A DNA stretch of 64,000 nucleotides from contig NZ_JAAORB010000004.1 in assembly GCF_011601345.1 (NCBI RefSeq), forward strand, positions 1 through 64,000, read 5' to 3'. Origin of the DNA: Roseovarius gahaiensis. GTDB taxonomy: Bacteria > Pseudomonadota > Alphaproteobacteria > Rhodobacterales > Rhodobacteraceae. The notes beneath the pieces are model-generated. The model did no database searches, was not told the DNA's origin, and was given only the letters and a program-made list of their open reading frames with translations. Position numbers and translations under genes: made by a program. Every line of letters starts with the position of its first letter. Within the stretch, counting starts at the first letter, position 1. This document shows positions 1-64,000 of this stretch, one piece after another.

Positions 1-176
1 AAAAATCGCGAAGCAAAACCCGCTTCAGCGCAACGCCCGCCACCCAGAGCCCCTATCGCGAAGCGATTTAGTGCATGGGCTGAAAGCCGTCATCTGACAT
101 GTCCACTCGAAATAATTGCCTCACCACGTCAAGCCTGCCCTTCATTGAGAACCCTGTGTCAGATACTGCGCACCAG
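1..176. other. window-edge stretch without an assignable gene
   Basis: One plus-strand frame is open from the window edge to a TAG at 69-71 and would end in ATPATQSPYREAI, so it could be the tail of a gene that starts outside. About 22 codons are visible, too few to identify. A 25-codon minus-strand frame (145 down to 68) lies directly after the hemoglobin gene but has no ribosome site and no recognisable content. Confidence 0.3.
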
Positions 177-587
177 CTAGCGCAGCTTGGGGATGCCACC
201 CGGCAGGCTGTCGCGTTCAACCACACCCGCGCGCAAGCTGCGCCCGATCCGATGCGCCAGCGCCGACCATGCGGCGGCGGTTTCAGGCGGCAATTCGGCG
301 CGTAAGGTGGCATCGAACAGGTCCAGCCATGTCGAAAACATCCCCGGCTTGACGTTGCCCGCCTTGACATGTGCGGCCATTGGGCTGCCGTCATAGCTGC
401 GTTCATGCAAGATGGAATTGGCCCAGAAATCGGCGACCCGGGCCTCATGCGCGGGCCAATCCTCGACATGCACGGCAAAGACTGGCCCCAGCCCCGGATG
501 CTGGCGCACAGCCGCATAGAACACGGCGACGACGCGTTCGATCTGGGGGCGGGTGATGGCAAACCTTGGCGGCAATGCGTTTTGCAT
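177..587 (-). CDS. group III truncated hemoglobin
   Basis: A small haem protein of the 2-over-2 globin fold, expected in the cytoplasm and expected to bind O2 or NO. About 136 residues, close to the usual 120-150. Family features are a VVAVFYAAVR helix near the N-terminus, an FWANSILHERSYDG segment and a downstream MAAHVK histidine that fits the proximal haem ligand, then a tryptophan-rich FSTWLDLF helix. I chose the ATG at 587; a GTG at 605 in the same frame would add six residues. The gene stands alone, divergent from ileS, with two strong hairpins in the shared upstream region. Members are linked to nitrosative stress or microaerobic life, but nothing here shows the exact role. Confidence 0.85.
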   Translation of the reverse strand: MQNALPPRFAITRPQIERVVAVFYAAVRQHPGLGPVFAVHVEDWPAHEARVADFWANSILHERSYDGSPMAAHVKAGNVKPGMFSTWLDLFDATLRAELPPETAAAWSALAHRIGRSLRAGVVERDSLPGGIPKLR

Positions 588-642
588 GGCCCTGACATGC
601 GCCACCGCGCCCGCGCTTTCAAGTGCGGTGCGCGTGGTGGCC

Positions 643-700
643 GAAATCTTGAAAAGATTTCGAACCGCTTTCTTTGCCAGAAAGCGGGCGCTGCCCCCTC
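643..700. repeat. tandem perfect hairpins plus GC box, partial modular repeat
   Basis: Two perfect inverted repeats sit back to back: 8-bp arms (GAAATCTT and AAGATTTC, 643-650 and 654-661) and 9-bp arms (CCGCTTTCT and AGAAAGCGG, 665-673 and 679-687). They are followed by GCGCTGCCCCC, which matches the GC-rich box of the repeat copies at 53752-53824 and 59101-59152. The A/T tail module of those copies is missing. The element lies between the divergent hemoglobin and ileS genes, so it could also form structure in a leader RNA. Confidence 0.55.
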
Positions 701-874
701 TGGACGCTGCGCAATCTGGGGCGTATAACGCGGCTCATGATGACCTTTTGCCCCATCATCATTCGAATTACCTGCCCGGCGCTCTGAGTGAGACGAGCTG
801 CCGGGACAATGGCGTATGAGCCTTCGCGCCGCCCATCCCCGAAGATGAAATTCCGTTGACAAAGGACGCCCCCG

Positions 875-3790
875 ATGTGCGCCGACACAACTGACACGCC
901 CGATTACAAAGACACGCTGAACCTGCCGAAAACCAATTTCCCGATGCGCGCGGGCCTGCCCAAGCGCGAGCCCGAATGGCTGGAGCGTTGGGAACGGATC
1001 GGCATCTATGACCGCCTGCGCGAGACCGCCCAAGGCCGCGCGCCCTTTACGCTGCACGATGGCCCACCCTATGCCAACGGCCACCTGCATATCGGTCACG
1101 CGCTGAACAAGATCCTCAAGGATATGGTCGTGCGCAGCCAACAGATGATGGGCCGCGACGCGCGCTATATCCCCGGCTGGGATTGTCACGGCCTGCCCAT
1201 CGAATGGAAGATCGAAGAGCAATACCGCAAAAAGGGCAAGAACAAGGACGAGGTCGATGTCGTCGATTTCCGTCAGGAATGCCGCAAGTTCGCCGAGGGC
1301 TGGATCGATATTCAGCGCAATGAATTCAAGCGCCTTGGCATCACCGGCAAATGGGAAAAGCCCTATCTGACGATGGATTACCGCGCCGAGCGGATCATCG
1401 CGGAGGAGTTCCAGAAATTCCTGATGACCGGCACGCTGTATCAGGGCTCCAAACCGGTAATGTGGTCACCCGTTGAAAAGACAGCGCTGGCCGAGGCCGA
1501 GGTGGAATATCACGACAAGGAAAGTTTCACCATCTGGGTGAAGTTCCCGGTGACCACCGAGGGCGACCTGCAAGGCGCCAATGTGGTGATCTGGACAACA
1601 ACCCCGTGGACCATCCCTTCAAACAAGGCGGTCGTGTTCGGCGACAGCTTTGCCTATGGCCTCTACGAAGTCACCGACACGCCCGAGGAATGCTGGGCCA
1701 ATGTGGGTGACCGTTTCTTGTTGGCCGACAAGCTGGCAAGCGATGTGATGGCCCGCGCGCGCTTGGATGACGGCATGTGGAAACGCGTGCGCGACGTCAG
1801 CTCCGAGGAACTCTCGGGCCTGTCGCTCGCCCACCCGCTGGCTGGGGCCGAAGGATCAAACGGCGAATGGGACGATCCGCGCGATTTCCGCCCCGCCGAT
1901 TTCGTCACCGACGAGGAAGGCACCGGTTTCGTCCACTGCGCGCCGTCGCACGGGATGGAGGAGTTCGAGCTTTACCGTGATCTGGGCATGTTGGAACAGG
2001 TCATCACGTATAACGTGATGGACGATGGCGGCTTCCGCGCCGATCTGCCGTTTTTCGGCGGCAAATACATCCTTGACCGCAAGGGGAAAGAGGGCAACGC
2101 CAACAAGGCGATCATCGACAAGCTCGCCTCGGTCGGTGGCCTGCTGGCGCGTGGCAAGATCAAGCACAGCTATCCGCATTCGTGGCGCTCCAAGGCCCCG
2201 GTGATCTACCGCAACACCCCGCAATGGTTTGCCGCGATCGACCGCGCGGTCGGCGATGGGCAGAACGACTATGGCGAAACGATCCGCGACCGCGCCTTGG
2301 CCTCAATCGACCAGTTGGTGACATGGACGCCCAAGACCGGGCGCAACCGCCTGTATTCGATGATCGAAGCACGGCCCGACTGGGTGCTGTCGCGGCAACG
2401 CGCATGGGGGGTGCCGCTGACCTGCTTTACCAAGGTTGGCGCGCTGCCCACCGATCCCGATTACCTGCTGCGTGACAAGGCCGTGAATGCCCGCATTCTT
2501 GAGGCGTTCGAGGCCGAAGGTGCCGACGCGTGGTACAAGCCCGGTGCCAAGGAACGGTTCCTTGGCGATGATTATGACCCGTCTGAGTGGACCAAGGTCG
2601 ATGACATTCTGGACGTGTGGTTTGACAGTGGCAGTACCCATGCCTTTGTTCTGCGCGACCGCGAGGATGGCTCGGATGACGGGTTGGCCGATCTGTATCT
2701 TGAAGGCACTGACCAACACCGTGGCTGGTTTCATTCCTCGATGCTGCAAGCCTGCGGCACGATTGGCCGCGCGCCCTATCGCGGGGTTCTCACGCATGGC
2801 TTCACGCTGGACGAGAAGGGCAACAAGATGTCCAAATCGCTTGGCAACACCGTGGCGCCTGAGGACGTGACCAAGCAATATGGCGCGGATATCCTGCGGA
2901 TGTGGGTGGCGCAGTCGGATTATACCGCCGACCTGCGGATCGGGCCGGAAATCCTGAAAGGTGTGGCCGATGGCTATCGCCGCCTGCGCAACACCATGCG
3001 CTTCATGCTGGGCGCGCTGGCGCATTTCGAGGAAAGCGACCGGGTTGATCCCTCGGACATGCCCGAGCTTGAACGCTGGGTTCTGCACCGTCTGGCCGAA
3101 TTGGATCACGTGGTGCGGACCGGGTATGATGCCTATGATTTCCAAGGCGTCGTGCAGCAATTGTTCAACTTTGCCACGGTGGAACTGTCGGCGTTCTATT
3201 TCGATATCCGCAAGGATGCGCTGTATTGCGATGGCGACACGCCCCGCCGCCGCGCCGCGCGCACGGTGCTGGATATCCTGTTCCACCGGCTGACCACATG
3301 GCTGGCGCCGGTGCTGACCTTCACGATGGAGGAGGTCTGGCTTGAGCGGAACCCCGGCGACGAGACCAGCGTGCATCTGGTTGATATCCCCGACACCCCC
3401 GCCGATTGGCTGAACGAGCCGCTGGCGGCCAAATGGGCCAAGGTGCGGCAAGCCCGCCGCGTGGTCACCGCCGCACTGGAAATCCAGCGCACCGATAAGG
3501 TGATCGGTGCCTCGCTTGAGGCCGCGCCGGTGGTGCATGTGCACGACCCCGAGATGCTCGACGCGCTGAAATCGGTGAACTTCGAGGATATCTGCATCAC
3601 TTCGGATATCCGACTGACGGGTGATCCGCTGCCCAACGAGGCGTTCCGCATGCCAGAGACCGAGGGCGTCGGCGTGGTGTTCGAACGCGCCAGCGGCGAC
3701 AAGTGCCAGCGGTGTTGGAAAATTCTGCCCGATGTCGGACGGCACAGCCACACCGGCACCTGCAAACGCTGTAGCGAGGCGCTTGGCTAA
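875..3790 (+). CDS. ileS: isoleucyl-tRNA synthetase
   Basis: Charges tRNA-Ile with isoleucine; class Ia cytosolic synthetase. The 971-residue length fits the bacterial zinc-containing type. The HIGH motif is at residues 72-75 (GHLHIGHAL), KMSKS is at 651-655, and a C-terminal zinc finger with CQRC and CKRC pairs ends the protein. The central region carries the editing insertion (TTTPWTIPSNKA). The ATG at 875 has AAGGA eight bases upstream. The gene is monocistronic: a strong terminator follows at once and the upstream gene is divergent. No key motif is missing. Confidence 0.98.
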   Translation: MCADTTDTPDYKDTLNLPKTNFPMRAGLPKREPEWLERWERIGIYDRLRETAQGRAPFTLHDGPPYANGHLHIGHALNKILKDMVVRSQQMMGRDARYIPGWDCHGLPIEWKIEEQYRKKGKNKDEVDVVDFRQECRKFAEGWIDIQRNEFKRLGITGKWEKPYLTMDYRAERIIAEEFQKFLMTGTLYQGSKPVMWSPVEKTALAEAEVEYHDKESFTIWVKFPVTTEGDLQGANVVIWTTTPWTIPSNKAVVFGDSFAYGLYEVTDTPEECWANVGDRFLLADKLASDVMARARLDDGMWKRVRDVSSEELSGLSLAHPLAGAEGSNGEWDDPRDFRPADFVTDEEGTGFVHCAPSHGMEEFELYRDLGMLEQVITYNVMDDGGFRADLPFFGGKYILDRKGKEGNANKAIIDKLASVGGLLARGKIKHSYPHSWRSKAPVIYRNTPQWFAAIDRAVGDGQNDYGETIRDRALASIDQLVTWTPKTGRNRLYSMIEARPDWVLSRQRAWGVPLTCFTKVGALPTDPDYLLRDKAVNARILEAFEAEGADAWYKPGAKERFLGDDYDPSEWTKVDDILDVWFDSGSTHAFVLRDREDGSDDGLADLYLEGTDQHRGWFHSSMLQACGTIGRAPYRGVLTHGFTLDEKGNKMSKSLGNTVAPEDVTKQYGADILRMWVAQSDYTADLRIGPEILKGVADGYRRLRNTMRFMLGALAHFEESDRVDPSDMPELERWVLHRLAELDHVVRTGYDAYDFQGVVQQLFNFATVELSAFYFDIRKDALYCDGDTPRRRAARTVLDILFHRLTTWLAPVLTFTMEEVWLERNPGDETSVHLVDIPDTPADWLNEPLAAKWAKVRQARRVVTAALEIQRTDKVIGASLEAAPVVHVHDPEMLDALKSVNFEDICITSDIRLTGDPLPNEAFRMPETEGVGVVFERASGDKCQRCWKILPDVGRHSHTGTCKRCSEALG

Positions 3791-3819
3791 GCCTGCTCGA
3801 ACGCTTGCCAACCGGATCA

Positions 3820-3848
3820 GGGCCGCCTTTGGGGCGGCCCTTTTCGTT
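3820..3848 (+). terminator. rho-independent terminator of ileS
   Basis: A GC-rich 8-bp stem (GGGCCGCC at 3820-3827 with GGCGGCCC at 3833-3840), a 5-nt loop and a following TTTT. It starts 30 bases after the ileS stop. Confidence 0.85.
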
Positions 3849-3938
3849 TATGCCTGCGCTTGCGCCGCATTTGATGCCGGTCGCGCACATATCGGCGCTT
3901 GCGCACTATGTCACAGATGGGCTAACTTTGCATAAATT

Positions 3939-3952
3939 CCGCAATTTTGCGG
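3939..3952 (+). promoter_or_regulatory. inverted repeat just upstream of the tup operon ribosome site
   Basis: CCGCAA-TT-TTGCGG is a perfect 6-bp inverted repeat ending two bases before the GGAGGG ribosome site of tupB. It could be an operator, or a small hairpin affecting translation of the operon. I cannot link it to a known regulator. Confidence 0.3.
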
Positions 3953-3965
3953 CTGGAGGGAAATT

Positions 3966-4673
3966 TTGCAGGATTTCGGTGAGGCATTCGGGCTGGCTTT
4001 TACGCTTGTGCTGTCAGGCGATGCTGATCTGTTTGAAATCGTTGCGCTTTCCTTGCGTGTCAGTCTGTCGGCCACGGCCTTGGCGTGTATCATCGGCCTG
4101 CCGCTTGGCGCGCTTTTGGCTGTCACCCGATTTCGCGGGCGCGGGGCAGTTTTGATTCTGTCTAATGCGCTGATGGGCTTGCCGCCGGTCGTGGTGGGTC
4201 TGATCGTTTATCTGCACCTGTCGCGCGCCGGGCCGCTTGGGTTTCTTGGGCTGCTCTACACCCCGGCGGCAATGATCATTGCGCAGACCATTCTGATCAC
4301 CCCCATCGTTATGGCCCTGTCGCGGCAGGTGATCGAAGACTTGCATGGCGAATATGCCGATCAGTTCCGCTCGCTTGTTCTGGGCCGCTGGCAAATGGTG
4401 CAGGCGCTGATCTGGGACGCGCGGTTTTCACTGCTGACCGTCGGGCTGGCGGGCTTTGGCCGGGCCGTGGCCGAGGTGGGCGCGGTGATGATCGTTGGCG
4501 GCAATATCGACCATTTGACACGGGTGATGACCACCGCCATCGCGCTTGAAACCTCCAAGGGTGATCTGGCGCTGGCGCTGGCGCTTGGGCTGGTGCTGAT
4601 GGTGATCGCGCTTGGGGTGAATGCCCTTGTCCAATCCCTGCGCATGACGGCGGTGCGCCATGCATATGCGTGA
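3966..4673 (+). CDS. tupB: tungstate ABC transporter, permease subunit
   Basis: Inner-membrane channel of a tungstate-type oxyanion importer. The 235 residues carry several hydrophobic segments and a binding-protein-dependent permease core; residues about 120-160 (SRQVIEDLHGEYADQ to AGFGRAVAEVGAVMIVGG) contain the loop that contacts the ATPase. Start is a TTG with a strong GGAGGG seven bases upstream; no ATG fits as well. It overlaps the ATPase gene by 14 bases, and the binding protein follows. The substrate call rests on the TupA-type binding protein, not on this sequence alone; molybdate or another oxyanion remains possible. Confidence 0.9.
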   Translation: MQDFGEAFGLAFTLVLSGDADLFEIVALSLRVSLSATALACIIGLPLGALLAVTRFRGRGAVLILSNALMGLPPVVVGLIVYLHLSRAGPLGFLGLLYTPAAMIIAQTILITPIVMALSRQVIEDLHGEYADQFRSLVLGRWQMVQALIWDARFSLLTVGLAGFGRAVAEVGAVMIVGGNIDHLTRVMTTAIALETSKGDLALALALGLVLMVIALGVNALVQSLRMTAVRHAYA

Positions 4674-5436
4674 CGCCGTGGAAAATATCCTGACGTTTGA
4701 CGCAGCTGCAACCACCGCTGCGCGCCGCGATGACCCCCGCGCGCTGACCTTGCGAGACGTATCGCTGACCGTGGGCGACAAGGCACTGGTGCACGGCGCG
4801 AACCTGACGCTGAACGCCGAGGGTATAACCATGATCATGGGCCCCAATGGCGCAGGCAAATCGCTGTTGCTAAAGCTGGCACATGGCCTGACACCTGCCA
4901 CCGGCGGTCAGGTTCTATGGGGCGACACCCCATTGGATGACACAGCCCGCCGAACGCAGGCGATGGTGTTTCAAAAACCCGTTGTGCTGCGCCGATCGGT
5001 GGCGGCGAATGTGGATTTCGCACTGAGGGCGCGCGGCATCCGCGATGCGGCGCGGCGCGATGCGCTGCTGGATCACGTTGGGCTATTGGGCCACGCCCGC
5101 CAACCGGCCCGCCTGCTATCGGGGGGGGAACAGCAACGGCTGGCCCTGGCCCGCGCATTGGCGTTGAAGCCCAAGGTGATGCTGCTGGACGAACCGACAG
5201 CCAGCCTTGACCCGGCCTCGGTGCTGAAGATCGAAGAGATCGTGCAGGAAGCCCATAGCGCGGGCACCAAGATCATCTTTGTCACGCATGACCCCGGCCA
5301 AGCCGGACGATTGGCCGATGACATCGTTTTTGTTCATCGCGGTCGGGTGCATGAACACGGACCTGCCGATTTGTTCCTGTCACGGCCCGAAACGCAAGAA
5401 GCCCGCGATTTTCTACAGGGGCGCATCGTCGTCTGA
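4660..5436 (+). CDS. tupC: tungstate ABC transporter, ATP-binding subunit
   Basis: Energises the tungstate importer from the cytoplasmic face. 258 residues with a complete ATPase core: Walker A GPNGAGKS at 61-68, the signature LSGGEQQRLALARAL near 153, Walker B VMLLDEP near 173, and the switch histidine in VTHD. The first ~25 residues are a poorly conserved extension, so a start slightly downstream is possible. The reading frame begins inside the end of tupB, which suggests translational coupling. Confidence 0.9.
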   Translation: MHMRDAVENILTFDAAATTAARRDDPRALTLRDVSLTVGDKALVHGANLTLNAEGITMIMGPNGAGKSLLLKLAHGLTPATGGQVLWGDTPLDDTARRTQAMVFQKPVVLRRSVAANVDFALRARGIRDAARRDALLDHVGLLGHARQPARLLSGGEQQRLALARALALKPKVMLLDEPTASLDPASVLKIEEIVQEAHSAGTKIIFVTHDPGQAGRLADDIVFVHRGRVHEHGPADLFLSRPETQEARDFLQGRIVV

Positions 5437-5479
5437 CACTCACCTGAAACTCATCTGGCAAAACAAAGGGAGATGCCTC

Positions 5480-6301
5480 ATGTCTTTTAAATTCCGTTCC
5501 AGTGTGGCAACTGCATTGGCACTGGCGTTGTCGGCGGGCATCGCCGCAGCCCAAGACAAATCCATCATCGTGCAATCCACCACCTCGACCGCCAATTCGG
5601 GCCTTTATGATTATCTGCTGCCGATCTTCGAAAAGCAGACAGGCATTCAGGTCAACGTGGTGGCCGTTGGCACAGGACAGGCGATCAAGAACGCAGCCAA
5701 CTGCGATGGGGACGTTCTGTTGGTGCATGCCAAACCCGCCGAGGAAAAATTCGTGGCCGATGGCATGGGCGTCGAACGCTTTGATCTGATGTATAACGAT
5801 TTCGTCATCGTCGGCCCGGATGAAGACCCCGCAGGCGTTGGCGGCATGACAGACGCGCAAGATAGCCTTGAAAAGATCGCCGACAGTGGCGCGCTGTTTG
5901 CCTCGCGCGGGGATGATTCCGGCACACACAAGAAAGAAATGCGCCTTTGGGCCGATACCGATGTGGATTTGGCTGCTGGTTCGGGCGCGTGGTATCGTGA
6001 AACCGGATCGGGCATGGGGGCGACGCTGAACGCGGGCGTCGGCATGGATGCCTATGTGATGACCGACCGCGCCACATGGATCAGCTTTGACAACAAGGCC
6101 GATTTTGAAATCCATGTCGAAGGCGACGAAGACCTGTTCAACCAGTACGGTGTGATCCTTGTGAACCCCGAAAAATGCGAAAACGTCGATGCGGCCTCGG
6201 GTCAGGCCTTTGTCGATTGGGTGATCTCGGATGCGGGACAGCAAGCCATTGGCGACTACAAGCTGAATGGTCAGCAACTGTTCTTCCCGAACGCCGATTG
6301 A
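5480..6301 (+). CDS. tupA: tungstate ABC transporter, substrate-binding protein
   Basis: Periplasmic receptor of the importer. 273 residues with a Sec signal peptide (residues 1 to about 23, cut after AAA in GIAAAQDK). The STTSTANSGL motif just after the signal is typical of TupA and forms the oxyanion pocket; DDSGTHKKE and TDRATWI are further family signatures. The ATG at 5480 has AAAGGGA at good spacing; the frame is open further upstream but that part overlaps tupC. The order tupB-tupC-tupA differs from the commoner A-B-C order. Selectivity for tungstate over molybdate is known for the family, not shown here. Confidence 0.92.
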   Translation: MSFKFRSSVATALALALSAGIAAAQDKSIIVQSTTSTANSGLYDYLLPIFEKQTGIQVNVVAVGTGQAIKNAANCDGDVLLVHAKPAEEKFVADGMGVERFDLMYNDFVIVGPDEDPAGVGGMTDAQDSLEKIADSGALFASRGDDSGTHKKEMRLWADTDVDLAAGSGAWYRETGSGMGATLNAGVGMDAYVMTDRATWISFDNKADFEIHVEGDEDLFNQYGVILVNPEKCENVDAASGQAFVDWVISDAGQQAIGDYKLNGQQLFFPNAD

Positions 6302-6323
6302 TCCGGCCTGTGTGAAAAACATC

Positions 6324-6358
6324 GCCGCGCCGGGGCTGTCAGGGCTTGTCGGCGCGGC
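6324..6358 (+). promoter_or_regulatory. GC-rich hairpin between tupA and the regulator gene
   Basis: GCCGCGCC (6324-6331) and GGCGCGGC (6351-6358) form a perfect 8-bp stem with a 19-nt loop and no T-run. It could lower readthrough into the regulator gene or stabilise the upstream mRNA. Confidence 0.35.
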
Positions 6359-6369
6359 CAAGCTGAGGG

Positions 6370-7287
6370 ATGATCGTGGACAAGATGTCCAACACCGATC
6401 CCTTAGCCCAGATGCCCCCCGACTATCTGACCGTGCGCGAACTGGCCGAGTTGCTGCGCATCAAGGAACGCAAGGTGTATGATCTTGCGGCCTCGGGCGA
6501 TGTGCCGGTGTCGCGCGCCACGGGTAAACTGCTGTTTCCCCGGCGCGAGATCGAGGCATGGATCGCCAGTGCCAGCACCGGCGGCGCCCCGGCCCCTGCG
6601 GCGCCGCGTCCGGCGATTTGCCTTGGCAGTCACGATCCGCTGCTGGAATGGGCCTTGCGGCAATCGCGCTGCGGGCTGGCCTCGTTCTTTGACGGTAGCC
6701 TTGACGGGCTGGACAGGTTTTGCGCGGGCGAAGGCATGGCCGCGGGTCTGCATCTTCATGACGTGCAAAGCGGCGATTGGAACGTGGCGCAGGTGGCCGG
6801 ACGCTGCGCCGATCAAAACGCCGTTCTGGTGGCATGGGCCCGACGCACCCGTGGGCTGGTGATGCGGCCCGATCTGGCAGACGCGGTGACCGGCATCGCC
6901 GATCTGACAGGCCGGGTGATCGTGCCCCGCCCCGCCGAAACCGGCACGCAGGCCCTGTTTGTTGAACTGGCCACCAAGGCCGGGCTAAAGCTATCCACCG
7001 CGCGTCAGACAGACACCGCCCCCAGTGAAACCGACGCCGTGATGGCCGTGGCCGACGGGCATGGCGATGTCACCTTTGGCTTGCAATCACTGGCCGCACA
7101 ACACGGGTTGGCCTTTGTCCCGGTGATCGAGGAACGGTTTGACCTGCTGGTCGATCGCCGCGCATGGTTCGAGCCGCCGATGCAACGGCTGATGACCTTT
7201 TGCCAAAGCGACAGCTTCAAAACCCATGCCGGACAGATGGCAGGCTATGACGTGGCCGAGTGCGGCAGCGTTCGCTGGAACGCCTGA
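6370..7287 (+). CDS. transcription factor with excisionase-type HTH fused to a binding-protein-like domain
   Basis: Residues about 15-65 form an excisionase/MerR-like winged helix (LTVRELAELLRIKERKVYDLAASGDVPVSRATGKLLF). The remainder, beginning near SHDPLLEWALR, resembles the periplasmic molybdate-binding fold (COG1910 type) but without a signal peptide, so it should act as a cytoplasmic ligand sensor. Its place 69 bases after tupA suggests a one-component tungstate/molybdate-responsive regulator of the transporter or of cofactor genes; that is inference. Three starts are in frame (ATG 6370, GTG 6376, ATG 6385); GAGGG upstream fits the later two better. Length 305 residues from the first start. 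Confidence 0.8.
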   Translation: MIVDKMSNTDPLAQMPPDYLTVRELAELLRIKERKVYDLAASGDVPVSRATGKLLFPRREIEAWIASASTGGAPAPAAPRPAICLGSHDPLLEWALRQSRCGLASFFDGSLDGLDRFCAGEGMAAGLHLHDVQSGDWNVAQVAGRCADQNAVLVAWARRTRGLVMRPDLADAVTGIADLTGRVIVPRPAETGTQALFVELATKAGLKLSTARQTDTAPSETDAVMAVADGHGDVTFGLQSLAAQHGLAFVPVIEERFDLLVDRRAWFEPPMQRLMTFCQSDSFKTHAGQMAGYDVAECGSVRWNA

Positions 7288-7338
7288 ACTGCGCAAGCAT
7301 ACCCGGCACGGCACAACAGGCCGCGCCGGGGACATGGC

Positions 7339-9432
7339 TCAGAACTTGGATTCAAGCTTGACGTAGAATGTGCGGCCCGGCTCGTTCACCTGACTGACCG
7401 CTGGATCGAACAGGTTGGAACGGCTGAGGTGGTTGGCGTAGGTTTCATCGGTCACGTTGTTCATGCCCGCCATCAAGACCGTGCTGTCGTGCACCTCGTA
7501 GCTGCCGAACAGATCCAGCGTGGTATAGCCATTGGTCGCCCTCGGATCGCGGAACAGGTCGATCCTGTCTTGATCGTCGGCCCAGTTCAGCCTCGCACCG
7601 GCACGCCAGCCATCCTGACCATAGGCCACCGACACCTGCCCCTGAAGCGGCGGGATTTGTGCCAGCGGGGCATTGAGGGTTTCGTTATGGCCACGGGTAT
7701 AGGCGGCATCGCCCCAGATTTCCCAGCCATTGCGTTCCCACCCTGCGGACAGTTCAACACCCGACAGGCGCGCACTGATGTTGCGGTAAGTAATGACATT
7801 CGCGACCGAGAACTGATCACGCAGGATGTAATCGTCTACCCAATCGCTGTAGGCCGAGGCGTTGAGATACCACTGCCCCTTGTCGATTTGCAGGCCCAGA
7901 TCCAGCTGATGGTGCTTTTCCGGCTTGATATCGGGGTTGCCGACCCAATTGGCCCGGCCCATGGCGCGTTCGGTCGCATCCGCCGTCCGCACCGAGCGTG
8001 ACAGCCCGCCAAATACCATCATGTCAGGCGTTAAATCGTATTCCAGACGGATCAGGCCGCCGACATTGTCCTCGGTCCGGGCGCTGTTGAAGGTGGTGCC
8101 GTATTCGCGCAGGTAATAGGTGTTGGGCGTGCGCCCCCCATCCAGTGCGGGCGAAACATTGGCCGCCCCGGCCTTGGCGCGCACATGGTCATAGCGCGCG
8201 CCCAGTTTCAGACGCACGCGATCCGACAAGTCGGTTTGAGATTCAAAATACACCCCGGTTTGCGCAATCGTCACATCGGGCCACATCAGGAACCGCCCGC
8301 GCGACGGGTCAGCCGCATCCAGCCGTGGGATCATGCCCGGCATCCCGGCATACATTGCCGCAAAGCGGGTGTTGGATTGGTAATCAACGCCCAATTTGGC
8401 CTCGGTCGCGCCGAAACTCAGATGCGCCTCAAGCTTGCCGCCGATGGTGTCGGATGTAGACGGCGTGCGCATCGCCATTGTTCCGGGCTGTAGAACACGC
8501 AGCGAATAATTGTCCATCACGTGATCGACCGTGCTGTAATACAGATTGCCTTCGATCCGGGTCAGGGCACCGGCAGTCACGTCAACCCCACCGCGCAGGC
8601 GGTAGACAAAGTTTTCATCCAACGGGCTGTCCATTCCCGCACCTGGAAACAGAACATCCTCGGCCAGTGCATAATCAACGTCGAACGCCAGATCGACACC
8701 GTTGCCGACATAGCCAAGGGTGATCCCGGCGTTGGTCTGTTCAAAGGCGCTGCGCACAGTGCGGCCTGAGCCATCGGTGTAATTGTCACCCGATTTCCGC
8801 TCTAGCCCGCCTTCGATGTAAAACCCACGTCCCAGATCGACCGACAGGGTGCCGCCAAATTCGGTGCCGGTGCCATTGGTGCCAGTGCCTGCTGCAAAGG
8901 TGCCTTCGGTCCGTTTGTCCGCATCAAGCTGCGGGGCCTCGCGCTCCAGAATGACCGCCCCGCCCGAGCCGCCGGGACCGTGCGTGACACTTGCATAGCC
9001 CTTTTCGACGATGATCGTATCCGCCCGGTTCAGCGATGCCGTGCTGGTTGGCGGGTCCATGCGGTTGGGGCAGGCCCCATAGGTGAATGATCCGGCGTCG
9101 ATGATGTTCAGCTGGTTCTGCTGCTGGCCGCGAATCACAAGCTCAAGCCCGTGGCCGCCCATCCGCCCCGAGGTGACACCCGGAACCGCCCGCAGCACTT
9201 CGGCCGCATCCGAGGCGGGTGAACTGCTTTGGCCTGTGGCGGTCAGGATGGTGGACATCGGGCCGTGTTGCGGCACATCCGCATCAACTACGATCGGCGT
9301 CAGCAAAATGGTTTCGCCATCAGTGGCTGGATCGGTGGCAAGTGTGGCCTGCGCCTGTGCCTGTGCCAAGGTCGAGACCGAGCACAACACCACAGCGACA
9401 GCGCCAAGGCGCATCGGAAAAGTCGTAAACAT
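7339..9432 (-). CDS. TonB-dependent receptor, copper (OprC) type
   Basis: Outer-membrane beta-barrel that imports a ligand with TonB energy. About 697 residues: signal peptide at 1-25 (ending LAQAQAQA), a plug domain near 60-170 with LVIRGQQQNQLNIIDAG and GACPNRMDPPTS, and a barrel ending in an aromatic residue (VKLESKF). The GACPNRMDPP segment and early methionines are typical of the TonB-dependent copper receptor family related to OprC/NosA. I chose ATG 9432 rather than the frame extension to 9510, because the signal peptide begins here. A DUF2946 gene lies just upstream on the same strand, which supports copper. Copper as ligand is family knowledge, not shown. Confidence 0.88.
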   Translation of the reverse strand: MFTTFPMRLGAVAVVLCSVSTLAQAQAQATLATDPATDGETILLTPIVVDADVPQHGPMSTILTATGQSSSPASDAAEVLRAVPGVTSGRMGGHGLELVIRGQQQNQLNIIDAGSFTYGACPNRMDPPTSTASLNRADTIIVEKGYASVTHGPGGSGGAVILEREAPQLDADKRTEGTFAAGTGTNGTGTEFGGTLSVDLGRGFYIEGGLERKSGDNYTDGSGRTVRSAFEQTNAGITLGYVGNGVDLAFDVDYALAEDVLFPGAGMDSPLDENFVYRLRGGVDVTAGALTRIEGNLYYSTVDHVMDNYSLRVLQPGTMAMRTPSTSDTIGGKLEAHLSFGATEAKLGVDYQSNTRFAAMYAGMPGMIPRLDAADPSRGRFLMWPDVTIAQTGVYFESQTDLSDRVRLKLGARYDHVRAKAGAANVSPALDGGRTPNTYYLREYGTTFNSARTEDNVGGLIRLEYDLTPDMMVFGGLSRSVRTADATERAMGRANWVGNPDIKPEKHHQLDLGLQIDKGQWYLNASAYSDWVDDYILRDQFSVANVITYRNISARLSGVELSAGWERNGWEIWGDAAYTRGHNETLNAPLAQIPPLQGQVSVAYGQDGWRAGARLNWADDQDRIDLFRDPRATNGYTTLDLFGSYEVHDSTVLMAGMNNVTDETYANHLSRSNLFDPAVSQVNEPGRTFYVKLESKF

Positions 9433-9464
9433 GACAAGTAAACCTTTGTTCGTTTGAGAGGTCG

Positions 9465-9480
9465 GCGGCATGCATGCCGC
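9465..9480. promoter_or_regulatory. 16-bp perfect palindrome upstream of the copper-type receptor
   Basis: GCGGCATGCATGCCGC is a perfect 16-bp palindrome 33 bases upstream of the receptor ATG and downstream of the DUF2946 stop. It could be an operator for a dimeric metal-responsive repressor, or a leader hairpin. Known CueR or CopY sites do not match it obviously. Confidence 0.4.
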
Positions 9481-9534
9481 GCAATGCAGCCCCCTGGTGC
9501 ATGTCAGCATCAGCAGGACAGTATTTTCGGGATC

Positions 9535-9921
9535 TCAAACGGCCAAAGGCGGGGCGCGGATGGCATAGGGACGCGCGGTTTGGCCAACAGGCTGCGTGCC
9601 GCCGATATCCTGCGCATAGCGCAGGCTGCGAAGAACGACAGGATGGGCTGCCAATGGCGGTGTGGCGCTGACATCAGAAACGGACACGATACAAAGCGGG
9701 CAATGCCCAGCCATGTCTTCATGCGGGCTGTCACCTTTGGATTGTGGTAGAGTGACCGTCTGGACGCCTTCAGCACCACAAATGACCAGTTCTTGCGCTT
9801 CGGCCCGCGCACTGCCAACCGGAGGCAAATACGCCGTCGCCACCTGAACCGCCAACAGGGCGGTCAGGATAAGCGACACAAAGTCGCTCAGTCGCGTGGA
9901 TCCGGGTGCGTTTTTCCGCAT
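9535..9921 (-). CDS. DUF2946-type exported protein, copper-linked
   Basis: 128 residues with a hydrophobic N-terminal segment (FVSLILTALLAVQVATAY), then a short extracytoplasmic part with a GHCPLC cysteine pair near residue 75 and a C-terminal RAPPLAV. The HCPxC pair and the proline-rich end are hallmarks of DUF2946 proteins, which often sit next to copper TonB receptors. The cysteines could bind copper or haem; this is inference. Start is ATG 9921 or a GTG two codons earlier; neither has a strong ribosome site. It precedes the receptor by about 100 bases on the same strand and probably shares a transcript. Confidence 0.75.
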   Translation of the reverse strand: MRKNAPGSTRLSDFVSLILTALLAVQVATAYLPPVGSARAEAQELVICGAEGVQTVTLPQSKGDSPHEDMAGHCPLCIVSVSDVSATPPLAAHPVVLRSLRYAQDIGGTQPVGQTARPYAIRAPPLAV

Positions 9922-10038
9922 GGCCACCGTGATCGCGCAAATGTGATTGCTTGTGCAACACCTTTTTAGTCGCAGCTGTTGCGAAGAAACCTCGGCAACA
10001 CTCAGTCCGAGCCTGCCCCGCGACGCCAGGGCGTTTGC

Positions 10039-10497
10039 TTAGCTGGTTTCCTCTTCGAGGTGCAGCTTCATGTTGATCAGAACCTGCTGTAATTGCGTGG
10101 TTTCGCGCAGCAGGCGCTTGGCCTCGTTCACGGTGATCACACCATCTTCGATGGATTGCTGATACTCGGCCATCAGCATGGCGAATCGCTGCGACAGGGC
10201 GATCACATCGCTGTTGACGCCGCCCGACCGATCAGTGTTGCGGCGGCTGCCATTGAACTCAAGGCCAACGCCGCGCAATTCGGCCAAAGCCCCGGTCACA
10301 TGTGGATAGCTGGCGGCCTCTTCCAAAGCGGCCACTGCATCAACCGGCATGAAGCGATCGGCATGTTCGTCGTGATCGGAATAATACCGGCCCAATGTCG
10401 CCTTGGATTTCCCGGTCAACTGGCAGGCCGGTTCGATCCCCACGTCCTTGACCAAGGCCTCGGTGTGCTTCTTGAGATAACTTCCTATGGTCGACAT
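10039..10497 (-). CDS. phage CII-like HTH protein, chromosomal
   Basis: 152 residues. The segment ACQLTGKSKATLGRYYSD followed by RFMPVDAVAALE matches the pattern of the phage regulatory CII family, and the C-terminal 60 residues are a predicted amphipathic helix (EYQQSIEDGVITVNEAKRLLRETTQLQQVL) suited to oligomerisation. No other phage gene is nearby, so this is probably a resident regulator rather than a prophage remnant. The ATG at 10497 is preceded by GGGGTGAGT. Targets unknown; the call is at family level only. Confidence 0.6.
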   Translation of the reverse strand: MSTIGSYLKKHTEALVKDVGIEPACQLTGKSKATLGRYYSDHDEHADRFMPVDAVAALEEAASYPHVTGALAELRGVGLEFNGSRRNTDRSGGVNSDVIALSQRFAMLMAEYQQSIEDGVITVNEAKRLLRETTQLQQVLINMKLHLEEETS

Positions 10498-10619
10498 GCA
10501 CTCACCCCTACAAAACCTGTTACGGTGGGGAATCCTTCAAGGCTTTTCCCATTTCGCGCTTTATCACCAAATGTAACCCATAACGCAATCCCGCGGTGTC
10601 AGCGGCGGGTGTCCGGATG

Positions 10620-10740
10620 CCCCGCAACCCCTTGCGGGGCGGGGTGGGGTCAGGGTTATGCCCACCTTGGTCTGCGGTGCGTGTGTTCTATCCCCGGAAG
10701 TCACTTCCACATATGCGCCGAGGCAAAGGCAGGCCCCACC
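10620..10740. other. highly structured intergenic segment, possible RNA element
   Basis: A perfect 8-bp hairpin (CCCCGCAA at 10620-10627, TTGCGGGG at 10632-10639) is followed by a long fold. The outer stem is GGTGGGG (10643-10649) with CCCCACC (10734-10740). The inner 11-pair stem joins 10675-10685 with 10710-10720, counting G-U wobbles if read on the plus strand. The apical hairpin is GGAAG-TCA-CTTCC (10697-10709). It lies downstream of the FabH-like gene and upstream of the CII-like gene. It does not match SRP RNA, tRNA or tmRNA as I know them. Confidence 0.35.
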
Positions 10741-10783
10741 CCACCTGATCGCAGGGTGTGACATAAATTCCTTTGCGGTGAGC

Positions 10784-11905
10784 TTAGGTCTTTTGCAACA
10801 AGACAGACCCAACCGAGTAGCCCGCCCCGAATGAGCAGATCAGCCCGACATCGCCAGAAGCAAGATCTTGGGAATACTTCGAAAACGCAATGATGGACCC
10901 TGCTGAAGAGGTATTCGCATAATCCTGCAGGATATTGGGCTGTTCCGCAGGATCAGGCACGCGGCCCAACACCTTTTTGCCGATAAAATCATTCATCGCC
11001 TTGTTCGCCTGATGCAACCACAGCCGCCGCAAATCGTCGCGGTGGACATCTTCTTGATCCAGATGACCGGCAATGTGGCGCGAGACCAGTGGCAGAACTT
11101 CCTTGAACACCTTGCGGCCCTCTTGAACGAACTGCATATCGCGCCGGTCGGCCATCCCATCGGGGCGGGTGCGGCGCAAAAATCCGTTGTTGTTGCGGAT
11201 GTTGTTAGAAAACTGCGTGGCGCAGCGTGTGGACCGCACAACAAAGTGGTCGCCCGCCGCATCCTCGGCACGTTCCAGAACCAGCGCGGTGCACACATCG
11301 CCGAAAATGAAGTGACAATCGCGGTCGCGCCACTCCAGATGGCCGGAACAGATTTCAGGGCTCACGACCAATGCGCACCGCACCGAGCCGGCGCGGATCA
11401 TATCCGCCGCCGCCTGAATGCCGAACGTTGCCGAAGAACAGGCCACATTCATGTCGAAGGCAAAGCCACCCGCACCTAAAAGCTGTTGAATTTCAATGGC
11501 TATCGCCGGATATGGGCGTTCATGGTTCGATGCGGCGCAAATCACCAGATCAACCTGCGCCGCATCCTTCCCGGCCTGCCGCAGCGCCGTCTTGCAGGCA
11601 TCAAGCGCCATTTCCGCCATGATCGACGGTTCGTCATCACTGCGCTGCCGCAGCACCGGATGCATGACAGACGGGTCCAGAACGCCGGTTTTGTCCATCA
11701 CGTGGCGTTGCTCAATCCCGGACGCACCCAGAATGAATTCGGGCGACGACAGGCCCTTGGCCTCAACCGTGCCGGCGGCGATATCCTTGGCGTTGGCGTC
11801 GTTAAAAGCCGTGGCATAAGCGTTGAAGGCATCGACCAATTCGTCATTGGTGATAACCTGCTCGGGTGTGAACACACCCGACCCTGTGATCGCTGGCTGA
11901 TACAT
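10784..11905 (-). CDS. FabH-like 3-ketoacyl-ACP synthase III (PA3286/FabH2 type)
   Basis: Condenses an acyl-CoA with malonyl-ACP. The 373 residues carry the thiolase-fold triad: Cys in NVACSSATFG, His in LHQANKAMN and Asn in ANTSSAGS. It is about 50 residues longer than housekeeping FabH, with an N-terminal insertion, and shares segments such as GHLEWRDRDCHFIFGD and NNIRNNNGFL with the Pseudomonas PA3286 type. That family member takes octanoyl-CoA from beta-oxidation into fatty acid synthesis; a similar shunt here is inference from similarity. AAGG precedes the ATG. Isolated gene, not in a fab cluster. Confidence 0.85.
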   Translation of the reverse strand: MYQPAITGSGVFTPEQVITNDELVDAFNAYATAFNDANAKDIAAGTVEAKGLSSPEFILGASGIEQRHVMDKTGVLDPSVMHPVLRQRSDDEPSIMAEMALDACKTALRQAGKDAAQVDLVICAASNHERPYPAIAIEIQQLLGAGGFAFDMNVACSSATFGIQAAADMIRAGSVRCALVVSPEICSGHLEWRDRDCHFIFGDVCTALVLERAEDAAGDHFVVRSTRCATQFSNNIRNNNGFLRRTRPDGMADRRDMQFVQEGRKVFKEVLPLVSRHIAGHLDQEDVHRDDLRRLWLHQANKAMNDFIGKKVLGRVPDPAEQPNILQDYANTSSAGSIIAFSKYSQDLASGDVGLICSFGAGYSVGSVLLQKT

Positions 11906-11984
11906 CGGCGGACCTTTCCAAAGCGTGCCGCTAGATCGTCTAGGCCCTGCCCCGGCGTCAAGTGTGACGACGCGGCAGGCCCGG

Positions 11985-12944
11985 TCAGGCGATCAGGTTG
12001 GGCGGTGTTTCACCGTTCAGCGCCGCGCGCAAGTTTTCCACTGCCATAAGGCCCATCGCCTCGCGCACCTCAAGGGCGGCGGTGCCCAGATGCGGCAACA
12101 GGGTGACGTTTTCCATACTGCGCAGGGCGTCGGGCACCTTGGGTTCATGTTCATACACATCAAGCCCCGCCCCGGCCAATTGCCCAGCCTCAAGCGCGGC
12201 AATCAGCGTCGCCTCGTCCACCACATCGCCGCGGGCGATATTGATGAAATGCGCCGAAGGCTTCATGGCCGCAAACAGGTCGGCCCCGATCAGATGATGC
12301 GTGTCTGCCCCACCCGGCACGGCGACAACCACAATATCAGCGCCAGCCGCCAGATCGTGCAGCGTATCGGCGCGGGCCGCGTCAAAAGGCAGGTCTTTTT
12401 CCGACCGGTTGTAATACATCACCTTCATGCCAAAGCCGTGGTGGCAGCGCTGCGCAATGGCCTGCCCGATCCGGCCCATGCCAATGATGCCCACGGTTTT
12501 GCCCGTCACATGCAGGCCCAGCATTTGTGTCGGATGCCACCCGGCCCATTGCCCGGACCGGACCAGCCGCTCGCCTTCTCCGGCGCGGCGCGCGCTCATC
12601 AGGATCAGGGTCATGGCGATATCGGCAGTGGCGTCGGTAACGGCACCCGGCGTGTTCGTCACCATCACACCCGCCACTTTGGCGGCCGCCACGTCAATAT
12701 GATTGTACCCAACCCCGAAATTGGCCAACACCTTGCAGCGCGGGCATTCAGCGTCGCGAAACACCTCGGCCGAGAACATATCGCCCAACGTCGGCAGCAC
12801 CCCGTCATACAGCGTCAGTGCCGCGCGCATCTGGCCGATTTTCAACGGTGCGGTCTCTTCGCGCACTTCGACTTCGTCGAACAACTCATAGGCCCGCGCC
12901 AAAACAGCGTCAGGCAAGGGGCGGGTCAGGTAAACGCGGCTCAA
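11985..12944 (-). CDS. D-2-hydroxyacid dehydrogenase, glyoxylate/hydroxypyruvate reductase type
   Basis: NAD(P)H-dependent reduction of glyoxylate or hydroxypyruvate, cytoplasmic. 319 residues with the Rossmann motif GIIGMGRIGQA near 155, substrate-binding NFGVGYNHID, and the catalytic set Arg (NIARGDVVDE), Glu (YEHEP) and His (LPHLGT). Last gene of a minus-strand run in which it overlaps csaA by 4 bases. Substrate preference cannot be read from the sequence; glyoxylate reductase is the usual assignment for this subgroup. Confidence 0.85.
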   Translation of the reverse strand: MSRVYLTRPLPDAVLARAYELFDEVEVREETAPLKIGQMRAALTLYDGVLPTLGDMFSAEVFRDAECPRCKVLANFGVGYNHIDVAAAKVAGVMVTNTPGAVTDATADIAMTLILMSARRAGEGERLVRSGQWAGWHPTQMLGLHVTGKTVGIIGMGRIGQAIAQRCHHGFGMKVMYYNRSEKDLPFDAARADTLHDLAAGADIVVVAVPGGADTHHLIGADLFAAMKPSAHFINIARGDVVDEATLIAALEAGQLAGAGLDVYEHEPKVPDALRSMENVTLLPHLGTAALEVREAMGLMAVENLRAALNGETPPNLIA

Positions 12945-13282
12945 TGCAGTCTCTCCCCGTTGGGAACGTTTTGGTCGGGGCGCATCAACACGATGTCGCC
13001 ATTGCTATCGGACAGGCCCAACACCAACACCTCGGACATGAAGGGGCCAATCTGGCGCGGTGGAAAGTTGGTAACGGCGATCACCTGCCGCCCGGTCAAG
13101 TCCTCGGGCGCGTAATGCGCCGTGATCTGGGCGCTGGTTTTCTTTTCGCCCAGTTCGGGGCCGAAATCGATCCACAGCTTTATCGCGGGCTTGCGCGCCT
13201 CGGGGAACGGCTCGGCGCGCACAATCGTTCCGACACGGATATCGACGTTCAGGAAATCCTCGAGACCGATGGGATCAGTCAT
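12941..13282 (-). CDS. csaA: CsaA-like tRNA-binding protein
   Basis: 113 residues forming a single OB-fold tRNA-binding domain: VDIRVGTIVRAEPFPEARKPAIKLWIDFG, SAQITAHY and VTNFPPRQIGPFMSEVLVLG are diagnostic. CsaA of Bacillus is a chaperone that binds exported proteins, while the domain itself binds tRNA; the role in alphaproteobacteria is open. ATG 13282 has GGAG seven bases upstream; a GTG three bases earlier is the alternative. It overlaps the end of proC by 8 bases and the start of the dehydrogenase gene by 4, so the three are translationally linked. Confidence 0.87.
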   Translation of the reverse strand: MTDPIGLEDFLNVDIRVGTIVRAEPFPEARKPAIKLWIDFGPELGEKKTSAQITAHYAPEDLTGRQVIAVTNFPPRQIGPFMSEVLVLGLSDSNGDIVLMRPDQNVPNGERLH

Positions 13283-14090
13283 CACGCAACTCCCGCGACC
13301 GATCGGCGGCGGCCCGCACCGTGTTTTCCATCAGCGGGGGCAAGCCATCAGTTTCGTTCATCAAAACCTCAAGCCCGGCCTGCGTGGTGCCGTTGGGGCT
13401 GGTGACGTTTACGCGCAGTTGCGCCGGTGTCTCTTCGGCGGCTTCGGCCAGCGCCCCGGCCCCGGCCACCGTGGCCTTGGCCAGTTGCATCGCCAGATCG
13501 GGCGCAAGGCCCTGCGCCTCACCGGCGCGGGCCATGCATTCGATCATGTGAAACACATAGGCCGGGCCAGAGCCTGATACACCAGTCACGGCGTCCATTT
13601 GCCCCTCGTCATCCAGCCGCACCACCTGTCCGACGGCAGACAGCAGATCTTCGGCAAGGTCCATGTCACCCGCCGACGCATGTGTATTTCCGATAATCGC
13701 AGTGATGCCCCGGCCCACGGCAGCGGGGGTGTTGGGCATTGCGCGTACGATGGGGCTTTGTGCACCTAGGGCGTCTTCGAACGCCGCAATTGGCGTTCCG
13801 GCAGCGACCGAGACAAACAGAGTGCCGCCATTGCCCATCGCCGCAATCGCGGGCAAGGCATCGCCCATCATCTGCGGTTTGACCGCGATCAGCACGATAG
13901 CAGGGCTTTCGGGCAGGTCCGCATTGATATGGACCCCGGTGGCGCGCAGCCAATCCGACGGGTTCGGATCAATCACCCAGACCGAGGCTGTGGGCAATCC
14001 ACCGTTCAACCAACCTTGCAACATGGCCGAGCCCATTTTGCCACAGCCCAACAAAACAAGGCCGTTGCGGGCCACATCCTGCATATCCAT
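13275..14090 (-). CDS. proC: pyrroline-5-carboxylate reductase
   Basis: Last step of proline synthesis, reducing 1-pyrroline-5-carboxylate with NAD(P)H. 271 residues with the N-terminal Rossmann motif LLGCGKMGSAMLQGW and the C-terminal signature region SGSGPAYVFHMIECMARAGEAQGL. The conserved GTTQAGLEVL segment near the end is present. ATG 14090 is chosen over an adjacent GTG at 14093. It is first or second in a minus-strand run with csaA and the dehydrogenase; the YbjN gene lies about 90 bases upstream. Confidence 0.95.
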   Translation of the reverse strand: MDMQDVARNGLVLLGCGKMGSAMLQGWLNGGLPTASVWVIDPNPSDWLRATGVHINADLPESPAIVLIAVKPQMMGDALPAIAAMGNGGTLFVSVAAGTPIAAFEDALGAQSPIVRAMPNTPAAVGRGITAIIGNTHASAGDMDLAEDLLSAVGQVVRLDDEGQMDAVTGVSGSGPAYVFHMIECMARAGEAQGLAPDLAMQLAKATVAGAGALAEAAEETPAQLRVNVTSPNGTTQAGLEVLMNETDGLPPLMENTVRAAADRSRELRDD

Positions 14091-14181
14091 CACGCTCTCC
14101 CGTGCCTGCTGTCATCTGCGTTGCGATCAGAGATACGCGGGCTGGCGGGGCGGTGCAATGGTCGGGCTGCGCTGTGGGCGG

Positions 14182-14682
14182 TTACGCGCGGCCATAGGCC
14201 TCGGCGATGGCGGCTTGAATGGCATCTTGCGGGTGCTTGTCGCCCCACACAACCAATTGAAACGCCGGGTAAAACCGTTCGGCATTGCCAACGGCGGCGC
14301 GGATCAGGGTATCAACTTGTTCAGGGCTCACCGCCTGCGCGCCGGACATCACCAGCCCGTAGCGATAGACCATCAGCTTCTGTTCATCCCAATAGGTAAA
14401 GGCCCCGGCCCAGCACTGATCATTCACATCGTTCATTATATGATACAGCGCGGGAATTTTATCCTCGGGTGGTTCCATCTCGAAGGTGCAGACCATGCGC
14501 AGCGTCTCGTCATACGCGGACCACGCAAGGGTGATGGAATAGGTGCGCCACTGGCCTTCGACCGCCATGGCGATCTGGTCATCAGCGATCCTGTCAAAAT
14601 CCCACTCGTGATGTTCGGCGAGATATTCAACGATATCAATAGGGTGAAGGTCTTCTTGCAAGAATTGCTCGGACAAAGCCAT
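14182..14682 (-). CDS. YbjN-domain protein
   Basis: 166 residues of the YbjN fold, which resembles a type III secretion chaperone: LHPIDIVEYLAEHHEWDFDR at the start, then TYSITLAWSAYDETLRMVCTFEM and a PALYHIMNDVNDQCWAGAFTYW segment. The biochemical function is not established; in E. coli YbjN overproduction affects stress and motility. GAGGTGGC precedes the ATG at good spacing. In related genomes this gene commonly sits beside proC, as here. Confidence 0.82.
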   Translation of the reverse strand: MALSEQFLQEDLHPIDIVEYLAEHHEWDFDRIADDQIAMAVEGQWRTYSITLAWSAYDETLRMVCTFEMEPPEDKIPALYHIMNDVNDQCWAGAFTYWDEQKLMVYRYGLVMSGAQAVSPEQVDTLIRAAVGNAERFYPAFQLVVWGDKHPQDAIQAAIAEAYGRA

Positions 14683-14990
14683 GGCGCCACCTCGTTTTTG
14701 AACTTAGCGGTGGGGCTTGGCAGCGCCCCAAGCGCTAGGTGCCTGCTCAACAGACAGGGGAGAATTCCACATGTCCTACAAGATATGGTGCGTGGTTTGA
14801 AATGACCTGTAAAGCTATTTGTTGGGGATAACCGCAATAAGTTGTGGATGAATTGGAAAGAGACGCAAGATCACGCAGCCTGCTATGCGCATACCGCTTG
14901 GCCCACCCCGCATTGCGGGAATGCTTCAAGACCCTACGAAATACAGGGGGGGGGGTGGGGATCGTGCCCAAACCGTGCGGTTTGGAGCCA
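14683..14990. other. 308-bp gap with G9 run and local hairpins
   Basis: No convincing gene. It holds an 8-bp stem CCCACCCC (14902-14909) with GGGGTGGG (14951-14958) enclosing a small hairpin GCATT-GCGGG-AATGC (14910-14924), a run of nine G (14946-14954), and a 7-bp hairpin CCAAACC-GTGC-GGTTTGG (14967-14984) just beyond the rhomboid stop. The last could help end the rhomboid transcript, though no T-run follows. Confidence 0.4.
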
Positions 14991-15671
14991 TTACGGTGCG
15001 GGGGTTCCTCGGCGCGAACGTGCGTAGCCATAGCCCGACACCCAGCCGGCAAGCCAACCGCCCAAATGCGCCTCCCATGCAAGGCCACCTGACAGGAAGA
15101 CGAACAGCACAACATTCGCCACGGCAAGCCCGGCAATCGCGCCCAGCACGGGCCGCACCGGCGCGCCAGACCATCGCCGCAGCGTGTAATCCCAGCATTG
15201 CCAAAGCCCGATCAGGCCAAACACCGCGCCCGACGCGCCGACCATGGGCGCAGTGCCAGAGGATAACATCCCAAATCCAGCGCCCCCCGCGACAGCAGCC
15301 AGCGCCAGCAGAAATAAAGTTCGCGCCGCACCGATCCGGGCCGCCACGGCCTTGCCCAGCGACAACAGGACCACACCGTTGAACGCAAGATGCATAAGCC
15401 CGCCATGCAAAAAGGCATAGGTCAGAAACATCGCCACAGGCTGGCCGGGATACAGCGGTGGCACTTCCCCTGAGAAAATCGGCTGCCAGAACGCCCCGAG
15501 GCGAAACGCCGCCCAGCGCATATCCGGCGATCCAATCACCCCCGCGCCCGCCAAAGCGAACGCGCCCTCAAGGGCGGCCATCACGCCGACCAGCACCCAA
15601 AGAAAAGCAGGCGCCCCGGATTGGGGCGCCAAGGGGCCATCAGGCCGATCGTCGGGTTGTGAGGTGTTCAT
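14991..15671 (-). CDS. rhomboid-family intramembrane serine protease
   Basis: Inner-membrane protease that cleaves transmembrane helices. 226 residues, about six hydrophobic segments. The catalytic serine is in GASGAVFGLIG (GxSG) and the predicted histidine partner is in the last helix (AWEAHLGGWLAGWVSG). An HGGLMHLAFN segment matches the oxyanion-hole histidine and asparagine region. The short cytoplasmic N-terminus is proline-rich. It follows ubiK by 12 bases on the same strand. Substrates unknown. Confidence 0.9.
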   Translation of the reverse strand: MNTSQPDDRPDGPLAPQSGAPAFLWVLVGVMAALEGAFALAGAGVIGSPDMRWAAFRLGAFWQPIFSGEVPPLYPGQPVAMFLTYAFLHGGLMHLAFNGVVLLSLGKAVAARIGAARTLFLLALAAVAGGAGFGMLSSGTAPMVGASGAVFGLIGLWQCWDYTLRRWSGAPVRPVLGAIAGLAVANVVLFVFLSGGLAWEAHLGGWLAGWVSGYGYARSRRGTPAP

Positions 15672-15683
15672 CTTGGGGAAGGC

Positions 15684-15929
15684 TCAGGTCTCGACGCGTT
15701 CCAACGCCTCGATCCGGGCCTTGAGCGCCTCGTTTTCCTCGCGCGCTTTTTGGGCCATGGCGCGCACCGCGTCGAATTCTTCGCGGGTCACGAAATCGCG
15801 GTCGGCCAGCCAGCGGTCGATCATGGATGTCATGGCGGTTTCCGCCTCGTCCTTGGCACCTTGGGCCACGCCCATTGCGTTGGTCATCAGCTGCGATATA
15901 TCGTCCAAAACCTTGTTGCGGGTCTGCAT
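15684..15929 (-). CDS. ubiK: UbiK-type ubiquinone synthesis accessory factor
   Basis: Small cytoplasmic protein of the BMFP/YqiC family that assists ubiquinone assembly in proteobacteria. 81 residues, fully helical, ending in a heptad-rich coiled coil (ALKARIEALERVET), with the family motif VTREEFDAVRAMAQKAREEN. The ATG follows GGAGAGAG at good spacing. Upstream it is divergent from lgt. Polyprenyl synthase and ispE, also on the quinone path, lie 22 kb away. Confidence 0.87.
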   Translation of the reverse strand: MQTRNKVLDDISQLMTNAMGVAQGAKDEAETAMTSMIDRWLADRDFVTREEFDAVRAMAQKAREENEALKARIEALERVET

Positions 15930-16026
15930 GGCTCTCTCCGGCGTTACATTCCACCCTTATATGAGCGTTCAAACCCTGCGGGACAAGGATTGACTTCCCG
16001 CCGCGACCAGAGGCACAGAGACGCAC

Positions 16027-16914
16027 ATGCAAGCCATCATCCCATTCCCCGACATTTCGCCCGAGATTTTCTCGATCTCGCTTTTTGGCATCGAGTTCGC
16101 GCTGCGCTGGTATGCGCTGGCCTATATCGTCGGGATCGTCATCGGCTGGCGGCTGGTGGTGGCAACGGTCAAGCGCCCGCATCTGTGGCCCGGCGGCGCG
16201 GCCCCGATGGATGCCCGCGCGGTCGAAGACCTACTGACTTGGGTCATTCTTGGGGTCATTTTTGGTGGGCGGCTGGGGTTTGTGGTGTTCTACCAACCGG
16301 CCTATTACCTGCAAAACCCCGCCGAAATCTTGCAAGTCTGGCAGGGGGGCATGTCTTTTCACGGCGGGCTTTTGGGGGTTGTCGTGGCCTGCATCGCGTT
16401 TTCGTGGCGGCGGGGCATCCCGTGGCTGTCGGTGGCCGATGTGCTGTGCATGGCCACACCGGCGGGCCTGCTGCTGGGCCGGATCGCCAATTTCATCAAT
16501 GCCGAGCTGTGGGGCCGCCCGACCGACCTGCCCTGGGGCGTGGTGTTTCCGGGCCGCGCAGCACAGGATTGCCCCGGCGTAGAGGGGCCATGCGCGCGCC
16601 ACCCCTCGCAACTTTATGAGGCGGGGCTGGAAGGGCTGGTTCTGGGCGCGGTGCTGCTATGGCTGGTCTGGATGCGCAGGGCACTAACCCGGCCCGGTTT
16701 GGCGACGGGCATGTTTTTCGCGGGCTACGGCCTGTCGCGCTTTGTGGTCGAATTTGCGCGGCAAGCCGATCCGCAGTTCATCACGCCAGACAACCCGATG
16801 GGCTGGGTCGTGCAGGCAGGCGGCATGGGGCTCAGCATGGGTCAGCTATTGTCGCTGCCCATGATCGTGCTTGGGCTGGGCTTTGCCCTTTGGGCACAAC
16901 GCGCACGCACCTGA
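16027..16914 (+). CDS. lgt: prolipoprotein diacylglyceryl transferase
   Basis: Transfers diacylglycerol from phosphatidylglycerol to the lipobox cysteine of prolipoproteins in the inner membrane. 295 residues, about seven membrane helices. The Lgt signature [25 protein letters not shown] is at roughly residues 155-180, and [12 protein letters not shown] carries a further conserved block. The next gene begins one base after this stop, so lgt starts a three-gene operon with midA and pgeF. The lipoproteins at 50130 and 63413 are expected substrates. Confidence 0.95.
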
Positions 16915-16915
16915 C

Positions 16916-17980
16916 ATGAGCAGGCTGCGGGATATCCTGACCACCCGGATCGCGGCACAAGGCCCGCTGACCGTGGCCGAGTATATGGCGGAATGCCTGC
17001 TGCATCCCACCCATGGCTATTACGCCACGCGCGACCCGCTGGGGGCGGCGGGTGATTTCACCACCGCGCCTGAAATCAGCCAGATGTTTGGCGAGATGCT
17101 GGGCCTTTCGCTGGCGCAGGCCTGGCTGGATCAGGGCGCGCCTGCGCCCTTCACGCTGGCCGAATGCGGCCCCGGACGCGGCACCTTGATGGCCGATGTG
17201 TTGCGCGCCACCCGCGCCGCGCCGGGGTTTCACGCCGCTGCACAGGTGCATCTGATCGAAGCCTCAGACACCTTGCGCGCGGTTCAGCGCAAGACACTGG
17301 CACATGATGATGTGATCTGGGCCGATACCGTCGAAGACCTGCCCGACCAGCCACTGTTCCTGCTGGCGAACGAATTTTTCGACGCGCTTCCGGTGCGGCA
17401 GTTTCAACGCGACGGCGACGGCTGGCGCGAACGCTGCATGGGGCTGCAAGACGGCGCTTTGGCGTTGGGACTGGCCGACCGGCAACAGGCCCCACAGCTA
17501 GCCCATCGGCTGGATGATACACGCGACGGCGACATCGTGGAAACCTGCGCCGCCGGGGTCAATGCAGTGCGCGTGATCGGGAACCGGATCGCGGCCCACG
17601 GCGGCGCGGCGCTGATCGTGGACTATGGCGACTGGCGGTCACTGGGCGACACGCTGCAGGCGGTGCGCGGCCATGCTGTGGCCGATCCGCTGGACGATCC
17701 GGGCCATGCCGACCTGACAGCGCATGTGGATTTCGAAGCATTGGCGCAGGCGGCCGCCCCTGCCGCGCATACGCGATTGACGCCGCAGGGCGTGTTTCTG
17801 GAACGGTTGGGCATCACCGCCCGCGCGCAAGCGCTGGCCAAAGGACTGGGCGGCGCATCACTCGAAACGCATATCGCTGCACATCGGCGCTTGACCCATC
17901 CGCAGGAAATGGGGACGCTCTTTAAGGTGCTTGGCCTTTATCCCGAAGGCGCAAGCCCGCCACCGGGGTTGGAACCATGA
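16916..17980 (+). CDS. SAM-dependent methyltransferase, MidA/NDUFAF7 family
   Basis: 354 residues of the MidA family, whose mitochondrial member NDUFAF7 methylates a complex I arginine. The SAM-binding motif is ECGPGRGTLMADVLRA near residue 83, preceded by GDFTTAPEISQMFGEMLG, which is diagnostic of the family. FLLANEFFDALPVRQF is a second conserved block. I chose ATG 16916, one base after the lgt stop; the frame is open further upstream but would lie inside lgt. It overlaps pgeF by four bases. A role in complex I assembly in this organism is inferred from the family. Confidence 0.88.
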   Translation: MSRLRDILTTRIAAQGPLTVAEYMAECLLHPTHGYYATRDPLGAAGDFTTAPEISQMFGEMLGLSLAQAWLDQGAPAPFTLAECGPGRGTLMADVLRATRAAPGFHAAAQVHLIEASDTLRAVQRKTLAHDDVIWADTVEDLPDQPLFLLANEFFDALPVRQFQRDGDGWRERCMGLQDGALALGLADRQQAPQLAHRLDDTRDGDIVETCAAGVNAVRVIGNRIAAHGGAALIVDYGDWRSLGDTLQAVRGHAVADPLDDPGHADLTAHVDFEALAQAAAPAAHTRLTPQGVFLERLGITARAQALAKGLGGASLETHIAAHRRLTHPQEMGTLFKVLGLYPEGASPPPGLEP

Positions 17981-18732
17981 CGCTTGAGATCATCACCGCC
18001 GACAGCCTTGCGCCCTTGCGGCACGGGTTCTTTACCCGGCGCGGCGGTGCTTCGTCGGGTGTATTTGCCGGGCTGAATTGCGGGCCTGGGTCGTCGGACC
18101 AATCCGAAATTGTCAGAATTAACCGCGGCCGTGTGGCTGATGCGCTGAACGTGCCGCCAGATCACCTGCTGACCGTGCATCAGGTGCATTCTGCGGATGT
18201 GACGCATGTGACCGGGCCGCTGACTGAAAAACCGCGTGCAGATGCCATGGTAACGGCGACGCCGGGACTGGCGCTTGCCGTGTTGACCGCCGATTGCCAG
18301 CCGGTGCTGTTTGCCGACACCAAGGCCGGTGTGGTGGGCGCGGCACATGCAGGATGGCGCGGTGCCCTAGATGGTGTGCTTGAGGCGACGCTGGATGCGA
18401 TGGAAACCTTGGGGGCGGCGCGCGGTGATATCACTGCGGTGATCGGTCCCACGATCAGCCAAAGCGCCTATGAGGTCGGACCCGAATTTCTGGACGACTT
18501 CATCGCCGACGATCCGGCCAACAGCCGCTTTTTTGGCAATGGCGACGGCGATCGCTGCCTGTTCGACCTACCGGCCTTTGGCTTGCACCGCCTAAGACAG
18601 GCCGGGGTTGGCCATGCCGAATGGACCCGCCATTGCACCTATTCCGATCCGGCGCGATTCTTTTCCTACCGCCGTGCCACCCACGCGGGCGAGGCCGACT
18701 ATGGACGGATGATTTCGACGATCAGGCTGTGA
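17977..18732 (+). CDS. pgeF: peptidoglycan editing factor PgeF (YfiH family)
   Basis: 251 residues of the multicopper-oxidase-like YfiH fold. Metal or active-site residues are in HQVHSADV, LTADCQPVLFAD and AAHAGWRGALDGV (a Cys with two His). In E. coli the protein removes misincorporated L-serine from peptidoglycan precursors. It overlaps the methyltransferase by 4 bases and ends the lgt operon. Older annotations call this family laccase or polyphenol oxidase. Confidence 0.9.
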   Translation: MTLEIITADSLAPLRHGFFTRRGGASSGVFAGLNCGPGSSDQSEIVRINRGRVADALNVPPDHLLTVHQVHSADVTHVTGPLTEKPRADAMVTATPGLALAVLTADCQPVLFADTKAGVVGAAHAGWRGALDGVLEATLDAMETLGAARGDITAVIGPTISQSAYEVGPEFLDDFIADDPANSRFFGNGDGDRCLFDLPAFGLHRLRQAGVGHAEWTRHCTYSDPARFFSYRRATHAGEADYGRMISTIRL

Positions 18733-19007
18733 TTGCGGCCAAGGATTGGCAGATCTGTCCACATGTTTGCCCCAATTGCCGGAAACAATCACGCGATTCA
18801 GGCCAGTTTGAACACGAGGTCTTTCACTTAATCACTTAAAAACAATACCTTAACCCCAATTCGGCAGCTCTGCCATTTTTCGTGCAAATCCGGCGCTGCA
18901 TGACGGCTGATTTTTTTCAATTCGTCACATCATGGCCCGAAACCGGGGGCAATATCATCGTTAATGGGGTGACCCCAACGAGCAGTGCAACGAGAACGAG
19001 GAAGACC

Positions 19008-19136
19008 ATGAAAAAGCGTTGGATGAAATCGGTAATCGAAACCAGTAAGCAAGACATGCCAGCGCTGCCCTATCAACGCCGTGCGCGCAACGCGGCGCGC
19101 GCCGCGTTGTCGGTGCGCATGACCAAAACCGCCTGA
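19008..19136 (+). CDS. 42-residue basic protein of unknown function
   Basis: A short frame with a near-ideal ribosome site (GAGGAAG four bases before the ATG). The product is very basic and ends in RRARNAARAALSVRMTKTA, with an internal SVIETSKQDMPALPYQR segment that I recognise as recurring in small Rhodobacteraceae proteins. No membrane segment. A GC hairpin (19143-19165) follows within seven bases of the stop, which also supports a real transcript end. Function unknown; nucleic-acid or ribosome binding would suit its charge but is a guess. Confidence 0.6.
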   Translation: MKKRWMKSVIETSKQDMPALPYQRRARNAARAALSVRMTKTA

Positions 19137-19142
19137 TATGCG

Positions 19143-19165
19143 CCGGGCTGTCAATGACGGCCCGG
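19143..19165 (+). terminator. hairpin just after the 42-residue gene
   Basis: CCGGGC (19143-19148) pairs with GCCCGG (19160-19165) across an 11-nt loop, seven bases after the stop codon. There is no proper T-run, so it may act as a pause or stabiliser rather than a full terminator. Confidence 0.4.
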
Positions 19166-19395
19166 AATTGATTCGACCGGGCCACGCCTGAAATGTGGCA
19201 CGACAAGGCGTCGCGCGGGAACAAATACGGCCAGGCTTTTGGCATTGGCCGAGGTGTAGAAACAATTTTGTGTAAAATTTGACAGATGGGCAGCGTTGCG
19301 GCGATCTATTGATCCTCGCAACGTGAATGGTAACCGTCCTTCTGTCGTTGTCGGTGGGGGCCGACGCGGTTGTGGCGACCGAATGGTGACACAAC

Positions 19396-20196
19396 ATGGC
19401 TACTCCTCCACTCTCCGCCGAGTCTCTGGCGGCCTCTCATGAGACCATCCGGCATTTGCCCAATGATCGCGCGCCGGTGCCCGCATCCGGGCCGATGCGC
19501 AAGCGGCATATGCTGCGCAAATATCGCATTCAATCCCTGCGCAACGATGGGTCGGTGCATGACACCGAAAATCTTGGCCCGGCCATACCGGCCTTCGAAG
19601 CGGCGTTTTCCGCGTTTGCCCGTGGCACGCTGATCAAAACAGCCCAAGGCCCCGTCGCCATCGAAGATCTGACCCCCGGCACAAAAATCATCACAGCCGA
19701 ATATGGGCCGATGCCGCTTTTGTGGGTCGGGTCAATGACACTGGTGCCAAACGCCGATGGAATCACCGCCGACAATCGCCGCGTGACGCGCATCATGGGC
19801 GACGCCCTTGGGATGGGACGCCCGATGATGGATGTGGTGGCCGGCCCCGGCGCGCGCCTGTTGGCCCGGCCCGCGGGCATGCGCAACAGTTTTGGCGGCG
19901 AACAGGTGCTGACCCCGGCCCGCGATCTGGCCGACGGGATGAACCTGATCGACATGGCACCGCGCCACCCGCTGACGGTCTATCACATCGCGCTGCGGCG
20001 CCATGCAACGATCACGGCTGGGGGACTGGATTTTGAAAGCTTCCACCCCGGTGCAGGGTTCGAACGCCACCTGAGCCGCAATATGCTATCGCTGTTTCTG
20101 TCGTATTTCCCGCATATCCGGGAGCCTCGGCATTTCGGCACGCTGTCGCATCCGCGTCTGCCGCTTGTGTCGTCAGAGCGTCTTGAAACCGCCTGA
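19396..20196 (+). CDS. Hint-domain protein lacking the N-terminal nucleophile
   Basis: 266 residues. A Hint (hedgehog/intein, PF13403-type) domain starts near residue 73 with FARGTLIKTAQGPVAIEDL and continues through LLWVGS to a HPLTVYHI block and a terminal helix (HLSRNMLSLFLSYFPHI). In autoprocessing Hint proteins the residue before FxxGTLI is Cys (CFTPGTLI); here it is Ala, so self-cleavage by the normal route looks impossible. The first 70 residues are basic and unstructured, with no signal peptide. No obvious ribosome site precedes the ATG, so a different start is possible. Function of this roseobacter group is unknown. Confidence 0.82.
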   Translation: MATPPLSAESLAASHETIRHLPNDRAPVPASGPMRKRHMLRKYRIQSLRNDGSVHDTENLGPAIPAFEAAFSAFARGTLIKTAQGPVAIEDLTPGTKIITAEYGPMPLLWVGSMTLVPNADGITADNRRVTRIMGDALGMGRPMMDVVAGPGARLLARPAGMRNSFGGEQVLTPARDLADGMNLIDMAPRHPLTVYHIALRRHATITAGGLDFESFHPGAGFERHLSRNMLSLFLSYFPHIREPRHFGTLSHPRLPLVSSERLETA

Positions 20197-20199
20197 AGT

Positions 20200-20700
20200 C
20201 TAGGGCGCGTCGGCCAGACGCGCCTCAAGGATATCAAAGGGCACACCCGGTTCGTCCTTGGCCCCACGGATCACCAGCGACGTCTTGACGCTGCCGACAT
20301 TGTCGGCGGCGGTCAGTTCTTCGGTCAAAAATCGCTGAAATGTGGACAGGTCGGGTGCCACGCATTTCAGGATAAAATCCACCTCGCCATTCAGCATGTG
20401 ACACTCGCGCACCAAAGGCCAATCGCGGCACCGTGCCTCGAACGCGCTCAGGTCGGCCTCGGCCTGACTTTGCAGGCCGACACTGGCAAACACCTGCACT
20501 TCAAAACCCAGTTCACGGGCATCGACATCGGCGTGGTAGCCGCGGATAAACCCCTGCTCTTCCAAAGTGCGCACGCGGCGCAGGCATGGCGGCGCCGAAA
20601 TCCCCACACGCTTGGCCAGTTCGACATTCGTCATGCGGCCATCGGCCTGAAGTTCGGCCAAGATCTTGCGGTCGATCTCATCAAGGCGGGTTGCGGGCAT
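20200..20700 (-). CDS. Lrp/AsnC-family transcriptional regulator
   Basis: 166 residues: an N-terminal winged HTH ([43 protein letters not shown]) and a C-terminal RAM ligand-binding domain ending near residue 155. Members sense amino acids and often control a neighbouring gene. It is divergent from trxB with about 200 bases between starts, and this pairing recurs in Rhodobacteraceae, but whether it controls trxB is not known. Complete and typical in length. Confidence 0.93.
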
Positions 20701-20898
20701 CTAAACACTCCTGAAATTCGCGATTATTATATCATGCACGCAGGCGCACGCAATAATGTTTCGCCACTACGCAAGATCGTTTCGCATGTTTTTTTGCGAC
20801 TGATGCAATGCGCAAAGCCACCGCCAAGGGGTTACATGCCCGGCGCGGCAGGGCTATATCTGGCGCGATTCAAGACTTCCACTGACAACAGGTGCTTC

Positions 20899-21879
20899 AT
20901 GTCCCAGACCCGCCATACCAAATGCCTTATCATCGGGTCCGGCCCGGCCGGATATACCGCCGGAGTCTATGCCAGCCGCGCGATGCTTGAGCCGATCCTT
21001 GTGCAAGGGATCGAACCCGGTGGCCAATTGACCACCACGACCGAGGTGGAAAACTGGCCCGGCGACACCGAGGTGCAAGGCCCCGATCTGATGGTGCGCA
21101 TGGAGGCCCACGCCAAGACCATGGGCTGTGAGATCATCGGCGACATCATCACCGATTTGGACACAACAAGCCGTCCCTTCGTGGCCAAGGGCGACAGCGG
21201 CAACATCTATACCGCCGATGCCGTCATCATGGCCACCGGCGCGCGTGCCAAATGGCTGGGGCTGGACAGCGAAGAGGCGTTCAAGGGTTTTGGCGTGTCG
21301 GCCTGTGCAACCTGCGACGGGTTCTTTTACCGCGGCGAGGAAATCGTGGTGATCGGGGGCGGCAACACAGCCGTTGAGGAGGCGCTGTTTCTAACCAACT
21401 TTGCCAGCAAGGTCACCTTGATCCATCGCCGCGACGAGTTGCGCGCCGAACAGATTTTGCAAAACCGCCTGCTCAAGCATCCGAAGGTCGAAACCCTGTG
21501 GTTCCACGAGCTGGAGGAGGTTCTGGGCGACGACAATCCAAAGGGGGTGACGGGCGTGCGCGTGAAAAGCAATCAAACCGGCGAAAGCACCGACATCCCC
21601 TGCAAGGGCGTTTTCATCGCCATTGGCCACGCCCCCGCCAGCGAGCTGCTTAAGGGCAAGGTTGAAATGCACCACGGCGACTATGTGAAGGTCGAGCCGG
21701 GCAGCACCCGCACCTCGGTGCCCGGTATCTTCGCTGCAGGCGATCTGACCGACCATATCTATCGCCAAGCCGTGACCAGCGCCGGAATGGGCTGTATGGC
21801 GGCGCTGGATGCAGAGAAATTCATCGCCGAATTAGAGAATGAGGCCCCTGCACCCGAGGCTTATGTCCCCCAAGCTTAA
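20899..21879 (+). CDS. trxB: thioredoxin-disulfide reductase
   Basis: NADPH-dependent flavoprotein that keeps thioredoxin reduced. 326 residues: FAD motif [16 protein letters not shown] at the N-terminus, the redox pair CATC at residues 136-139 (ACATCDGFF), the NADPH motif [13 protein letters not shown] and the C-terminal FAD-binding [11 protein letters not shown] use ATG 20899; the frame is open well upstream over the Lrp gene but no homology lies there. A strong bidirectional terminator at 22042-22074 closes the gene. Confidence 0.96.
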
Positions 21880-22041
21880 GGCCTGACCAAAAGGCCGCGT
21901 CTGGCGCGCGATAAGCTTAAGCGCGTTTTCGCGTTTCAGCTAAGGGGCTGTGCCCCTTGGCCCGCGGCCACACCCCCGGAAAATGTTGGGCCAGAGGACA
22001 GGGGTAAGCGCGACCTGCCATGGTTTCACGAAAACAGCAAA

Positions 22042-22074
22042 GAAAACGGCGCGGATAGTGTCCGCGCCGTTTTC
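22042..22074. terminator. bidirectional terminator between trxB and the peroxidase gene
   Basis: A perfect 14-bp inverted repeat (22042-22055 with 22061-22074), beginning GAAAACGGCGCGGA, with a 5-nt loop. The A and T ends give U-runs on either strand. It lies between convergent genes. Confidence 0.88.
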
Positions 22075-22098
22075 AATTTTAACCTGGAATCCGGCGGA

Positions 22099-23151
22099 TC
22101 AGTTCGGGATCACATCACCCGTCGGGCGCGGTGTATCCAGTGTTTCGGTGGGCAGAACCGGATATACCACTTCGGGCATCTCACCAGTCAGCGAGCCAAG
22201 GAAGGCAACGATCTGATCGACTTCTTGTTCGTTCAGCTCCATCCCAAGTTGCGATGTGCCCATGATGGCCACCGCCACTTCAAGATCCCAAACCTTGCCC
22301 GAGTGGAAATAGGGCGCTGTCTGGTCGATGTTACGCAGCGGAGAGGCCCGGAACACGTAAGAATCATCCGCGGTCTCGGTCACCTGGAAGCGGCCCCGGT
22401 CATCCGGTGGCAGCACGTCGGCGCCTGGCTTTTCGATCAGGCCGAAGGGGTAGTAACCGTTACCACCAAGGTTGACGCCGTTGTGGCAAGCCGCACAACC
22501 CTTGTCCATGAACACGGCAAGGCCTTCTTTCTGCTGCTCGGTCAGCGCGTTGTCGTCACCATTCAAGAAGGCATCGAACGGCGCGGGCGTGATCAATGTC
22601 GCCTCGTAGGCCTCGATCGCCTTGGCGAAATTGTCAAACGTCACCGGGTCGGACTCTTCAGGGAAGGAGGCTTGGAACCAATCTTGATATTGCGGCATCG
22701 AATTCAGCGTTGCCACCACATTGGCTGGCGTGTTGGCCATCTCGACACCCGCTTGCACCGGGCCTTTGGCTTGTTCGGCCAAGTCAGCGGCCCGACCATC
22801 CCAGAACTGCGCCTCATTGAACACGGCGTTCAGAACGGTGGGCGAATTGCGCGGCCCCTTCTGCCAGCCATGGCCTATGGAGGTGGGCATGTTGTCATCG
22901 CCGCCGGTTGCCAGATTGTGGCAGGAGTTGCACGAGAACACACCCGACGCTGACATGCGCGGATCAAAGAACAGCGCCTTGCCGAGATCGACTTTCTCGG
23001 GCGTGATGATATTATTGTTCAGTGCCGGAATGGTCGACGGCAGAGCCGCGAACATATCCAACGCCTGATCGCGTAATTCCGACGCTTGACCTGCCGACCC
23101 AATCGCCATCGCTGACACCGAGGCAAGCGCAATTTTCTGTAAAGATGACAT
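22099..23151 (-). CDS. di-heme cytochrome c peroxidase
   Basis: Periplasmic enzyme reducing H2O2 with electrons from small c-type cytochromes. 350 residues, signal peptide 1 to about 23 (IGSAGQASE), two c-type haem sites CNSCH (74-78) and CAACH (219-223), and the family's VFRASPLRNIDQTAPYFHSG segment. GGAGG stands five bases before the ATG at 23151. A perfect FNR-type box lies about 75 bases upstream, which fits oxygen-limited induction known for this family. MacA/CcpA subtype is not resolved. Confidence 0.93.
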   Translation of the reverse strand: MSSLQKIALASVSAMAIGSAGQASELRDQALDMFAALPSTIPALNNNIITPEKVDLGKALFFDPRMSASGVFSCNSCHNLATGGDDNMPTSIGHGWQKGPRNSPTVLNAVFNEAQFWDGRAADLAEQAKGPVQAGVEMANTPANVVATLNSMPQYQDWFQASFPEESDPVTFDNFAKAIEAYEATLITPAPFDAFLNGDDNALTEQQKEGLAVFMDKGCAACHNGVNLGGNGYYPFGLIEKPGADVLPPDDRGRFQVTETADDSYVFRASPLRNIDQTAPYFHSGKVWDLEVAVAIMGTSQLGMELNEQEVDQIVAFLGSLTGEMPEVVYPVLPTETLDTPRPTGDVIPN

Positions 23152-23454
23152 GTAAGCCTCCAAGCTTGTCATATGAGATTCGCACGTTTGGAAGCATTCT
23201 AATTCGCAGACGGATGGGCGGGCCTTGAGCTATATCAAAAACATGCGTTTGACGTGGTACGATTATTCCACTGCATCGGTCTTTGAGGTGAAAACAAACC
23301 TTGGATCGCCAAATGCGCTGCAAAATGGTCTCAAACTATAAAAACACGCGACTTAGCCTTGAAAGCCAACCTTCAGCGAGGCTAAGGCACGTAAGAGTTG
23401 TGCGCGCACCTTGCCGGCACATGTTCCTGAAATCCGTGAAACCCGAGAGTAGCG
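23152..23454. other. 303-bp divergent region between peroxidase and sat/cysC
   Basis: Contains the FNR-type box near the peroxidase side and a leader hairpin near the sat side: CTTAGCCT (23352-23359) with AGGCTAAG (23379-23386), inside which TGAA and TTCA can also pair. The hairpin ends 68 bases before the sat start, so it would be in the leader RNA. It does not match a sulfur-linked riboswitch I know well enough to name. Confidence 0.5.
23225..23238. promoter_or_regulatory. FNR/FnrL-type binding site
   Basis: TTGAGCTATATCAA matches the TTGA-N6-TCAA consensus exactly. It is 74 bases upstream of the peroxidase ATG on its 5' side, a normal distance for FNR activation. The opposite gene (sat/cysC) starts 217 bases away. 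Confidence 0.65.
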
Positions 23455-25167
23455 ATGTACCAACAAAATCTGGCTCCGATCCCCGAGCTGTATGTATCCT
23501 ATGAATCCGCCCAGAAACTCAAAGTCGAAGCCGCCAATCTGACAAGCTGGGATTTGACCTCGCGCCAGATTTGCGATCTGGAACTTCTGTTGAATGGTGG
23601 GTTCAATCCGCTCAAGGGTTTCCTGAACGAAGAGGATTACAACGGCGTCGTCGACAACATGCGTCTGGCCGATGGCACCCTTTGGCCCATGCCAATCACG
23701 CTGGACGTGCCGGAAAGTTTTGCCGAAGGTCTGGAACTGGGCCAAGATATCGCACTGCGCGATCAAGAGGGCGTCATTCTGGCGACCATGACCGTGACCG
23801 ACCGTTGGACACCGAACAAATCGCATGAAGCGGAAAAGGTGTTCGGGGCCGACGACGACGCGCATCCGGCTGTGAACTATCTGCACAATACCGCAGGCAA
23901 GATATATCTGGGCGGCCCGGTGACCGGCATCCAGCAACCGGTGCACTACGATTTTCGCGGTAGCCGCGACACGCCGAACGAATTGCGCGCCTATTTCCGC
24001 AAACTGGGCTGGCGTCGCGTTGTGGCGTTCCAAACCCGCAACCCGCTGCACCGCGCGCATCAGGAACTGACCTTCCGCGCCGCGAAAGAAGCCGAGGCCA
24101 ACCTGCTGATCCATCCGGTCGTCGGCATGACCAAACCCGGCGATGTCGATCACTTCACCCGCGTGCGCTGCTACGAGGCGGTGCTGGACAAATACCCCGG
24201 CTCAACCACCACGATGAGCCTGTTGAACCTTGCCATGCGCATGGCCGGCCCGCGTGAAGCCGTCTGGCACGGGTTGATCCGCAAAAACCACGGCTGCACC
24301 CATTTCATCGTTGGCCGCGATCATGCCGGACCCGGCAAGAACAGCGCTGGCGAAGATTTCTACGGCCCTTATGACGCGCAGGATCTGTTCCGCACGCATC
24401 AGGACGAAATGGGAATCGAGATGGTCGATTTCAAACACATGGTCTTCGTGCAGGAACGCGCCCAATACGAGGCGATGGACGAAATCGAAGACAAGGACAA
24501 TGTCACGATCCTCAATATCTCGGGCACCGAATTGCGCCGCCGTCTGCAGGAAGGTTTGGAAATTCCCGATTGGTTCTCGTTCCCCGAGGTCGTCAAGGAA
24601 TTGCGCCGCACCCGTCCGCCACGCAGCCAGCAAGGCTTTACCGTGTTTTTCACGGGCTTTTCCGGGTCGGGCAAATCAACCATCGCAAACGCGCTGATGG
24701 TCAAGCTGATGGAGATGGGCGGCCGCCCGGTGACGCTGCTGGATGGCGATATCGTGCGCAAGAACCTCAGCTCCGAGTTGGGCTTCTCGAAAGAGCATCG
24801 CGACCTGAACATTCGTCGCATCGGCTATGTCGCAAGCGAAATCACAAAGAATGGCGGCATCGCCATTTGCGCGCCAATCGCTCCTTATGCGGCCACTCGG
24901 CGCGCCGTGCGTGAAGAGATCGAGGAAAACGGCGCCTTTGTCGAAGTGCACGTCGCCACCACGCTCGAAGAATGCGAGCGCCGCGACCGCAAAGGGCTTT
25001 ATAAACTGGCGCGCGAGGGCAAGATCAAGGAATTCACGGGTATTTCTGATCCTTATGACGTGCCTGAACACCCTGAATTGCGGGTCGAGACCGAAAACGT
25101 CGATGTCGACAACTGCGCGCATCAGGTGATTCTGAAGCTGGAACAGATGGGCCTGATCGCAGGTTGA
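23455..25167 (+). CDS. bifunctional sulfate adenylyltransferase / adenylylsulfate kinase
   Basis: Activates sulfate to APS and then to PAPS. 570 residues in two parts. Residues 1 to about 385 are a homo-oligomeric ATP sulfurylase with QTRNPLHRAH at 193-202 and GRDHAGPG. Residues about 395-570 are an APS kinase with Walker A GFSGSGKST (401-409). The CysDN type is therefore not used at this locus. Flanked upstream by the divergent peroxidase and downstream by a terminator. PAPS would also supply the sulfotransferase at 53846; that link is inference. Confidence 0.95.
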   Translation: MYQQNLAPIPELYVSYESAQKLKVEAANLTSWDLTSRQICDLELLLNGGFNPLKGFLNEEDYNGVVDNMRLADGTLWPMPITLDVPESFAEGLELGQDIALRDQEGVILATMTVTDRWTPNKSHEAEKVFGADDDAHPAVNYLHNTAGKIYLGGPVTGIQQPVHYDFRGSRDTPNELRAYFRKLGWRRVVAFQTRNPLHRAHQELTFRAAKEAEANLLIHPVVGMTKPGDVDHFTRVRCYEAVLDKYPGSTTTMSLLNLAMRMAGPREAVWHGLIRKNHGCTHFIVGRDHAGPGKNSAGEDFYGPYDAQDLFRTHQDEMGIEMVDFKHMVFVQERAQYEAMDEIEDKDNVTILNISGTELRRRLQEGLEIPDWFSFPEVVKELRRTRPPRSQQGFTVFFTGFSGSGKSTIANALMVKLMEMGGRPVTLLDGDIVRKNLSSELGFSKEHRDLNIRRIGYVASEITKNGGIAICAPIAPYAATRRAVREEIEENGAFVEVHVATTLEECERRDRKGLYKLAREGKIKEFTGISDPYDVPEHPELRVETENVDVDNCAHQVILKLEQMGLIAG

Positions 25168-25224
25168 CGTTACGACGATGCGAAGCAGGCTGTCAGGCCT
25201 GATAAGCCTTTGCCGGATCGCAGC

Positions 25225-25253
25225 GGGCCGCCCTTGCCGGGGCGGCCCGTTTG
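25225..25253 (+). terminator. terminator after sat/cysC
   Basis: GGGCCGCCC (25225-25233) pairs with GGGCGGCCC (25240-25248), loop of 6, followed by GTTTG. A strong stem with a weak T-run, 57 bases after the stop. Confidence 0.7.
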
Positions 25254-25272
25254 CGGTTAGGCGGGTGTGATC

Positions 25273-25983
25273 ATGTATGCCATATCGCTTACCTCGATCC
25301 CGCCGCGCTTTGAGTGTCTTGGCCCTGTTCTGACGGGGTTGCTGGCGCAGCGCCCTGCCCCTGCGCGGGTAATCCTGTGCCTGCCCCGCCGTTACGCGCG
25401 GTTTCCCGGACCGGTCACGCCCCCACCCTTGCCCGATGGGGTTGACCTGCTATGGCACGACACCGACCTTGGCCCCGCCACCAAGGCCCTCCCCGCCGCC
25501 CTGCATTTGGCGGGACAGATGCCGCGCCTGATCTATTGCGATGATGACTGGATCATGGGGCCGGGCTGGGCCGCAGCCCTACTGGGTGCCGCGCAACCAC
25601 ACGAGGCCACAACCGGGCAAGGCTACAGCGTGACGCGCCTACACCGTCAGCCCACCGCACCAACCCCACAACATACCGAGATTGCCCAAGGGTTTGCCGG
25701 TGTCTGCGTCGATCCCGCGTGGCTGTCAGCACGGGACATGGACCCGCCGCTGGCGGCATGGCCGGTTGATGATATCTGGCTGTCAGGGTGTTTGGCCCAC
25801 CAAGGCATTTTCGTGCGCCCGGTGCCTGCCGCCCGACAGGCGATGCGGCTGGCCCATCACGACATGCATGGTTTACAAAATTGCGTGTTTGACGGATGCG
25901 ACCGGCACGATGCAAATACCGCCTGCCTGTCCTTGCTGACCGAACGCTATGGACTATGGCCAAGGCTGGGCGGCGGCGGGTGA
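25273..25983 (+). CDS. putative glycosyltransferase-like protein
   Basis: 236 residues. The segment RLIYCDDDWIMGPGWAAALL contains a DDD acidic cluster at the place where nucleotide-sugar transferases bind metal, and VDDIWLSGCLAHQG recalls the late catalytic region of several glycosyltransferase families. The N-terminus YAISLTSIPPRFECLGPVLTGLLAQ fits the start of such a domain. No membrane segment or signal is seen. Acceptor and sugar are unknown. ATG 25273 or GTG 25267 are both possible. It stands alone after the sat/cysC terminator. Confidence 0.55.
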   Translation: MYAISLTSIPPRFECLGPVLTGLLAQRPAPARVILCLPRRYARFPGPVTPPPLPDGVDLLWHDTDLGPATKALPAALHLAGQMPRLIYCDDDWIMGPGWAAALLGAAQPHEATTGQGYSVTRLHRQPTAPTPQHTEIAQGFAGVCVDPAWLSARDMDPPLAAWPVDDIWLSGCLAHQGIFVRPVPAARQAMRLAHHDMHGLQNCVFDGCDRHDANTACLSLLTERYGLWPRLGGGG

Positions 25984-26002
25984 ACCGCCGCAGCTATGGT
26001 GA

Positions 26003-26230
26003 TCAATGGACCGTGACCGGGTCCATATTGTTTTGCCGCGCCAGCACGAAGGCCAGCCTGCGGTCACGCACCAGCGCAAGCCGTTCACCATCAGATGAAT
26101 GCAGCGCATACAGCGTTTTACTGCCCATGGCCTGTTCGCGCATGTCTTCGGGAAGGTCCGCCACGTCTACGGGTCTGACATAGACGATTGCGCGGCCCTC
26201 GGCGGCACCGAAATCGTATTTGCTATCCAT
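26003..26230 (-). CDS. DUF1150 protein
   Basis: 75 residues with the DUF1150 pattern: AIVYVRPVDVADLPEDMREQ, LYALHSSDGERLALVRDRRLAFVLARQNNM. In Rhodobacteraceae and Rhizobiales it regularly follows a small heat-shock protein, as it does here with five bases between the genes, so it probably shares that transcript and stress role. No activity is known for the family. Confidence 0.87.
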   Translation of the reverse strand: MDSKYDFGAAEGRAIVYVRPVDVADLPEDMREQAMGSKTLYALHSSDGERLALVRDRRLAFVLARQNNMDPVTVH

Positions 26231-26235
26231 ATCGC

Positions 26236-26649
26236 TTACCCCTTTTTGATCTTGATCTTTTGTACCACGGGTTCCGGTAAAGCGCGGGTCAGGTCCACAT
26301 GCAGCAAACCGTTTTCCATGATCGCTTCGCCCACCTCAACACCATCTGCCAATACGAAACTACGTTGAAACTGGCGCGCGGCAATACCGCGATGCAAGTA
26401 GATACGGTGATCGGCCTCGTCGCTTTGGCGGCCCCGGATCACCAATTGGCGATCCTCAACCGTGATCGAAAGATCGTCTTCGGAAAACCCGGCCACGGCC
26501 AGCGTGATCCGATAGGAATTGTCCGAGGTCTGTTCGATATTGAAAGGCGGATAGCCTTCGTTACCTGATTTGGCGCTGCGTTCCAGCATCCGCTCTAACT
26601 GCTCAAACCCCAGCATATAGGGGTGTGACCCCATCGTCAGCTTTGTCAT
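26236..26649 (-). CDS. small heat-shock protein, Hsp20 family
   Basis: ATP-independent holdase, cytoplasmic. 137 residues: a short N-terminal arm with a FEQLERMLERSAK helix, the alpha-crystallin domain from about residue 35 (PPFNIEQTSDNSYRITLAVAGFSEDDLSITVEDRQLVIRG), and an RPLPEP-like PEPVV tail; the usual IxI tail motif appears only weakly (IKIKKG). AAGGA precedes ATG 26649 by seven bases; a GTG at 26655 is less likely. Forms a unit with the DUF1150 gene. Confidence 0.92.
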   Translation of the reverse strand: MTKLTMGSHPYMLGFEQLERMLERSAKSGNEGYPPFNIEQTSDNSYRITLAVAGFSEDDLSITVEDRQLVIRGRQSDEADHRIYLHRGIAARQFQRSFVLADGVEVGEAIMENGLLHVDLTRALPEPVVQKIKIKKG

Positions 26650-26819
26650 CGACACGTCCTTACATCCAAGCGACAGTCCACGCCGGGCCCCGGTTTCGGC
26701 AACCCGACATTCAGAATATGGGGGCCATCGCTTGCCCGTGCAAGCCCCTTGCAGGGGCTATGCCAGCACATCGAAACCCGCTATGCTATGCGCCTAATCC
26801 GCCAAGAGGAATCAGACAT

Positions 26820-27044
26820 ATGAACGCTTTCAGCGATCTGTCCATGAAATCGGACGAGGTGCTGCGCGTAGAGTTGGAGGAATTTCGCCGCCAACACCGC
26901 GATCTGGACGAGGCGATTGCAGCCCTGCAAGAAAAAGGGTCCGCCGATCCGCTGACCGTCAAGCGGCTCAAGCAGCAGAAACTGCGCCTCAAGGACATGA
27001 TTGCCTATATCGAAGACCGTATTTATCCCGATATCATCGCCTGA
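26820..27044 (+). CDS. YdcH/DUF465 family small protein
   Basis: 74 residues, almost all helical: MKSDEVLRVELEEFRRQHRDLDEAIAAL followed by LTVKRLKQQKLRLKDMIAYIEDRIYPDIIA. The H-R-x-LD-xxI and LKxxKLxLKD pattern is diagnostic of DUF465. A second, shorter member lies at 36947-37117. Function unknown. The ATG is preceded by GAGGAAT. A separate gene, purE, starts 65 bases downstream. Confidence 0.85.
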   Translation: MNAFSDLSMKSDEVLRVELEEFRRQHRDLDEAIAALQEKGSADPLTVKRLKQQKLRLKDMIAYIEDRIYPDIIA

Positions 27045-27109
27045 GCGTGATTGCGTCGCGCGGCGCGATAGGTATAGTGCGCGCTCTAAGATCAAGGGGC
27101 CTGTGACAG

Positions 27110-27598
27110 ATGAACAATGTCAAAGTCGGGATCATCATGGGCAGTCAATCCGACTGGCCCACGATGCGTGAAGCTGCCGAAATCCTCGATGCGCTTGACG
27201 TGCCTTACGAGGCGCGGATCGTGTCGGCGCACCGCACACCCGACCGTCTGTGGGACTACGGCAAAACCGCTGTTGATCGCGGCCTGCACGTGATCATCGC
27301 GGGCGCAGGCGGCGCGGCGCACCTGCCGGGCATGATGGCCTCGAAAACACGGGTGCCGGTGATTGGCGTGCCGGTGCAAACCAAGGCCTTGTCCGGCGTC
27401 GACAGCCTGTATTCCATCGTGCAGATGCCCAAAGGCTTTCCAGTGGCGACCATGGCGATCGGGTCGGCTGGTGCGGCCAATGCCGGGCTGATGGCGGCAG
27501 GTATTCTCGCAAATGGCGACCCGGCACTGGCCCAACGGCTGGATGATTGGCGCGCGGCGCTGTCGGCCTCAATTCCGGAAGACCCTCAAGATGACTGA
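27110..27598 (+). CDS. purE: N5-carboxyaminoimidazole ribonucleotide mutase
   Basis: Purine synthesis: converts N5-CAIR to CAIR. 162 residues, the class I type. [13 protein letters not shown] at the N-terminus, [12 protein letters not shown] with the catalytic histidine, and [14 protein letters not shown] are all present. It overlaps purK by 8 bases, which keeps the two enzymes coupled, as in most proteobacteria. Confidence 0.96.
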
Positions 27599-28661
27599 TC
27601 CCCTGACGACCGGCGCGACCATTGGCATTCTTGGCGGTGGCCAGCTTGGCCGTATGCTGTCGGTTGCCGCAGCACGGCTGGGTTTCAAGACCTGCGTGTT
27701 CGAACCGGGTGGCGACTGCCCGACCAGCCATGTGGCCAACTACCATTTTCAGGCCAGCTATGACGACGCGGATGCGCTGCGCAAATTCGCCGCCGCTGTC
27801 GACGTGGTGACCTACGAGTTTGAAAATATCCCCACCGCGGCTTTGGACATCCTTGAAGGGCTGGTGCCGGTGCGCCCCGGCCGCAAGGCCCTGAAGATCA
27901 GCCAGGACCGGCTGACAGAGAAAGCCTTTTTGACCGATCTGGGCCTGAAGACCGCCCCGTTCGCCGCCGTCGATGACACGGTGGATCTGGCCGAGGCCAT
28001 GGCCGAAATCGGCCTGCCCGCGATCCTGAAAACCCGCCGTTTCGGCTATGATGGCAAGGGACAGGCGCGCATCATGTCGGAAGGCGACGCGGCACAAGCC
28101 CTGACCGATATGGCGGGCCAAGAGGCGATCCTGGAAGGCTTTGTCGCGTTCACACACGAGGTTTCGGTGATTGGCGCGCGCAACACGGCGGGTGATGTGG
28201 CCTGCTATGATCCCGGCGAAAACGTGCACAAGGACGGCATTCTACACACCACCACCGTGCCTGCACGCCTGACAACCGCGCAGCGCACCGATGCGGTGCT
28301 GTTGACCGCGCAAATCCTGAACAAACTGGATTACGTGGGCGTCATGGGGGTTGAGCTGTTCGTGACGGCCCAAGGCCTGTTGGTGAATGAAATCGCCCCG
28401 CGCGTCCACAATTCGGGCCACTGGACACAACAGGGTTGCACCATCGACCAGTTCGAACAGCATATCCGCGCCGTTGCGGGTTGGCCGTTGGGCGATGGCA
28501 GCCGTTACGCCGATGTGGTGATGGAAAACCTGATTGGCGCCGACATGGAGCGTGTGCCCGAGATCGCCAAGGAGCCGGGCACGGCGCTGCATCTGTATGG
28601 CAAGGCCGAGGCCAAGCCGGGCCGCAAGATGGGCCATGTCAACCGGATCATCCGGGGCTGA
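27591..28661 (+). CDS. purK: 5-(carboxyamino)imidazole ribonucleotide synthase
   Basis: ATP-grasp enzyme that makes N5-CAIR from AIR and bicarbonate. 356 residues: [15 protein letters not shown] at the start, the ATP-grasp core with [16 protein letters not shown], and [18 protein letters not shown], the classical PurK signature. ATG 27591 lies inside the end of purE. No terminator follows directly; a modular repeat (28728-28788) fills the gap to the next gene. Confidence 0.96.
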
Positions 28662-28727
28662 TCCTTTCGCTGTCAAAAGGCCGCGCCAAAAGCGCGTCAG
28701 GTCTGGCGCGCGTGACCGCGCGCAAAT

Positions 28728-28788
28728 GGGGGCCAGCCCCCGTCGCCGCAAGCGGCGACTCCCCCGGGATATTTTGAAACAGAAGAAG
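28728..28788. repeat. modular intergenic repeat, complete copy
   Basis: Three modules: a GC box GGGGG-CCAG-CCCCC (28728-28741), a perfect 8-bp hairpin GTCGCCGC-AA-GCGGCGAC (28742-28759), and an A/T tail CCCCCGGGATATTTTGAAAC plus AGAAGAAG. The tail matches in reverse orientation at 59101-59130. The same module order occurs reversed at 53752-53824. Confidence 0.65.
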
Positions 28789-28857
28789 ACCGCCGACTGG
28801 TCAAGCCGGGACAGACCCGATACGCCTTGGACGAAACGACCAACAAAGGATGTGTGA

Positions 28858-29682
28858 GTGATGGATGACGACCGCAACAGCCAGTTCCGTGATGCCCAAT
28901 CCGACAGTCGCACCGCCGAACAGGTCCCTGACACGCCACAGACCCGCGCCCCGGCTTATCGGCTGGCTTTTGCAGACTCGGATTTTCTGTGCCGCGACGA
29001 GCTGCGCCCGGTGCGTTTGCAGTTGGAATTGCTCAAGCCCGAGATGATCCTGAACGAACGCGGTATTGAGAGCACCGTGGTGCTTTTTGGTGGTGCGCGC
29101 ATTCCGGAGCCTTCACAAAAAGACACGGCGCGCACCGAAACTTTGGCCAATCTGTCGCGCTATTACGATGAAGCGCGCGAATTTTCCCGGATGATCACGA
29201 TGAAATCCATGGCCAGCTATGGCCGTGAATATGTTGTGGCCACCGGCGGTGGACCGGGGGTGATGGAGGCGGGCAATCGCGGCGCAGCTGACGCAGGCGG
29301 GGCATCCATCGGGTTGAACATCGTGCTGCCGCACGAGCAGGCCCCGAACGAGTATGTCACGCCGGGGCTGTGCTTTAACTTTCATTATTTCGGCATCCGC
29401 AAGATGCACTTTTTGATGCGGGCCAAGGCGATTTGCGTTTTTCCCGGCGGTTTTGGAACGCTGGACGAGATGTTCGAGGCGTTGACCCTGATCCAGACCG
29501 ACCGGATGACCAAGGTGCCCTTCCTGTTGTTCGGCGAAGCCTTTTGGCGTCGCATCATCAACTGGGAGGCCTTGTCGGACGCGGGCACGATCAGCCCCGA
29601 AGATCTGGAACTGTTCCGCTTTGTCGACACCGCGCAAGAGGCGGTTCAGATCATCGACGACTGGTATGCCGAAGACGCCTGA
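28858..29682 (+). CDS. LOG-family (YgdH/PpnN-like) nucleotide hydrolase-type protein
   Basis: 274 residues of the Lysine-decarboxylase-like Rossmann fold that includes LOG cytokinin-activating phosphoribohydrolases. The GGGPGVMEAGNRGA motif and PGGFGTLDEMFE are the signature pair. The N-terminal 80 residues, with RLAFADSDFLCRDELRPVRLQLELLKPE, are an extension typical of the longer bacterial type. Cleavage of a nucleoside monophosphate to base and ribose phosphate is the likely activity; the true substrate is not clear. GTG 28858 and ATG 28861 both fit the AAGGA upstream. Confidence 0.87.
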   Translation: MMDDDRNSQFRDAQSDSRTAEQVPDTPQTRAPAYRLAFADSDFLCRDELRPVRLQLELLKPEMILNERGIESTVVLFGGARIPEPSQKDTARTETLANLSRYYDEAREFSRMITMKSMASYGREYVVATGGGPGVMEAGNRGAADAGGASIGLNIVLPHEQAPNEYVTPGLCFNFHYFGIRKMHFLMRAKAICVFPGGFGTLDEMFEALTLIQTDRMTKVPFLLFGEAFWRRIINWEALSDAGTISPEDLELFRFVDTAQEAVQIIDDWYAEDA

Positions 29683-29703
29683 CCCACACACACGGACCCC
29701 GCA

Positions 29704-29895
29704 TTAGACCGGCAAGGTACAAACCGGTGCGCCGCGCAACAGCGTGGTGACCAGACGCCCCTCGGACGTGTCCTTGATTGCGTAGCCGTAGCCACGCAGG
29801 CGGTGTTTCCATTCACGCTCGGACACGGCCATGCCGCGCTCGCGTAATACGAGGTTCAGAACGTCTGTTTCGCTATCGCATGTAAACTGTTTCAT
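29704..29895 (-). CDS. 63-residue protein of unknown function
   Basis: MKQFTCDSETDVLNLVLRER at the start, then a basic WKHRLRGYGYAI segment and a short C-terminal strand (RLVTTLLRGAPVCTLPV). A strong AGGAAACG site precedes the ATG. No family recognised. Convergent with the LOG gene, with 21 bases between stops. The layout suggests a small helix-plus-sheet domain, but I do not assign a role. Confidence 0.6.
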   Translation of the reverse strand: MKQFTCDSETDVLNLVLRERGMAVSEREWKHRLRGYGYAIKDTSEGRLVTTLLRGAPVCTLPV

Positions 29896-30016
29896 CGTTT
29901 CCTGCCTTCCAACAGTGTTTCACTGAAGTCGGAATAGTCAACGAACAGGGCAACAATCGTGCCGGAATGTGGCCGTCAAAAGGTTTCATGGCGACAATGT
30001 TTTTCAACGCGGATGG

Positions 30017-30730
30017 TCAATCCATGCAATGATCAACCCGATCCAGCTGCGCCTGATGCTGTTGGCGGGCGCGAGCCGCCGATACAAGCGCACGGAACAA
30101 GCCCTGTTGGCGGTGGGCGTAGAACAGGTGTTCGGGGTGCCACTGGACCCCGATGGCAAAGGGATCGCGCACGCGTTCAATGGCCTGCACCATGCCGCCC
30201 GCGTCACGCGCGGCCACGCGCAGGCCACGGCCCAGCGTATCGACCGCCTGCGAGTGTAGCGCGTTCACCTTCATCGGGCCTGTCCCCGAGACATGCGCCA
30301 ACCGCGTGGCCGGTTCGATATGGACGGTTTTACGCGGTAGGATCGTGCGGATGTAGCGGCTGTTGCGATAGACCTCGTAGGCATCCTGATGAAGCGTGCC
30401 GCCAAGCGCGATGTTCAGCATCTGACTGCCCCGGCAAATCCCCAGCACCGGCTTGTCTTGATCGAAAGCATCCTGCACGACGCGCCGTTCCAGCGCATCC
30501 CGCCCTGGATCCAGCCGCGCCGAGCGCACCAGCTGCCCGCCATACAGATCGGGTGAGATATCATCGCCACCACCGATGATGACCCCATCCACCCTAGACA
30601 GATCGGCGTCCGAGCCATCAACCCATCGCAGCGAACGCCCCCCGGCCATCCACACATTCAGCGCGATCAGCGGAAAGATGCGCCAGCCCGACCGGCGCGA
30701 GGTGGTGACACCAATCAACGGTCGTGTCAT
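30017..30730 (-). CDS. class I glutamine-amidotransferase-like hydrolase (PuuD/peptidase C26 type)
   Basis: 237 residues. The nucleophile elbow GICRGSQMLNIALGG carries the catalytic Cys; the C-terminal IGVQWHPEHLF gives the His-Glu pair, so the triad is complete. This is the gamma-glutamyl-GABA hydrolase/PuuD-like group rather than a synthase subunit. The start overlaps the stop of the amidoligase gene by 4 bases, so the two are made together. A maker/breaker pair acting on a gamma-glutamyl-type amide is the natural inference; the real substrate is unknown. Confidence 0.87.
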   Translation of the reverse strand: MTRPLIGVTTSRRSGWRIFPLIALNVWMAGGRSLRWVDGSDADLSRVDGVIIGGGDDISPDLYGGQLVRSARLDPGRDALERRVVQDAFDQDKPVLGICRGSQMLNIALGGTLHQDAYEVYRNSRYIRTILPRKTVHIEPATRLAHVSGTGPMKVNALHSQAVDTLGRGLRVAARDAGGMVQAIERVRDPFAIGVQWHPEHLFYAHRQQGLFRALVSAARARQQHQAQLDRVDHCMD

Positions 30731-31692
30731 CCCGGCAACCCGGCCATGTCCAACCCCGCCGCGCGCAGGATATCGCCGCACCGCGCCGCCCAACTGCCCC
30801 GTGTCAGCGTGACCATCCCGTGATCGTCCTGCCATTCACGGCACAAACGGGCCAACAGCGCGTCATCGGCGGCCACCCGCTCGACCGTGACCCAACGCTG
30901 CCATTCCTGTGCAAGCGACCATGCGGGATCGTCGATCAGGCAATCGGGCAGGCGAAAATGAAATGTGGGCCGCGCCGATGTTTTATCTGATATTGCCTCT
31001 GCGATCCTGTCAGGCCAGAAATGCGCGAAAATCGGCAGCATATCCAAACCCCGGTTGCGCGACGGCGTATGCTGCAGATACAGGTCCATCGCCTTTTGCG
31101 CGGTGCCATCCGGCCCCAGCCCGATCAAGGCACGTACAAAATCCGTCGGGTATGGGTAGGTAAAGGGCAGGATGCGACGCGATTCGTCAATAGGGCTGGA
31201 CGCGCGCAGCCAATCCTCGATCAGCGCATAGGCCAGAAGCGGGCGCAGGATATCGGCGTCGCTGTCCGAGGCGATCTGCACGTTCAAGTGGACGCCAAAG
31301 CCAAACACCCAGCCGGCACCAGTGCCCAGCGCCCCGGCCTTGCGCAAGACCGTGTTCAGGTGGTCCAATTGCGCCAGACCTTCAATGTCCAACGGCTCGG
31401 TCACAATCTCGACCGGCACCACCTCGCGGCCCAGATCAAGCGCCAGATCACGTAGCTTGGTCTTGTTGGCCTTGCGCAGGAAGATATCCAGATAGACCTC
31501 CAGCTTGCCAAGCGAACTGTCCTGCACGGTCCAGATATGGCTGTCATCCTGCACCGCCTGCCCGCCCAGCGTTTCGGCACACAGGCGCGCCACATGCGCC
31601 TCGTCCAGACCGCCAAGCTCGATCTCAACCCCGACACGGCGCGGTTCGCCGCTGGCAGTTATGGGCTGTGGAAGGGGAGCAAATCGGGTCAT
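30727..31692 (-). CDS. putative amidoligase (glutamine-synthetase-like fold)
   Basis: 321 residues of the putative amidoligase family (PF12224 type), a COOH-NH2 ligase with a glutamine-synthetase-like fold. Key segments: VGVEIELGGL near the N-terminus (the ExE metal-binding strand), PVEIVTEPLD, GWVFGFGVHLNVQ (the H-x-N strand), and FTYPYPTDF with PSRNRGLDMLP later. Start at ATG 31692 gives the ExE motif near residue 23. It should couple ATP hydrolysis to forming an amide bond; neither substrate nor product is known. Coupled to the amidotransferase-like hydrolase downstream by a 4-base overlap. Confidence 0.85.
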   Translation of the reverse strand: MTRFAPLPQPITASGEPRRVGVEIELGGLDEAHVARLCAETLGGQAVQDDSHIWTVQDSSLGKLEVYLDIFLRKANKTKLRDLALDLGREVVPVEIVTEPLDIEGLAQLDHLNTVLRKAGALGTGAGWVFGFGVHLNVQIASDSDADILRPLLAYALIEDWLRASSPIDESRRILPFTYPYPTDFVRALIGLGPDGTAQKAMDLYLQHTPSRNRGLDMLPIFAHFWPDRIAEAISDKTSARPTFHFRLPDCLIDDPAWSLAQEWQRWVTVERVAADDALLARLCREWQDDHGMVTLTRGSWAARCGDILRAAGLDMAGLPG

Positions 31693-31751
31693 AGCGGCAG
31701 TTGAGCATTCCGGGCCCAGTTGCACAAGGCTGACCGGGCGTCTGGGGCCGA

Positions 31752-32939
31752 TTAACCGATTCCGGCCTCGGATTCGATCTGGCGGCGGGATTTGCGGGCG
31801 CGTTCGCTGGCCGATTTCAGCTGACCGCAGGCCGCCATGATGTCTTCGCCGCGCGGGGTGCGGATGGGGCTGGCATAGCCTGCCTTGTAGATGATGTCGG
31901 CGAACTTCTCGATCCGGTCCCAATCGCTGCGCTGGTGCGGGGCGCCGGGCCATTCGTTAAACGGGATCAGGTTGATTTTCGCGGGAATTCCCTTGATCAA
32001 CTGCACCAGCCGCCGCGCATCTTCGTCGCTGTCGTTTACGTCCTTCAGCATCACGTATTCAAAGGTGATACGCTCGGAATTGCTGACTTTGGGGTATTCA
32101 CGCAGCGCGTCCAGCAGCGTGGCGATGTTCCACTTTTTATTGATCGGCACCAGCTTGTCGCGGACCTCGTCTGTGGTGGCATGGAAACTGACCGCCAGCA
32201 TACAGCCGATTTCCTCGGCAGTTTTGGCGATTTCAGGGACCACACCGCTGGTCGACAGGGTGATGCGCCGACGGCTGAGCGAAATGCCTTCACCATCCAT
32301 GGCGATCTTCATCGCGTCGCGCACATTGTCGAAATTATAAAGCGGTTCGCCCATCCCCATCAGCACGATGTTCGACAGCAAACGCGGGCCATTGTCGCCC
32401 GTCCCTTGGCCGGGTTCGGGCCATTCGCCCAGATCGTCGCGCGCCATCATCACCTGACCGATGATTTCACCCGCCGTCAGGTTGCGCACCAGTTTTTGGG
32501 TGCCAGTGTGGCAGAACGAACAAGTCAGAGTGCAGCCCACTTGGGACGAGATACACAGCGTTCCACGGTCGGTTTCGGGAATATACACCACCTCAACCTC
32601 GTGGTCGCCAGCGATGCGGACCAGATATTTGCGCGTCCCATCGGCGCTGACCTGACGGCTGACCATCTCGGGGATTTCGATCACGAAATTCCGGGCCAAT
32701 TCGGTGCGGTAGGCCTTGGACAGATTCGTCATCTCGGCAAAATCGCGCACCCCCCATTGATAGACCCACTGCCAGATCTGATTGACCCGCATCTTGGCCT
32801 GCTTTTCCGGCGTGCCTTGGGCAATCAGAGTGTCGCGCAACGCCTCACGGGTCAGACCGACAATATTAATCGGCCCCTCGGGCAGCTTGCGGGGGATGGT
32901 CATCACGTCTTGGGTGATCGGTGCGGTGCTATCGGTCAT
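31752..32939 (-). CDS. rlmN: 23S rRNA (adenine2503-C2)-methyltransferase
   Basis: Radical-SAM enzyme methylating A2503 of 23S rRNA and A37 of some tRNAs. 395 residues: the CTLTCSFC cluster (CxxxCxxC) that binds the 4Fe-4S centre, [12 protein letters not shown], the STSGVVPEI block, and the C-terminal catalytic cysteine in [11 protein letters not shown] 32939 is chosen; upstream in-frame ATGs (32975) would add a poorly conserved leader. A 374-codon antisense frame is a shadow. Confidence 0.96.
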
Positions 32940-33053
32940 GGGGTCGCGCAATCCTATCGTCAGATGGGGTTCCATATAGGATATGCGCACCGATTCCAAA
33001 ACATTCCAGTGCCGTGTGCCATGCACTGGCGCGATACCCACATGCGGCCCCCA

Positions 33054-33638
33054 TCATAGCACGCCGGATCTGTGGCCCAGTTTCGCCACCTCGTCATGGC
33101 AAGGGCATGTGGTTAGATGATCATTCACCATGCCCACGGCCTGCATGAAGGCATATACAATCGTCGGCCCGCAAAACTTGAATCCTCTTTTCTTCAAATC
33201 CTTGGAAATTGCCGTGGAAATTTCTGTGAAGGCCGGAACATCATCCAGACGGGCCCATCGGTTCTGAAGAGGGGCACCGCCGACATAGCCCCAAAGGTAG
33301 CGGTCAAAGCCCTGCTCGGCCTCGATCTGCTGCCAGACACGGGCATTCGAAATCGTCGCCTCGATCTTGCCTCGGTGGCGCACGATGCCCGGATTGGCCA
33401 GCAATTGCTGCACCTCGGCCGCGCCCCACCCGGCAATCAGGTCTGGGTCAAATCCCTGAAATGATTCACGAAACGCCTCTCGCTTGCGCAGGATGGTGAT
33501 CCAGCTCAGCCCGGCCTGAAATCCGTCAAGGACCAGCTTTTCCCATAGCGCGCGGCTGTCATATTCGGGAACGCCCCATTCGGTATCGTGATACGCCCTG
33601 TACAGGTCATCGTCTCCGACCCAGCCACATCGCTCCAT
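33054..33638 (-). CDS. tag: DNA-3-methyladenine glycosylase I
   Basis: Removes 3-methyladenine from DNA. 194 residues: MERCGWVGDDDLYRAYHDTEWGVP gives the N-terminal zinc cysteine and the substrate pocket; GLSWITILRKREAF and the C-terminal HLTTCPCH supply the remaining helix and zinc ligands. Start is ATG 33638, which puts the family's Cys at residue 4. Monocistronic between rlmN and a divergent EAL gene. Confidence 0.95.
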   Translation of the reverse strand: MERCGWVGDDDLYRAYHDTEWGVPEYDSRALWEKLVLDGFQAGLSWITILRKREAFRESFQGFDPDLIAGWGAAEVQQLLANPGIVRHRGKIEATISNARVWQQIEAEQGFDRYLWGYVGGAPLQNRWARLDDVPAFTEISTAISKDLKKRGFKFCGPTIVYAFMQAVGMVNDHLTTCPCHDEVAKLGHRSGVL

Positions 33639-33747
33639 GCTTGCACCCCTTGCTGCGCGCACTGCCTTCAATTTGTCTTAGATGCGCAGCTTAACAGTTC
33701 TTTAGCGGCTGGCCCACAACCTGTGACCCGATGATCAGGAGGTGCAA

Positions 33748-34584
33748 ATGGGGCACAAACGCAAATGGGCCAATATCCCGGCCGGGCACGACAGCCCGCT
33801 GGCCTATGCTGTCACGGCGCGGGACAGGTCAACACTGGAAATGGTGCAGCAGGCCGTTCAGCACAATCAGGTGATGCTGGCCTATCAGGCTGTGGTTCCG
33901 GCAGGCCGCCAGTCACGCGCCACCTTTTACGAAGGGTTGATCCGCGTACTGGACGACACCGGGCGCGTGATCCCGGCGAAAGAGTTCATTGACGTAATCG
34001 AAACCACTGAAACCGGCCGCGCGATTGATTGTCTCGCACTGGACAAAGGTTTGAAAACGCTGGCCGATTACCCCGACTTGCGGCTGGCGGTGAACATGTC
34101 GGCCCGCTCGATCGGGTATAAGCGGTGGAACAGGATACTGTCGAAATGGCTGAAATCCGACCCGACGATTGGCGAGCGCCTGATCCTTGAGATCACCGAA
34201 AGCTCGGCCATGTTGATCCCCGAACTGGTGGTCGGCTTCATGTCCGAGCTTCAGCAAAAGGGCATCAGTTTTGCGCTGGATGATTTTGGCGCGGGCTTTA
34301 CCTCATTCCGGTATCTGCGCGATTTCTATTTTGACATCCTCAAGATCGACGGCCAATTCATTCGCGGCATCGCCACCGACCCGGACAATCAAATTCTGAC
34401 AGCCGCGCTGCAATCCATCGCCCTGCAATTCGATATGCTGACCGTCGCCGAAAGTGTCGAACGGCGCGAAGATGCCGCCTATCTGACCGCTGCCGGGATC
34501 GACTGCTTGCAAGGTTACTTTTTCAGCGCGCCATCGGTGCACCCCCCGTGGCTGGACGCGGGGCTGACACAAGCCAGCGCCTGA
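33748..34584 (+). CDS. stand-alone EAL-domain protein
   Basis: 278 residues, a single EAL domain with no GGDEF or membrane part. The signature reads EGL instead of EAL (FYEGLIRV), and AESVE replaces the common AEGVE, but the catalytic set appears complete: Glu of EGL, Asn in NMSARS, Glu in EITES, the DD pair in LDDFGAG, Lys in LKIDGQF and the QGYFFS glutamine. So c-di-GMP hydrolysis is plausible, though some EGL proteins act only as binders. AGGAGG sits five bases before ATG 33748. Confidence 0.85.
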   Translation: MGHKRKWANIPAGHDSPLAYAVTARDRSTLEMVQQAVQHNQVMLAYQAVVPAGRQSRATFYEGLIRVLDDTGRVIPAKEFIDVIETTETGRAIDCLALDKGLKTLADYPDLRLAVNMSARSIGYKRWNRILSKWLKSDPTIGERLILEITESSAMLIPELVVGFMSELQQKGISFALDDFGAGFTSFRYLRDFYFDILKIDGQFIRGIATDPDNQILTAALQSIALQFDMLTVAESVERREDAAYLTAAGIDCLQGYFFSAPSVHPPWLDAGLTQASA

Positions 34585-34602
34585 ACTGTGACAACCGGGC
34601 CG

Positions 34603-34619
34603 TTGCCGCACTGCGGCAA
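34603..34619. promoter_or_regulatory. TGC-rich inverted repeat upstream of phbA
   Basis: TTGCCGCA-C-TGCGGCAA is a perfect 8-bp inverted repeat about 100 bases before phbA. PHB regulators of the PhaR family bind TGC-rich sites, and a similar TGC/GCA-rich tract lies before phbB (around 35978-36024). It could also end the EAL transcript, though no T-run follows. Confidence 0.35.
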
Positions 34620-34717
34620 ATGCTGTATCACAGCTTGCGACCGTCGGGGCATTCGGGTTTGCACGATCCAGTTGTGCGGCGTACCCTCGATGTTACGTCA
34701 ACTGGTGGAGGAAACAC

Positions 34718-35893
34718 ATGACCAACGTAGTTATCGCATCCGCGGCGCGCACCGCTGTCGGGTCTTTCGGCGGATCTTTCGCCAACACGCCCGCCCACGA
34801 TCTGGGCGCCGCCGTGCTTGAAGCGCTCGTCGAACGGGCAGGCATCGACAAGTCAGAAGTCTCGGAAACGATTCTTGGTCAGGTGCTGACCGCGGCCCAA
34901 GGCCAGAACCCGGCCCGTCAGGCGCATATCAACGCCGGTCTGCCCATCGAAAGTGCCGCCTGGGGCATCAATCAAGTTTGCGGGTCTGGCCTGCGGGCGG
35001 TCGCGCTGGCCGCGCAGCACATCCAACTGGGCGATGCCAGCATCGTTTGCGCGGGCGGTCAGGAAAACATGACCCTCAGCCCCCATGCTGCGCATCTGCG
35101 CGCCGGGCACAAGATGGGCGATGTCAAATATATCGACACAATGATTCGCGATGGTCTGTGGGATGCCTTCAACGGGTACCATATGGGCCAGACCGCCGAA
35201 AACGTCGCCGAAAAATGGCAGATCAATCGCGAACAGCAAGATGAATTCGCACTGGCCAGCCAGAACAAGGCCGAGGCCGCCCAAAAGGCCGGCAAGTTCG
35301 ACGACGAAGTGATCCCCTTCACCGTCAAGACCCGCAAGGGGGAAACCGTGGTCGATAAGGATGAATACATCCGCCATGGCGCCACGATTGATGCGATGCA
35401 GAAAATGCGCCCCGCCTTTGCCAAGGATGGCTCGGTCACGGCCGCAAATGCCAGCGGCCTGAATGACGGTGCCGCCGGCGCCCTGTTGATGAGCGCGGAT
35501 GAGGCCAGCAAGCGCGGCATCCAGCCGCTTGCGCGTATCGCCAGCTATGCCACCGCCGGTCTGGACCCGTCGATCATGGGCGTCGGCCCGATCCACGCCA
35601 GCCGCAAGGCCTTGGAAAAGGCCGGGTGGACGCCCGAAGATCTAGACCTTGTCGAAGCCAACGAAGCCTTTGCCGCGCAGGCCTGTGCCGTCAACAAGGA
35701 CATGGGCTGGAACCCCGAGATCGTGAATGTGAACGGCGGCGCTATCGCCATCGGACACCCCATCGGTGCATCGGGCGCGCGCATCCTGAACACCCTGCTG
35801 TTCGAAATGCAGCGCCGCGACGCCAAGAAGGGCCTTGCGACCTTGTGCATCGGCGGCGGTATGGGCGTCGCCATGTGCCTTGAGCGGGATTGA
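34718..35893 (+). CDS. phbA: acetyl-CoA C-acetyltransferase (beta-ketothiolase)
   Basis: Condenses two acetyl-CoA to acetoacetyl-CoA, first step of PHB synthesis and the entry to the ethylmalonyl-CoA pathway. 391 residues: acyl-acceptor Cys in [11 protein letters not shown] near residue 88, His in GHPIGASG and the second Cys in [10 protein letters not shown] near 378. GGAGGAAAC precedes the ATG. phbB follows after a terminator and 180 bases, so the pair may have separate promoters. Confidence 0.96.
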
Positions 35894-35920
35894 TCGCGCC
35901 CCGGTATCGCACTGACACCA

Positions 35921-35950
35921 AAGGGCGCCCATTGCGGCGCCCTTTTTTAT
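35921..35950 (+). terminator. terminator after phbA
   Basis: GGGCGCC (35923-35929) pairs with GGCGCCC (35936-35942), followed by six T. Strong and canonical. Confidence 0.9.
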
Positions 35951-36073
35951 CACAAAGCCGACCTGACACAGGAAAAGCTGCAACGCGGCAAATTCTTTGC
36001 GCAACAATATTGCGTATTGCCGCGATGAATAGTAACAGAGTTACCAACGCATTTGACCATATTGGAGGATAAC

Positions 36074-36796
36074 ATGGCACGAACAGCACTTGTCACCGGC
36101 GGATCACGTGGGATCGGCGCAGCAATTTCAAAGGCCCTCAAGGCCGAAGGCCACACCGTGGCCGCCACCTATGCCGGCAATGACGAGGCCGCAGCCAAGT
36201 TCACCGAAGAAACGGGCATCAAGACCTACAAGTGGAATGTCGGCGACTACGACGAAAGCGCCGCAGGCATTGCCAAGGTCGAAGAGGATCTGGGCCCGAT
36301 CGACATCGTGGTCGCCAACGCCGGCATCACCCGTGACGCCCCGTTCCACAAGATGACCCCGCAACAGTGGAAAGAGGTGATCGACACCAACCTGACCGGC
36401 GTATTCAACACCATCCATCCGGTTTGGCCCGGCATGCGCGAGCGTGGTTTTGGCCGTATCGTGGTGATCAGCTCGATCAACGGTCAGAAAGGACAGTTCG
36501 CGCAGGTGAACTATGCCGCGACCAAAGCAGGCGACCTGGGCATCATCAAATCACTTGCCCAAGAAGGTGCGGCCAAGGGCATCACCGCCAACGCGGTCTG
36601 CCCCGGTTATATCGCCACGGAAATGGTCATGGCCGTGCCGGAGAAGGTGCGCGACTCAATCATCAGCCAAATCCCGACGGGCCGTTTGGGCGAACCCGAG
36701 GAAATCGCGCGCTGCGTGGCCTTCCTGACATCGGACGACGCCGGCTTTATCAACGGCTCGACGATTTCGGCCAATGGTGGCCAATTCTTCGTCTGA
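36074..36796 (+). CDS. phbB: acetoacetyl-CoA reductase
   Basis: NADPH-dependent SDR enzyme making (R)-3-hydroxybutyryl-CoA for PHB and for the ethylmalonyl-CoA pathway. 240 residues: GGSRGIGAAI cofactor motif, NAGITRD, the Ser-Tyr-Lys triad in SSINGQKG and YAATKAG, and PGYIATEMV. GGAGGA precedes ATG 36074. PHB synthase itself is not in this window. Confidence 0.95.
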   Translation: MARTALVTGGSRGIGAAISKALKAEGHTVAATYAGNDEAAAKFTEETGIKTYKWNVGDYDESAAGIAKVEEDLGPIDIVVANAGITRDAPFHKMTPQQWKEVIDTNLTGVFNTIHPVWPGMRERGFGRIVVISSINGQKGQFAQVNYAATKAGDLGIIKSLAQEGAAKGITANAVCPGYIATEMVMAVPEKVRDSIISQIPTGRLGEPEEIARCVAFLTSDDAGFINGSTISANGGQFFV

Positions 36797-36823
36797 CAGC
36801 CACCATCGGTGCATCTATCACGC

Positions 36824-36853
36824 AAAGGGCCGGCCTTAACGACCGGCCCTTTT
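36824..36853 (+). terminator. terminator after phbB
   Basis: GGGCCGG (36827-36833) pairs with CCGGCCC (36843-36849), then TTTT. Confidence 0.88.
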
Positions 36854-36946
36854 GCCGTGGCAATCCGCCCTTTTGGCATACTGGATAAGACGGCCGTAAT
36901 ATCGCATCACAACCGCCTTATCGGTCTGACCCGCGCGAACGCTTGT

Positions 36947-37117
36947 TCAGGCGTTGGGGCTCAGCCGTTCGATTTCTTCCTTGATGCGAAGTTTCTGTTT
37001 TTTCAGCTCAGCAACCCCAAGATCGCTGACGCCGGGTGCGCGTTGCGCCTCTTCCACTTGGTCCGAGAGGGTCTGGTGTTTCATTTTCAGTTGCTCGACA
37101 TGCGAACTCAAGCTCAT
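36947..37117 (-). CDS. YdcH/DUF465 family small protein, second copy
   Basis: 56 residues, helical: MSLSSHVEQLKMKHQTLSDQVEEAQ and LGVAELKKQKLRIKEEIERLSPNA. The LKxQKLRIKEEIERL half is typical of DUF465 and resembles the 74-residue protein at 26820. I start it at ATG 37117, which has GAGAGG seven bases upstream. Function unknown. Confidence 0.82.
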   Translation of the reverse strand: MSLSSHVEQLKMKHQTLSDQVEEAQRAPGVSDLGVAELKKQKLRIKEEIERLSPNA

Positions 37118-37222
37118 GGGCTGTATCCTCTCTAAATGAAATTGAACTCTTTCAGTGCACCACAATTTTACAAATCTGTCACGCTGCATGTGCGAAATAA
37201 GCTGAATTTTGCGTATCGCTTT

Positions 37223-38008
37223 TTAGTCAGATGCCGCAGGAAAGGGCAACGCGGCCCCAAGGCGCAAGATCGCCCCCGTGGCAGCGTTGTAGTCTTCGCC
37301 GTCCACCACATGCGCCACGCCGTCGTGCAACACCCATCCATCATGCATCCGAAACGCAGCGCGCCCATTTTTGCGCCCGCGCAAAAGCACCAGCCGCGCC
37401 GCCCGGCCCCGGCGGGCAATCAGCGGCATGACTTCAAGACTGCCCAGATGGCGCGCCGCATGGGCCAACAGCTCGGGCAAGCGGTCGGCACGTTGGATAA
37501 ACGTGACGTATCCTCTGGGCGCGGCGCGTTTAGCCGCGGCGCTGACCCAATCGGACAGCGGCGTGCCCTCTCCCAAGGCCACCTCGCGTCCAGCGTTCTG
37601 CGCCGGGGTGCTGGACGCGCGGTCAAAATAGGGCGGGTTGGCGATCACGTGGTTAAATTGCATTTGCCGCAATGCCTCGGGCATCTCGGCCAAGTCCCCG
37701 GTCAGCACATCAAACGCAATCGCGTTGTCTTGTGCATTGCGCCGGGCCAGATCGGCATAGTCGGGCTGCACTTCCAACCCGGTTATCTGCACTCCGGCAA
37801 TCCGCCGCGCCAGACACAGCGACGCCACCCCGACACCGCAGCCCAGTTCCAGCACGGTGTCCCCCTGACGCGCCGGCACGCTGGCAGCCAACAACACCGG
37901 GTCCACCCCCGCGCGATACCCCCCGCGCGGCTGCCATATCTGCAACTGCCCGCCCAGAAAGGCATCGCGCGTCAGCGCAGCGCCCGACGCGTCGTCAGGG
38001 CCGTTCAT
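37223..38008 (-). CDS. tRNA1(Val) (adenine37-N6)-methyltransferase-like protein
   Basis: 261 residues of the TrmN6/COG4123 class of N6-adenine methyltransferases. The SAM motif is VLELGCGVGVASLCLARR, and the catalytic NPPY tetrapeptide is in VIANPPYFDRASS. The first residues (DAFLGGQLQIWQPRGGYRAGVDPVLLAA) match the family's RNA-binding start. It overlaps the DUF2007 gene by 14 bases. The target could be tRNA-Val A37, but the family also contains rRNA enzymes. Confidence 0.87.
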   Translation of the reverse strand: MNGPDDASGAALTRDAFLGGQLQIWQPRGGYRAGVDPVLLAASVPARQGDTVLELGCGVGVASLCLARRIAGVQITGLEVQPDYADLARRNAQDNAIAFDVLTGDLAEMPEALRQMQFNHVIANPPYFDRASSTPAQNAGREVALGEGTPLSDWVSAAAKRAAPRGYVTFIQRADRLPELLAHAARHLGSLEVMPLIARRGRAARLVLLRGRKNGRAAFRMHDGWVLHDGVAHVVDGEDYNAATGAILRLGAALPFPAASD

Positions 38009-38216
38009 ACGCTTCGATCCCGTTGTCCGTGATCACAGTAACCGCAGCGTCATAATCGGAATCGGCCACCATCAGGCGTCTCGGGAACACCCCGATCGAA
38101 CCTTCAAGGATGCTCATATTTACGTCCATTTCAAAGCAGTCTATACCCTCGCCCTGAAGCAGGGCGCGCGCAAAGGGGATGATCGTCGGGTCATTTGTGC
38201 TGATCAACTGTTTCAT
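37995..38216 (-). CDS. DUF2007 putative signal-transducing protein
   Basis: 73 residues, a compact alpha-beta fold: MKQLISTNDPTIIPFARALL, a GEGIDCFEMD strand, and RRLMVADSDYDAAVTVI. This is the DUF2007 layout, usually described as a small PII-like or signalling domain without proven activity. Overlaps the methyltransferase downstream by 14 bases, so the two are probably co-translated. Divergent from ispB. Confidence 0.83.
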   Translation of the reverse strand: MKQLISTNDPTIIPFARALLQGEGIDCFEMDVNMSILEGSIGVFPRRLMVADSDYDAAVTVITDNGIEAYERP

Positions 38217-38271
38217 GGGGATGACATAAGGGCACCAACGGCGGTTTGTCGACAGGTGTGACAGGAGTGTG

Positions 38272-39273
38272 ATGGGATTGGACCACGCCGTAACAAAGCC
38301 GCATGAACAACTGGCCGCGCATCTGGCCGGCGAGATGGAGGCGGTCAACGCCCTGATCCGGGACCGGATGGCCAGCCGCCACGCGCCACGCATCCCCGAG
38401 GTTACGGCCCATCTGGTGGACGCCGGGGGCAAGCGTCTGCGGCCGATGCTGACCTTGGCCAGCGCCGATCTGTGCGGCTATGACGGCGCATATCACGTGC
38501 ATCTGGCCGCGACGGTTGAGTTTATCCACACCGCCACATTGCTGCATGACGATGTTGTGGACGAAAGCCAGCAGCGCCGCGGGCGCCCCACCGCCAACCT
38601 GTTGTGGGACAACAAATCCAGCGTGCTGGTGGGCGACTACCTATTTGCCCGCGCCTTTCAGTTGATGGTCGAGCCGGGCAATCTGCGCGTGTTGGACATC
38701 CTATCAAATGCCGCCGCCGTGATTGCCGAGGGCGAAGTTCTGCAACTGAGCGCCGCGCGGGATTTGAGAACCGACGAAGACATTTACCTGCAAGTGGTGC
38801 GCGGCAAAACCGCCGCCCTGTTTTCCGCCGCGACGCAGGTGGGCGGCGTGATCTCGGGCGCGCCGGAACCGCAGATCACGGCACTGTATGACTATGGCGA
38901 TGCCCTTGGGATCGCATTTCAGATCGTTGACGATCTGCTGGATTATCAAGGCGACACCAAAGCCACGGGCAAGAACGTGGGCGATGATTTCCGCGAACGC
39001 AAGCTAACGCTACCGGTGATCAAGGCCATAGCACAGGCCAATGACGACGAGCGCGCATTCTGGAAGCGCACCATCGAAAAGGGCGATCAGCGCGAGGGCG
39101 ATCTGGATCATGCCCTAACGCTGCTCAACGCGCATGGCGCGCTAGACGCCACCCGCCAAGAAGCCTTGGCGTGGACGGATAAGGCCAAAACCGCCATGCA
39201 GGCCCTACCTGACCATCCGGTGCGCCGGATGCTGATTGATCTAGCCGATTATGTTGTAGAGCGGATCAGTTAG
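38272..39273 (+). CDS. ispB: long-chain polyprenyl diphosphate synthase
   Basis: Makes the octa- or decaprenyl tail of ubiquinone. 333 residues. The first aspartate-rich motif is HDDVVDESQQRRG, the second is VDDLLDYQGD, and GGKRLRPML and KTAALFSAAT are family blocks. Small residues before the first motif suit a long chain, but chain length cannot be fixed by eye. AGGAG stands four bases before ATG 38272. It ends 8 bases inside the convergent ispE. Confidence 0.93.
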   Translation: MGLDHAVTKPHEQLAAHLAGEMEAVNALIRDRMASRHAPRIPEVTAHLVDAGGKRLRPMLTLASADLCGYDGAYHVHLAATVEFIHTATLLHDDVVDESQQRRGRPTANLLWDNKSSVLVGDYLFARAFQLMVEPGNLRVLDILSNAAAVIAEGEVLQLSAARDLRTDEDIYLQVVRGKTAALFSAATQVGGVISGAPEPQITALYDYGDALGIAFQIVDDLLDYQGDTKATGKNVGDDFRERKLTLPVIKAIAQANDDERAFWKRTIEKGDQREGDLDHALTLLNAHGALDATRQEALAWTDKAKTAMQALPDHPVRRMLIDLADYVVERIS

Positions 39274-40108
39274 CGGCGTTCAACCGGGTGACCACCACCC
39301 ACCAGCCGGAATTGGCCTGCTTTAACCGCCCCGCCGCCGATGCGGCGGTTTCGGCATCGCCATAAAGGCCGAAGCATGTCCCGCCCGAGCCTGACATCCG
39401 CGCCAGCAAACAGCCCGGCGTCACCTTCAGCTTGTCAAACACTTGGGCGATCAGCGGGTGCGCCGCCATCGCTGGTGCCTCCAGATCGTTGCGCATCCCG
39501 GCCAGCCACTCGATGAACTGAGTGTCGCTGGCAAAGTCTGGCAAAACATCCGGCATCGGAGGATTATCACGCTTGGTCAGGTTGGCAAAGACCTCTTGCG
39601 TCATCACCGGCAAGCCGGGATTGACCAGCACAGCATGCAACGCGGGCAAGCCCGGCACAGGCGATATATCTTCGCCCACGCCGCGCATCCGCGCCGCGTG
39701 GGGCTGCATACAGGCTGGCACATCCGCCCCAAGGCGGGACAGTGCGGTGGTGTTGGGAAAAGGTTGGCCCGTTATATCATGTAGGCCGCGCAGCACCGCC
39801 GCCGCGTCGCTTGATCCACCACCAAGCCCGGCGGCATTGGGCAGACGTTTTTCAAGATGAATCGCCGCGCTGACCCCCATCAGGTCAGCGGCCTTCATCA
39901 CAAGGTTCTGCCCATCAACCGGCACCCCTGCCGCCATCGGCCCATCGACCTTGAGCGCGGGTTCATCTGCCACTCGCACGCGCAAGCGGTCGCCGATGTC
40001 GGCAAACACCACAAGAGAATCCAATAGATGATAGCCGTCAGGCCGTTGCCCGGTCACATGCAGGGCCAGGTTTATCTTGGCCGGGGCAAACGCCTTAACG
40101 GGTGTCAT
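39266..40108 (-). CDS. ispE: 4-diphosphocytidyl-2-C-methyl-D-erythritol kinase
   Basis: GHMP kinase of the MEP isoprenoid pathway. 280 residues: APAKINLALHVTG with the catalytic Lys, the ATP motif PNAAGLGGGSSDAAA, and SGSGGTCFGLY. The end overlaps convergent ispB, and the start lies 14 bases inside the end of the upstream TPR gene, so it is probably translated with it. ATG 40108 is preferred to the TTG at 40114. Confidence 0.94.
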   Translation of the reverse strand: MTPVKAFAPAKINLALHVTGQRPDGYHLLDSLVVFADIGDRLRVRVADEPALKVDGPMAAGVPVDGQNLVMKAADLMGVSAAIHLEKRLPNAAGLGGGSSDAAAVLRGLHDITGQPFPNTTALSRLGADVPACMQPHAARMRGVGEDISPVPGLPALHAVLVNPGLPVMTQEVFANLTKRDNPPMPDVLPDFASDTQFIEWLAGMRNDLEAPAMAAHPLIAQVFDKLKVTPGCLLARMSGSGGTCFGLYGDAETAASAAGRLKQANSGWWVVVTRLNAAN

Positions 40109-41816
40109 CGGCAACCTTCAAAGGCGGCGCGCCCTCTTCTTCCAGCACCCGGTCAAGCCCGACTTCAAGCTTGCGGCGGATGCGATCGGGGTCAATATCG
40201 GGCGACGGGTTTTCCAGATCGACGAATGACAGCGCCCGTTTCCATTGAAAGCGCGCCTCGATCTGACGGCCCACAGCCCAAAGAACATCACCCAGATGAT
40301 CATTGACCACGGGGTCCACCGGCATCAATTCGGCGGCGCGTTCCATGTGTTCAATCGCTTCGTCATAGCGTCCCAGCCGATACAGAACCCAGCCCAGACT
40401 GTCGACGATATAGCCACTGTTGGGCTGTGCGGCGACGGCCTGTTCGATCATCGACAGCGCCTCGTCCAGTTTAATCTGTTTTTCGACCAGAGAATAGCCA
40501 AGATAATTCAACACCTGCGGCTGGCCGGGGTTCAACTCCAGCGCCTTGCGGAAATCGGCCTCGGCCTGCGGCCATTGGCCCAGACGTTCATGACTGATCG
40601 CGCGGGCGTAATGCACAAACCACTGATCCGTCTCGCGTTCGGCATAGAGTTCCAACGCGCGGTCATAGGCGGATACGGCATTTTCAAAGTCTTCCACCTG
40701 CCGATACAGATCGGCCAGTGACACATGCACGGCGGGCAGATCGCCATGCGTTTGCGTCAACTGAACCAAAACTTCGATCGCCGCGTCGGTCTTGCCTGAC
40801 CGGTGCAGGGTTTCGGCGCGCCCCATCTCGGCGGCATGGAATGACGGATCATCGCGCGGCACCTGCCTGTAGGTCTCGGCTGCCAGTTCCAGACGTTCAA
40901 GATCTTCCAGCAACTCGGCCGACATGATGATCGCATCCACAAACCCCGGGCGTAGATGTTCGGCCGCCCGTGAGTAAAGCAACGTGTATTCCCCACCCGT
41001 TTCCGAAATCAGCGCCTGCCCAAGCGAATAAAACACCTCGGCCAGCCCGTCGCGCACATTGCCGATCCGGGTAAACGGCACTTGGTCGCCGGTCTCCAGC
41101 CGAGCACGCAGACTGTCGATTTCGGGGTCCAAATCGCCACCGAATGTATCGTCGATCATGGCAATGGCGTCTTGGTTGCGACCAAGCTGACTCAGCACTT
41201 CGGCCCAGACCAGCGCGCCCCGGCGCGTGCGCTGCAGCGGGCCATCCTCCGCATCCGAGAAAATCGCCTCGGCGCCTTCGAAATCCCCGACCGAAGCCAA
41301 TGCCAGCGCCTTGTGATAGAGCGCAAAGCCACGCAGCCCGCGTTGCTCGGCCACATCGTCAATCACGTCAAGGGCGGTGCTCATGTCCCCCTTGCCCAGA
41401 TGGGCCCAAGCCTCTATCAGCCCATCCGCCAGCGGGCCCATGCCACGCTCGTCCTCGATCCGGGTCAGCAGCGCGTCGTAGTTATCCTTCGCGGCGGCTT
41501 CGACAAACAAAGCCATATGCGAAATCTGGCTGCGCAGGTCGTCGGCCTCCATCTTGCGGGCGATGGGAATGGCACGGTCGAATTGCCCAAGCGCCATGTA
41601 GGCGACAACGGCATTTTCAAGGATCACCGGGTTCGATGGGTCTTCGGTCAGGGCTTGGGTGAAATACCGCGCGGCGGCGGCAAAATCATATTCGTAGCGC
41701 GCTTGCCGGGCGGCCAGATAGGCCCCAACGGCTTCGTCCGCCTGCGCGGCGGGCGGCGGCGGTGCGACCTGAAACAGCGCGGCAAGGATCAGGGCGGAAA
41801 GGGATCTGACTGTCAC
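40095..41816 (-). CDS. TPR-repeat exported protein
   Basis: 573 residues with a signal peptide (SALILAALFQVA to AQADEA) and many tetratricopeptide repeats, clearest in the second half: QVLNYLGYSLVEKQIKLDEAL, VDSLGWVLYRLGRYDEAIEHM and DHLGDVLWAVGRQIEARFQW. Such proteins act as periplasmic scaffolds; this one regularly precedes ispE in Rhodobacteraceae but its role is unknown. I start at GTG 41816, where the signal peptide begins; the frame is open to 41876. Confidence 0.85.
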   Translation of the reverse strand: MTVRSLSALILAALFQVAPPPPAAQADEAVGAYLAARQARYEYDFAAAARYFTQALTEDPSNPVILENAVVAYMALGQFDRAIPIARKMEADDLRSQISHMALFVEAAAKDNYDALLTRIEDERGMGPLADGLIEAWAHLGKGDMSTALDVIDDVAEQRGLRGFALYHKALALASVGDFEGAEAIFSDAEDGPLQRTRRGALVWAEVLSQLGRNQDAIAMIDDTFGGDLDPEIDSLRARLETGDQVPFTRIGNVRDGLAEVFYSLGQALISETGGEYTLLYSRAAEHLRPGFVDAIIMSAELLEDLERLELAAETYRQVPRDDPSFHAAEMGRAETLHRSGKTDAAIEVLVQLTQTHGDLPAVHVSLADLYRQVEDFENAVSAYDRALELYAERETDQWFVHYARAISHERLGQWPQAEADFRKALELNPGQPQVLNYLGYSLVEKQIKLDEALSMIEQAVAAQPNSGYIVDSLGWVLYRLGRYDEAIEHMERAAELMPVDPVVNDHLGDVLWAVGRQIEARFQWKRALSFVDLENPSPDIDPDRIRRKLEVGLDRVLEEEGAPPLKVADDTR

Positions 41817-41924
41817 GGGGGGCTGCCTTTGCTTATCACTTGCCCTGAACCTAGTATGACAACCGCCCCAAAGCAATGCGGGGCGGCCAATGGACCGCCC
41901 CGCGCGTCATTTTTCGCAGATCGT

Positions 41925-43574
41925 TTACATATTGGGGTAGTTCGGCCCGTCCCCGCCCTGCGGCGTGACCCAGTTGATGTTCTGGCTGGGGTCTTTGATG
42001 TCGCAGGTCTTGCAATGCACGCAGTTTTGGAAGTTGATCACGAATTTCGGGTCTTTTCCGTCTTCGCGCACAACCTCGTAGACACCTGCCGGGCAATAGC
42101 GTTGCGCAGGCTCGTCATATTTGGGCAAGTTTACATTGATCGGCACGCTGGCATCTTTGAGATGCAGATGCACGGGCTGGTTTTCTTCGTGGTTCGTCAT
42201 CGAAAAGCTGACATTGGTCAGCCGGTCAAAGCTCAGCTTGCCGTCGGGCTTGGGATAGGCGATGTCCTTGTGCTTTTCGGCGGGTTCGGTCGCCTCGGCA
42301 TCGGATTTGCCATGGCCCAGCGTGCCCAACAGCGAAAAGCCCATGGTGTTGGTCCACATGTCCATCCCGCCCAGCGCCAGTGACGCGCCAAGGCCGAACT
42401 TGGACCATAGCGGCTTGACGTTGCGCACCTTTTTCAGGTCTTTGCCAATCGCGCCCTCGCGCACCTCGGACTCGTAGGTCGACAACTCATCGCTGCCGCG
42501 GCCCGCCTCGATCGCTGCATGCGCGGCCTCGGCTGCGGCTTTGCCCGACAGCATGGCATTGTGATTGCCCTTGATGCGCGGCACGTTGACCATACCCACC
42601 GAACAGCCCAAGAGCGCCACACCGGGGGCCACCATCTTTGGCATCGACTGATACCCGCCTTCCGAGATTGCCCGCGCCCCATAGGCCACGCGCTTGCCGC
42701 CTTTCAGCAGGTCGGAGACCATCGGGTGATGCTTGAACCGCTGGAATTCCATGTAGGGGTACAAGTGCGGATTCTTGTAGTTCAGGTGCACCACGAACCC
42801 CACATAGACCTGATTGTTTTCAAGGTGATAGATGAACGACCCGCCCCCGGCATTCTTGCCAAGCGGCCAACCCATCGTATGGGTCACCTCGCCCTCGTTG
42901 TGCTTGTCGGGGTCGATCTCCCAGATCTCTTTCATGCCGAGGCCGAATTTTTGCGGCTCTTTCCCAGCGCTCAGGTCGTATTTGTTGATCACTTCCTTGG
43001 CCAGACTGCCGCGCACGCCTTCGGACAGGAAGACGTATTTGCCGTGCAGTTCCATGCCGGGCTCATACGAAGGGCCGGGGGTGCCATCGGGGTTCTTGCC
43101 AAATTCACCGGCCACCACGCCCTTGACCTCGCCAGTGTCGCCGTAAACCAGTTCGGAACAGGCCATGCCGGGGAAAATCTCAACGCCCAGCGCCTCGGCC
43201 TGCTCGGCCATCCAGCGACAAACATTGCCCATCGACACGATGTAATTGCCATGATTGTTCATCAGCGGCGGCATCGGCCAATTCGGCACGCGGATCTTGC
43301 CACCCTCGCCCAGCATGTAGAAATTGTCCTGACTCACTGGCGTGTTGAGCGGCGCGCCCTTGTCTTTCCAATCCGGGATCAGCGCATCCAATCCGCAGGG
43401 GTCCAAAACTGCCCCCGACAGGATATGCGCGCCAACCTCGCTGCCCTTTTCCAACACCACGACTTCACGGGCAGGATCCAGTTGTTTGAGGCGGATCGCA
43501 GCACTTAGGCCCGCGGGCCCCGCCCCCACGATCACCACATCATATTCCATCGCTTCGCGCGTCATGTCGGACAT
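41925..43574 (-). CDS. electron transfer flavoprotein-ubiquinone oxidoreductase
   Basis: Passes electrons from ETF, fed by acyl-CoA dehydrogenases, to ubiquinone at the inner membrane. 549 residues: FAD motif VIVGAGPAGLSAAIRL, the membrane-contact and ubiquinone region in the middle (GKNAGGSFIYH), and the C-terminal 4Fe-4S ligands in CPAGVY, CVHCKTC. Nearby dmdC-type dehydrogenase (60275) is a likely electron source. A start at 43583 is possible; 43574 fits AAAGGA better. Confidence 0.95.
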   Translation of the reverse strand: MSDMTREAMEYDVVIVGAGPAGLSAAIRLKQLDPAREVVVLEKGSEVGAHILSGAVLDPCGLDALIPDWKDKGAPLNTPVSQDNFYMLGEGGKIRVPNWPMPPLMNNHGNYIVSMGNVCRWMAEQAEALGVEIFPGMACSELVYGDTGEVKGVVAGEFGKNPDGTPGPSYEPGMELHGKYVFLSEGVRGSLAKEVINKYDLSAGKEPQKFGLGMKEIWEIDPDKHNEGEVTHTMGWPLGKNAGGGSFIYHLENNQVYVGFVVHLNYKNPHLYPYMEFQRFKHHPMVSDLLKGGKRVAYGARAISEGGYQSMPKMVAPGVALLGCSVGMVNVPRIKGNHNAMLSGKAAAEAAHAAIEAGRGSDELSTYESEVREGAIGKDLKKVRNVKPLWSKFGLGASLALGGMDMWTNTMGFSLLGTLGHGKSDAEATEPAEKHKDIAYPKPDGKLSFDRLTNVSFSMTNHEENQPVHLHLKDASVPINVNLPKYDEPAQRYCPAGVYEVVREDGKDPKFVINFQNCVHCKTCDIKDPSQNINWVTPQGGDGPNYPNM

Positions 43575-43836
43575 GTTGAGCATCCTTTCCCAAGGCGTGG
43601 CTATTCGGTCACAAAGTTGCGCACGTGGTTAGCCTGCCCGCGCCTTGAAGGTCAATTGAAACACGACGTTAAACTGGGGCGAAAGCGGCAATTTTCCACT
43701 TTCTGACGCTGGAGGGCGCGGTCTTATGCTTACCCTATTGCAATATCCGACCGGCTCGGGGCAATCTGACGCGGACCAGAAGACATCCTGACGGGACGGA
43801 CCATAACCGGCCCCGCAACACTAGTGGACAAACGCA

Positions 43837-44307
43837 ATGGACAAGATCCCGATGACCCGCAAGGGCCACGCGGCCCTTGAGGCAGAACTCAAACACCTCA
43901 AGTCCGAGGAACGCCCGGCCATCATCCGCGCCATTTCCGAGGCGCGTGAACATGGTGATCTTTCCGAAAACGCCGAATATCATTCGGCCAAGGAAAAGCA
44001 GTCGTTCATCGAAGGGCGGATCAAGGAACTGGAAGGCGTGATCAGCCTTGCCGATGTCATCGACCCGGCCAAAATGAACGGCTCGATCAAATTCGGGGCC
44101 ACCGTCACTTTGGTGGACGAAGACACCGACGAGGAAAAAACCTATCAGATCGTGGGCGAATACGAGGCCGACATCGAACAGGGTCTGTTGAACATCAAAT
44201 CGCCCATCGCCCGCGCCCTGATCGGCAAAGAAGAGGGCGACAGCGTCGAAGTGCGTACACCCGGTGGCGAACGCTCTTACGAAGTGCTAAAAGTTCAGTA
44301 TATCTGA
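43837..44307 (+). CDS. greA: transcription elongation factor GreA
   Basis: Rescues backtracked RNA polymerase by stimulating RNA cleavage. 156 residues: N-terminal coiled coil with the tip residues [18 protein letters not shown] (acidic DLSENAEY is the catalytic tip), then the FKBP-like domain ending YEVLKVQY. Upstream 200 bases show no gene. The unknown membrane protein starts 15 bases after the stop. Confidence 0.96.
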
Positions 44308-44322
44308 TCAGTTCCGCACAGC

Positions 44323-45345
44323 ATGCCCGAGCGCAAGGAAACACCCGCAACACCGTTGGGGATATATGACCGTTCCGGCAAAGATCGGATCACGGGAATA
44401 GAACTGACCGCACTGATCCTTTCGGCCCTTTGGCTGTTGGGCGCGGCCGTGTTTTTCGTTGTTCTGGAACCGGGCAGCGCCACCCCGGATACTGGCGGCG
44501 CATTGCGCTTTATCATGGTGATGCTGGCGGTGTTCATGCCGGTTGCGATGATCTGGGTCGCCGCCACCGCCGCGCGCGCATCCAAGGTCATGCGTGAAGA
44601 AAGCCAGCGCTTGCAGGCGGCCATCGACGCGATCCGCAAAACCTATGTCGCCGATAACCAAAACCGCAACACCACCAGCGAACCTTCGGTTGCGCGCAAA
44701 CTGGATGAAATCGCCGCCGCCCAGCGCAAGGCCGAAACCGCCCTGGCGATGTTCACATCCACCCATGATGCCACACCGGCACTGGTGCCCTTGCGCCATC
44801 AGGCCGAGCCAACAGAAGACAGCGACTCGCAGGTGGCACTGCCGCTTGGCACCCCGGCCGAGGATTTGCGCCCGCCGCTGGAACGTGCCGACTTTATCCG
44901 CGCGATGAACTTTCCCGAAACCGCCGAAGATCGCGACGGCTTTGCCGCGCTGCGCAAGGCTCTCAAGGATCGTCAAAGCGCGCAGCTTATTCAGGCCGCG
45001 CAGGATGTGCTGACCCTGTTGTCGCATGACGGCATCTACATGGACGATCTGCGCCCCGATATGGCCCGTCCCGAATTGTGGCGCCGCTTTGCCGCGGGCG
45101 AACGCGGGCGCGCAATTGCCGCCCTTGGCGGCGTGCGCGATCGGTCATCGCTGGCCTTGTCTGCGGCCCGGATGAAACAAGACCCGATTTTTCGCGATGC
45201 GGCGCATCATTTCCTGCGCCTGTTCGACCGGATGTTTGCCCAATTCGCGGAAACGGCCAGTGATGCAGAAATCTCGGCCTTGTCCGACACCCGCACGGCC
45301 CGCGCTTTCATGTTGCTGGGCCGGGTTGCCGGAACGTTTGATTGA
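44323..45345 (+). CDS. bitopic membrane protein of unknown function
   Basis: 340 residues. Two hydrophobic segments, about residues 25-48 (LTALILSALWLLGAAVFFVVL) and 65-85 (FIMVMLAVFMPVAMIWVAA), are followed by a coiled-coil stretch (KVMREESQRLQAAIDAIRK) and a long helical cytoplasmic domain ending in FMLLGRVAGTFD. The hairpin-TM plus coiled coil suggests a scaffold or sensor anchored to the inner membrane. I recognise the type only as a Rhodobacteraceae conserved protein without assigned role. It follows greA by 15 bases. Confidence 0.7.
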   Translation: MPERKETPATPLGIYDRSGKDRITGIELTALILSALWLLGAAVFFVVLEPGSATPDTGGALRFIMVMLAVFMPVAMIWVAATAARASKVMREESQRLQAAIDAIRKTYVADNQNRNTTSEPSVARKLDEIAAAQRKAETALAMFTSTHDATPALVPLRHQAEPTEDSDSQVALPLGTPAEDLRPPLERADFIRAMNFPETAEDRDGFAALRKALKDRQSAQLIQAAQDVLTLLSHDGIYMDDLRPDMARPELWRRFAAGERGRAIAALGGVRDRSSLALSAARMKQDPIFRDAAHHFLRLFDRMFAQFAETASDAEISALSDTRTARAFMLLGRVAGTFD

Positions 45346-45430
45346 CACCCATCCACGTTGCGGGAACGATTTCCATCATTGCCCAACCACGTTTTCCCGG
45401 CCATGATGCCCCCCTGAGGAGACAACTGAC

Positions 45431-45886
45431 ATGCGCAAGTTTCTGGTCGTACTGGATGACAGCCGCGAATGCTTGAACGCGATGCGTTTCGCCGCCATGC
45501 GCGCGGCGCACACCAAAGCGGGTGTTGAAATTCTCGCCGTGATCCCGCCGGAAGAGTTCAACCATTGGATCGGCGTTGGCGACCTCATGCGCGAAGAAAC
45601 CCGTGAACGCATCGAGGCGCATTTCGAAGTGTTTGCAAAATGGATGCGCGACAAGCAGGGTATCGACCCCGAGCTGGTGATCCGCGAAGGCGAACCCGTT
45701 ACCGAAATTATCGCCCAAGTACAGGACGATCCGGACATCGGCGTTCTGGTTCTGGGCGCGGGCACCAGCAAAAAAGGCCCCGGCCCATTGGTCACACAAC
45801 TGTCCAAAAATTCGGGCAGCCTGCCGATCCCCATCACCATCGTGCCCGGCGATCTCAGCAAGGAACGGCTAGAAGCGATCACCTGA
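45431..45886 (+). CDS. universal stress protein, UspA family
   Basis: 151 residues of one Usp domain: MRKFLVVLDDSRECLNAMRFAAMRA at the start, ending with VLVLGAGTSKKGPG and GSLPIPITIVPG. The G-x2-G-x9-G(S/T) nucleotide loop is only partly matched (GAGTSKKGPGPL), so ATP binding is uncertain. GAGGAG precedes the ATG. Convergent with the D-aminotransferase gene, 22 bases between stops. Confidence 0.9.
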   Translation: MRKFLVVLDDSRECLNAMRFAAMRAAHTKAGVEILAVIPPEEFNHWIGVGDLMREETRERIEAHFEVFAKWMRDKQGIDPELVIREGEPVTEIIAQVQDDPDIGVLVLGAGTSKKGPGPLVTQLSKNSGSLPIPITIVPGDLSKERLEAIT

Positions 45887-45908
45887 TCCAGTGACCGCAC
45901 TAGGCGCC

Positions 45909-46769
45909 TTAGATGGCGGCGTTCTGGCTTTCTTCCAGATAGATTTCGCGCAGCCGCTTGGCAACGGGGCCGGGTGTACCCGTGCCAACGCCCTGCCCGT
46001 CGATTTCCACCACCGGCATCACAAAGGCACTGGCCGAGGTGACAAACGCTTCGTCGGCGTCCTTCGCCTCGTCGACCGTGAAAAGACGTTCCTCGACGGT
46101 CATTTGCGCCTCGCGCGCGAAGCGCAGCACAGCCGCGCGGGTGATCCCGTGCAGGATGTCATTGCTCAGCTGCCGGGTGATGATCTTACCGTCTTTGACG
46201 ATATAGGCGTTGTTGCTGGTGCCTTCGGTCACATGGCCCTCTTCGACCATCCACGCATCGTCACAGCCGGCCGCCTTGGCCATCATCTTGCCCATCGACG
46301 GATACAAAAGCTGCACCGTCTTGATATCGCGACGGCCCCAGCGTTGATCGTCTATACTGATGATTTTCAGACCTGTTTCGGCTTGCGGGCTGGTCGCCAG
46401 ACCGGGTTTTGACTGGGTGAAAAGCACCAGTGTCGGCTCGGTCGTCTCGCGGTCGGGAAAGGCAAAATCGCGGTCACCATCGCTGCCGCGGGTGACTTGC
46501 AGATAAACCAGACCATCCTCGATCTGGTTGGCGCGCACCAACTCGCGGTGAATGTCCAACAAGTCGTCAAACACAGCCGGTTTCTTGATATCCAGCTCGT
46601 TCAAAGACCTTTCAAGCCGCGCCAGATGTCCCTCGAAATCAATGAGTTTGCCGCCCAGAACGCTGGTGACCTCATAGACCCCGTCGGCCATCAGAAAGGC
46701 CCGGTCAAAGATCGAAACCTTGGCTTCGGTTTCCGGCAGGTAGTCTCCGTTGACGTATACAGTGCGCAT
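45909..46769 (-). CDS. D-amino-acid transaminase (class IV PLP)
   Basis: PLP fold type IV enzyme exchanging amino groups between D-amino acids and 2-oxoacids. 286 residues: the catalytic Lys in RRDIKTVQLLYPSMG, EGTSNNAYIV for cofactor contact, and SASAFVMPVVEIDG near the end. It starts four bases after the dgcA stop, so it is third in a dgcN-dgcA-dat operon, and D-glutamate or D-alanine metabolism is the natural role. A branched-chain aminotransferase is the main alternative, but the DGVYEVTSV start favours the D-type. Confidence 0.88.
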   Translation of the reverse strand: MRTVYVNGDYLPETEAKVSIFDRAFLMADGVYEVTSVLGGKLIDFEGHLARLERSLNELDIKKPAVFDDLLDIHRELVRANQIEDGLVYLQVTRGSDGDRDFAFPDRETTEPTLVLFTQSKPGLATSPQAETGLKIISIDDQRWGRRDIKTVQLLYPSMGKMMAKAAGCDDAWMVEEGHVTEGTSNNAYIVKDGKIITRQLSNDILHGITRAAVLRFAREAQMTVEERLFTVDEAKDADEAFVTSASAFVMPVVEIDGQGVGTGTPGPVAKRLREIYLEESQNAAI

Positions 46770-46773
46770 GGCG

Positions 46774-47754
46774 TTATCCCCATAGATCAGAGGACGGCGG
46801 ATGAACCCCGACCTCGTCGAATGTCAAAGCGTTGTCGCGGTCTTCGGCCAATAAAAGCGGTCCGTCAAGGTCTGTCACCATCGCGCCTTGCGCCACCAGC
46901 ACCGCCGGGGCCATCGCCAGCGAACTGCCGACCATGCAGCCGACCATTACATCATAACCTTGCTTTAGCGCCGCCTCACGCAGCGCCAGCGCTTCGGTCA
47001 GGCCGCCGGTTTTGTCCAGCTTGATATTGACCACATCGTATTTGCCCGCCAAAGTCGGCAGGCTTTGACGATCGTGGCAGGATTCGTCGGCACAGACCGG
47101 CAAAGGCCGTTCGATCCCGCGCAGTGCCTCGTCATCACCGGCTGGCAAAGGTTGCTCTACAAGGCTGACGCCCAGCCGCACCAAATGCGGCGCAAGGTCG
47201 GCATAGACATCAGCACTCCAGCCCTCGTTGGCATCCACGATGATCCGGGCCTTGGGCGCGCCTGCGCGTACCGCTTCGACACGCGGCATATCGTCGGGCG
47301 TGCCCAGCTTGATCTTCAACAGCGGACGATGCGCATTCAGCGCCGCCTGCTCACGCATCTTTTCAGGAGTATCCAGCGACAGGGTATAGGCGGTGATCTC
47401 GGGCCCCGGCTTGGGTAATCCAGCCAAGTCCCACACGCGTTTGCCGCTGCGCTTTGCCTCAAGGTCCCAAAGCGCGCAGTCCACAGCATTTCGGGCCGCA
47501 CCGGCGGGCAGCAAGCCCTGCAATTCGGCGCGATCAAACCGGGCGGGCAAGTTTTCGATCTGCGCGGTCACACTGTCCAGCGTCTCGTCATACCGGGCAT
47601 AAGGTACGCATTCGCCCCAGCCGGTGGCGCCACCATCGCTGATGCGCACCGTCAAAACCTGCGCTTCGCTGCGCGAGCCGCGGCTGATCGTAAACACCTG
47701 TGCCAGCCGGAACACATCGCGTGTCACTGAAATGTCCACATGCGCCCCCTTCAT
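46774..47754 (-). CDS. dgcA: dipeptide-epimerase-like enolase-superfamily enzyme, DgcA type
   Basis: 326 residues of the enolase superfamily. Lys in LKIKLG, metal ligands in VDANEGW and EQPLPAG, and ADES with the second Lys in NIKLDKTGG form a complete active site. In the described D-glutamate pathway DgcA converts N-acetyl-D-glutamate to the L form; it was first classed as an L-Ala-D/L-Glu epimerase. Its direct partner DgcN precedes it, with a modular repeat (47755-47790) filling the 60-base gap. ATG 47754 is used; a TTG at 47763 is less likely. Confidence 0.88.
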   Translation of the reverse strand: MKGAHVDISVTRDVFRLAQVFTISRGSRSEAQVLTVRISDGGATGWGECVPYARYDETLDSVTAQIENLPARFDRAELQGLLPAGAARNAVDCALWDLEAKRSGKRVWDLAGLPKPGPEITAYTLSLDTPEKMREQAALNAHRPLLKIKLGTPDDMPRVEAVRAGAPKARIIVDANEGWSADVYADLAPHLVRLGVSLVEQPLPAGDDEALRGIERPLPVCADESCHDRQSLPTLAGKYDVVNIKLDKTGGLTEALALREAALKQGYDVMVGCMVGSSLAMAPAVLVAQGAMVTDLDGPLLLAEDRDNALTFDEVGVHPPSSDLWG

Positions 47755-47790
47755 TGTTCCCAAAATACTCCCGCCGGAGGCATCCGACAG
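47755..47790. repeat. partial modular repeat inside the dgc operon
   Basis: TTCCCAAAATACTCCCGCCGGAGG resembles the A/T tail module of the copies at 28728-28788 (reverse) and 59101-59152. It fills almost all of the gap between dgcN and dgcA, within a probable operon. Confidence 0.5.
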
Positions 47791-47814
47791 AAAGCACCAA
47801 GCGCGGCCGTCAGA

Positions 47815-48816
47815 TCATAAGGCGGCCAGCGCGTCCACCAGTTTGGCCGCGCCAAAGCGGTAGGGGTCGGTGGCCGGCAGGCCCATGCGGTCTTCGACCT
47901 CGGCCAGATAGGCGCGGGCCTCACCCTCACTCATGTGCTGAGTATTGACCGAAACCCCAGCCACCACGCAAGCCGAGTTGGCGATGCGCGCCAACGGCAG
48001 GGCGGTGTCGCGCAGATCCTCCAGCGAAGGCAGGGTATAATCAGGCAGCCCACGCATGTGGGCGCGCGTCGGTTCATGGCACAAGATCAGCGCGTCGGGT
48101 TGTCCGCCATGGATCAGCGCCATGGTCACGCCCGAATACGACACATGGAACAGGCTGCCCTGCCCCTCGATCAAATCCCAATGATCCGGGTCGTTGTCCG
48201 GTGTCAGCCATTCCACCGATCCGGCCATGAAATCCGCAACCACCGCGTCCAGCGGCACGCCGTCGCCGGTGATCAGGATGCCGGTTTGGCCGGTGGCGCG
48301 GAATGTCGCCTTCATCCCGCGCTCTTGCATGTCGCGTTCCATCGCCATGGCCGTGTACATTTTCCCGACCGAGCAATCGGTGCCAACGGGCAGGCAGCGC
48401 TTGCCGCTGCGGGTCTTGCCATCGGCAATCGGATAGTCCACCTCGGGCACGCGCACGTCGTGCAGGGTGCGGCCCGTCGCTTCGGCCACGGCCACCAGAT
48501 CGGGTTCATCGCGCAGCAGGTTATGCAGGCCCGCCGCCAGATCAAAGCCTTCCTCCAGCGCGGTGACCAATACCTTTTTCCATTCCTTGGAAATCACACC
48601 ACCCCGGTTCGCAACGCCGATCACCAGTGTTTTGGCACCTGCGGCCTTGGCTTCGGCCAAGGTCATGTCGGCCAAGCCCAGATCAGCGCCACAGCCGTCC
48701 AGCCGCAACTGTCCTACGGCGTTGTCGGGCCGCCAGTCGCGAATGCCGATGGCGACCTTGGCCGCCAACATGTCGGGCGCATCACCCAGAAAAAGCAAAT
48801 ATGGGGTTTCAATCAT
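47815..48816 (-). CDS. dgcN: DUF1611 protein, N-acetyltransferase DgcN type
   Basis: 333 residues of DUF1611. A P-loop-like GTDCSVGKMYTAMAM lies near residue 150, and GDGVPLDAVVADFMAGSVEW and HEPTRAHMRGLPDY are further family blocks. In marine bacteria DgcN N-acetylates D-glutamate before DgcA epimerises it; that assignment is from the literature on the pathway. GAGGT stands seven bases before ATG 48816. First gene of the operon, with a promoter region rich in inverted repeats shared with mcl1. Confidence 0.87.
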   Translation of the reverse strand: MIETPYLLFLGDAPDMLAAKVAIGIRDWRPDNAVGQLRLDGCGADLGLADMTLAEAKAAGAKTLVIGVANRGGVISKEWKKVLVTALEEGFDLAAGLHNLLRDEPDLVAVAEATGRTLHDVRVPEVDYPIADGKTRSGKRCLPVGTDCSVGKMYTAMAMERDMQERGMKATFRATGQTGILITGDGVPLDAVVADFMAGSVEWLTPDNDPDHWDLIEGQGSLFHVSYSGVTMALIHGGQPDALILCHEPTRAHMRGLPDYTLPSLEDLRDTALPLARIANSACVVAGVSVNTQHMSEGEARAYLAEVEDRMGLPATDPYRFGAAKLVDALAAL

Positions 48817-48842
48817 TGCGGCACCTCTTGGGGGATTCGTAT

Positions 48843-48949
48843 TCTCGCGCAGTGTCCTACGAACATGGCGCGAGATCATATTTGATTTTGTCAAACCCGC
48901 CCCAATCAGCGCAAGATTATTCGAGCTTTATTCCATTTTAACGAATAAT
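48843..48949. promoter_or_regulatory. cluster of three inverted repeats in the dgcN/mcl1 divergent region
   Basis: From the dgcN side: TCTCGCGC (48843-48850) with GCGCGAGA (48868-48875); TTTGA-TTTTG-TCAAA (48881-48895); ATTATTCG (48916-48923) with CGAATAAT (48942-48949). All arms are perfect. They occupy the space where dgcN transcription should start and precede mcl1 by about 140 bases. They look like operators, perhaps of a GntR- or LysR-type regulator; none is encoded beside them. Confidence 0.45.
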
Positions 48950-49089
48950 TTTCCGCGCTCCTGGGCAGCGTGTCGGCAGTTCTGCCATAACGCGGGGCAA
49001 TACCACCCTGAAAAGCGGGTTGCGGGGTGATATGCAATTATATACCGATCACGCGATAAATCGTGCAACTTTTGAAAAGAGGCCCGCCC

Positions 49090-50049
49090 ATGAGTTTCCG
49101 ACTACAACCCCCTGCCCCCGCACGCCCGAACCGCTGCCAGTTGTTTGGCCCCGGCTCCAACGCCAAGCTGTTTGAAAAAATGGCGGCCAGTGCTGCGGAT
49201 GTCATCAATATCGACCTCGAAGATTCGGTGGCCCCGACCGACAAGGATCTTGCCCGCACACAGACGATCGAGGCGATCAACACCGTCGACTGGGGCAAGA
49301 AATACCTTTCTGTGCGCATCAACGGTCTGGATTCGCCGTTCTGGTATCGCGATGTGGTCGATCTGCTGGAACAAACCGGGGACCGGCTGGATCAGATCAT
49401 GATTCCCAAGGTGGGCTGCGCCGGGGATATCTACGCGGTTGACGCGCTTGTGACCTCAATCGAGGCGGCCAAAGGCCGGACCAAGCCGATCAGTTTCGAG
49501 GTGATCATCGAATCCGCCGCCGGTATCGCCCATGTCGAAGAAATCGCCGCAGCCAGCCCGCGTTTGCAGGCCATGAGCCTTGGGGCGGCTGATTTCGCAG
49601 CCTCGATGGGCATGGCCACCACCGGCATCGGCGGCACGCAGGAAAATTATTACATGCTGCGCGAGGGCGAAAAATACTGGTCCGACCCGTGGCATTGGGC
49701 GCAAACTGCCATCGTTGCCGCCTGCCGCACGCATGGCCTGTTGCCCGTCGATGGGCCGTTTGGTGATTTTTCTGATGAGGAAGGCTTCCGCGCGCAGGCG
49801 CGCCGTTCGGCCACCTTGGGCATGGTCGGCAAATGGGCCATTCACCCCAAGCAGATCGCACTGTCCAATGAAATCTTCACCCCATCCGCCGAAGCCGTGC
49901 AAGAAGCCCGCGAAATCCTGCAAGCCATGGATGACGCCAAGGCGCGCGGCGAAGGCGCAACCACCTACAAGGGCAGGTTGGTTGATATCGCGTCAATCAA
50001 GCAGGCGGAAGTGATCGTCAAACAGGCCGAGATGATCGACGCCATGTAA
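49090..50049 (+). CDS. mcl1: L-malyl-CoA/beta-methylmalyl-CoA lyase
   Basis: CitE-like aldolase that splits malyl-CoA and joins glyoxylate with propionyl-CoA in the ethylmalonyl-CoA pathway. 319 residues, matching the Rhodobacter enzyme length: NIDLEDSVAP with metal-binding Asp/Glu, SFEVIIESAAGIAHVEEI, LGAADFAASMGM and GKWAIHPKQI. ATG 49090 follows AGAGG. Its product path links with phbA/phbB in this window. A strong terminator follows. Confidence 0.94.
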   Translation: MSFRLQPPAPARPNRCQLFGPGSNAKLFEKMAASAADVINIDLEDSVAPTDKDLARTQTIEAINTVDWGKKYLSVRINGLDSPFWYRDVVDLLEQTGDRLDQIMIPKVGCAGDIYAVDALVTSIEAAKGRTKPISFEVIIESAAGIAHVEEIAAASPRLQAMSLGAADFAASMGMATTGIGGTQENYYMLREGEKYWSDPWHWAQTAIVAACRTHGLLPVDGPFGDFSDEEGFRAQARRSATLGMVGKWAIHPKQIALSNEIFTPSAEAVQEAREILQAMDDAKARGEGATTYKGRLVDIASIKQAEVIVKQAEMIDAM

Positions 50050-50070
50050 GGCGGACCACGCTGAAAATAC

Positions 50071-50105
50071 AAAACCCCGGCAAGCACCGCGCCTGCCGGG
50101 GTTTT
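50071..50105. terminator. bidirectional terminator between mcl1 and the OmpA gene
   Basis: A perfect 12-bp stem (AAAACCCCGGCA at 50071-50082, TGCCGGGGTTTT at 50094-50105) with an 11-nt loop and U-runs on both strands. Confidence 0.9.
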
Positions 50106-50129
50106 CTTTTGCAGTCTTGAAAGACCGGA

Positions 50130-50795
50130 TTAGGTGGCGTTCGGCAAAATCACGATTTCCACACGACGATTGCGGGCTTTACCCGCTTCGGTCAGGTTGT
50201 CGGCGACGGGCTGGTTTTCGCCCCGTCCAAATGTCTGCATCCGACCACGCGACACGCCGCCTTCCATAAGCACATCGGCGACGGCGTTGGCGCGGCGCTC
50301 GGACAGGCGCTGGTTATACGTAGCGGCACCGGTGTTATCGGTGTGACCAACGACCTGAACGGTCGAGTCGGGATAGCTGCGCAAGTTGCTGGCCACGCTC
50401 AAAAGATCGCCGCGCAAACCGGGCTGCACGGTTGAACTGTCGACGTCGAACAGGATGTCTTGCGGAAGGGTCACGATCAGCCGGTCGCCGGTGTTCGTGA
50501 TGCGCACGCGGTCATCGTCCAACTGCTGGCGCAGTTCGGCCTCTTGCTTGTCCAGAACATTGCCATAAACCGCACCACCGGCCGCGCCCAATGCGCCGCC
50601 GATCGCAGCACCTTTGGCCTTGTCATCGCTGACGATTGCCCCAAGACCAGCCCCAAGCACACCGCCCAATAGGGCACCTTGCTTGGTCTTCTGGTTTGGA
50701 TCCTGTGCCGAAACCATACCGGGATCGGTACAGGCAGTGGCTGTCAATAGGGATGCCCCGGCCAGAAGTAGAATAGAATGTTTCGCTCGGATCAT
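50130..50795 (-). CDS. OmpA-family outer-membrane lipoprotein (YiaD-like)
   Basis: 221 residues: lipobox TATAC near residue 22, a glycine-rich segment (GALLGGVLGAGLGAIVSDD and GAAIGGALGAAGGAVYG) that may insert in or lie on the membrane, and a C-terminal OmpA domain (ILFDVDSSTVQPGLRGDL, VVGHTDNTGAATYNQRLSERRA, GRGENQPVADN) that should bind peptidoglycan. It needs Lgt, encoded at 16027. Role: envelope anchoring; no channel predicted. Confidence 0.92.
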   Translation of the reverse strand: MIRAKHSILLLAGASLLTATACTDPGMVSAQDPNQKTKQGALLGGVLGAGLGAIVSDDKAKGAAIGGALGAAGGAVYGNVLDKQEAELRQQLDDDRVRITNTGDRLIVTLPQDILFDVDSSTVQPGLRGDLLSVASNLRSYPDSTVQVVGHTDNTGAATYNQRLSERRANAVADVLMEGGVSRGRMQTFGRGENQPVADNLTEAGKARNRRVEIVILPNAT

Positions 50796-50935
50796 ATTGC
50801 GTGCCTCTTTTTTGCATGTCCCTCCAATCCAAGAGGGTTATGCATACGTTATTCAATAACATGAGTGCGCCCAAGACAAAATGACGGGGAAATCGGCAGC
50901 ATTCCGCCCATAATGCCGTTTCTGACTGGCGCCAT

Positions 50936-51772
50936 TCAGGCCTCGGCCCGGGCGCTTTCCCATGCCAGAATCGCCCGTTTGACCGGCAGCCCCCAGTGAT
51001 ATCCACCAAGTCCACCGGATTTGCGCAGCGCCCTGTGGCACGGGATCAGAAAACTGACCGGATTACGCCCCACAGCCGTCCCCACGGCGCGCACGGCGTT
51101 GGGATTTCCAACCGCACGGGCGATATCGGAATAGGTCGTGACGTGGCCCGAGGGCACGCGCAACAAAGCCTCCCAGACCTTGATCTGAAAGGGTGCGCCG
51201 ATCATGTGCAGCGCCGCCTGCCCTTGCCCGCCAAAGGCCGCGCTGACCCATGCGGCGATGGCATCTGGCGCATCGCGAAACTGCGCCTCGGGCCAGCGGT
51301 TGGTCATGTCCCGCCATGCTTCATCACGCCCGCATTCCTCGACAAAGGCCAAACCGCACAGGCCCTTGCCCGTGCCCATGGCCAGAACCTCGCCAAAGGG
51401 GCTTTCGAACCAGCCATAGCAGATTTCAAGGCCCGCCCCACGCCGGGCATATGCGCCGGGGCTCATGGCGTCCCAGCGCAGAAACAAATCATGCAACCGG
51501 CCTGTGCCAGACAAGCCCACGGCATCTGCCGCCTCAAGCATGGTATGCCGCTGCGTCAACAGCGCCTTGGCGTGATCCAATGTCAGATATTGCTGATACC
51601 GTTTGGGCGACACCCCGACCCATGCCGAGAAAAGGCGCTGAAAATGCGCCGGGCTCATTTGCATGTCGCGGGCCAGATCCTCAAGCGTCAGGGGGGCGTC
51701 CGACGCGTCGATCAGATCAAGCGCGCGGCGCATGACATGGTAATGGTAGCTTTGCTGGGGCGTATCGGGCAT
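50936..51772 (-). CDS. AraC-type HTH fused to methylated-DNA-cysteine methyltransferase (Ada-like)
   Basis: 278 residues. Residues 1-95 are an AraC-type HTH (MSPAHFQRLFSAWVGVSPKRYQQYLTLDHAKALL); 110-275 an O6-alkylguanine transferase with the active site VSFLIPCHRALRKSGGLGGYHWG. The N-terminal zinc domain of E. coli Ada, which senses methylphosphotriesters, is absent, so the switch to activator must differ or be lost. Divergent from nth, with about 100 bases between starts. Confidence 0.9.
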   Translation of the reverse strand: MPDTPQQSYHYHVMRRALDLIDASDAPLTLEDLARDMQMSPAHFQRLFSAWVGVSPKRYQQYLTLDHAKALLTQRHTMLEAADAVGLSGTGRLHDLFLRWDAMSPGAYARRGAGLEICYGWFESPFGEVLAMGTGKGLCGLAFVEECGRDEAWRDMTNRWPEAQFRDAPDAIAAWVSAAFGGQGQAALHMIGAPFQIKVWEALLRVPSGHVTTYSDIARAVGNPNAVRAVGTAVGRNPVSFLIPCHRALRKSGGLGGYHWGLPVKRAILAWESARAEA

Positions 51773-51869
51773 GGCATTTCCTTGGGCTGCACGGTTATTC
51801 TACGACCGGCAAGACGATCGCGCGACCCGAATGTTGCGCATTGCGCCCGTTCGGGGCATATGGGCGGAC

Positions 51870-52514
51870 ATGGCCAAGCAACTTGACTATCATACGATAC
51901 GCGAAATTTTCTTGCGGTTTCAGGCGGCTGATCCCGAACCCAAGGGCGAATTGGATCACGTCAACGCCTATACGCTGGTTGTGGCGGTCGCCCTGTCGGC
52001 GCAGGCTACAGATGCGGGCGTAAACCGCGCCACGCGAGACCTGTTTAAAGTGGCGGACACCCCGCAAAAAATGCTGGATTTGGGCGAAGAGGGCCTGATC
52101 GAGCATATCAAGACAATCGGCCTGTATCGCAACAAGGCCAAGAACGTGATCAAGCTATCAAAAATTCTGGTCGAAGACTATGACGGTATCGTGCCCAATT
52201 CCCGCGCCGCACTGCAATCGCTGCCAGGTGTCGGACGCAAAACCGCGAATGTGGTTTTGAACATGTGGTGGCACTATCCCGCTCAGGCGGTCGATACCCA
52301 CATTTTCCGCGTCGGCAACCGCACCGGCATCTGCCCCGGCAAAAACGTCGATGCCGTCGAGCGCGCCATCGAAGACAATATTCCCGTCGATTTCCAGCAA
52401 CACGCGCATCACTGGCTGATCTTGCATGGCCGCTACCACTGCAAGGCGCGCAAGCCGATGTGCCCCACCTGTATAATCCGTGACCTGTGCCAATTCGAGG
52501 ACAAGACCCAATGA
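51870..52514 (+). CDS. nth: endonuclease III
   Basis: DNA glycosylase/AP lyase for oxidised pyrimidines. 214 residues: HhH motif LPGVGRKTANVVL with the catalytic Lys, Asp in VDTHIFRVGNRTG, and the C-terminal 4Fe-4S ligands CKARKPMCPTCIIRDLC. ATG 51870 is chosen; the frame opens upstream at 51771 without homology. The stop overlaps the PfkB kinase start as ATGA. Confidence 0.95.
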   Translation: MAKQLDYHTIREIFLRFQAADPEPKGELDHVNAYTLVVAVALSAQATDAGVNRATRDLFKVADTPQKMLDLGEEGLIEHIKTIGLYRNKAKNVIKLSKILVEDYDGIVPNSRAALQSLPGVGRKTANVVLNMWWHYPAQAVDTHIFRVGNRTGICPGKNVDAVERAIEDNIPVDFQQHAHHWLILHGRYHCKARKPMCPTCIIRDLCQFEDKTQ

Positions 52515-53497
52515 CCAAATATCAGGCCGTCGGCATCGGCAATGCCGTTGTTGATGTCATCAGCCAAGCCGATGATCACTTTCTGACCCGCATGGGAATT
52601 GAAAAGGGCGTTATGCAACTGGTCGAGCAGGAGCGCGGCGCGTTCTTGTTCGAGCAGATGGAAAACCGCACGCAGATGCCCGGTGGCTCGGTCGCCAATA
52701 CGATTGCCGGGTTGGGGGCCTTGGGCCTGAACACAGGGTTCATTGGCCGCGTGCATGATGACGAACTCGGGCACTATTACGCGAACGCCATGACGCGTGA
52801 GGGCATTGATTTCGTCAACGCCCCGGTCGCCAATGGTGAATTGCCCACCTCGCGCTCGATGATCTTCGTGTCACCCGATGGCGAACGCTCGATGAATACC
52901 TATCTTGGCATCTCGTCCGAACTGGGCCCCGATGACGTGGACGACGACGTGGCCGGCGCTGCCGCGCTTTTGTTTCTTGAAGGCTACCTTTTCGACAAAC
53001 CCAAGGGCAAGGCGGCGTTCCAAGCTGCCGCGCGCGCCTGCCGGGCCGGGGGAGGCAAAGCCGGAATAACGCTGTCCGATCCTTTCTGTGTAGACCGCCA
53101 CCGCGAGGATTTCCGCAAGTTGCTGGGGGAATTGGATTTCGTGATTGGCAATGAGCATGAATGGAAATCCCTGTTCGAAACAGATGATCTGGGCGCAGCG
53201 CTTGAACAAGCGGCCAGCGAAAGCGGCCTTATCGTCTGCACGCGCTCGGGCCATGACGTGGTGATCACCGAGGGCGACGAAAGCGTCAGCGTTCCGGTTG
53301 ACCCGATCAGCCCGCTTGACACGACCGGGGCCGGGGATCAGTTTGCCGCCGGGTTCCTGTTCGGGCTGGCCACCGGCAAATCGCTGAAGGTCTCCGGGCG
53401 CATGGGCTGCATCGCCGCCGCCGAGGTCATCACCCATTACGGCGCCCGCCCCGAAGCGGATGTGAAGGCAATGTTCGTGGCCGAGGGGTTGATTTGA
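52511..53497 (+). CDS. PfkB-family sugar/nucleoside kinase (adenosine kinase-like)
   Basis: 328 residues of the ribokinase fold. The N-terminal MPGGSVANTIAGLGALG and the C-terminal DTTGAGDQFAAGFLFGLATG (catalytic Asp and anion hole) are both present, and EGYLFDKPKGKAAF is typical of the adenosine-kinase-like subgroup in alphaproteobacteria. Substrate not proven. Coupled to nth by a 4-base overlap, an arrangement seen in related genomes. Confidence 0.88.
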   Translation: MTKYQAVGIGNAVVDVISQADDHFLTRMGIEKGVMQLVEQERGAFLFEQMENRTQMPGGSVANTIAGLGALGLNTGFIGRVHDDELGHYYANAMTREGIDFVNAPVANGELPTSRSMIFVSPDGERSMNTYLGISSELGPDDVDDDVAGAAALLFLEGYLFDKPKGKAAFQAAARACRAGGGKAGITLSDPFCVDRHREDFRKLLGELDFVIGNEHEWKSLFETDDLGAALEQAASESGLIVCTRSGHDVVITEGDESVSVPVDPISPLDTTGAGDQFAAGFLFGLATGKSLKVSGRMGCIAAAEVITHYGARPEADVKAMFVAEGLI

Positions 53498-53845
53498 ATT
53501 TTTGACTGCATGCCTGTGGCATCTGTCGGATTTGGGTATTTTTACCAAGAAAAAACCAAAAGGTGCGCCCCATCCGCAATCTAGGGACATAGGGCGCACC
53601 GGGAAAATATGCCTTGCCCGGTGGCGTCGTTCGGACCTGTGCCGATGCAAACCAACCAAAGCGCGGCGGCTTTTCCTTGGGCGGTCATCGGCTCCCCAGC
53701 CTGTACCGCACGATCACTCTAGTCAGAGGATGGTTAACAAAGCGTAAGCCGCTTTTTCTTGGTGGAAATACCCCGGGGGAGGCGTTGAAAATCGCCGATT
53801 TTCAACGTCGGGGGCAGCGCCCCCAATCACTGGTGTTTCACCCGA
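53498..53845. repeat. 348-bp gap made largely of modular repeats
   Basis: No gene. A complete reversed repeat copy lies at 53752-53824: A/T tail (TTTTTCTTGGTGGAAATACC), CCCGGGGGAGG, a perfect 11-bp hairpin CGTTGAAAATC-GCC-GATTTTCAACG (53783-53807) and a GGGGGC-AGC-GCCCCC box. A shorter tail-like piece, TATTTTTACCAAGAAAAAA, lies at 53533-53556 in the opposite direction. The middle 200 bases show no feature I can name. Confidence 0.6.
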
Positions 53846-54664
53846 TCACTCGCCCAGCTTGGCGTGAACCTCATCCAGATCAATCTCACCGATCGGCATC
53901 TTGTTGGACGGATCGTCAAAGTCATATTTGAACAGATCGAAATCGCGGTGGTAGATTTCTTTCATCAGATGCATCGACAAATCGTCGAAATAATCTTCGA
54001 CAGGATGCGCGCGCTTGGGGCCGTGCCCTTCGGATTCATTGAAGCGCGGAATGCTGGCCAAATCCACCGGGTTCGGGGGATTTGTGGCCTCCAACACCTC
54101 TTTCATGCCGTCGTTGAACTGTTCGGTCCAGAAAATATTGTCATAGGTGCCGCCATTGACGATGAACGTTGAAACATGCCCCGACATGGCAGACCAATGA
54201 ATGTCAGGCTCCATCGGGCGGCGCCAACGAATGGTATCGCGGGTGAACAACAAAAAGCGGCGGAAACTTTGAATTTGGTCAAAGTCCTGTTTTCCATCAT
54301 CACCGCCAACTTCGATGCCGTATTTCTGGATCAAAAGCGGCACCAACTTGCCGCGATACCGTTTGCCGTTGCGCTGAATTCCGCAAATTTTGTCGAAAAA
54401 GCTGGACAGGATACGCGTGTAGGGATTGCGCACACAGGTGAACGCATAGGACGTGTGGGTTTTGACATTCGCCTTGATCAGCGATTGGCTTTCATCGCGG
54501 GCCCATTTGTGCAAACCGTCCGTGGCGTCGTGAATATCGCCATCGAAAAATGTGCCGTGATCTGAATAATACATGATCTGGCCAATGGTCGAACACGCGC
54601 ATTTCGGCACGACCCTGTAGACCATGCTTTCGCTTTCGGTCATCCACGTTCCGGGAAATCCCAT
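53846..54664 (-). CDS. sulfotransferase family 2 protein
   Basis: 272 residues with the PAPS-binding marks of carbohydrate sulfotransferases: the 5'-phosphosulfate loop VPKCACSTIGQ near residue 20 and the 3'-phosphate motif CVRNPYTRILSSFFDK near 75. No signal peptide or membrane helix, so it acts in the cytoplasm. Start ATG 54664 has GAGGTG upstream. It is divergent from the GT14 gene, which suggests a common glycan. PAPS could come from the sat/cysC fusion. Acceptor unknown. Confidence 0.87.
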   Translation of the reverse strand: MGFPGTWMTESESMVYRVVPKCACSTIGQIMYYSDHGTFFDGDIHDATDGLHKWARDESQSLIKANVKTHTSYAFTCVRNPYTRILSSFFDKICGIQRNGKRYRGKLVPLLIQKYGIEVGGDDGKQDFDQIQSFRRFLLFTRDTIRWRRPMEPDIHWSAMSGHVSTFIVNGGTYDNIFWTEQFNDGMKEVLEATNPPNPVDLASIPRFNESEGHGPKRAHPVEDYFDDLSMHLMKEIYHRDFDLFKYDFDDPSNKMPIGEIDLDEVHAKLGE

Positions 54665-54810
54665 GCCCGCCACCTCTATCTGTTTGCCGCGTTGTCCGGG
54701 CTAATGGTTACTAACCTGCTAAAAAAACCAAAGAAAGCCTGTTTATTCAACTGGTGTTCATGTCTATCACTGTAATTAGTGTTGGCAACCTGCAGTGTAT
54801 TGTTTCCCAA

Positions 54811-56388
54811 ATGGCGAAAATCGCGTTCATATTGCTATGTCACAAAGACCCGGACGCGATCATCGGGCAGGCAAACATGCTGACTGCCGCGGGCGATTGC
54901 ATGTCGATTCACTTCGATGCGCGCGCAAAGCCCGAGCATTATCAAAAAATCCGCAAGGCGCTGGCAGAAAACCCCAATGTGACATTCGCCCGAAAACGCA
55001 TCAAATGCGGATGGGGCGAATGGTCTTTGGTGCAGGCCACGCTTTATGCGGTTGAAGCCGCTGTTGAGGCGTTTCCGCGGGCCACGCATTTCTACATGTT
55101 GTCCGGCGATTGCGCGGCGATCAAATCGGCGGCCTACGCGCATGAATTTCTTGATGCCAACGATGTCGATTTCATCGAAAGCTTTGACTATTTCGAAAGC
55201 GACTGGATCAAAACCGGCATGAAGGAAGAGCGGCTGATCTACCGCCATTTCTTTAACGAACGCACACAATCCAAGCGTTTTTATGCCAGCTTTTCACTTC
55301 AGAAACGGTTGGGGCTGACGCGCGACATCCCTGCGGATATCCAGATTCAAATCGGCAGCCAGTGGTGGTGCCTGCGCCGCCGCACGATCGAGTGGATTCT
55401 GCAGTTCACCCGCAAACGGCGCGACGTCATGCGGTTTTTCCGCACAACCTGGATTCCCGATGAGACATTTTTCCAAACCCTCGTGCGCCATGTCGTGCCG
55501 GAAAACGAAATTCGCACCCGCACGCTGACTTTTTTGATGTTCACCGATTACGGGATGCCCGTGACGTTCTACAATGATCATTATGATCTGTTACTCAGTC
55601 AGGATTTCCTGTTCGCCCGCAAGATCAGCCCCGAGGCCAAGCAACTCAAGAAGCGGCTTGGCGCGCTTTACGCCGATGACACCGCCGAGTTCAAAATCTC
55701 GAACGAAGGGCGCAGCCTGTTCAAGTTTCTGACCGGTCGGGGCCGGATCGGCCGCCGGTTTGCCAGCCGGTTCTGGGAAACCGAAAGCACCCTTGGCCGT
55801 GACCGGGAATTGATGATCGTGGTCTGCAAGAAGTGGCATGTCGCCAAGCGCCTATTGGAAAAGGTCCGCCATGTGGTGAACCTGCCGGCGATCGAATATC
55901 TGTTCAGCGAAGAAGATACCCAGCTACCCGATCTCGGCGGGATTCAAGCCACCCTTGGCAAACGCACACGGCACCGGCGCGCCTTGATGCGTATGTTGTT
56001 CGATTATTACGACACCGATCGTCTGTTGGTGTGCATCGACCCGGCCAGCTTGGATTTGCTGCACGATTTCGCCGGCGACCGATCAACCACCAAGATCATG
56101 GAAATCCAATGCCAGTTTTCCGACGACTACCTGATCGGCCACGCCATGCGCGTGGGGCTTGCAGGTGAACAAACCCCGCCTGAGACATTGGAACGCTTGC
56201 TGCCCACAATCCGTGGCGACATAAATTTCGAAAGCGACCGTATTCGCGATGCCGAGTTTGAAAACCATTTGATCCTGCGCGAGGGCGACAGCATCGAACA
56301 ACATGCCAATATTTTGGCCCGCTTTCTTGATATCCCTCCGGAAAATGCACAAGACGTGGCGCAAACCGATCATCTTTTCGCCGACTGA
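54811..56388 (+). CDS. GT14-type glycosyltransferase with DUF5928 C-terminus
   Basis: 525 residues. Residues 1 to about 270 resemble core-2/I-branching beta-1,6-N-acetylglucosaminyltransferases: AKIAFILLCHKDPDAI, KCGWGEWSLVQATL, THFYMLSGDCAAIKSAAY, and GSQWWCLRRRTIEW. The rest matches the DUF5928 domain found with this transferase in Rhodobacteraceae. No membrane anchor. Start ATG 54811 is chosen by similarity; the ribosome site is weak. It precedes the HIT gene by 12 bases. Product glycan unknown. Confidence 0.85.
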   Translation: MAKIAFILLCHKDPDAIIGQANMLTAAGDCMSIHFDARAKPEHYQKIRKALAENPNVTFARKRIKCGWGEWSLVQATLYAVEAAVEAFPRATHFYMLSGDCAAIKSAAYAHEFLDANDVDFIESFDYFESDWIKTGMKEERLIYRHFFNERTQSKRFYASFSLQKRLGLTRDIPADIQIQIGSQWWCLRRRTIEWILQFTRKRRDVMRFFRTTWIPDETFFQTLVRHVVPENEIRTRTLTFLMFTDYGMPVTFYNDHYDLLLSQDFLFARKISPEAKQLKKRLGALYADDTAEFKISNEGRSLFKFLTGRGRIGRRFASRFWETESTLGRDRELMIVVCKKWHVAKRLLEKVRHVVNLPAIEYLFSEEDTQLPDLGGIQATLGKRTRHRRALMRMLFDYYDTDRLLVCIDPASLDLLHDFAGDRSTTKIMEIQCQFSDDYLIGHAMRVGLAGEQTPPETLERLLPTIRGDINFESDRIRDAEFENHLILREGDSIEQHANILARFLDIPPENAQDVAQTDHLFAD

Positions 56389-56400
56389 GGAGCGACCCGC

Positions 56401-56769
56401 ATGACCTATGCCTATGACGATCAAAACATCTTTGCCAAAATTCTGCGTGCTGAAATCCCCAATGATACCGTTCTGGAAACCGAACACAGCCTTGCCTTCA
56501 ACGATATTCAACCGCAGGCGCCGGTGCATGTTCTGGTGATCCCCAAAGGGCCTTATGTCTGCTACGATCACTTCGCGCAAACGGCCAGCGATGCCGAGAT
56601 CGCCGATTACACCCGCGCCATTGGCGAGGTGTGCAAGCTCAAAGGCTTGGACCAAGACGGCTTTCGCCTGATCTCGAACGCGGGCGACCACGGCGTTCAG
56701 GAGGTGCCGCACTTACATGTGCATATTCTGGCAGGGCGTCCCTTGGGGCGGATGCTGCAAAAGGCCTAA
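56401..56769 (+). CDS. HIT-family nucleotide hydrolase
   Basis: 122 residues with the complete histidine triad HLHVHILAG and the upstream QAPVHVLVIPKGP strand. Close to the HinT-like purine nucleoside phosphoramidase subgroup. GGAGCGACCCGC precedes the ATG. It probably shares the transcript of the GT14 gene (12-base gap), though function is likely unrelated. Confidence 0.93.
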   Translation: MTYAYDDQNIFAKILRAEIPNDTVLETEHSLAFNDIQPQAPVHVLVIPKGPYVCYDHFAQTASDAEIADYTRAIGEVCKLKGLDQDGFRLISNAGDHGVQEVPHLHVHILAGRPLGRMLQKA

Positions 56770-56859
56770 AGTCAACGCTGACGCCCGCATCTTTGCCGAC
56801 ACGGGCGCTGCGCGGATAGACCGGGGCGGCTTTGTTACCACCCCGGTTGCTGGTTAGGC

Positions 56860-57108
56860 TTAATCGTCGGTCGGGGCCTCTGGCAGCGTGCCCGTCGCAC
56901 GGGCCGCTTCGATCTCATCCTCGCTCAGGGCGCCGTCAGCGTTGGTATCGATGATTGAAAAGATATCAGCGCCCAAGTCGGGATACATGGTCTGGAATTC
57001 CGACATTGAGACCAACCCATCATCGTTTGCATCCATGGTTTCAGCCATGGCAAAACCCGGCGCGACCAAAGCAGCGGCAAGCGTGGCGGCGGTGATTTTC
57101 TTGAACAT
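56860..57108 (-). CDS. exported EF-hand protein
   Basis: 82 residues: a signal peptide (KKITAATLAAALVAPGFAMA) and two EF-hand loops, DANDDGLVSMSE and DTNADGALSEDE, each with the usual Asp/Asn/Glu ligands, ending in an acidic tail. A periplasmic calcium-binding protein; partner unknown. AAAGG is nine bases before ATG 57108; the ATG at 57117 is too close to it. Confidence 0.85.
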   Translation of the reverse strand: MFKKITAATLAAALVAPGFAMAETMDANDDGLVSMSEFQTMYPDLGADIFSIIDTNADGALSEDEIEAARATGTLPEAPTDD

Positions 57109-57340
57109 TGCAAACATCCTTTTCCGGTTCGTGTTGGCGAGGGTCGTTGCACCCTCTGGAGCCGAAATTGTGACCTGCAGCGGCTGATGTCTTTTGTTTT
57201 GGCGATCGGCGCAAAAACATGCAAAAACTGGCTGAAACCAGTCCTTGGAACCGGCGTAGGATTGCCACCTTGCGACAGGCTGGACCCTGTTGGCGGCAGG
57301 CCGCTCTATTAGATGCGCATTTTAGGCAAAGACCCGCGCC

Positions 57341-57380
57341 AAAAAGCAGGGCATAGGCCGTGGCACAAATCCGCCCTGCT
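57341..57380 (-). terminator. terminator of the asparaginase locus
   Basis: AGCAGGGC and GCCCTGCT (57373-57380 and 57345-57352) form a perfect 8-bp stem with a 20-nt loop; on the minus strand a run of five T follows. It starts 14 bases beyond the stop of the second asparaginase frame, which supports one transcript for both halves. Confidence 0.7.
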
Positions 57381-57393
57381 CCGAATGACCGAG

Positions 57394-58390
57394 TCAGATA
57401 AGCCCAGCGACAGGTTTGATCATGCCGGTTTCCATCCCCTGCCAATTGGTGATCGGCGCGTTCATAAAGCGGCGGGTTGCAGGGTGATCGGCCTCCAACA
57501 CCCCCAAACGCACCAACAACGCCGCAATCGTGCATTCCGCCGCACGGGTGCCGCCATCTTCGATTTTCAGGGCAATTCCCAGTTTACGGCCCGGAATGAT
57601 CGCCACAAAAAAAGGCCTCGGCCCCGGTTTTAAGCGCGACAGGTTCGGTGCAGGCGCGCATCAATTCGGTGCAAGCGCGCGTTTCGCCCGCAACCAAGGC
57701 AGGGTGTGCGACCATGGCCTGCCACAGCCTGACTGCGGCGGTTTCACGTGCGTTTCGTCCGTCTTGCGCATTTGCAAACCATGCCATCGCACGGCCCATA
57801 CCGTGCAATGTCGTCGCGAAATTCGGCGCCGAGCATCCATCAATGCCATAGCAAGGGCTGTCCTCACCCGTGACATTCTCAAAGGCCTCAAGACAAGCTT
57901 TTTGCATTGGATGGTCTGGCGCCACATATTCCGGTCCCCACCCCATGTGCTGTGTCAGGGTCAAAAACCCGGCATGTTTGCCAGAACAATTGTTATGCAC
58001 CTGACAGGGCGTCTCATCAGCGCAGATCATCGCATGACGCGTGTCATTATCTTTGGGCAAATGCGCGCCACATCTAAAATCATCATCTGAAAGCCCAAGG
58101 TCGTTCAGCCATGCCCGCACCCGGTCGGTATGGATCGCAGCCCCATTGTGCGACGCGCAGGCCAATGCCAGATGCTCATCCGTTAGCCCTCTGGCCTTGG
58201 CCGCTCCGCTTTCCACCAAGGGCAACGCCTGAATCATCTTGGCCGAACTACGCGGCAAAACCGTGGCGCCCGGATTGCCCCAAGCCTCAACAACATTGCC
58301 AGACGCATCACAAATCACCGCGTGCCCGCGATGCACGCTTTCAGCCATAGGCCCGCGCCATATTTCAGTCAGAGGAACGGCATCAGTCAT
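57394..58390 (-). pseudogene. L-asparaginase II family gene split by a frameshift
   Basis: The first part (58390 to 57584, 268 residues) begins TEIWRGPMAESVHRGHAVI and contains RSSAKMIQALPLVESGA and NNCSGKHAGFL, typical of the Rhizobium-type thermolabile L-asparaginase II. It then runs into a stop after a foreign tail CGDHSGP. The missing C-terminus, MAIIPGRKLGIALKIEDGGTR onwards to 57394, is intact in another frame. The break lies at seven A/T (57607-57613); one base fewer would restore AFFVAIIPGRK. GGAGG precedes the ATG. Either a recent loss, a slippage-prone site, or a sequencing error. Confidence 0.85.
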
Positions 58391-58567
58391 TATGGCCTCC
58401 GATCGGCGGACCTATGCGGTTTTCCGCCAATTGCATCTTTCATGTGTCGCCTTTTTCAGGCTATTATTAGTATGTCGAGTATGAGATGGCCGCGCAAAAC
58501 ACAACTCCCCAGAACGGAGGTGCGCGGCCGACAGGATTGAGGCTACGGACAGCTGGAGGCTGGACAC

Positions 58568-59095
58568 ATGGTATCATGGATTGCACGCGGATTTTCGGGC
58601 GCCTTTCTGGCATTGGCCGCCACAGGGCTTTGGGCACAAGAAGAAAGCACAAATCAGGTTGCTGCTGAAACAGCTTGGAGTGTGTTCGAAGACAAAGACC
58701 CTCGCGAATGCTGGGCCGTGTCATCACCGACCGAAACGGTGAACATGAAAGACGGACGTGTCGTTGCGGTCCGACGCGGCGATATCCTTTTGATGACATT
58801 TTTCCGTCCCGGCGCGGACGTCCAGGGCCAAGTGGCGTTTACTGGTGGTTACCCGTTTGCGAGCGGTTCAACCGTGAATGTCAACATAGACGGAACTGAA
58901 TTCGAACTGTTCACCGAAGGCGAATGGGCTTGGCCTGCCAACGCGTCGGACGATGCCAAGATCATCGCGGCAATGAAACGTGGCGCAGATGCGGTTTTGC
59001 AGGCCCGGTCTTCGCGCGGCACCACCACCAAGGACACGTTCTCTTTGCTGGGGTACACCGCCGCGCTGGAAGAAGCGGAAAAACGCTGTCAGTGA
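58568..59095 (+). CDS. invasion-associated locus B (IalB) family protein
   Basis: 175 residues: signal peptide ending LWAQEE, then the IalB fold with ECWAVSSPTETVNMKDGRVV, RRGDILLMTFFRP and FTEGEWAWPANASDDAKIIAAMKRGA. The name comes from Bartonella, but the family is common in free-living alphaproteobacteria, so no invasion role is implied. GGAGG lies nine bases before the ATG. Divergent from the asparaginase locus. Confidence 0.88.
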   Translation: MVSWIARGFSGAFLALAATGLWAQEESTNQVAAETAWSVFEDKDPRECWAVSSPTETVNMKDGRVVAVRRGDILLMTFFRPGADVQGQVAFTGGYPFASGSTVNVNIDGTEFELFTEGEWAWPANASDDAKIIAAMKRGADAVLQARSSRGTTTKDTFSLLGYTAALEEAEKRCQ

Positions 59096-59100
59096 TGCGG

Positions 59101-59152
59101 CTTTCTTCTGTTCGAAAATATCCCGGGGAGTTTGAGGGGCAGCGCCCCTCAT
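59101..59152. repeat. modular intergenic repeat, copy without the middle hairpin
   Basis: TTCTTCTGTTCGAAAATATC and CCGGGGAG match the reverse of the tail at 28760-28788, and GAGGGGC-AGC-GCCCCTC is the GC box. The central hairpin module is absent. Located between ialB and the convergent Sua5 gene, where it may also end transcripts. Confidence 0.6.
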
Positions 59153-59197
59153 CCCGCTAACCTGACTGCGCTTGCGCAGGCCTTTTGATACCAGAAC

Positions 59198-60145
59198 TTA
59201 TTCGCGCGGGGCCGCGGCACGGCGCAACCTGTCATTGATGGCCGCACCCAGACCATGATCGGGAATGGGCGAAACGGCGATGCCTTTGGCACCCAAGGCA
59301 TCCAAGGCGTGCAAATGATGAAACAGATTGGCCGCCGCTTCGCGCAGATCACCTGAGGCCGACAGATTCAAATCGCATTCGACCGCGCCGAAGCCCAGCA
59401 AAACCTCGCCCTCCTGCGCCTTGTGCGCCTGCAGCCGCACATATGCGCCCGGCGCATAATGCGAGGCCAATTGCCCCGGTGCGGATAATGGCGCGCTTGC
59501 CCCGCGCCGTGCAACCGGCCCGCCAAGCGCGGCCTCGATCGCCTCGACCGGCAAACCACCCGGACGCAGCAGAACCGGGCCATCCGTCAGACCAAGAATG
59601 GTGGATTCAACGCCAACCTCGCAGGCCCCTCCATCCAGAACAGCCGCGATTCGGCCCTCCAGCCCCGCCGTCACATGCGCCGCCGTGGTTGGGCTGATCC
59701 GCCCAGACGGATTGGCCGAGGGCGCGGCGACCGGTCCCGCGAAGGTGCCTAGCAAATCCTGCGCCACCGGATGGGCCGGCACGCGAATGGCCAGCGTCGG
59801 CAACTCGGCGGTCACCAAAGGCGACAGGCCCGCATCCGCACGCAGCGGCAAGACCAGCGTCAATGGCCCGGGCCAGAAGGCGCGCGCCAGCCGGTTGGCC
59901 GCGTCGGACCAGTCCACATAACGTTGCGCGGTTTCGATACTATCGACATGCACGATCAACGGGTTGAAGCGCGGCCGGCCCTTGGCCTCGAAAATACCGG
60001 CCACGGCCATGTCGTTGCGCGCATCCCCGCCAAGCCCGTAGACCGTCTCGGTTGGGAAGGCCACCAGCCCGCCCTCGCGCAAAATCTGCGCGGCCTCGGC
60101 ATAGCCTTGGGAATTGGCGGAAAGATGTCTTGTGTTTTGCGGCAT
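59198..60145 (-). CDS. L-threonylcarbamoyladenylate synthase (Sua5/YwlC type)
   Basis: Makes the intermediate for t6A37 of tRNA. 315 residues: the YrdC domain (residues 1 to about 205) with LVAFPTETVYGLGGDA, KGRPRFNPL and APSANPSGRISPT, and a C-terminal Sua5 extension ending in AINDRLRRAAAPRE. The extension separates it from short TsaC. ATG 60145 is the natural start; the open frame continues far upstream over the next gene and is a shadow there. Confidence 0.93.
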   Translation of the reverse strand: MPQNTRHLSANSQGYAEAAQILREGGLVAFPTETVYGLGGDARNDMAVAGIFEAKGRPRFNPLIVHVDSIETAQRYVDWSDAANRLARAFWPGPLTLVLPLRADAGLSPLVTAELPTLAIRVPAHPVAQDLLGTFAGPVAAPSANPSGRISPTTAAHVTAGLEGRIAAVLDGGACEVGVESTILGLTDGPVLLRPGGLPVEAIEAALGGPVARRGASAPLSAPGQLASHYAPGAYVRLQAHKAQEGEVLLGFGAVECDLNLSASGDLREAAANLFHHLHALDALGAKGIAVSPIPDHGLGAAINDRLRRAAAPRE

Positions 60146-60274
60146 ATCTGGCTCTGACGCGGCGTTGCGGTTGCTGGTCGGTGATCTTCGGCTAGTCTCT
60201 GGTCGAAACAAACGCATATAGTGGGCGCGGCGCGATGCCAAGCACCGCCCCAGCGACAGATCAGGAGCAGCCCC

Positions 60275-61993
60275 ATGCCATACCGTGCCCCCGTGGACGA
60301 CTATCAGTTCATTTTCGATCATGTTGTCGATCTCGATCAGGTTTCGCAGACCGACCGCTTTTCCGAAGCGACGCCGGATTTGACCAACGCCATCCTGACC
60401 GAAGCCGCGCGGATGTGCGAGGATGTGCTGCATCCGCTGCAAAGGGTCGGGGATCAAAACCCCGCCTATCTGGAAAACGGGGTTGTGCGCACGCCGCCGG
60501 GGTTTGCCGACGGGTACAAGGCCATCGCGACCGGTGGCTGGGTGTCGATCAGCGCCGCCCCCGCGCATGGTGGCATGGGCCTGCCGATGGCCCTGACCAC
60601 GGCGGTCAACGACATGATCAGCAGCGCCTGCCTGTCCATTCAGCTTAACCCTTTGATGACCCAAGGCCAGATCGAAGCGCTGGAGCATCACGCCAGCGAC
60701 GCCATCAAAGATGTGTATCTGCCCAAGCTGGTCAGCGGCGAATGGTGCGGCACCATGAACCTGACCGAGGCGCAGGCCGGGTCCGACGTGGGTGCCCTGC
60801 GCACCAAGGCCGACCCCAATGGTGATGGCACCTATGCGATAACCGGGCAGAAAATCTATATCAGCTGGGGTGACAACGATTTTACTGAAAATGTTTGCCA
60901 CCTTGTGCTGGCCCGCCTGCCCGATGGTCCGGCTGGCACCAAAGGCATCAGCCTGTTTCTGGTGCCGAAATACATCCCCGATGACACTGGCCAGCCCGGC
61001 CAAGCCAACAGCCTGTCGGTGGTCAGCCTTGAGCATAAGATGGGCCTGCACGGCAGCCCGACCTGCGTCATGCAATATGACGGGGCCACCGGCTGGCTGA
61101 TAGGAAAAGAACATGACGGGATGCGCGCCATGTTCACGATGATGAACAACGCCCGGCTTGGCGTTGGCGGGCAAGGCATTGGCGTGGCCGAAGGTGCCTA
61201 TCAGCATGCCTTAGCCTATGCGCTGGATCGCATACAGGGGCGCACGCCTATCGACGGCGGCACCGGGGCGATTGTCGATCATGCAGATGTGCGCCGCATG
61301 CTGATGACGATGAAGGCCGACGCATTTGCCGCACGGGCCATTGCGCTTGCCTGCGCGGTGGCGATTGATATGGAAACCGCCACTGGCACAGCCGAATGGG
61401 CCGCCCGCGCCGCCTTTCTGACACCGATTGCCAAGGCGTTTGGCACCGACACCGGCATCGCGGTGGCCGACATGGGCGTTCAGGTGCATGGCGGCATGGG
61501 CTATATCGAAGAAACCGGCGCGGCCCAGTATCTGCGCGATGTGCGGGTCTCGGCGATTTACGAAGGCACCAACGGCATTCAGGCGATGGACCTTGTCGCG
61601 CGCAAATTGTCGGATGGGGGCGAGGCCGCCCATGCCCTGATCGACGAGATCGAGGCCCAAGCCGAAGCGGCCCGCAGCACATTGCCCGATCTGGCTGAAC
61701 CTGTCTGGCAGGCGTCGGAAACCCTGCGCGAAGGGCTGGACTGGATGTTGGCGCGGTCCGATCTCAACCAACGCTTTGCCGGGGCCGTGCCGTTTCTACG
61801 CGCCTTTGCGCGGGTCTTGGGGGCGCATTACCATCTGGCGGCGGCGCTGGCCGAAGGCGGCACCGGGCCGCGCAGCGCCTTGGCGCGGTTCTATTTGGCC
61901 CGCCTGTTGCCCGAGCATGAAGGGCTTTTGGCCCATGCCACCGCCGGGACGGACGGTCTTTATGCGCTATCGCCCGAGGACTTGTCGGCATGA
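60275..61993 (+). CDS. acyl-CoA dehydrogenase, DmdC-like
   Basis: 572 residues, the long type with an N-terminal AcylCoA_DH extension (MPYRAPVDDYQFIFDHVVDL) and an additional C-terminal domain. NLTEAQAGSDVGALRTKA binds FAD, and the catalytic Glu is in YEGTNGIQAMDLV at about residue 429-436. This architecture includes DmdC, the 3-methylmercaptopropionyl-CoA dehydrogenase of DMSP demethylation, of which roseobacters have several paralogues. Substrate is not fixed. AGGAG precedes the ATG. Overlaps the metallohydrolase gene as ATGA. Confidence 0.88.
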   Translation: MPYRAPVDDYQFIFDHVVDLDQVSQTDRFSEATPDLTNAILTEAARMCEDVLHPLQRVGDQNPAYLENGVVRTPPGFADGYKAIATGGWVSISAAPAHGGMGLPMALTTAVNDMISSACLSIQLNPLMTQGQIEALEHHASDAIKDVYLPKLVSGEWCGTMNLTEAQAGSDVGALRTKADPNGDGTYAITGQKIYISWGDNDFTENVCHLVLARLPDGPAGTKGISLFLVPKYIPDDTGQPGQANSLSVVSLEHKMGLHGSPTCVMQYDGATGWLIGKEHDGMRAMFTMMNNARLGVGGQGIGVAEGAYQHALAYALDRIQGRTPIDGGTGAIVDHADVRRMLMTMKADAFAARAIALACAVAIDMETATGTAEWAARAAFLTPIAKAFGTDTGIAVADMGVQVHGGMGYIEETGAAQYLRDVRVSAIYEGTNGIQAMDLVARKLSDGGEAAHALIDEIEAQAEAARSTLPDLAEPVWQASETLREGLDWMLARSDLNQRFAGAVPFLRAFARVLGAHYHLAAALAEGGTGPRSALARFYLARLLPEHEGLLAHATAGTDGLYALSPEDLSA

Positions 61994-63045
61994 CACACGC
62001 AATCACCGACATCGGCGGGAAACTGCGCTATCCTTGGGCCGAACCGCCGGACCACGGCACCGCGACCGAGGTCGCGCCGGGTGTTCTTTGGATACGCCTG
62101 CCGCTGCCGATGGCGTTGGACCATGTCAACATCTACGCTTTGGATGACGGCGACAGTTGGACCATTGTCGATACCGGCATTCATTCAAAACGGTCGGTCG
62201 CGTTATGGGAAGAGATACTGACCGGGCCTTTGCAAGGCCGGCCCGTGGGCCGCGTGATCCTGACCCACCATCACCCCGATCACATCGGCATGGCCGGTTG
62301 GTTGATGCAGCGTTTTGACGCCGAATTGGTCACCACACGCACGGCATGGCTGTTGGCCCGGATGCTGATCCTTGATGTCGAAGAGCGCCCGACCAAGCAG
62401 GCCTTGGCCTATTGGCGCAGTGCTGGCATGGACCCCGAAATTTACGAGGCGCGCAAAACATCGCGCCCCTATAACTTTGCCGACACCTCCTATCCAATTC
62501 CCGTTGGCTATACCCGTGTTCAACAAGGCGACACCTTGGTCGCAGGCGGCAGAACATGGGACGTGCATATCGGCAATGGACATGCCCCCGAACACCTGAC
62601 CTTGTGGAGCCGCGATGACACTCTGGTCATTGCCGGGGATCAGATCATTGCCTCGATCAGCCCCAATTTGGGCGTCTATCCCACCGAGCCTGACGCCGAT
62701 CCGGTGGCCGACTGGCTGGAAGCCTGCGGGCGGCTGGCCGGGCTGGCAAATGACGATCATCTGGTTTTGTCGGGCCACAAACTGCCCTTCCAAGGCCTGC
62801 CGTTGCGGATGCGCCAATTGATCGAGAATCACCACAGCGCGCTTGATCGTTTGCGTGACCATCTGGCCACCCCCAAAACGGCTGCGGACTGCTTTGCACC
62901 GCTCTTCAAACGAAAAATTGATGAAGGAACCTACGGTCTCGCGCTGGTCGAAGCGGTCGCGCATCTAAATCATCTGTGGCACGCGGGTCAGGTGTCTCGG
63001 ACCCGCAGGGACGATGGGGCGTGGCTTTGGCAGTTGAAGCATTAA
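61990..63045 (+). CDS. metallo-beta-lactamase-fold hydrolase
   Basis: 351 residues. Metal-binding THHHPDHIG near residue 93, VDTGIHS, NGHAPEHLTLW and SGHKLPF give a complete two-metal MBL site. The C-terminal helical part (QLIENHHSALDRLRDHL) is typical of the larger thioesterase-like group often encoded with acyl-CoA enzymes. Translationally coupled to the dmdC-like gene, so it may hydrolyse a CoA thioester or related ester. Exact role unknown. Confidence 0.88.
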   Translation: MTHAITDIGGKLRYPWAEPPDHGTATEVAPGVLWIRLPLPMALDHVNIYALDDGDSWTIVDTGIHSKRSVALWEEILTGPLQGRPVGRVILTHHHPDHIGMAGWLMQRFDAELVTTRTAWLLARMLILDVEERPTKQALAYWRSAGMDPEIYEARKTSRPYNFADTSYPIPVGYTRVQQGDTLVAGGRTWDVHIGNGHAPEHLTLWSRDDTLVIAGDQIIASISPNLGVYPTEPDADPVADWLEACGRLAGLANDDHLVLSGHKLPFQGLPLRMRQLIENHHSALDRLRDHLATPKTAADCFAPLFKRKIDEGTYGLALVEAVAHLNHLWHAGQVSRTRRDDGAWLWQLKH

Positions 63046-63242
63046 CGCGTATGAATAACGACACCGGCACCAAGGCCAACAAGACGCGCCGCATTGGCTT
63101 TCAACTGGTCCAAGACCTTAAAAAAGCCTGACCAACGCCCCCGCCCTCGGCCGCTTAGAGGGTGACAGACGATTGTAAATGCAGTATCCCATCGTCAAAA
63201 TTCAGGGCCAAAGCCCGGTGAGAACACGAAGGAAACAAAACT

Positions 63243-63377
63243 ATGGCTGATCACAAGCACGGCGAAATGGATATCGAAGTTCAGGAAAAGACCTTTGACG
63301 GTTTCATAAAGGCCGTCACATGGTCGTCAATCGCGTGCATCGTGCTTTTGGTGTTCATCGCAATCGTCAACGGCTGA
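63243..63377 (+). CDS. aa3-type cytochrome c oxidase subunit IV
   Basis: 44 residues, translated by eye: MADHKHGEMDIEVQEKTFDG, then FIKAVTWSSIACIVLLVFIA and a short IVNG end. One membrane helix with an acidic N-terminal tail and the DIxxQEKTFxGF pattern is diagnostic of the bacterial subunit IV (PF07835 type). GAAGGAAAC precedes the ATG. It binds the periphery of aa3 oxidase in Paracoccus and Rhodobacter and is not essential there. The catalytic subunits are not in this window. Confidence 0.85.
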   Translation: MADHKHGEMDIEVQEKTFDGFIKAVTWSSIACIVLLVFIAIVNG

Positions 63378-63412
63378 GTCAGCCGATTTTGCGAATGACT
63401 TTGGGGGCGTAG

Positions 63413-64000
63413 ATGCGCAGTTGGGTTCTGGCATGTTGTGCCGTTTTGTCGCTTGGGGCCTGCGCCGCGGAATCCGTCTGGGCCCCAGACGAGGATGTCG
63501 CCCGCGCCGCCTATCGCCACGATGGTCCCCCAAACCTGACCCTTTACACCATGATCAACAATAACAATGGGTCAGGCGCGCATACATCGCTGATGATCAA
63601 CGGCTCACAACGGGTCATTTTCGATCCGGCTGGGTCGTTCAAGCACGAAAGCATCCCCGAACGGAACGATGTGGTTTTTGGTATCACCCCGGCGGTGGAA
63701 GACGTCTACAAACGCTATCATGCGCGGGCCTCTTATCATGTTCAGGTTCAAGAACTGGACGTGCCCCCGGAAACCGCCGAGCGGGTCATGCAACTTGCCA
63801 AAGGGTATGGCGCTGTTCCATCAGCTCAATGCGCACGCTCGACATCGGCGATCCTTGCGCAAGTGTTTCCCGAAAACATTTCAACGACGTGGGGCCCGCG
63901 CAAACTGGCCGATCAATTCGCCAGCCTGCCCGGCGTGACCGAAGAGCGGTTGCGGGAATACGACAGCGACGACAATTCCAAGGTGCTTGAAGAATGGGAT
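63413..64000 (+). CDS. lipoprotein with possible permuted papain-like fold, cut by the window end
   Basis: The first 196 codons are visible; no stop. A signal with lipobox LGAC (Cys at residue 17) is followed by a mature part with GSGAHTSLMINGSQRVIFDP and, about 90 residues later, AVPSAQCARSTSAILAQVF. A His-rich strand before a Cys at a helix start is the order of permuted NlpC/P60-like proteins (LRAT or YiiX type), so a cysteine hydrolase or acyltransferase is possible. This is inference from motif order. It follows the oxidase subunit IV by 35 bases. The start has no strong ribosome site. Confidence 0.65.
   Translation, partial: MRSWVLACCAVLSLGACAAESVWAPDEDVARAAYRHDGPPNLTLYTMINNNNGSGAHTSLMINGSQRVIFDPAGSFKHESIPERNDVVFGITPAVEDVYKRYHARASYHVQVQELDVPPETAERVMQLAKGYGAVPSAQCARSTSAILAQVFPENISTTWGPRKLADQFASLPGVTEERLREYDSDDNSKVLEEWD

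Follow-up and report, generated by a model that had tools for sequence, protein, structure and literature searches.

The window analysed here is a 64,000-nucleotide stretch of Roseovarius gahaiensis DNA (contig NZ_JAAORB010000004.1, positions 1 to 64,000). Its minus strand carries two overlapping genes, a ligase and a predicted hydrolase, which we refer to together as the cassette, and an rlmN reading frame directly upstream of them on the same strand. The features are as follows:

31752 to 33041, minus strand: rlmN open reading frame, taken from the ORF list; a clustered relative (L065) scores as RlmN.
30727 to 31692, minus strand: ligase gene, 321 aa, Amidoligase_2 (PF12224), a carboxylate-amine ligase of glutamine synthetase fold by profile match, orthologue alignment and model.
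31618 to 31632, minus strand: GhExE metal/ATP motif of the ligase, G21 to E25, the motif being that of the available text of PMC2588565; G21, E23 and E25 are invariant (n = 64).
31282 to 31290, minus strand: HxN motif of the ligase, H135 to N137, invariant in 64 aligned sequences.
30727 to 30730, minus strand: ATGA stop/start overlap of the ligase and hydrolase genes, read from the sequence.
30017 to 30730, minus strand: hydrolase gene, 237 aa, Peptidase_C26 (PF07722), a predicted PuuD/SpuA-like gamma-glutamyl hydrolase by profile match, alignment and model.
30434 to 30436, minus strand: codon of the nucleophile Cys99, invariant among aligned orthologues.
30131 to 30139, minus strand: codons His198 to Glu200 of the triad, invariant among aligned orthologues.

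Is the first gene an amidoligase, as an earlier note on this DNA had proposed? Its product matches PF12224 over the whole domain, residues 16 to 268 covering positions 1 to 244 of the 245 in the profile (E 4.5e-46, 158.2 bits against a cut-off of 22), so the assignment stands. PF12224 is the sole Pfam family found for it at E 0.1, and the gene is the single one of this family in the window genome. The carboxylate-amine ligase superfamily is marked by GhExE on strand 1, an acidic residue on each of strands 2 and 3, [HD]x[NH] on strand 4, an arginine on strand 5 with another in the preceding loop, and Ex[RK]x2D on strand 6 (available text of PMC2588565). GhExE appears as G21-V-E23-I-E25 on model strand 20-27 and HxN as H135-L-N137 on strand 133-139; E23, E25, H135 and N137 do not vary in either alignment of orthologues, of 32 and of 64 sequences, and the ExE and HxN site of the same note is thus intact. 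The invariance of H135 holds within Rhodobacteraceae orthologues; 12 of 35 farther relatives of the ligase have Gln for His at this position. Also invariant are D69, just past strand 62-68, and E95, on strand 94-98, which we equate with the acids of strands 2 and 3 by order along the chain, not by residue-level superposition. R172, R212 and R241 are likewise invariant (n = 64), without assignment to the superfamily's two arginines. Strand 6 reads H245-x-R247-x2-D250, with His where Ex[RK]x2D has Glu, and matches the form [QH]x4D of PafA; its His and Arg are kept in 35 of 35 farther relatives, its Asp in only 12 (Asn in 20).

The structure model of the ligase (pLDDT 93.6) was predicted from an alignment of the window's sequence with 63 of 67 eligible orthologues, those omitted being near duplicates or from close species; 13 ligase and 15 hydrolase loci were not eligible for alignments because they offered no complete ATG-start frame. 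Against glutamine synthetases (8oow) the model reaches Z 13.2 with an rmsd of 3.9 over 223 aligned residues, all within about residues 107-417 of the synthetase, its catalytic part. Glutamine synthetase proper has an N-terminal beta-grasp domain ahead of the catalytic domain. This domain is absent from the ligase model, and the active site should therefore be more open. A PDB sequence search with the ligase returned nothing at E 1; the top Foldseek match of the model is YbdK (1r8g, E 1.7e-4).

The second gene had been described as that of a PuuD-like hydrolase with an intact Cys-His-Glu triad, and so it proved: the product matches PF07722 (E 2.4e-47, 162 bits, cut-off 20.5), more weakly three glutamine-amidotransferase families (PF00117 at 62 bits), and alignments of 29 and of 52 orthologues show no change at C99, H198 or E200. 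It is no PuuD orthologue by the equivalog rule of NCBIfam (NF008471), scoring 86.1 bits where 266 are required. Sequence matches in the PDB are lin1909, SpuA and PuuD. The model (pLDDT 91.6) gives Z 29.1 to lin1909 and 28.5 to SpuA and PuuD, the next entry being CTP synthase at 21.5, and Foldseek orders them alike. Its alignment held the window's sequence and 51 of 65 eligible ones, after omission of near duplicates, close species and a metagenome bin (L140) with a stop in the hydrolase frame as placed here. Elsewhere in the window genome, on a different contig, is one more C26 relative, a distant one.

How firmly are the two genes joined? The 4-base overlap noted earlier in the window (ATGA) is exact in 22 of 28 Rhodobacteraceae pairs, the other six ranging from -19 to +8, and in 65 of 80 named loci; these are the best 80 of 578 from a scan of species genomes and include many species of the same genera. 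Gene calls in the scripts were mechanical. Among 198 Rhodobacteraceae genomes, one per genus, a sequence search finds the ligase in 32 and a profile search in 33. Adjacency in related genomes had been set beforehand as a check on the cassette, and it is borne out: the hydrolase adjoins the ligase in 29 of the 33 ligase genomes, window included, and in 80 of 80 named loci (best 80 of 578). The four exceptions are G037 and G179, which have no close hydrolase, G083, where it lies on another contig, and G004, whose ligase is distant. Close hydrolase orthologues, defined by at least 50% identity and E 2.3e-64 or better (the next best match is at 6.2e-26), are present in 30 of the 198 genera, and all 30 are ligase genomes.

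In a class sample, PF12224 was found in 23 of 337 genomes, and outside Rhodobacteraceae the hydrolase adjoins the ligase in 19 of 20 loci of this sample. A phylum sample has PF12224 in 22 of 349 genomes; 13 of its 15 further loci with a clear ligase have the hydrolase (the other two are L257 and L258). Two genomes of the sample contribute five weak matches, which lack the hydrolase and do not match the profile built from A3. We rejected a defence system, since neither cassette protein matched PADLOC at E 0.01. Rfam gave no structured RNA at gathering thresholds in window positions 29500-33500.

Is this a new kind of system? The ligase family of the description published in 2008 is, going by what Pfam says of it, presumably PF12224. 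That description paired amidoligases with thiol peptidases and expected glutathione-like or peptide metabolites of them, not protein tagging (available text of PMC2588565). The arrangement and the superfamily motifs are the same as in the window, and the cassette is thus a member of a known, uncharacterised kind. The claim of an undescribed system is not supported, while the other statement, that comparative genomics had already revealed such ligases with such hydrolases but established no product, agrees with the 2008 text as far as available. Neither a product nor a link to stress figures in that text, and the open-access literature yielded no product for this kind of ligase. An EcfG-type promoter and a PhyR/EcfG neighbourhood, in Rhodobacteraceae only, are what is added here.

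Within Rhodobacteraceae we find a tie between the cassette and the PhyR/EcfG general stress response, one that is new in this analysis and was absent from the earlier note. Neighbour clustering, which omitted ORFs under 70 aa, places at least one of PhyR, an ECF sigma factor and a PhyK-like kinase near the cassette in 12 of 32 Rhodobacteraceae loci. With the best 80 of 578 loci plus the window, any of the three regulators is near the cassette in 31 of 81 and all three in 27 of 81, and the kinase lies directly upstream of the ligase in 14 of 81. One member of each family was scanned: the neighbouring PhyR combines PF22029 and PF22233 with a receiver and scores above the cut-off of the NCBIfam PhyR family, and the kinase is of the HisKA_2/HWE type with PhyK as its best NCBIfam match, below cut-off. 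We term the sigma factor EcfG-like because its gene is adjacent to phyR and because of the promoter control upstream of it. Other genes (L069, L073, L077, L085 and L089) recur at the stress-linked loci; their products are a phospholipase D-like protein, a membrane protein of the YihY/BrkB type, a PRC-barrel protein, a formate/nitrite transporter family protein and a Crp/Fnr regulator.

The EcfG consensus is GGAAC-N16-17-C/GGTT, as given in a figure legend of PMC12148442. With the ligase start set at the start codon nearest that of the window protein, GGAAC-N16/17-[CG]GTT occurs in the 300 bases before the ligase at 16 of 31 one-per-genus loci, the fairer sample, and at 23 of 80 named loci (best 80 of 578); with mechanical longest-ORF starts it does so in only 10 of the 64 loci with a clustered ligase (best 80 of 578 plus window). 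Dinucleotide shuffles gave means of 0.16 for the 31 loci and 0.295 for the 80, with a maximum of 2, and spacers from 8 to 28 other than 16 and 17 gave 0 to 2 matches each. On the reverse strand of the same stretches the motif was found in 3 of 31 and 2 of 80 loci (best 80 of 578), which is above the shuffles and perhaps due to divergent stress genes. Among controls drawn from the best 80 of 578 plus the window, the site lies upstream of ecfG in 22 of 28 cases with longest-ORF starts (positive control) and upstream of rlmN in 0 of 28 (negative control); the figures for phyR, the kinase and small-cluster genes are 16 of 31, 1 of 30 and 44 of 875.

Sites often begin 32-36 bases before the chosen ligase start (7 of 16 sites, and 12 of 23 in the best 80 of 578), for example at L153, L166, L173, L188 and L197. 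At that distance transcription would begin at or near the start, so the mRNA may be leaderless or the true start may be further in.

At the level of whole genomes, PhyR is present at E 1e-20 in 84 of 198 genera, 27 of the 33 with the ligase versus 57 of the 165 without it (Fisher p 6e-7, a test that ignores kinship). This threshold was picked after viewing the match list so as to part PhyR from plain sigma factors; p is 2e-5 at E 1e-15 and at 1e-22, and rises to 0.02 at E 1e-3, a level that also admits plain sigma factors. In the one-per-genus set plus the window, the promoter site is found in 16 of 26 loci with PhyR in the genome and 0 of 6 without (p 0.018); the PhyR and promoter tables behind these tests were compiled by hand.

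Outside Rhodobacteraceae, core stress regulators are near the cassette in 0 of 20 loci, and the exact EcfG motif occurs in 2 of 20. A common neighbour theme for these loci was rejected, as ten neighbours picked from 116 belong to unrelated families (TauE, sortase, VIT/VWA, peroxidase, CitMHS transporter, anthranilate synthase, glycosyltransferase and LrgB, with two unmatched). Among the named loci, L136 comes from a metagenome-assembled genome named Oceanospirillaceae and labelled a gammaproteobacterium; its ligase is 58% identical to that of the window and preceded by the EcfG motif, the bin has no PhyR match, and it is probably a misbinned Rhodobacteraceae contig.

The main text of PMC12148442, on a stress system in Rhodobacteraceae, contains neither 'amidoligase' nor 'glutamine'. 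No paper in the open-access collection searched, a scope that leaves aside most subscription papers, holds both 'amidoligase' and 'general stress response', and among the matches listed in literature searches none links EcfG, PhyR and amidoligase.

How does the window itself fit into this picture? In many relatives the cassette lies near the core genes of the PhyR-NepR-EcfG response or behind an EcfG-type promoter, whereas the window has no EcfG site with up to one mismatch in the 150 bases upstream and no exact site in 300, and its genome gives no PhyR_sigma2 match. We mapped these traits on a ligase tree of 102 sequences (10 of 112 dropped as near-identical), built by a quick method and with many weak forks; the stress neighbourhood of the 32 Rhodobacteraceae loci was entered by hand. 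Of the tree ligases, 57 have the promoter or a stress-locus neighbourhood, spread over most main branches, and under parsimony the promoter requires 20 changes, the stress neighbourhood 9, either of these two links 17 and the rlmN neighbourhood 3. Because promoter sites are spread over the tree, the cassette may well be an old EcfG target.

The window's ligase groups with Roseovarius, sharing 74% identity with L127, and this group falls within a supported clade of 32, of which 30 have rlmN near the cassette; over the best 80 of 578 loci plus the window, rlmN is directly upstream of the ligase in 26 of 81, window included. Six members of the clade still have the promoter before the ligase (L131, L135, L138, L143, L149 and L150). 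Most Thioclava have a site with one mismatch, such sites being found in 174 of 3240 random pieces as well, and the loci of Roseovarius, Actibacterium and Lutimaribacter, like the window, have none. Was the site lost only where PhyR was lost? This idea fits the one-per-genus figures above but fails in the window's clade. PhyR is present in 20 of 27 genomes of the clade, and seven of the ten Roseovarius are among them with PhyR but without the site, so that the promoter was lost there without loss of PhyR; six of the seven genomes without PhyR are metagenome bins. Between rlmN and the ligase the gap is -8 to 14 bases in several of these Roseovarius and 69-79 in others; the window has 59. Such short gaps make co-transcription with rlmN likely, and rlmN is the probable source of cassette transcription in this clade. 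The possibility that an EcfG site before rlmN keeps the cassette in the stress regulon was rejected, as none of 28 rlmN loci has such a site (best 80 of 578 plus window).

Further upstream, beyond rlmN, the window encodes a methyladenine glycosylase family protein (PF03352; 33054-33671, minus strand) and an EAL-domain protein (PF00563; 33742-34584, plus strand). Facing the cassette from the other side is a lysine-decarboxylase-like, LOG-type protein (PF03641; 28858-29682, plus strand), whose cluster of relatives occurs in 18 of 81 loci, window included (best 80 of 578 plus window).

What might the pair make? Families, catalytic residues, folds, adjacency and promoter sites in relatives are computed; we infer the acid substrate, the amine, the direction of flux and a role in stress, along with the ancestry of EcfG control and the co-transcription with rlmN. 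In the reading we prefer, and to which we would give an even chance, the cassette of Rhodobacteraceae is a stress-regulated, ATP-dependent glutamyl-amide ligase with a gamma-glutamyl hydrolase, its product unassigned. Ligase and hydrolase would be made together from one message. The ligase would most likely use ATP to phosphorylate the gamma-carboxylate of glutamate, the presumed acid, and then join the activated glutamate to an amine, conceivably a small amine, an amino acid or a polyamine, to give a gamma-glutamyl amide. The C26 hydrolase would cut this amide through its Cys-His-Glu triad, and the pair could thereby mask an amine and free it again, or control how much of a gamma-glutamyl metabolite is present. 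An old EcfG target in the family, the cassette would have lost its promoter in the window's clade and come to follow rlmN. Against this reading speaks the consideration that a maker and a breaker in one transcript would be futile together if their activities were neither separated in time nor directed at different compounds.

Known pathways offer partial parallels. E. coli has PuuA-PuuD, and Pseudomonas has gamma-glutamylpolyamine routes with SpuA; PuuA is a full glutamine synthetase homologue. These routes resemble the cassette in joining a ligase of glutamine synthetase fold to a C26 hydrolase, with PuuD and SpuA among the nearest folds to the window's hydrolase. They differ in that the match of the window ligase to glutamine synthetase is confined to the catalytic part of the latter, the hydrolase falls under the PuuD cut-off, and no oxidation genes were recognised beside the cassette in the window. 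The available text of PMC2588565 names as the partner of such ligases a thiol peptidase resembling C26 in proteobacteria and, in firmicutes, a gamma-glutamyl cyclotransferase of the Aig2 type, and an adjacent pair of 'putative amidoligase' and 'AIG2/GGCT-like' proteins is tabulated in PMC3485107. That the two types of partner replace each other is the best hint of a gamma-glutamyl bond in the product.

Could the C26 protein act as a glutaminase instead, feeding ammonia to the ligase? MurT-GatD is a pair of a ligase and a class-I amidotransferase. With this precedent from peptidoglycan precursors, the cassette would encode the two subunits of a glutamine-dependent amidotransferase acting on a carboxylate. 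Genes for subunits typically show such strict adjacency and such translational coupling, and the hydrolase does match PF00117. Yet its score for that family is 62 bits as against 162 for PF07722, its fold is far nearer to lin1909, SpuA and PuuD (Z 27-29) than to the listed synthase amidotransferases (Z up to 21.5), the genes of G083 are on different contigs, and G037 and G179 have no close hydrolase. We regard ammonia feeding as unlikely.

Another reading gives the pair a gamma-glutamyl peptide of its own, glutathione-like, to make and recycle, with the hydrolase in a salvage role. Glutathione or related peptide metabolites were predicted for such pairs (available text of PMC2588565), and the fold and the GhExE motif are shared with the YbdK and GCS2 gamma-glutamyl:cysteine ligases, although these belong to another Pfam family and the window ligase has no PDB sequence match at E 1. 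The Foldseek search above ranked YbdK first for the ligase model. YbdK is reportedly a carboxylate-amine ligase with gamma-glutamyl:cysteine ligase activity. A longer peptide would call for a second peptide ligase, however, and none was recognised beside the cassette in the window, the neighbours in other genomes being partly identified; that the acceptor is an amino acid rather than an amine is, moreover, an assumption. This, too, strikes us as improbable.

A 63-aa ORF (window 29704-29895, minus strand), without a Pfam match at E 0.1, is conserved immediately downstream of the cassette at ten loci of the window's clade. It is present in 50 of 198 Rhodobacteraceae genera, 11 of the 33 with the ligase and 39 of the 165 without, and in 10 of the 11 ligase genera it lies away from the cassette. 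It is a small family of unassigned function, scattered over Rhodobacteraceae. We rejected it as a Pup-like tag, since no clade but the window's has it behind the cassette and its occurrence across genera shows no association with that of the ligase; a protein or peptide tag is left without support here. Protein tagging like pupylation, with the hydrolase as remover, is thus very improbable, even though the ligase belongs to the same fold superfamily as the Pup ligase PafA and shares with it GhExE, [HQ]x[NH] and, within Rhodobacteraceae, the H-x4-D rather than the Glu form of the strand-6 motif, for the Asp of that motif is kept in so few farther relatives and the 63-aa ORF, the lone small one found beside the cassette and the one tested as a Pup-like partner, does not co-occur with the ligase.

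We return to the glutamyl-amide ligase and its gamma-glutamyl hydrolase. In a bolder form of this reading, which we put a little short of even, the cassette would serve Rhodobacteraceae as an output module of the alphaproteobacterial general stress response, often placed within the phyR-ecfG-phyK locus itself, that would make and remove a gamma-glutamyl compound protective under stress and that would have been rewired from EcfG to the rlmN transcript in the Roseovarius clade. The tight tie to a well-studied stress switch tells when, and in which deletion strains, to look, and the product of this kind of ligase should therefore be findable by metabolite comparison of a few mutants.
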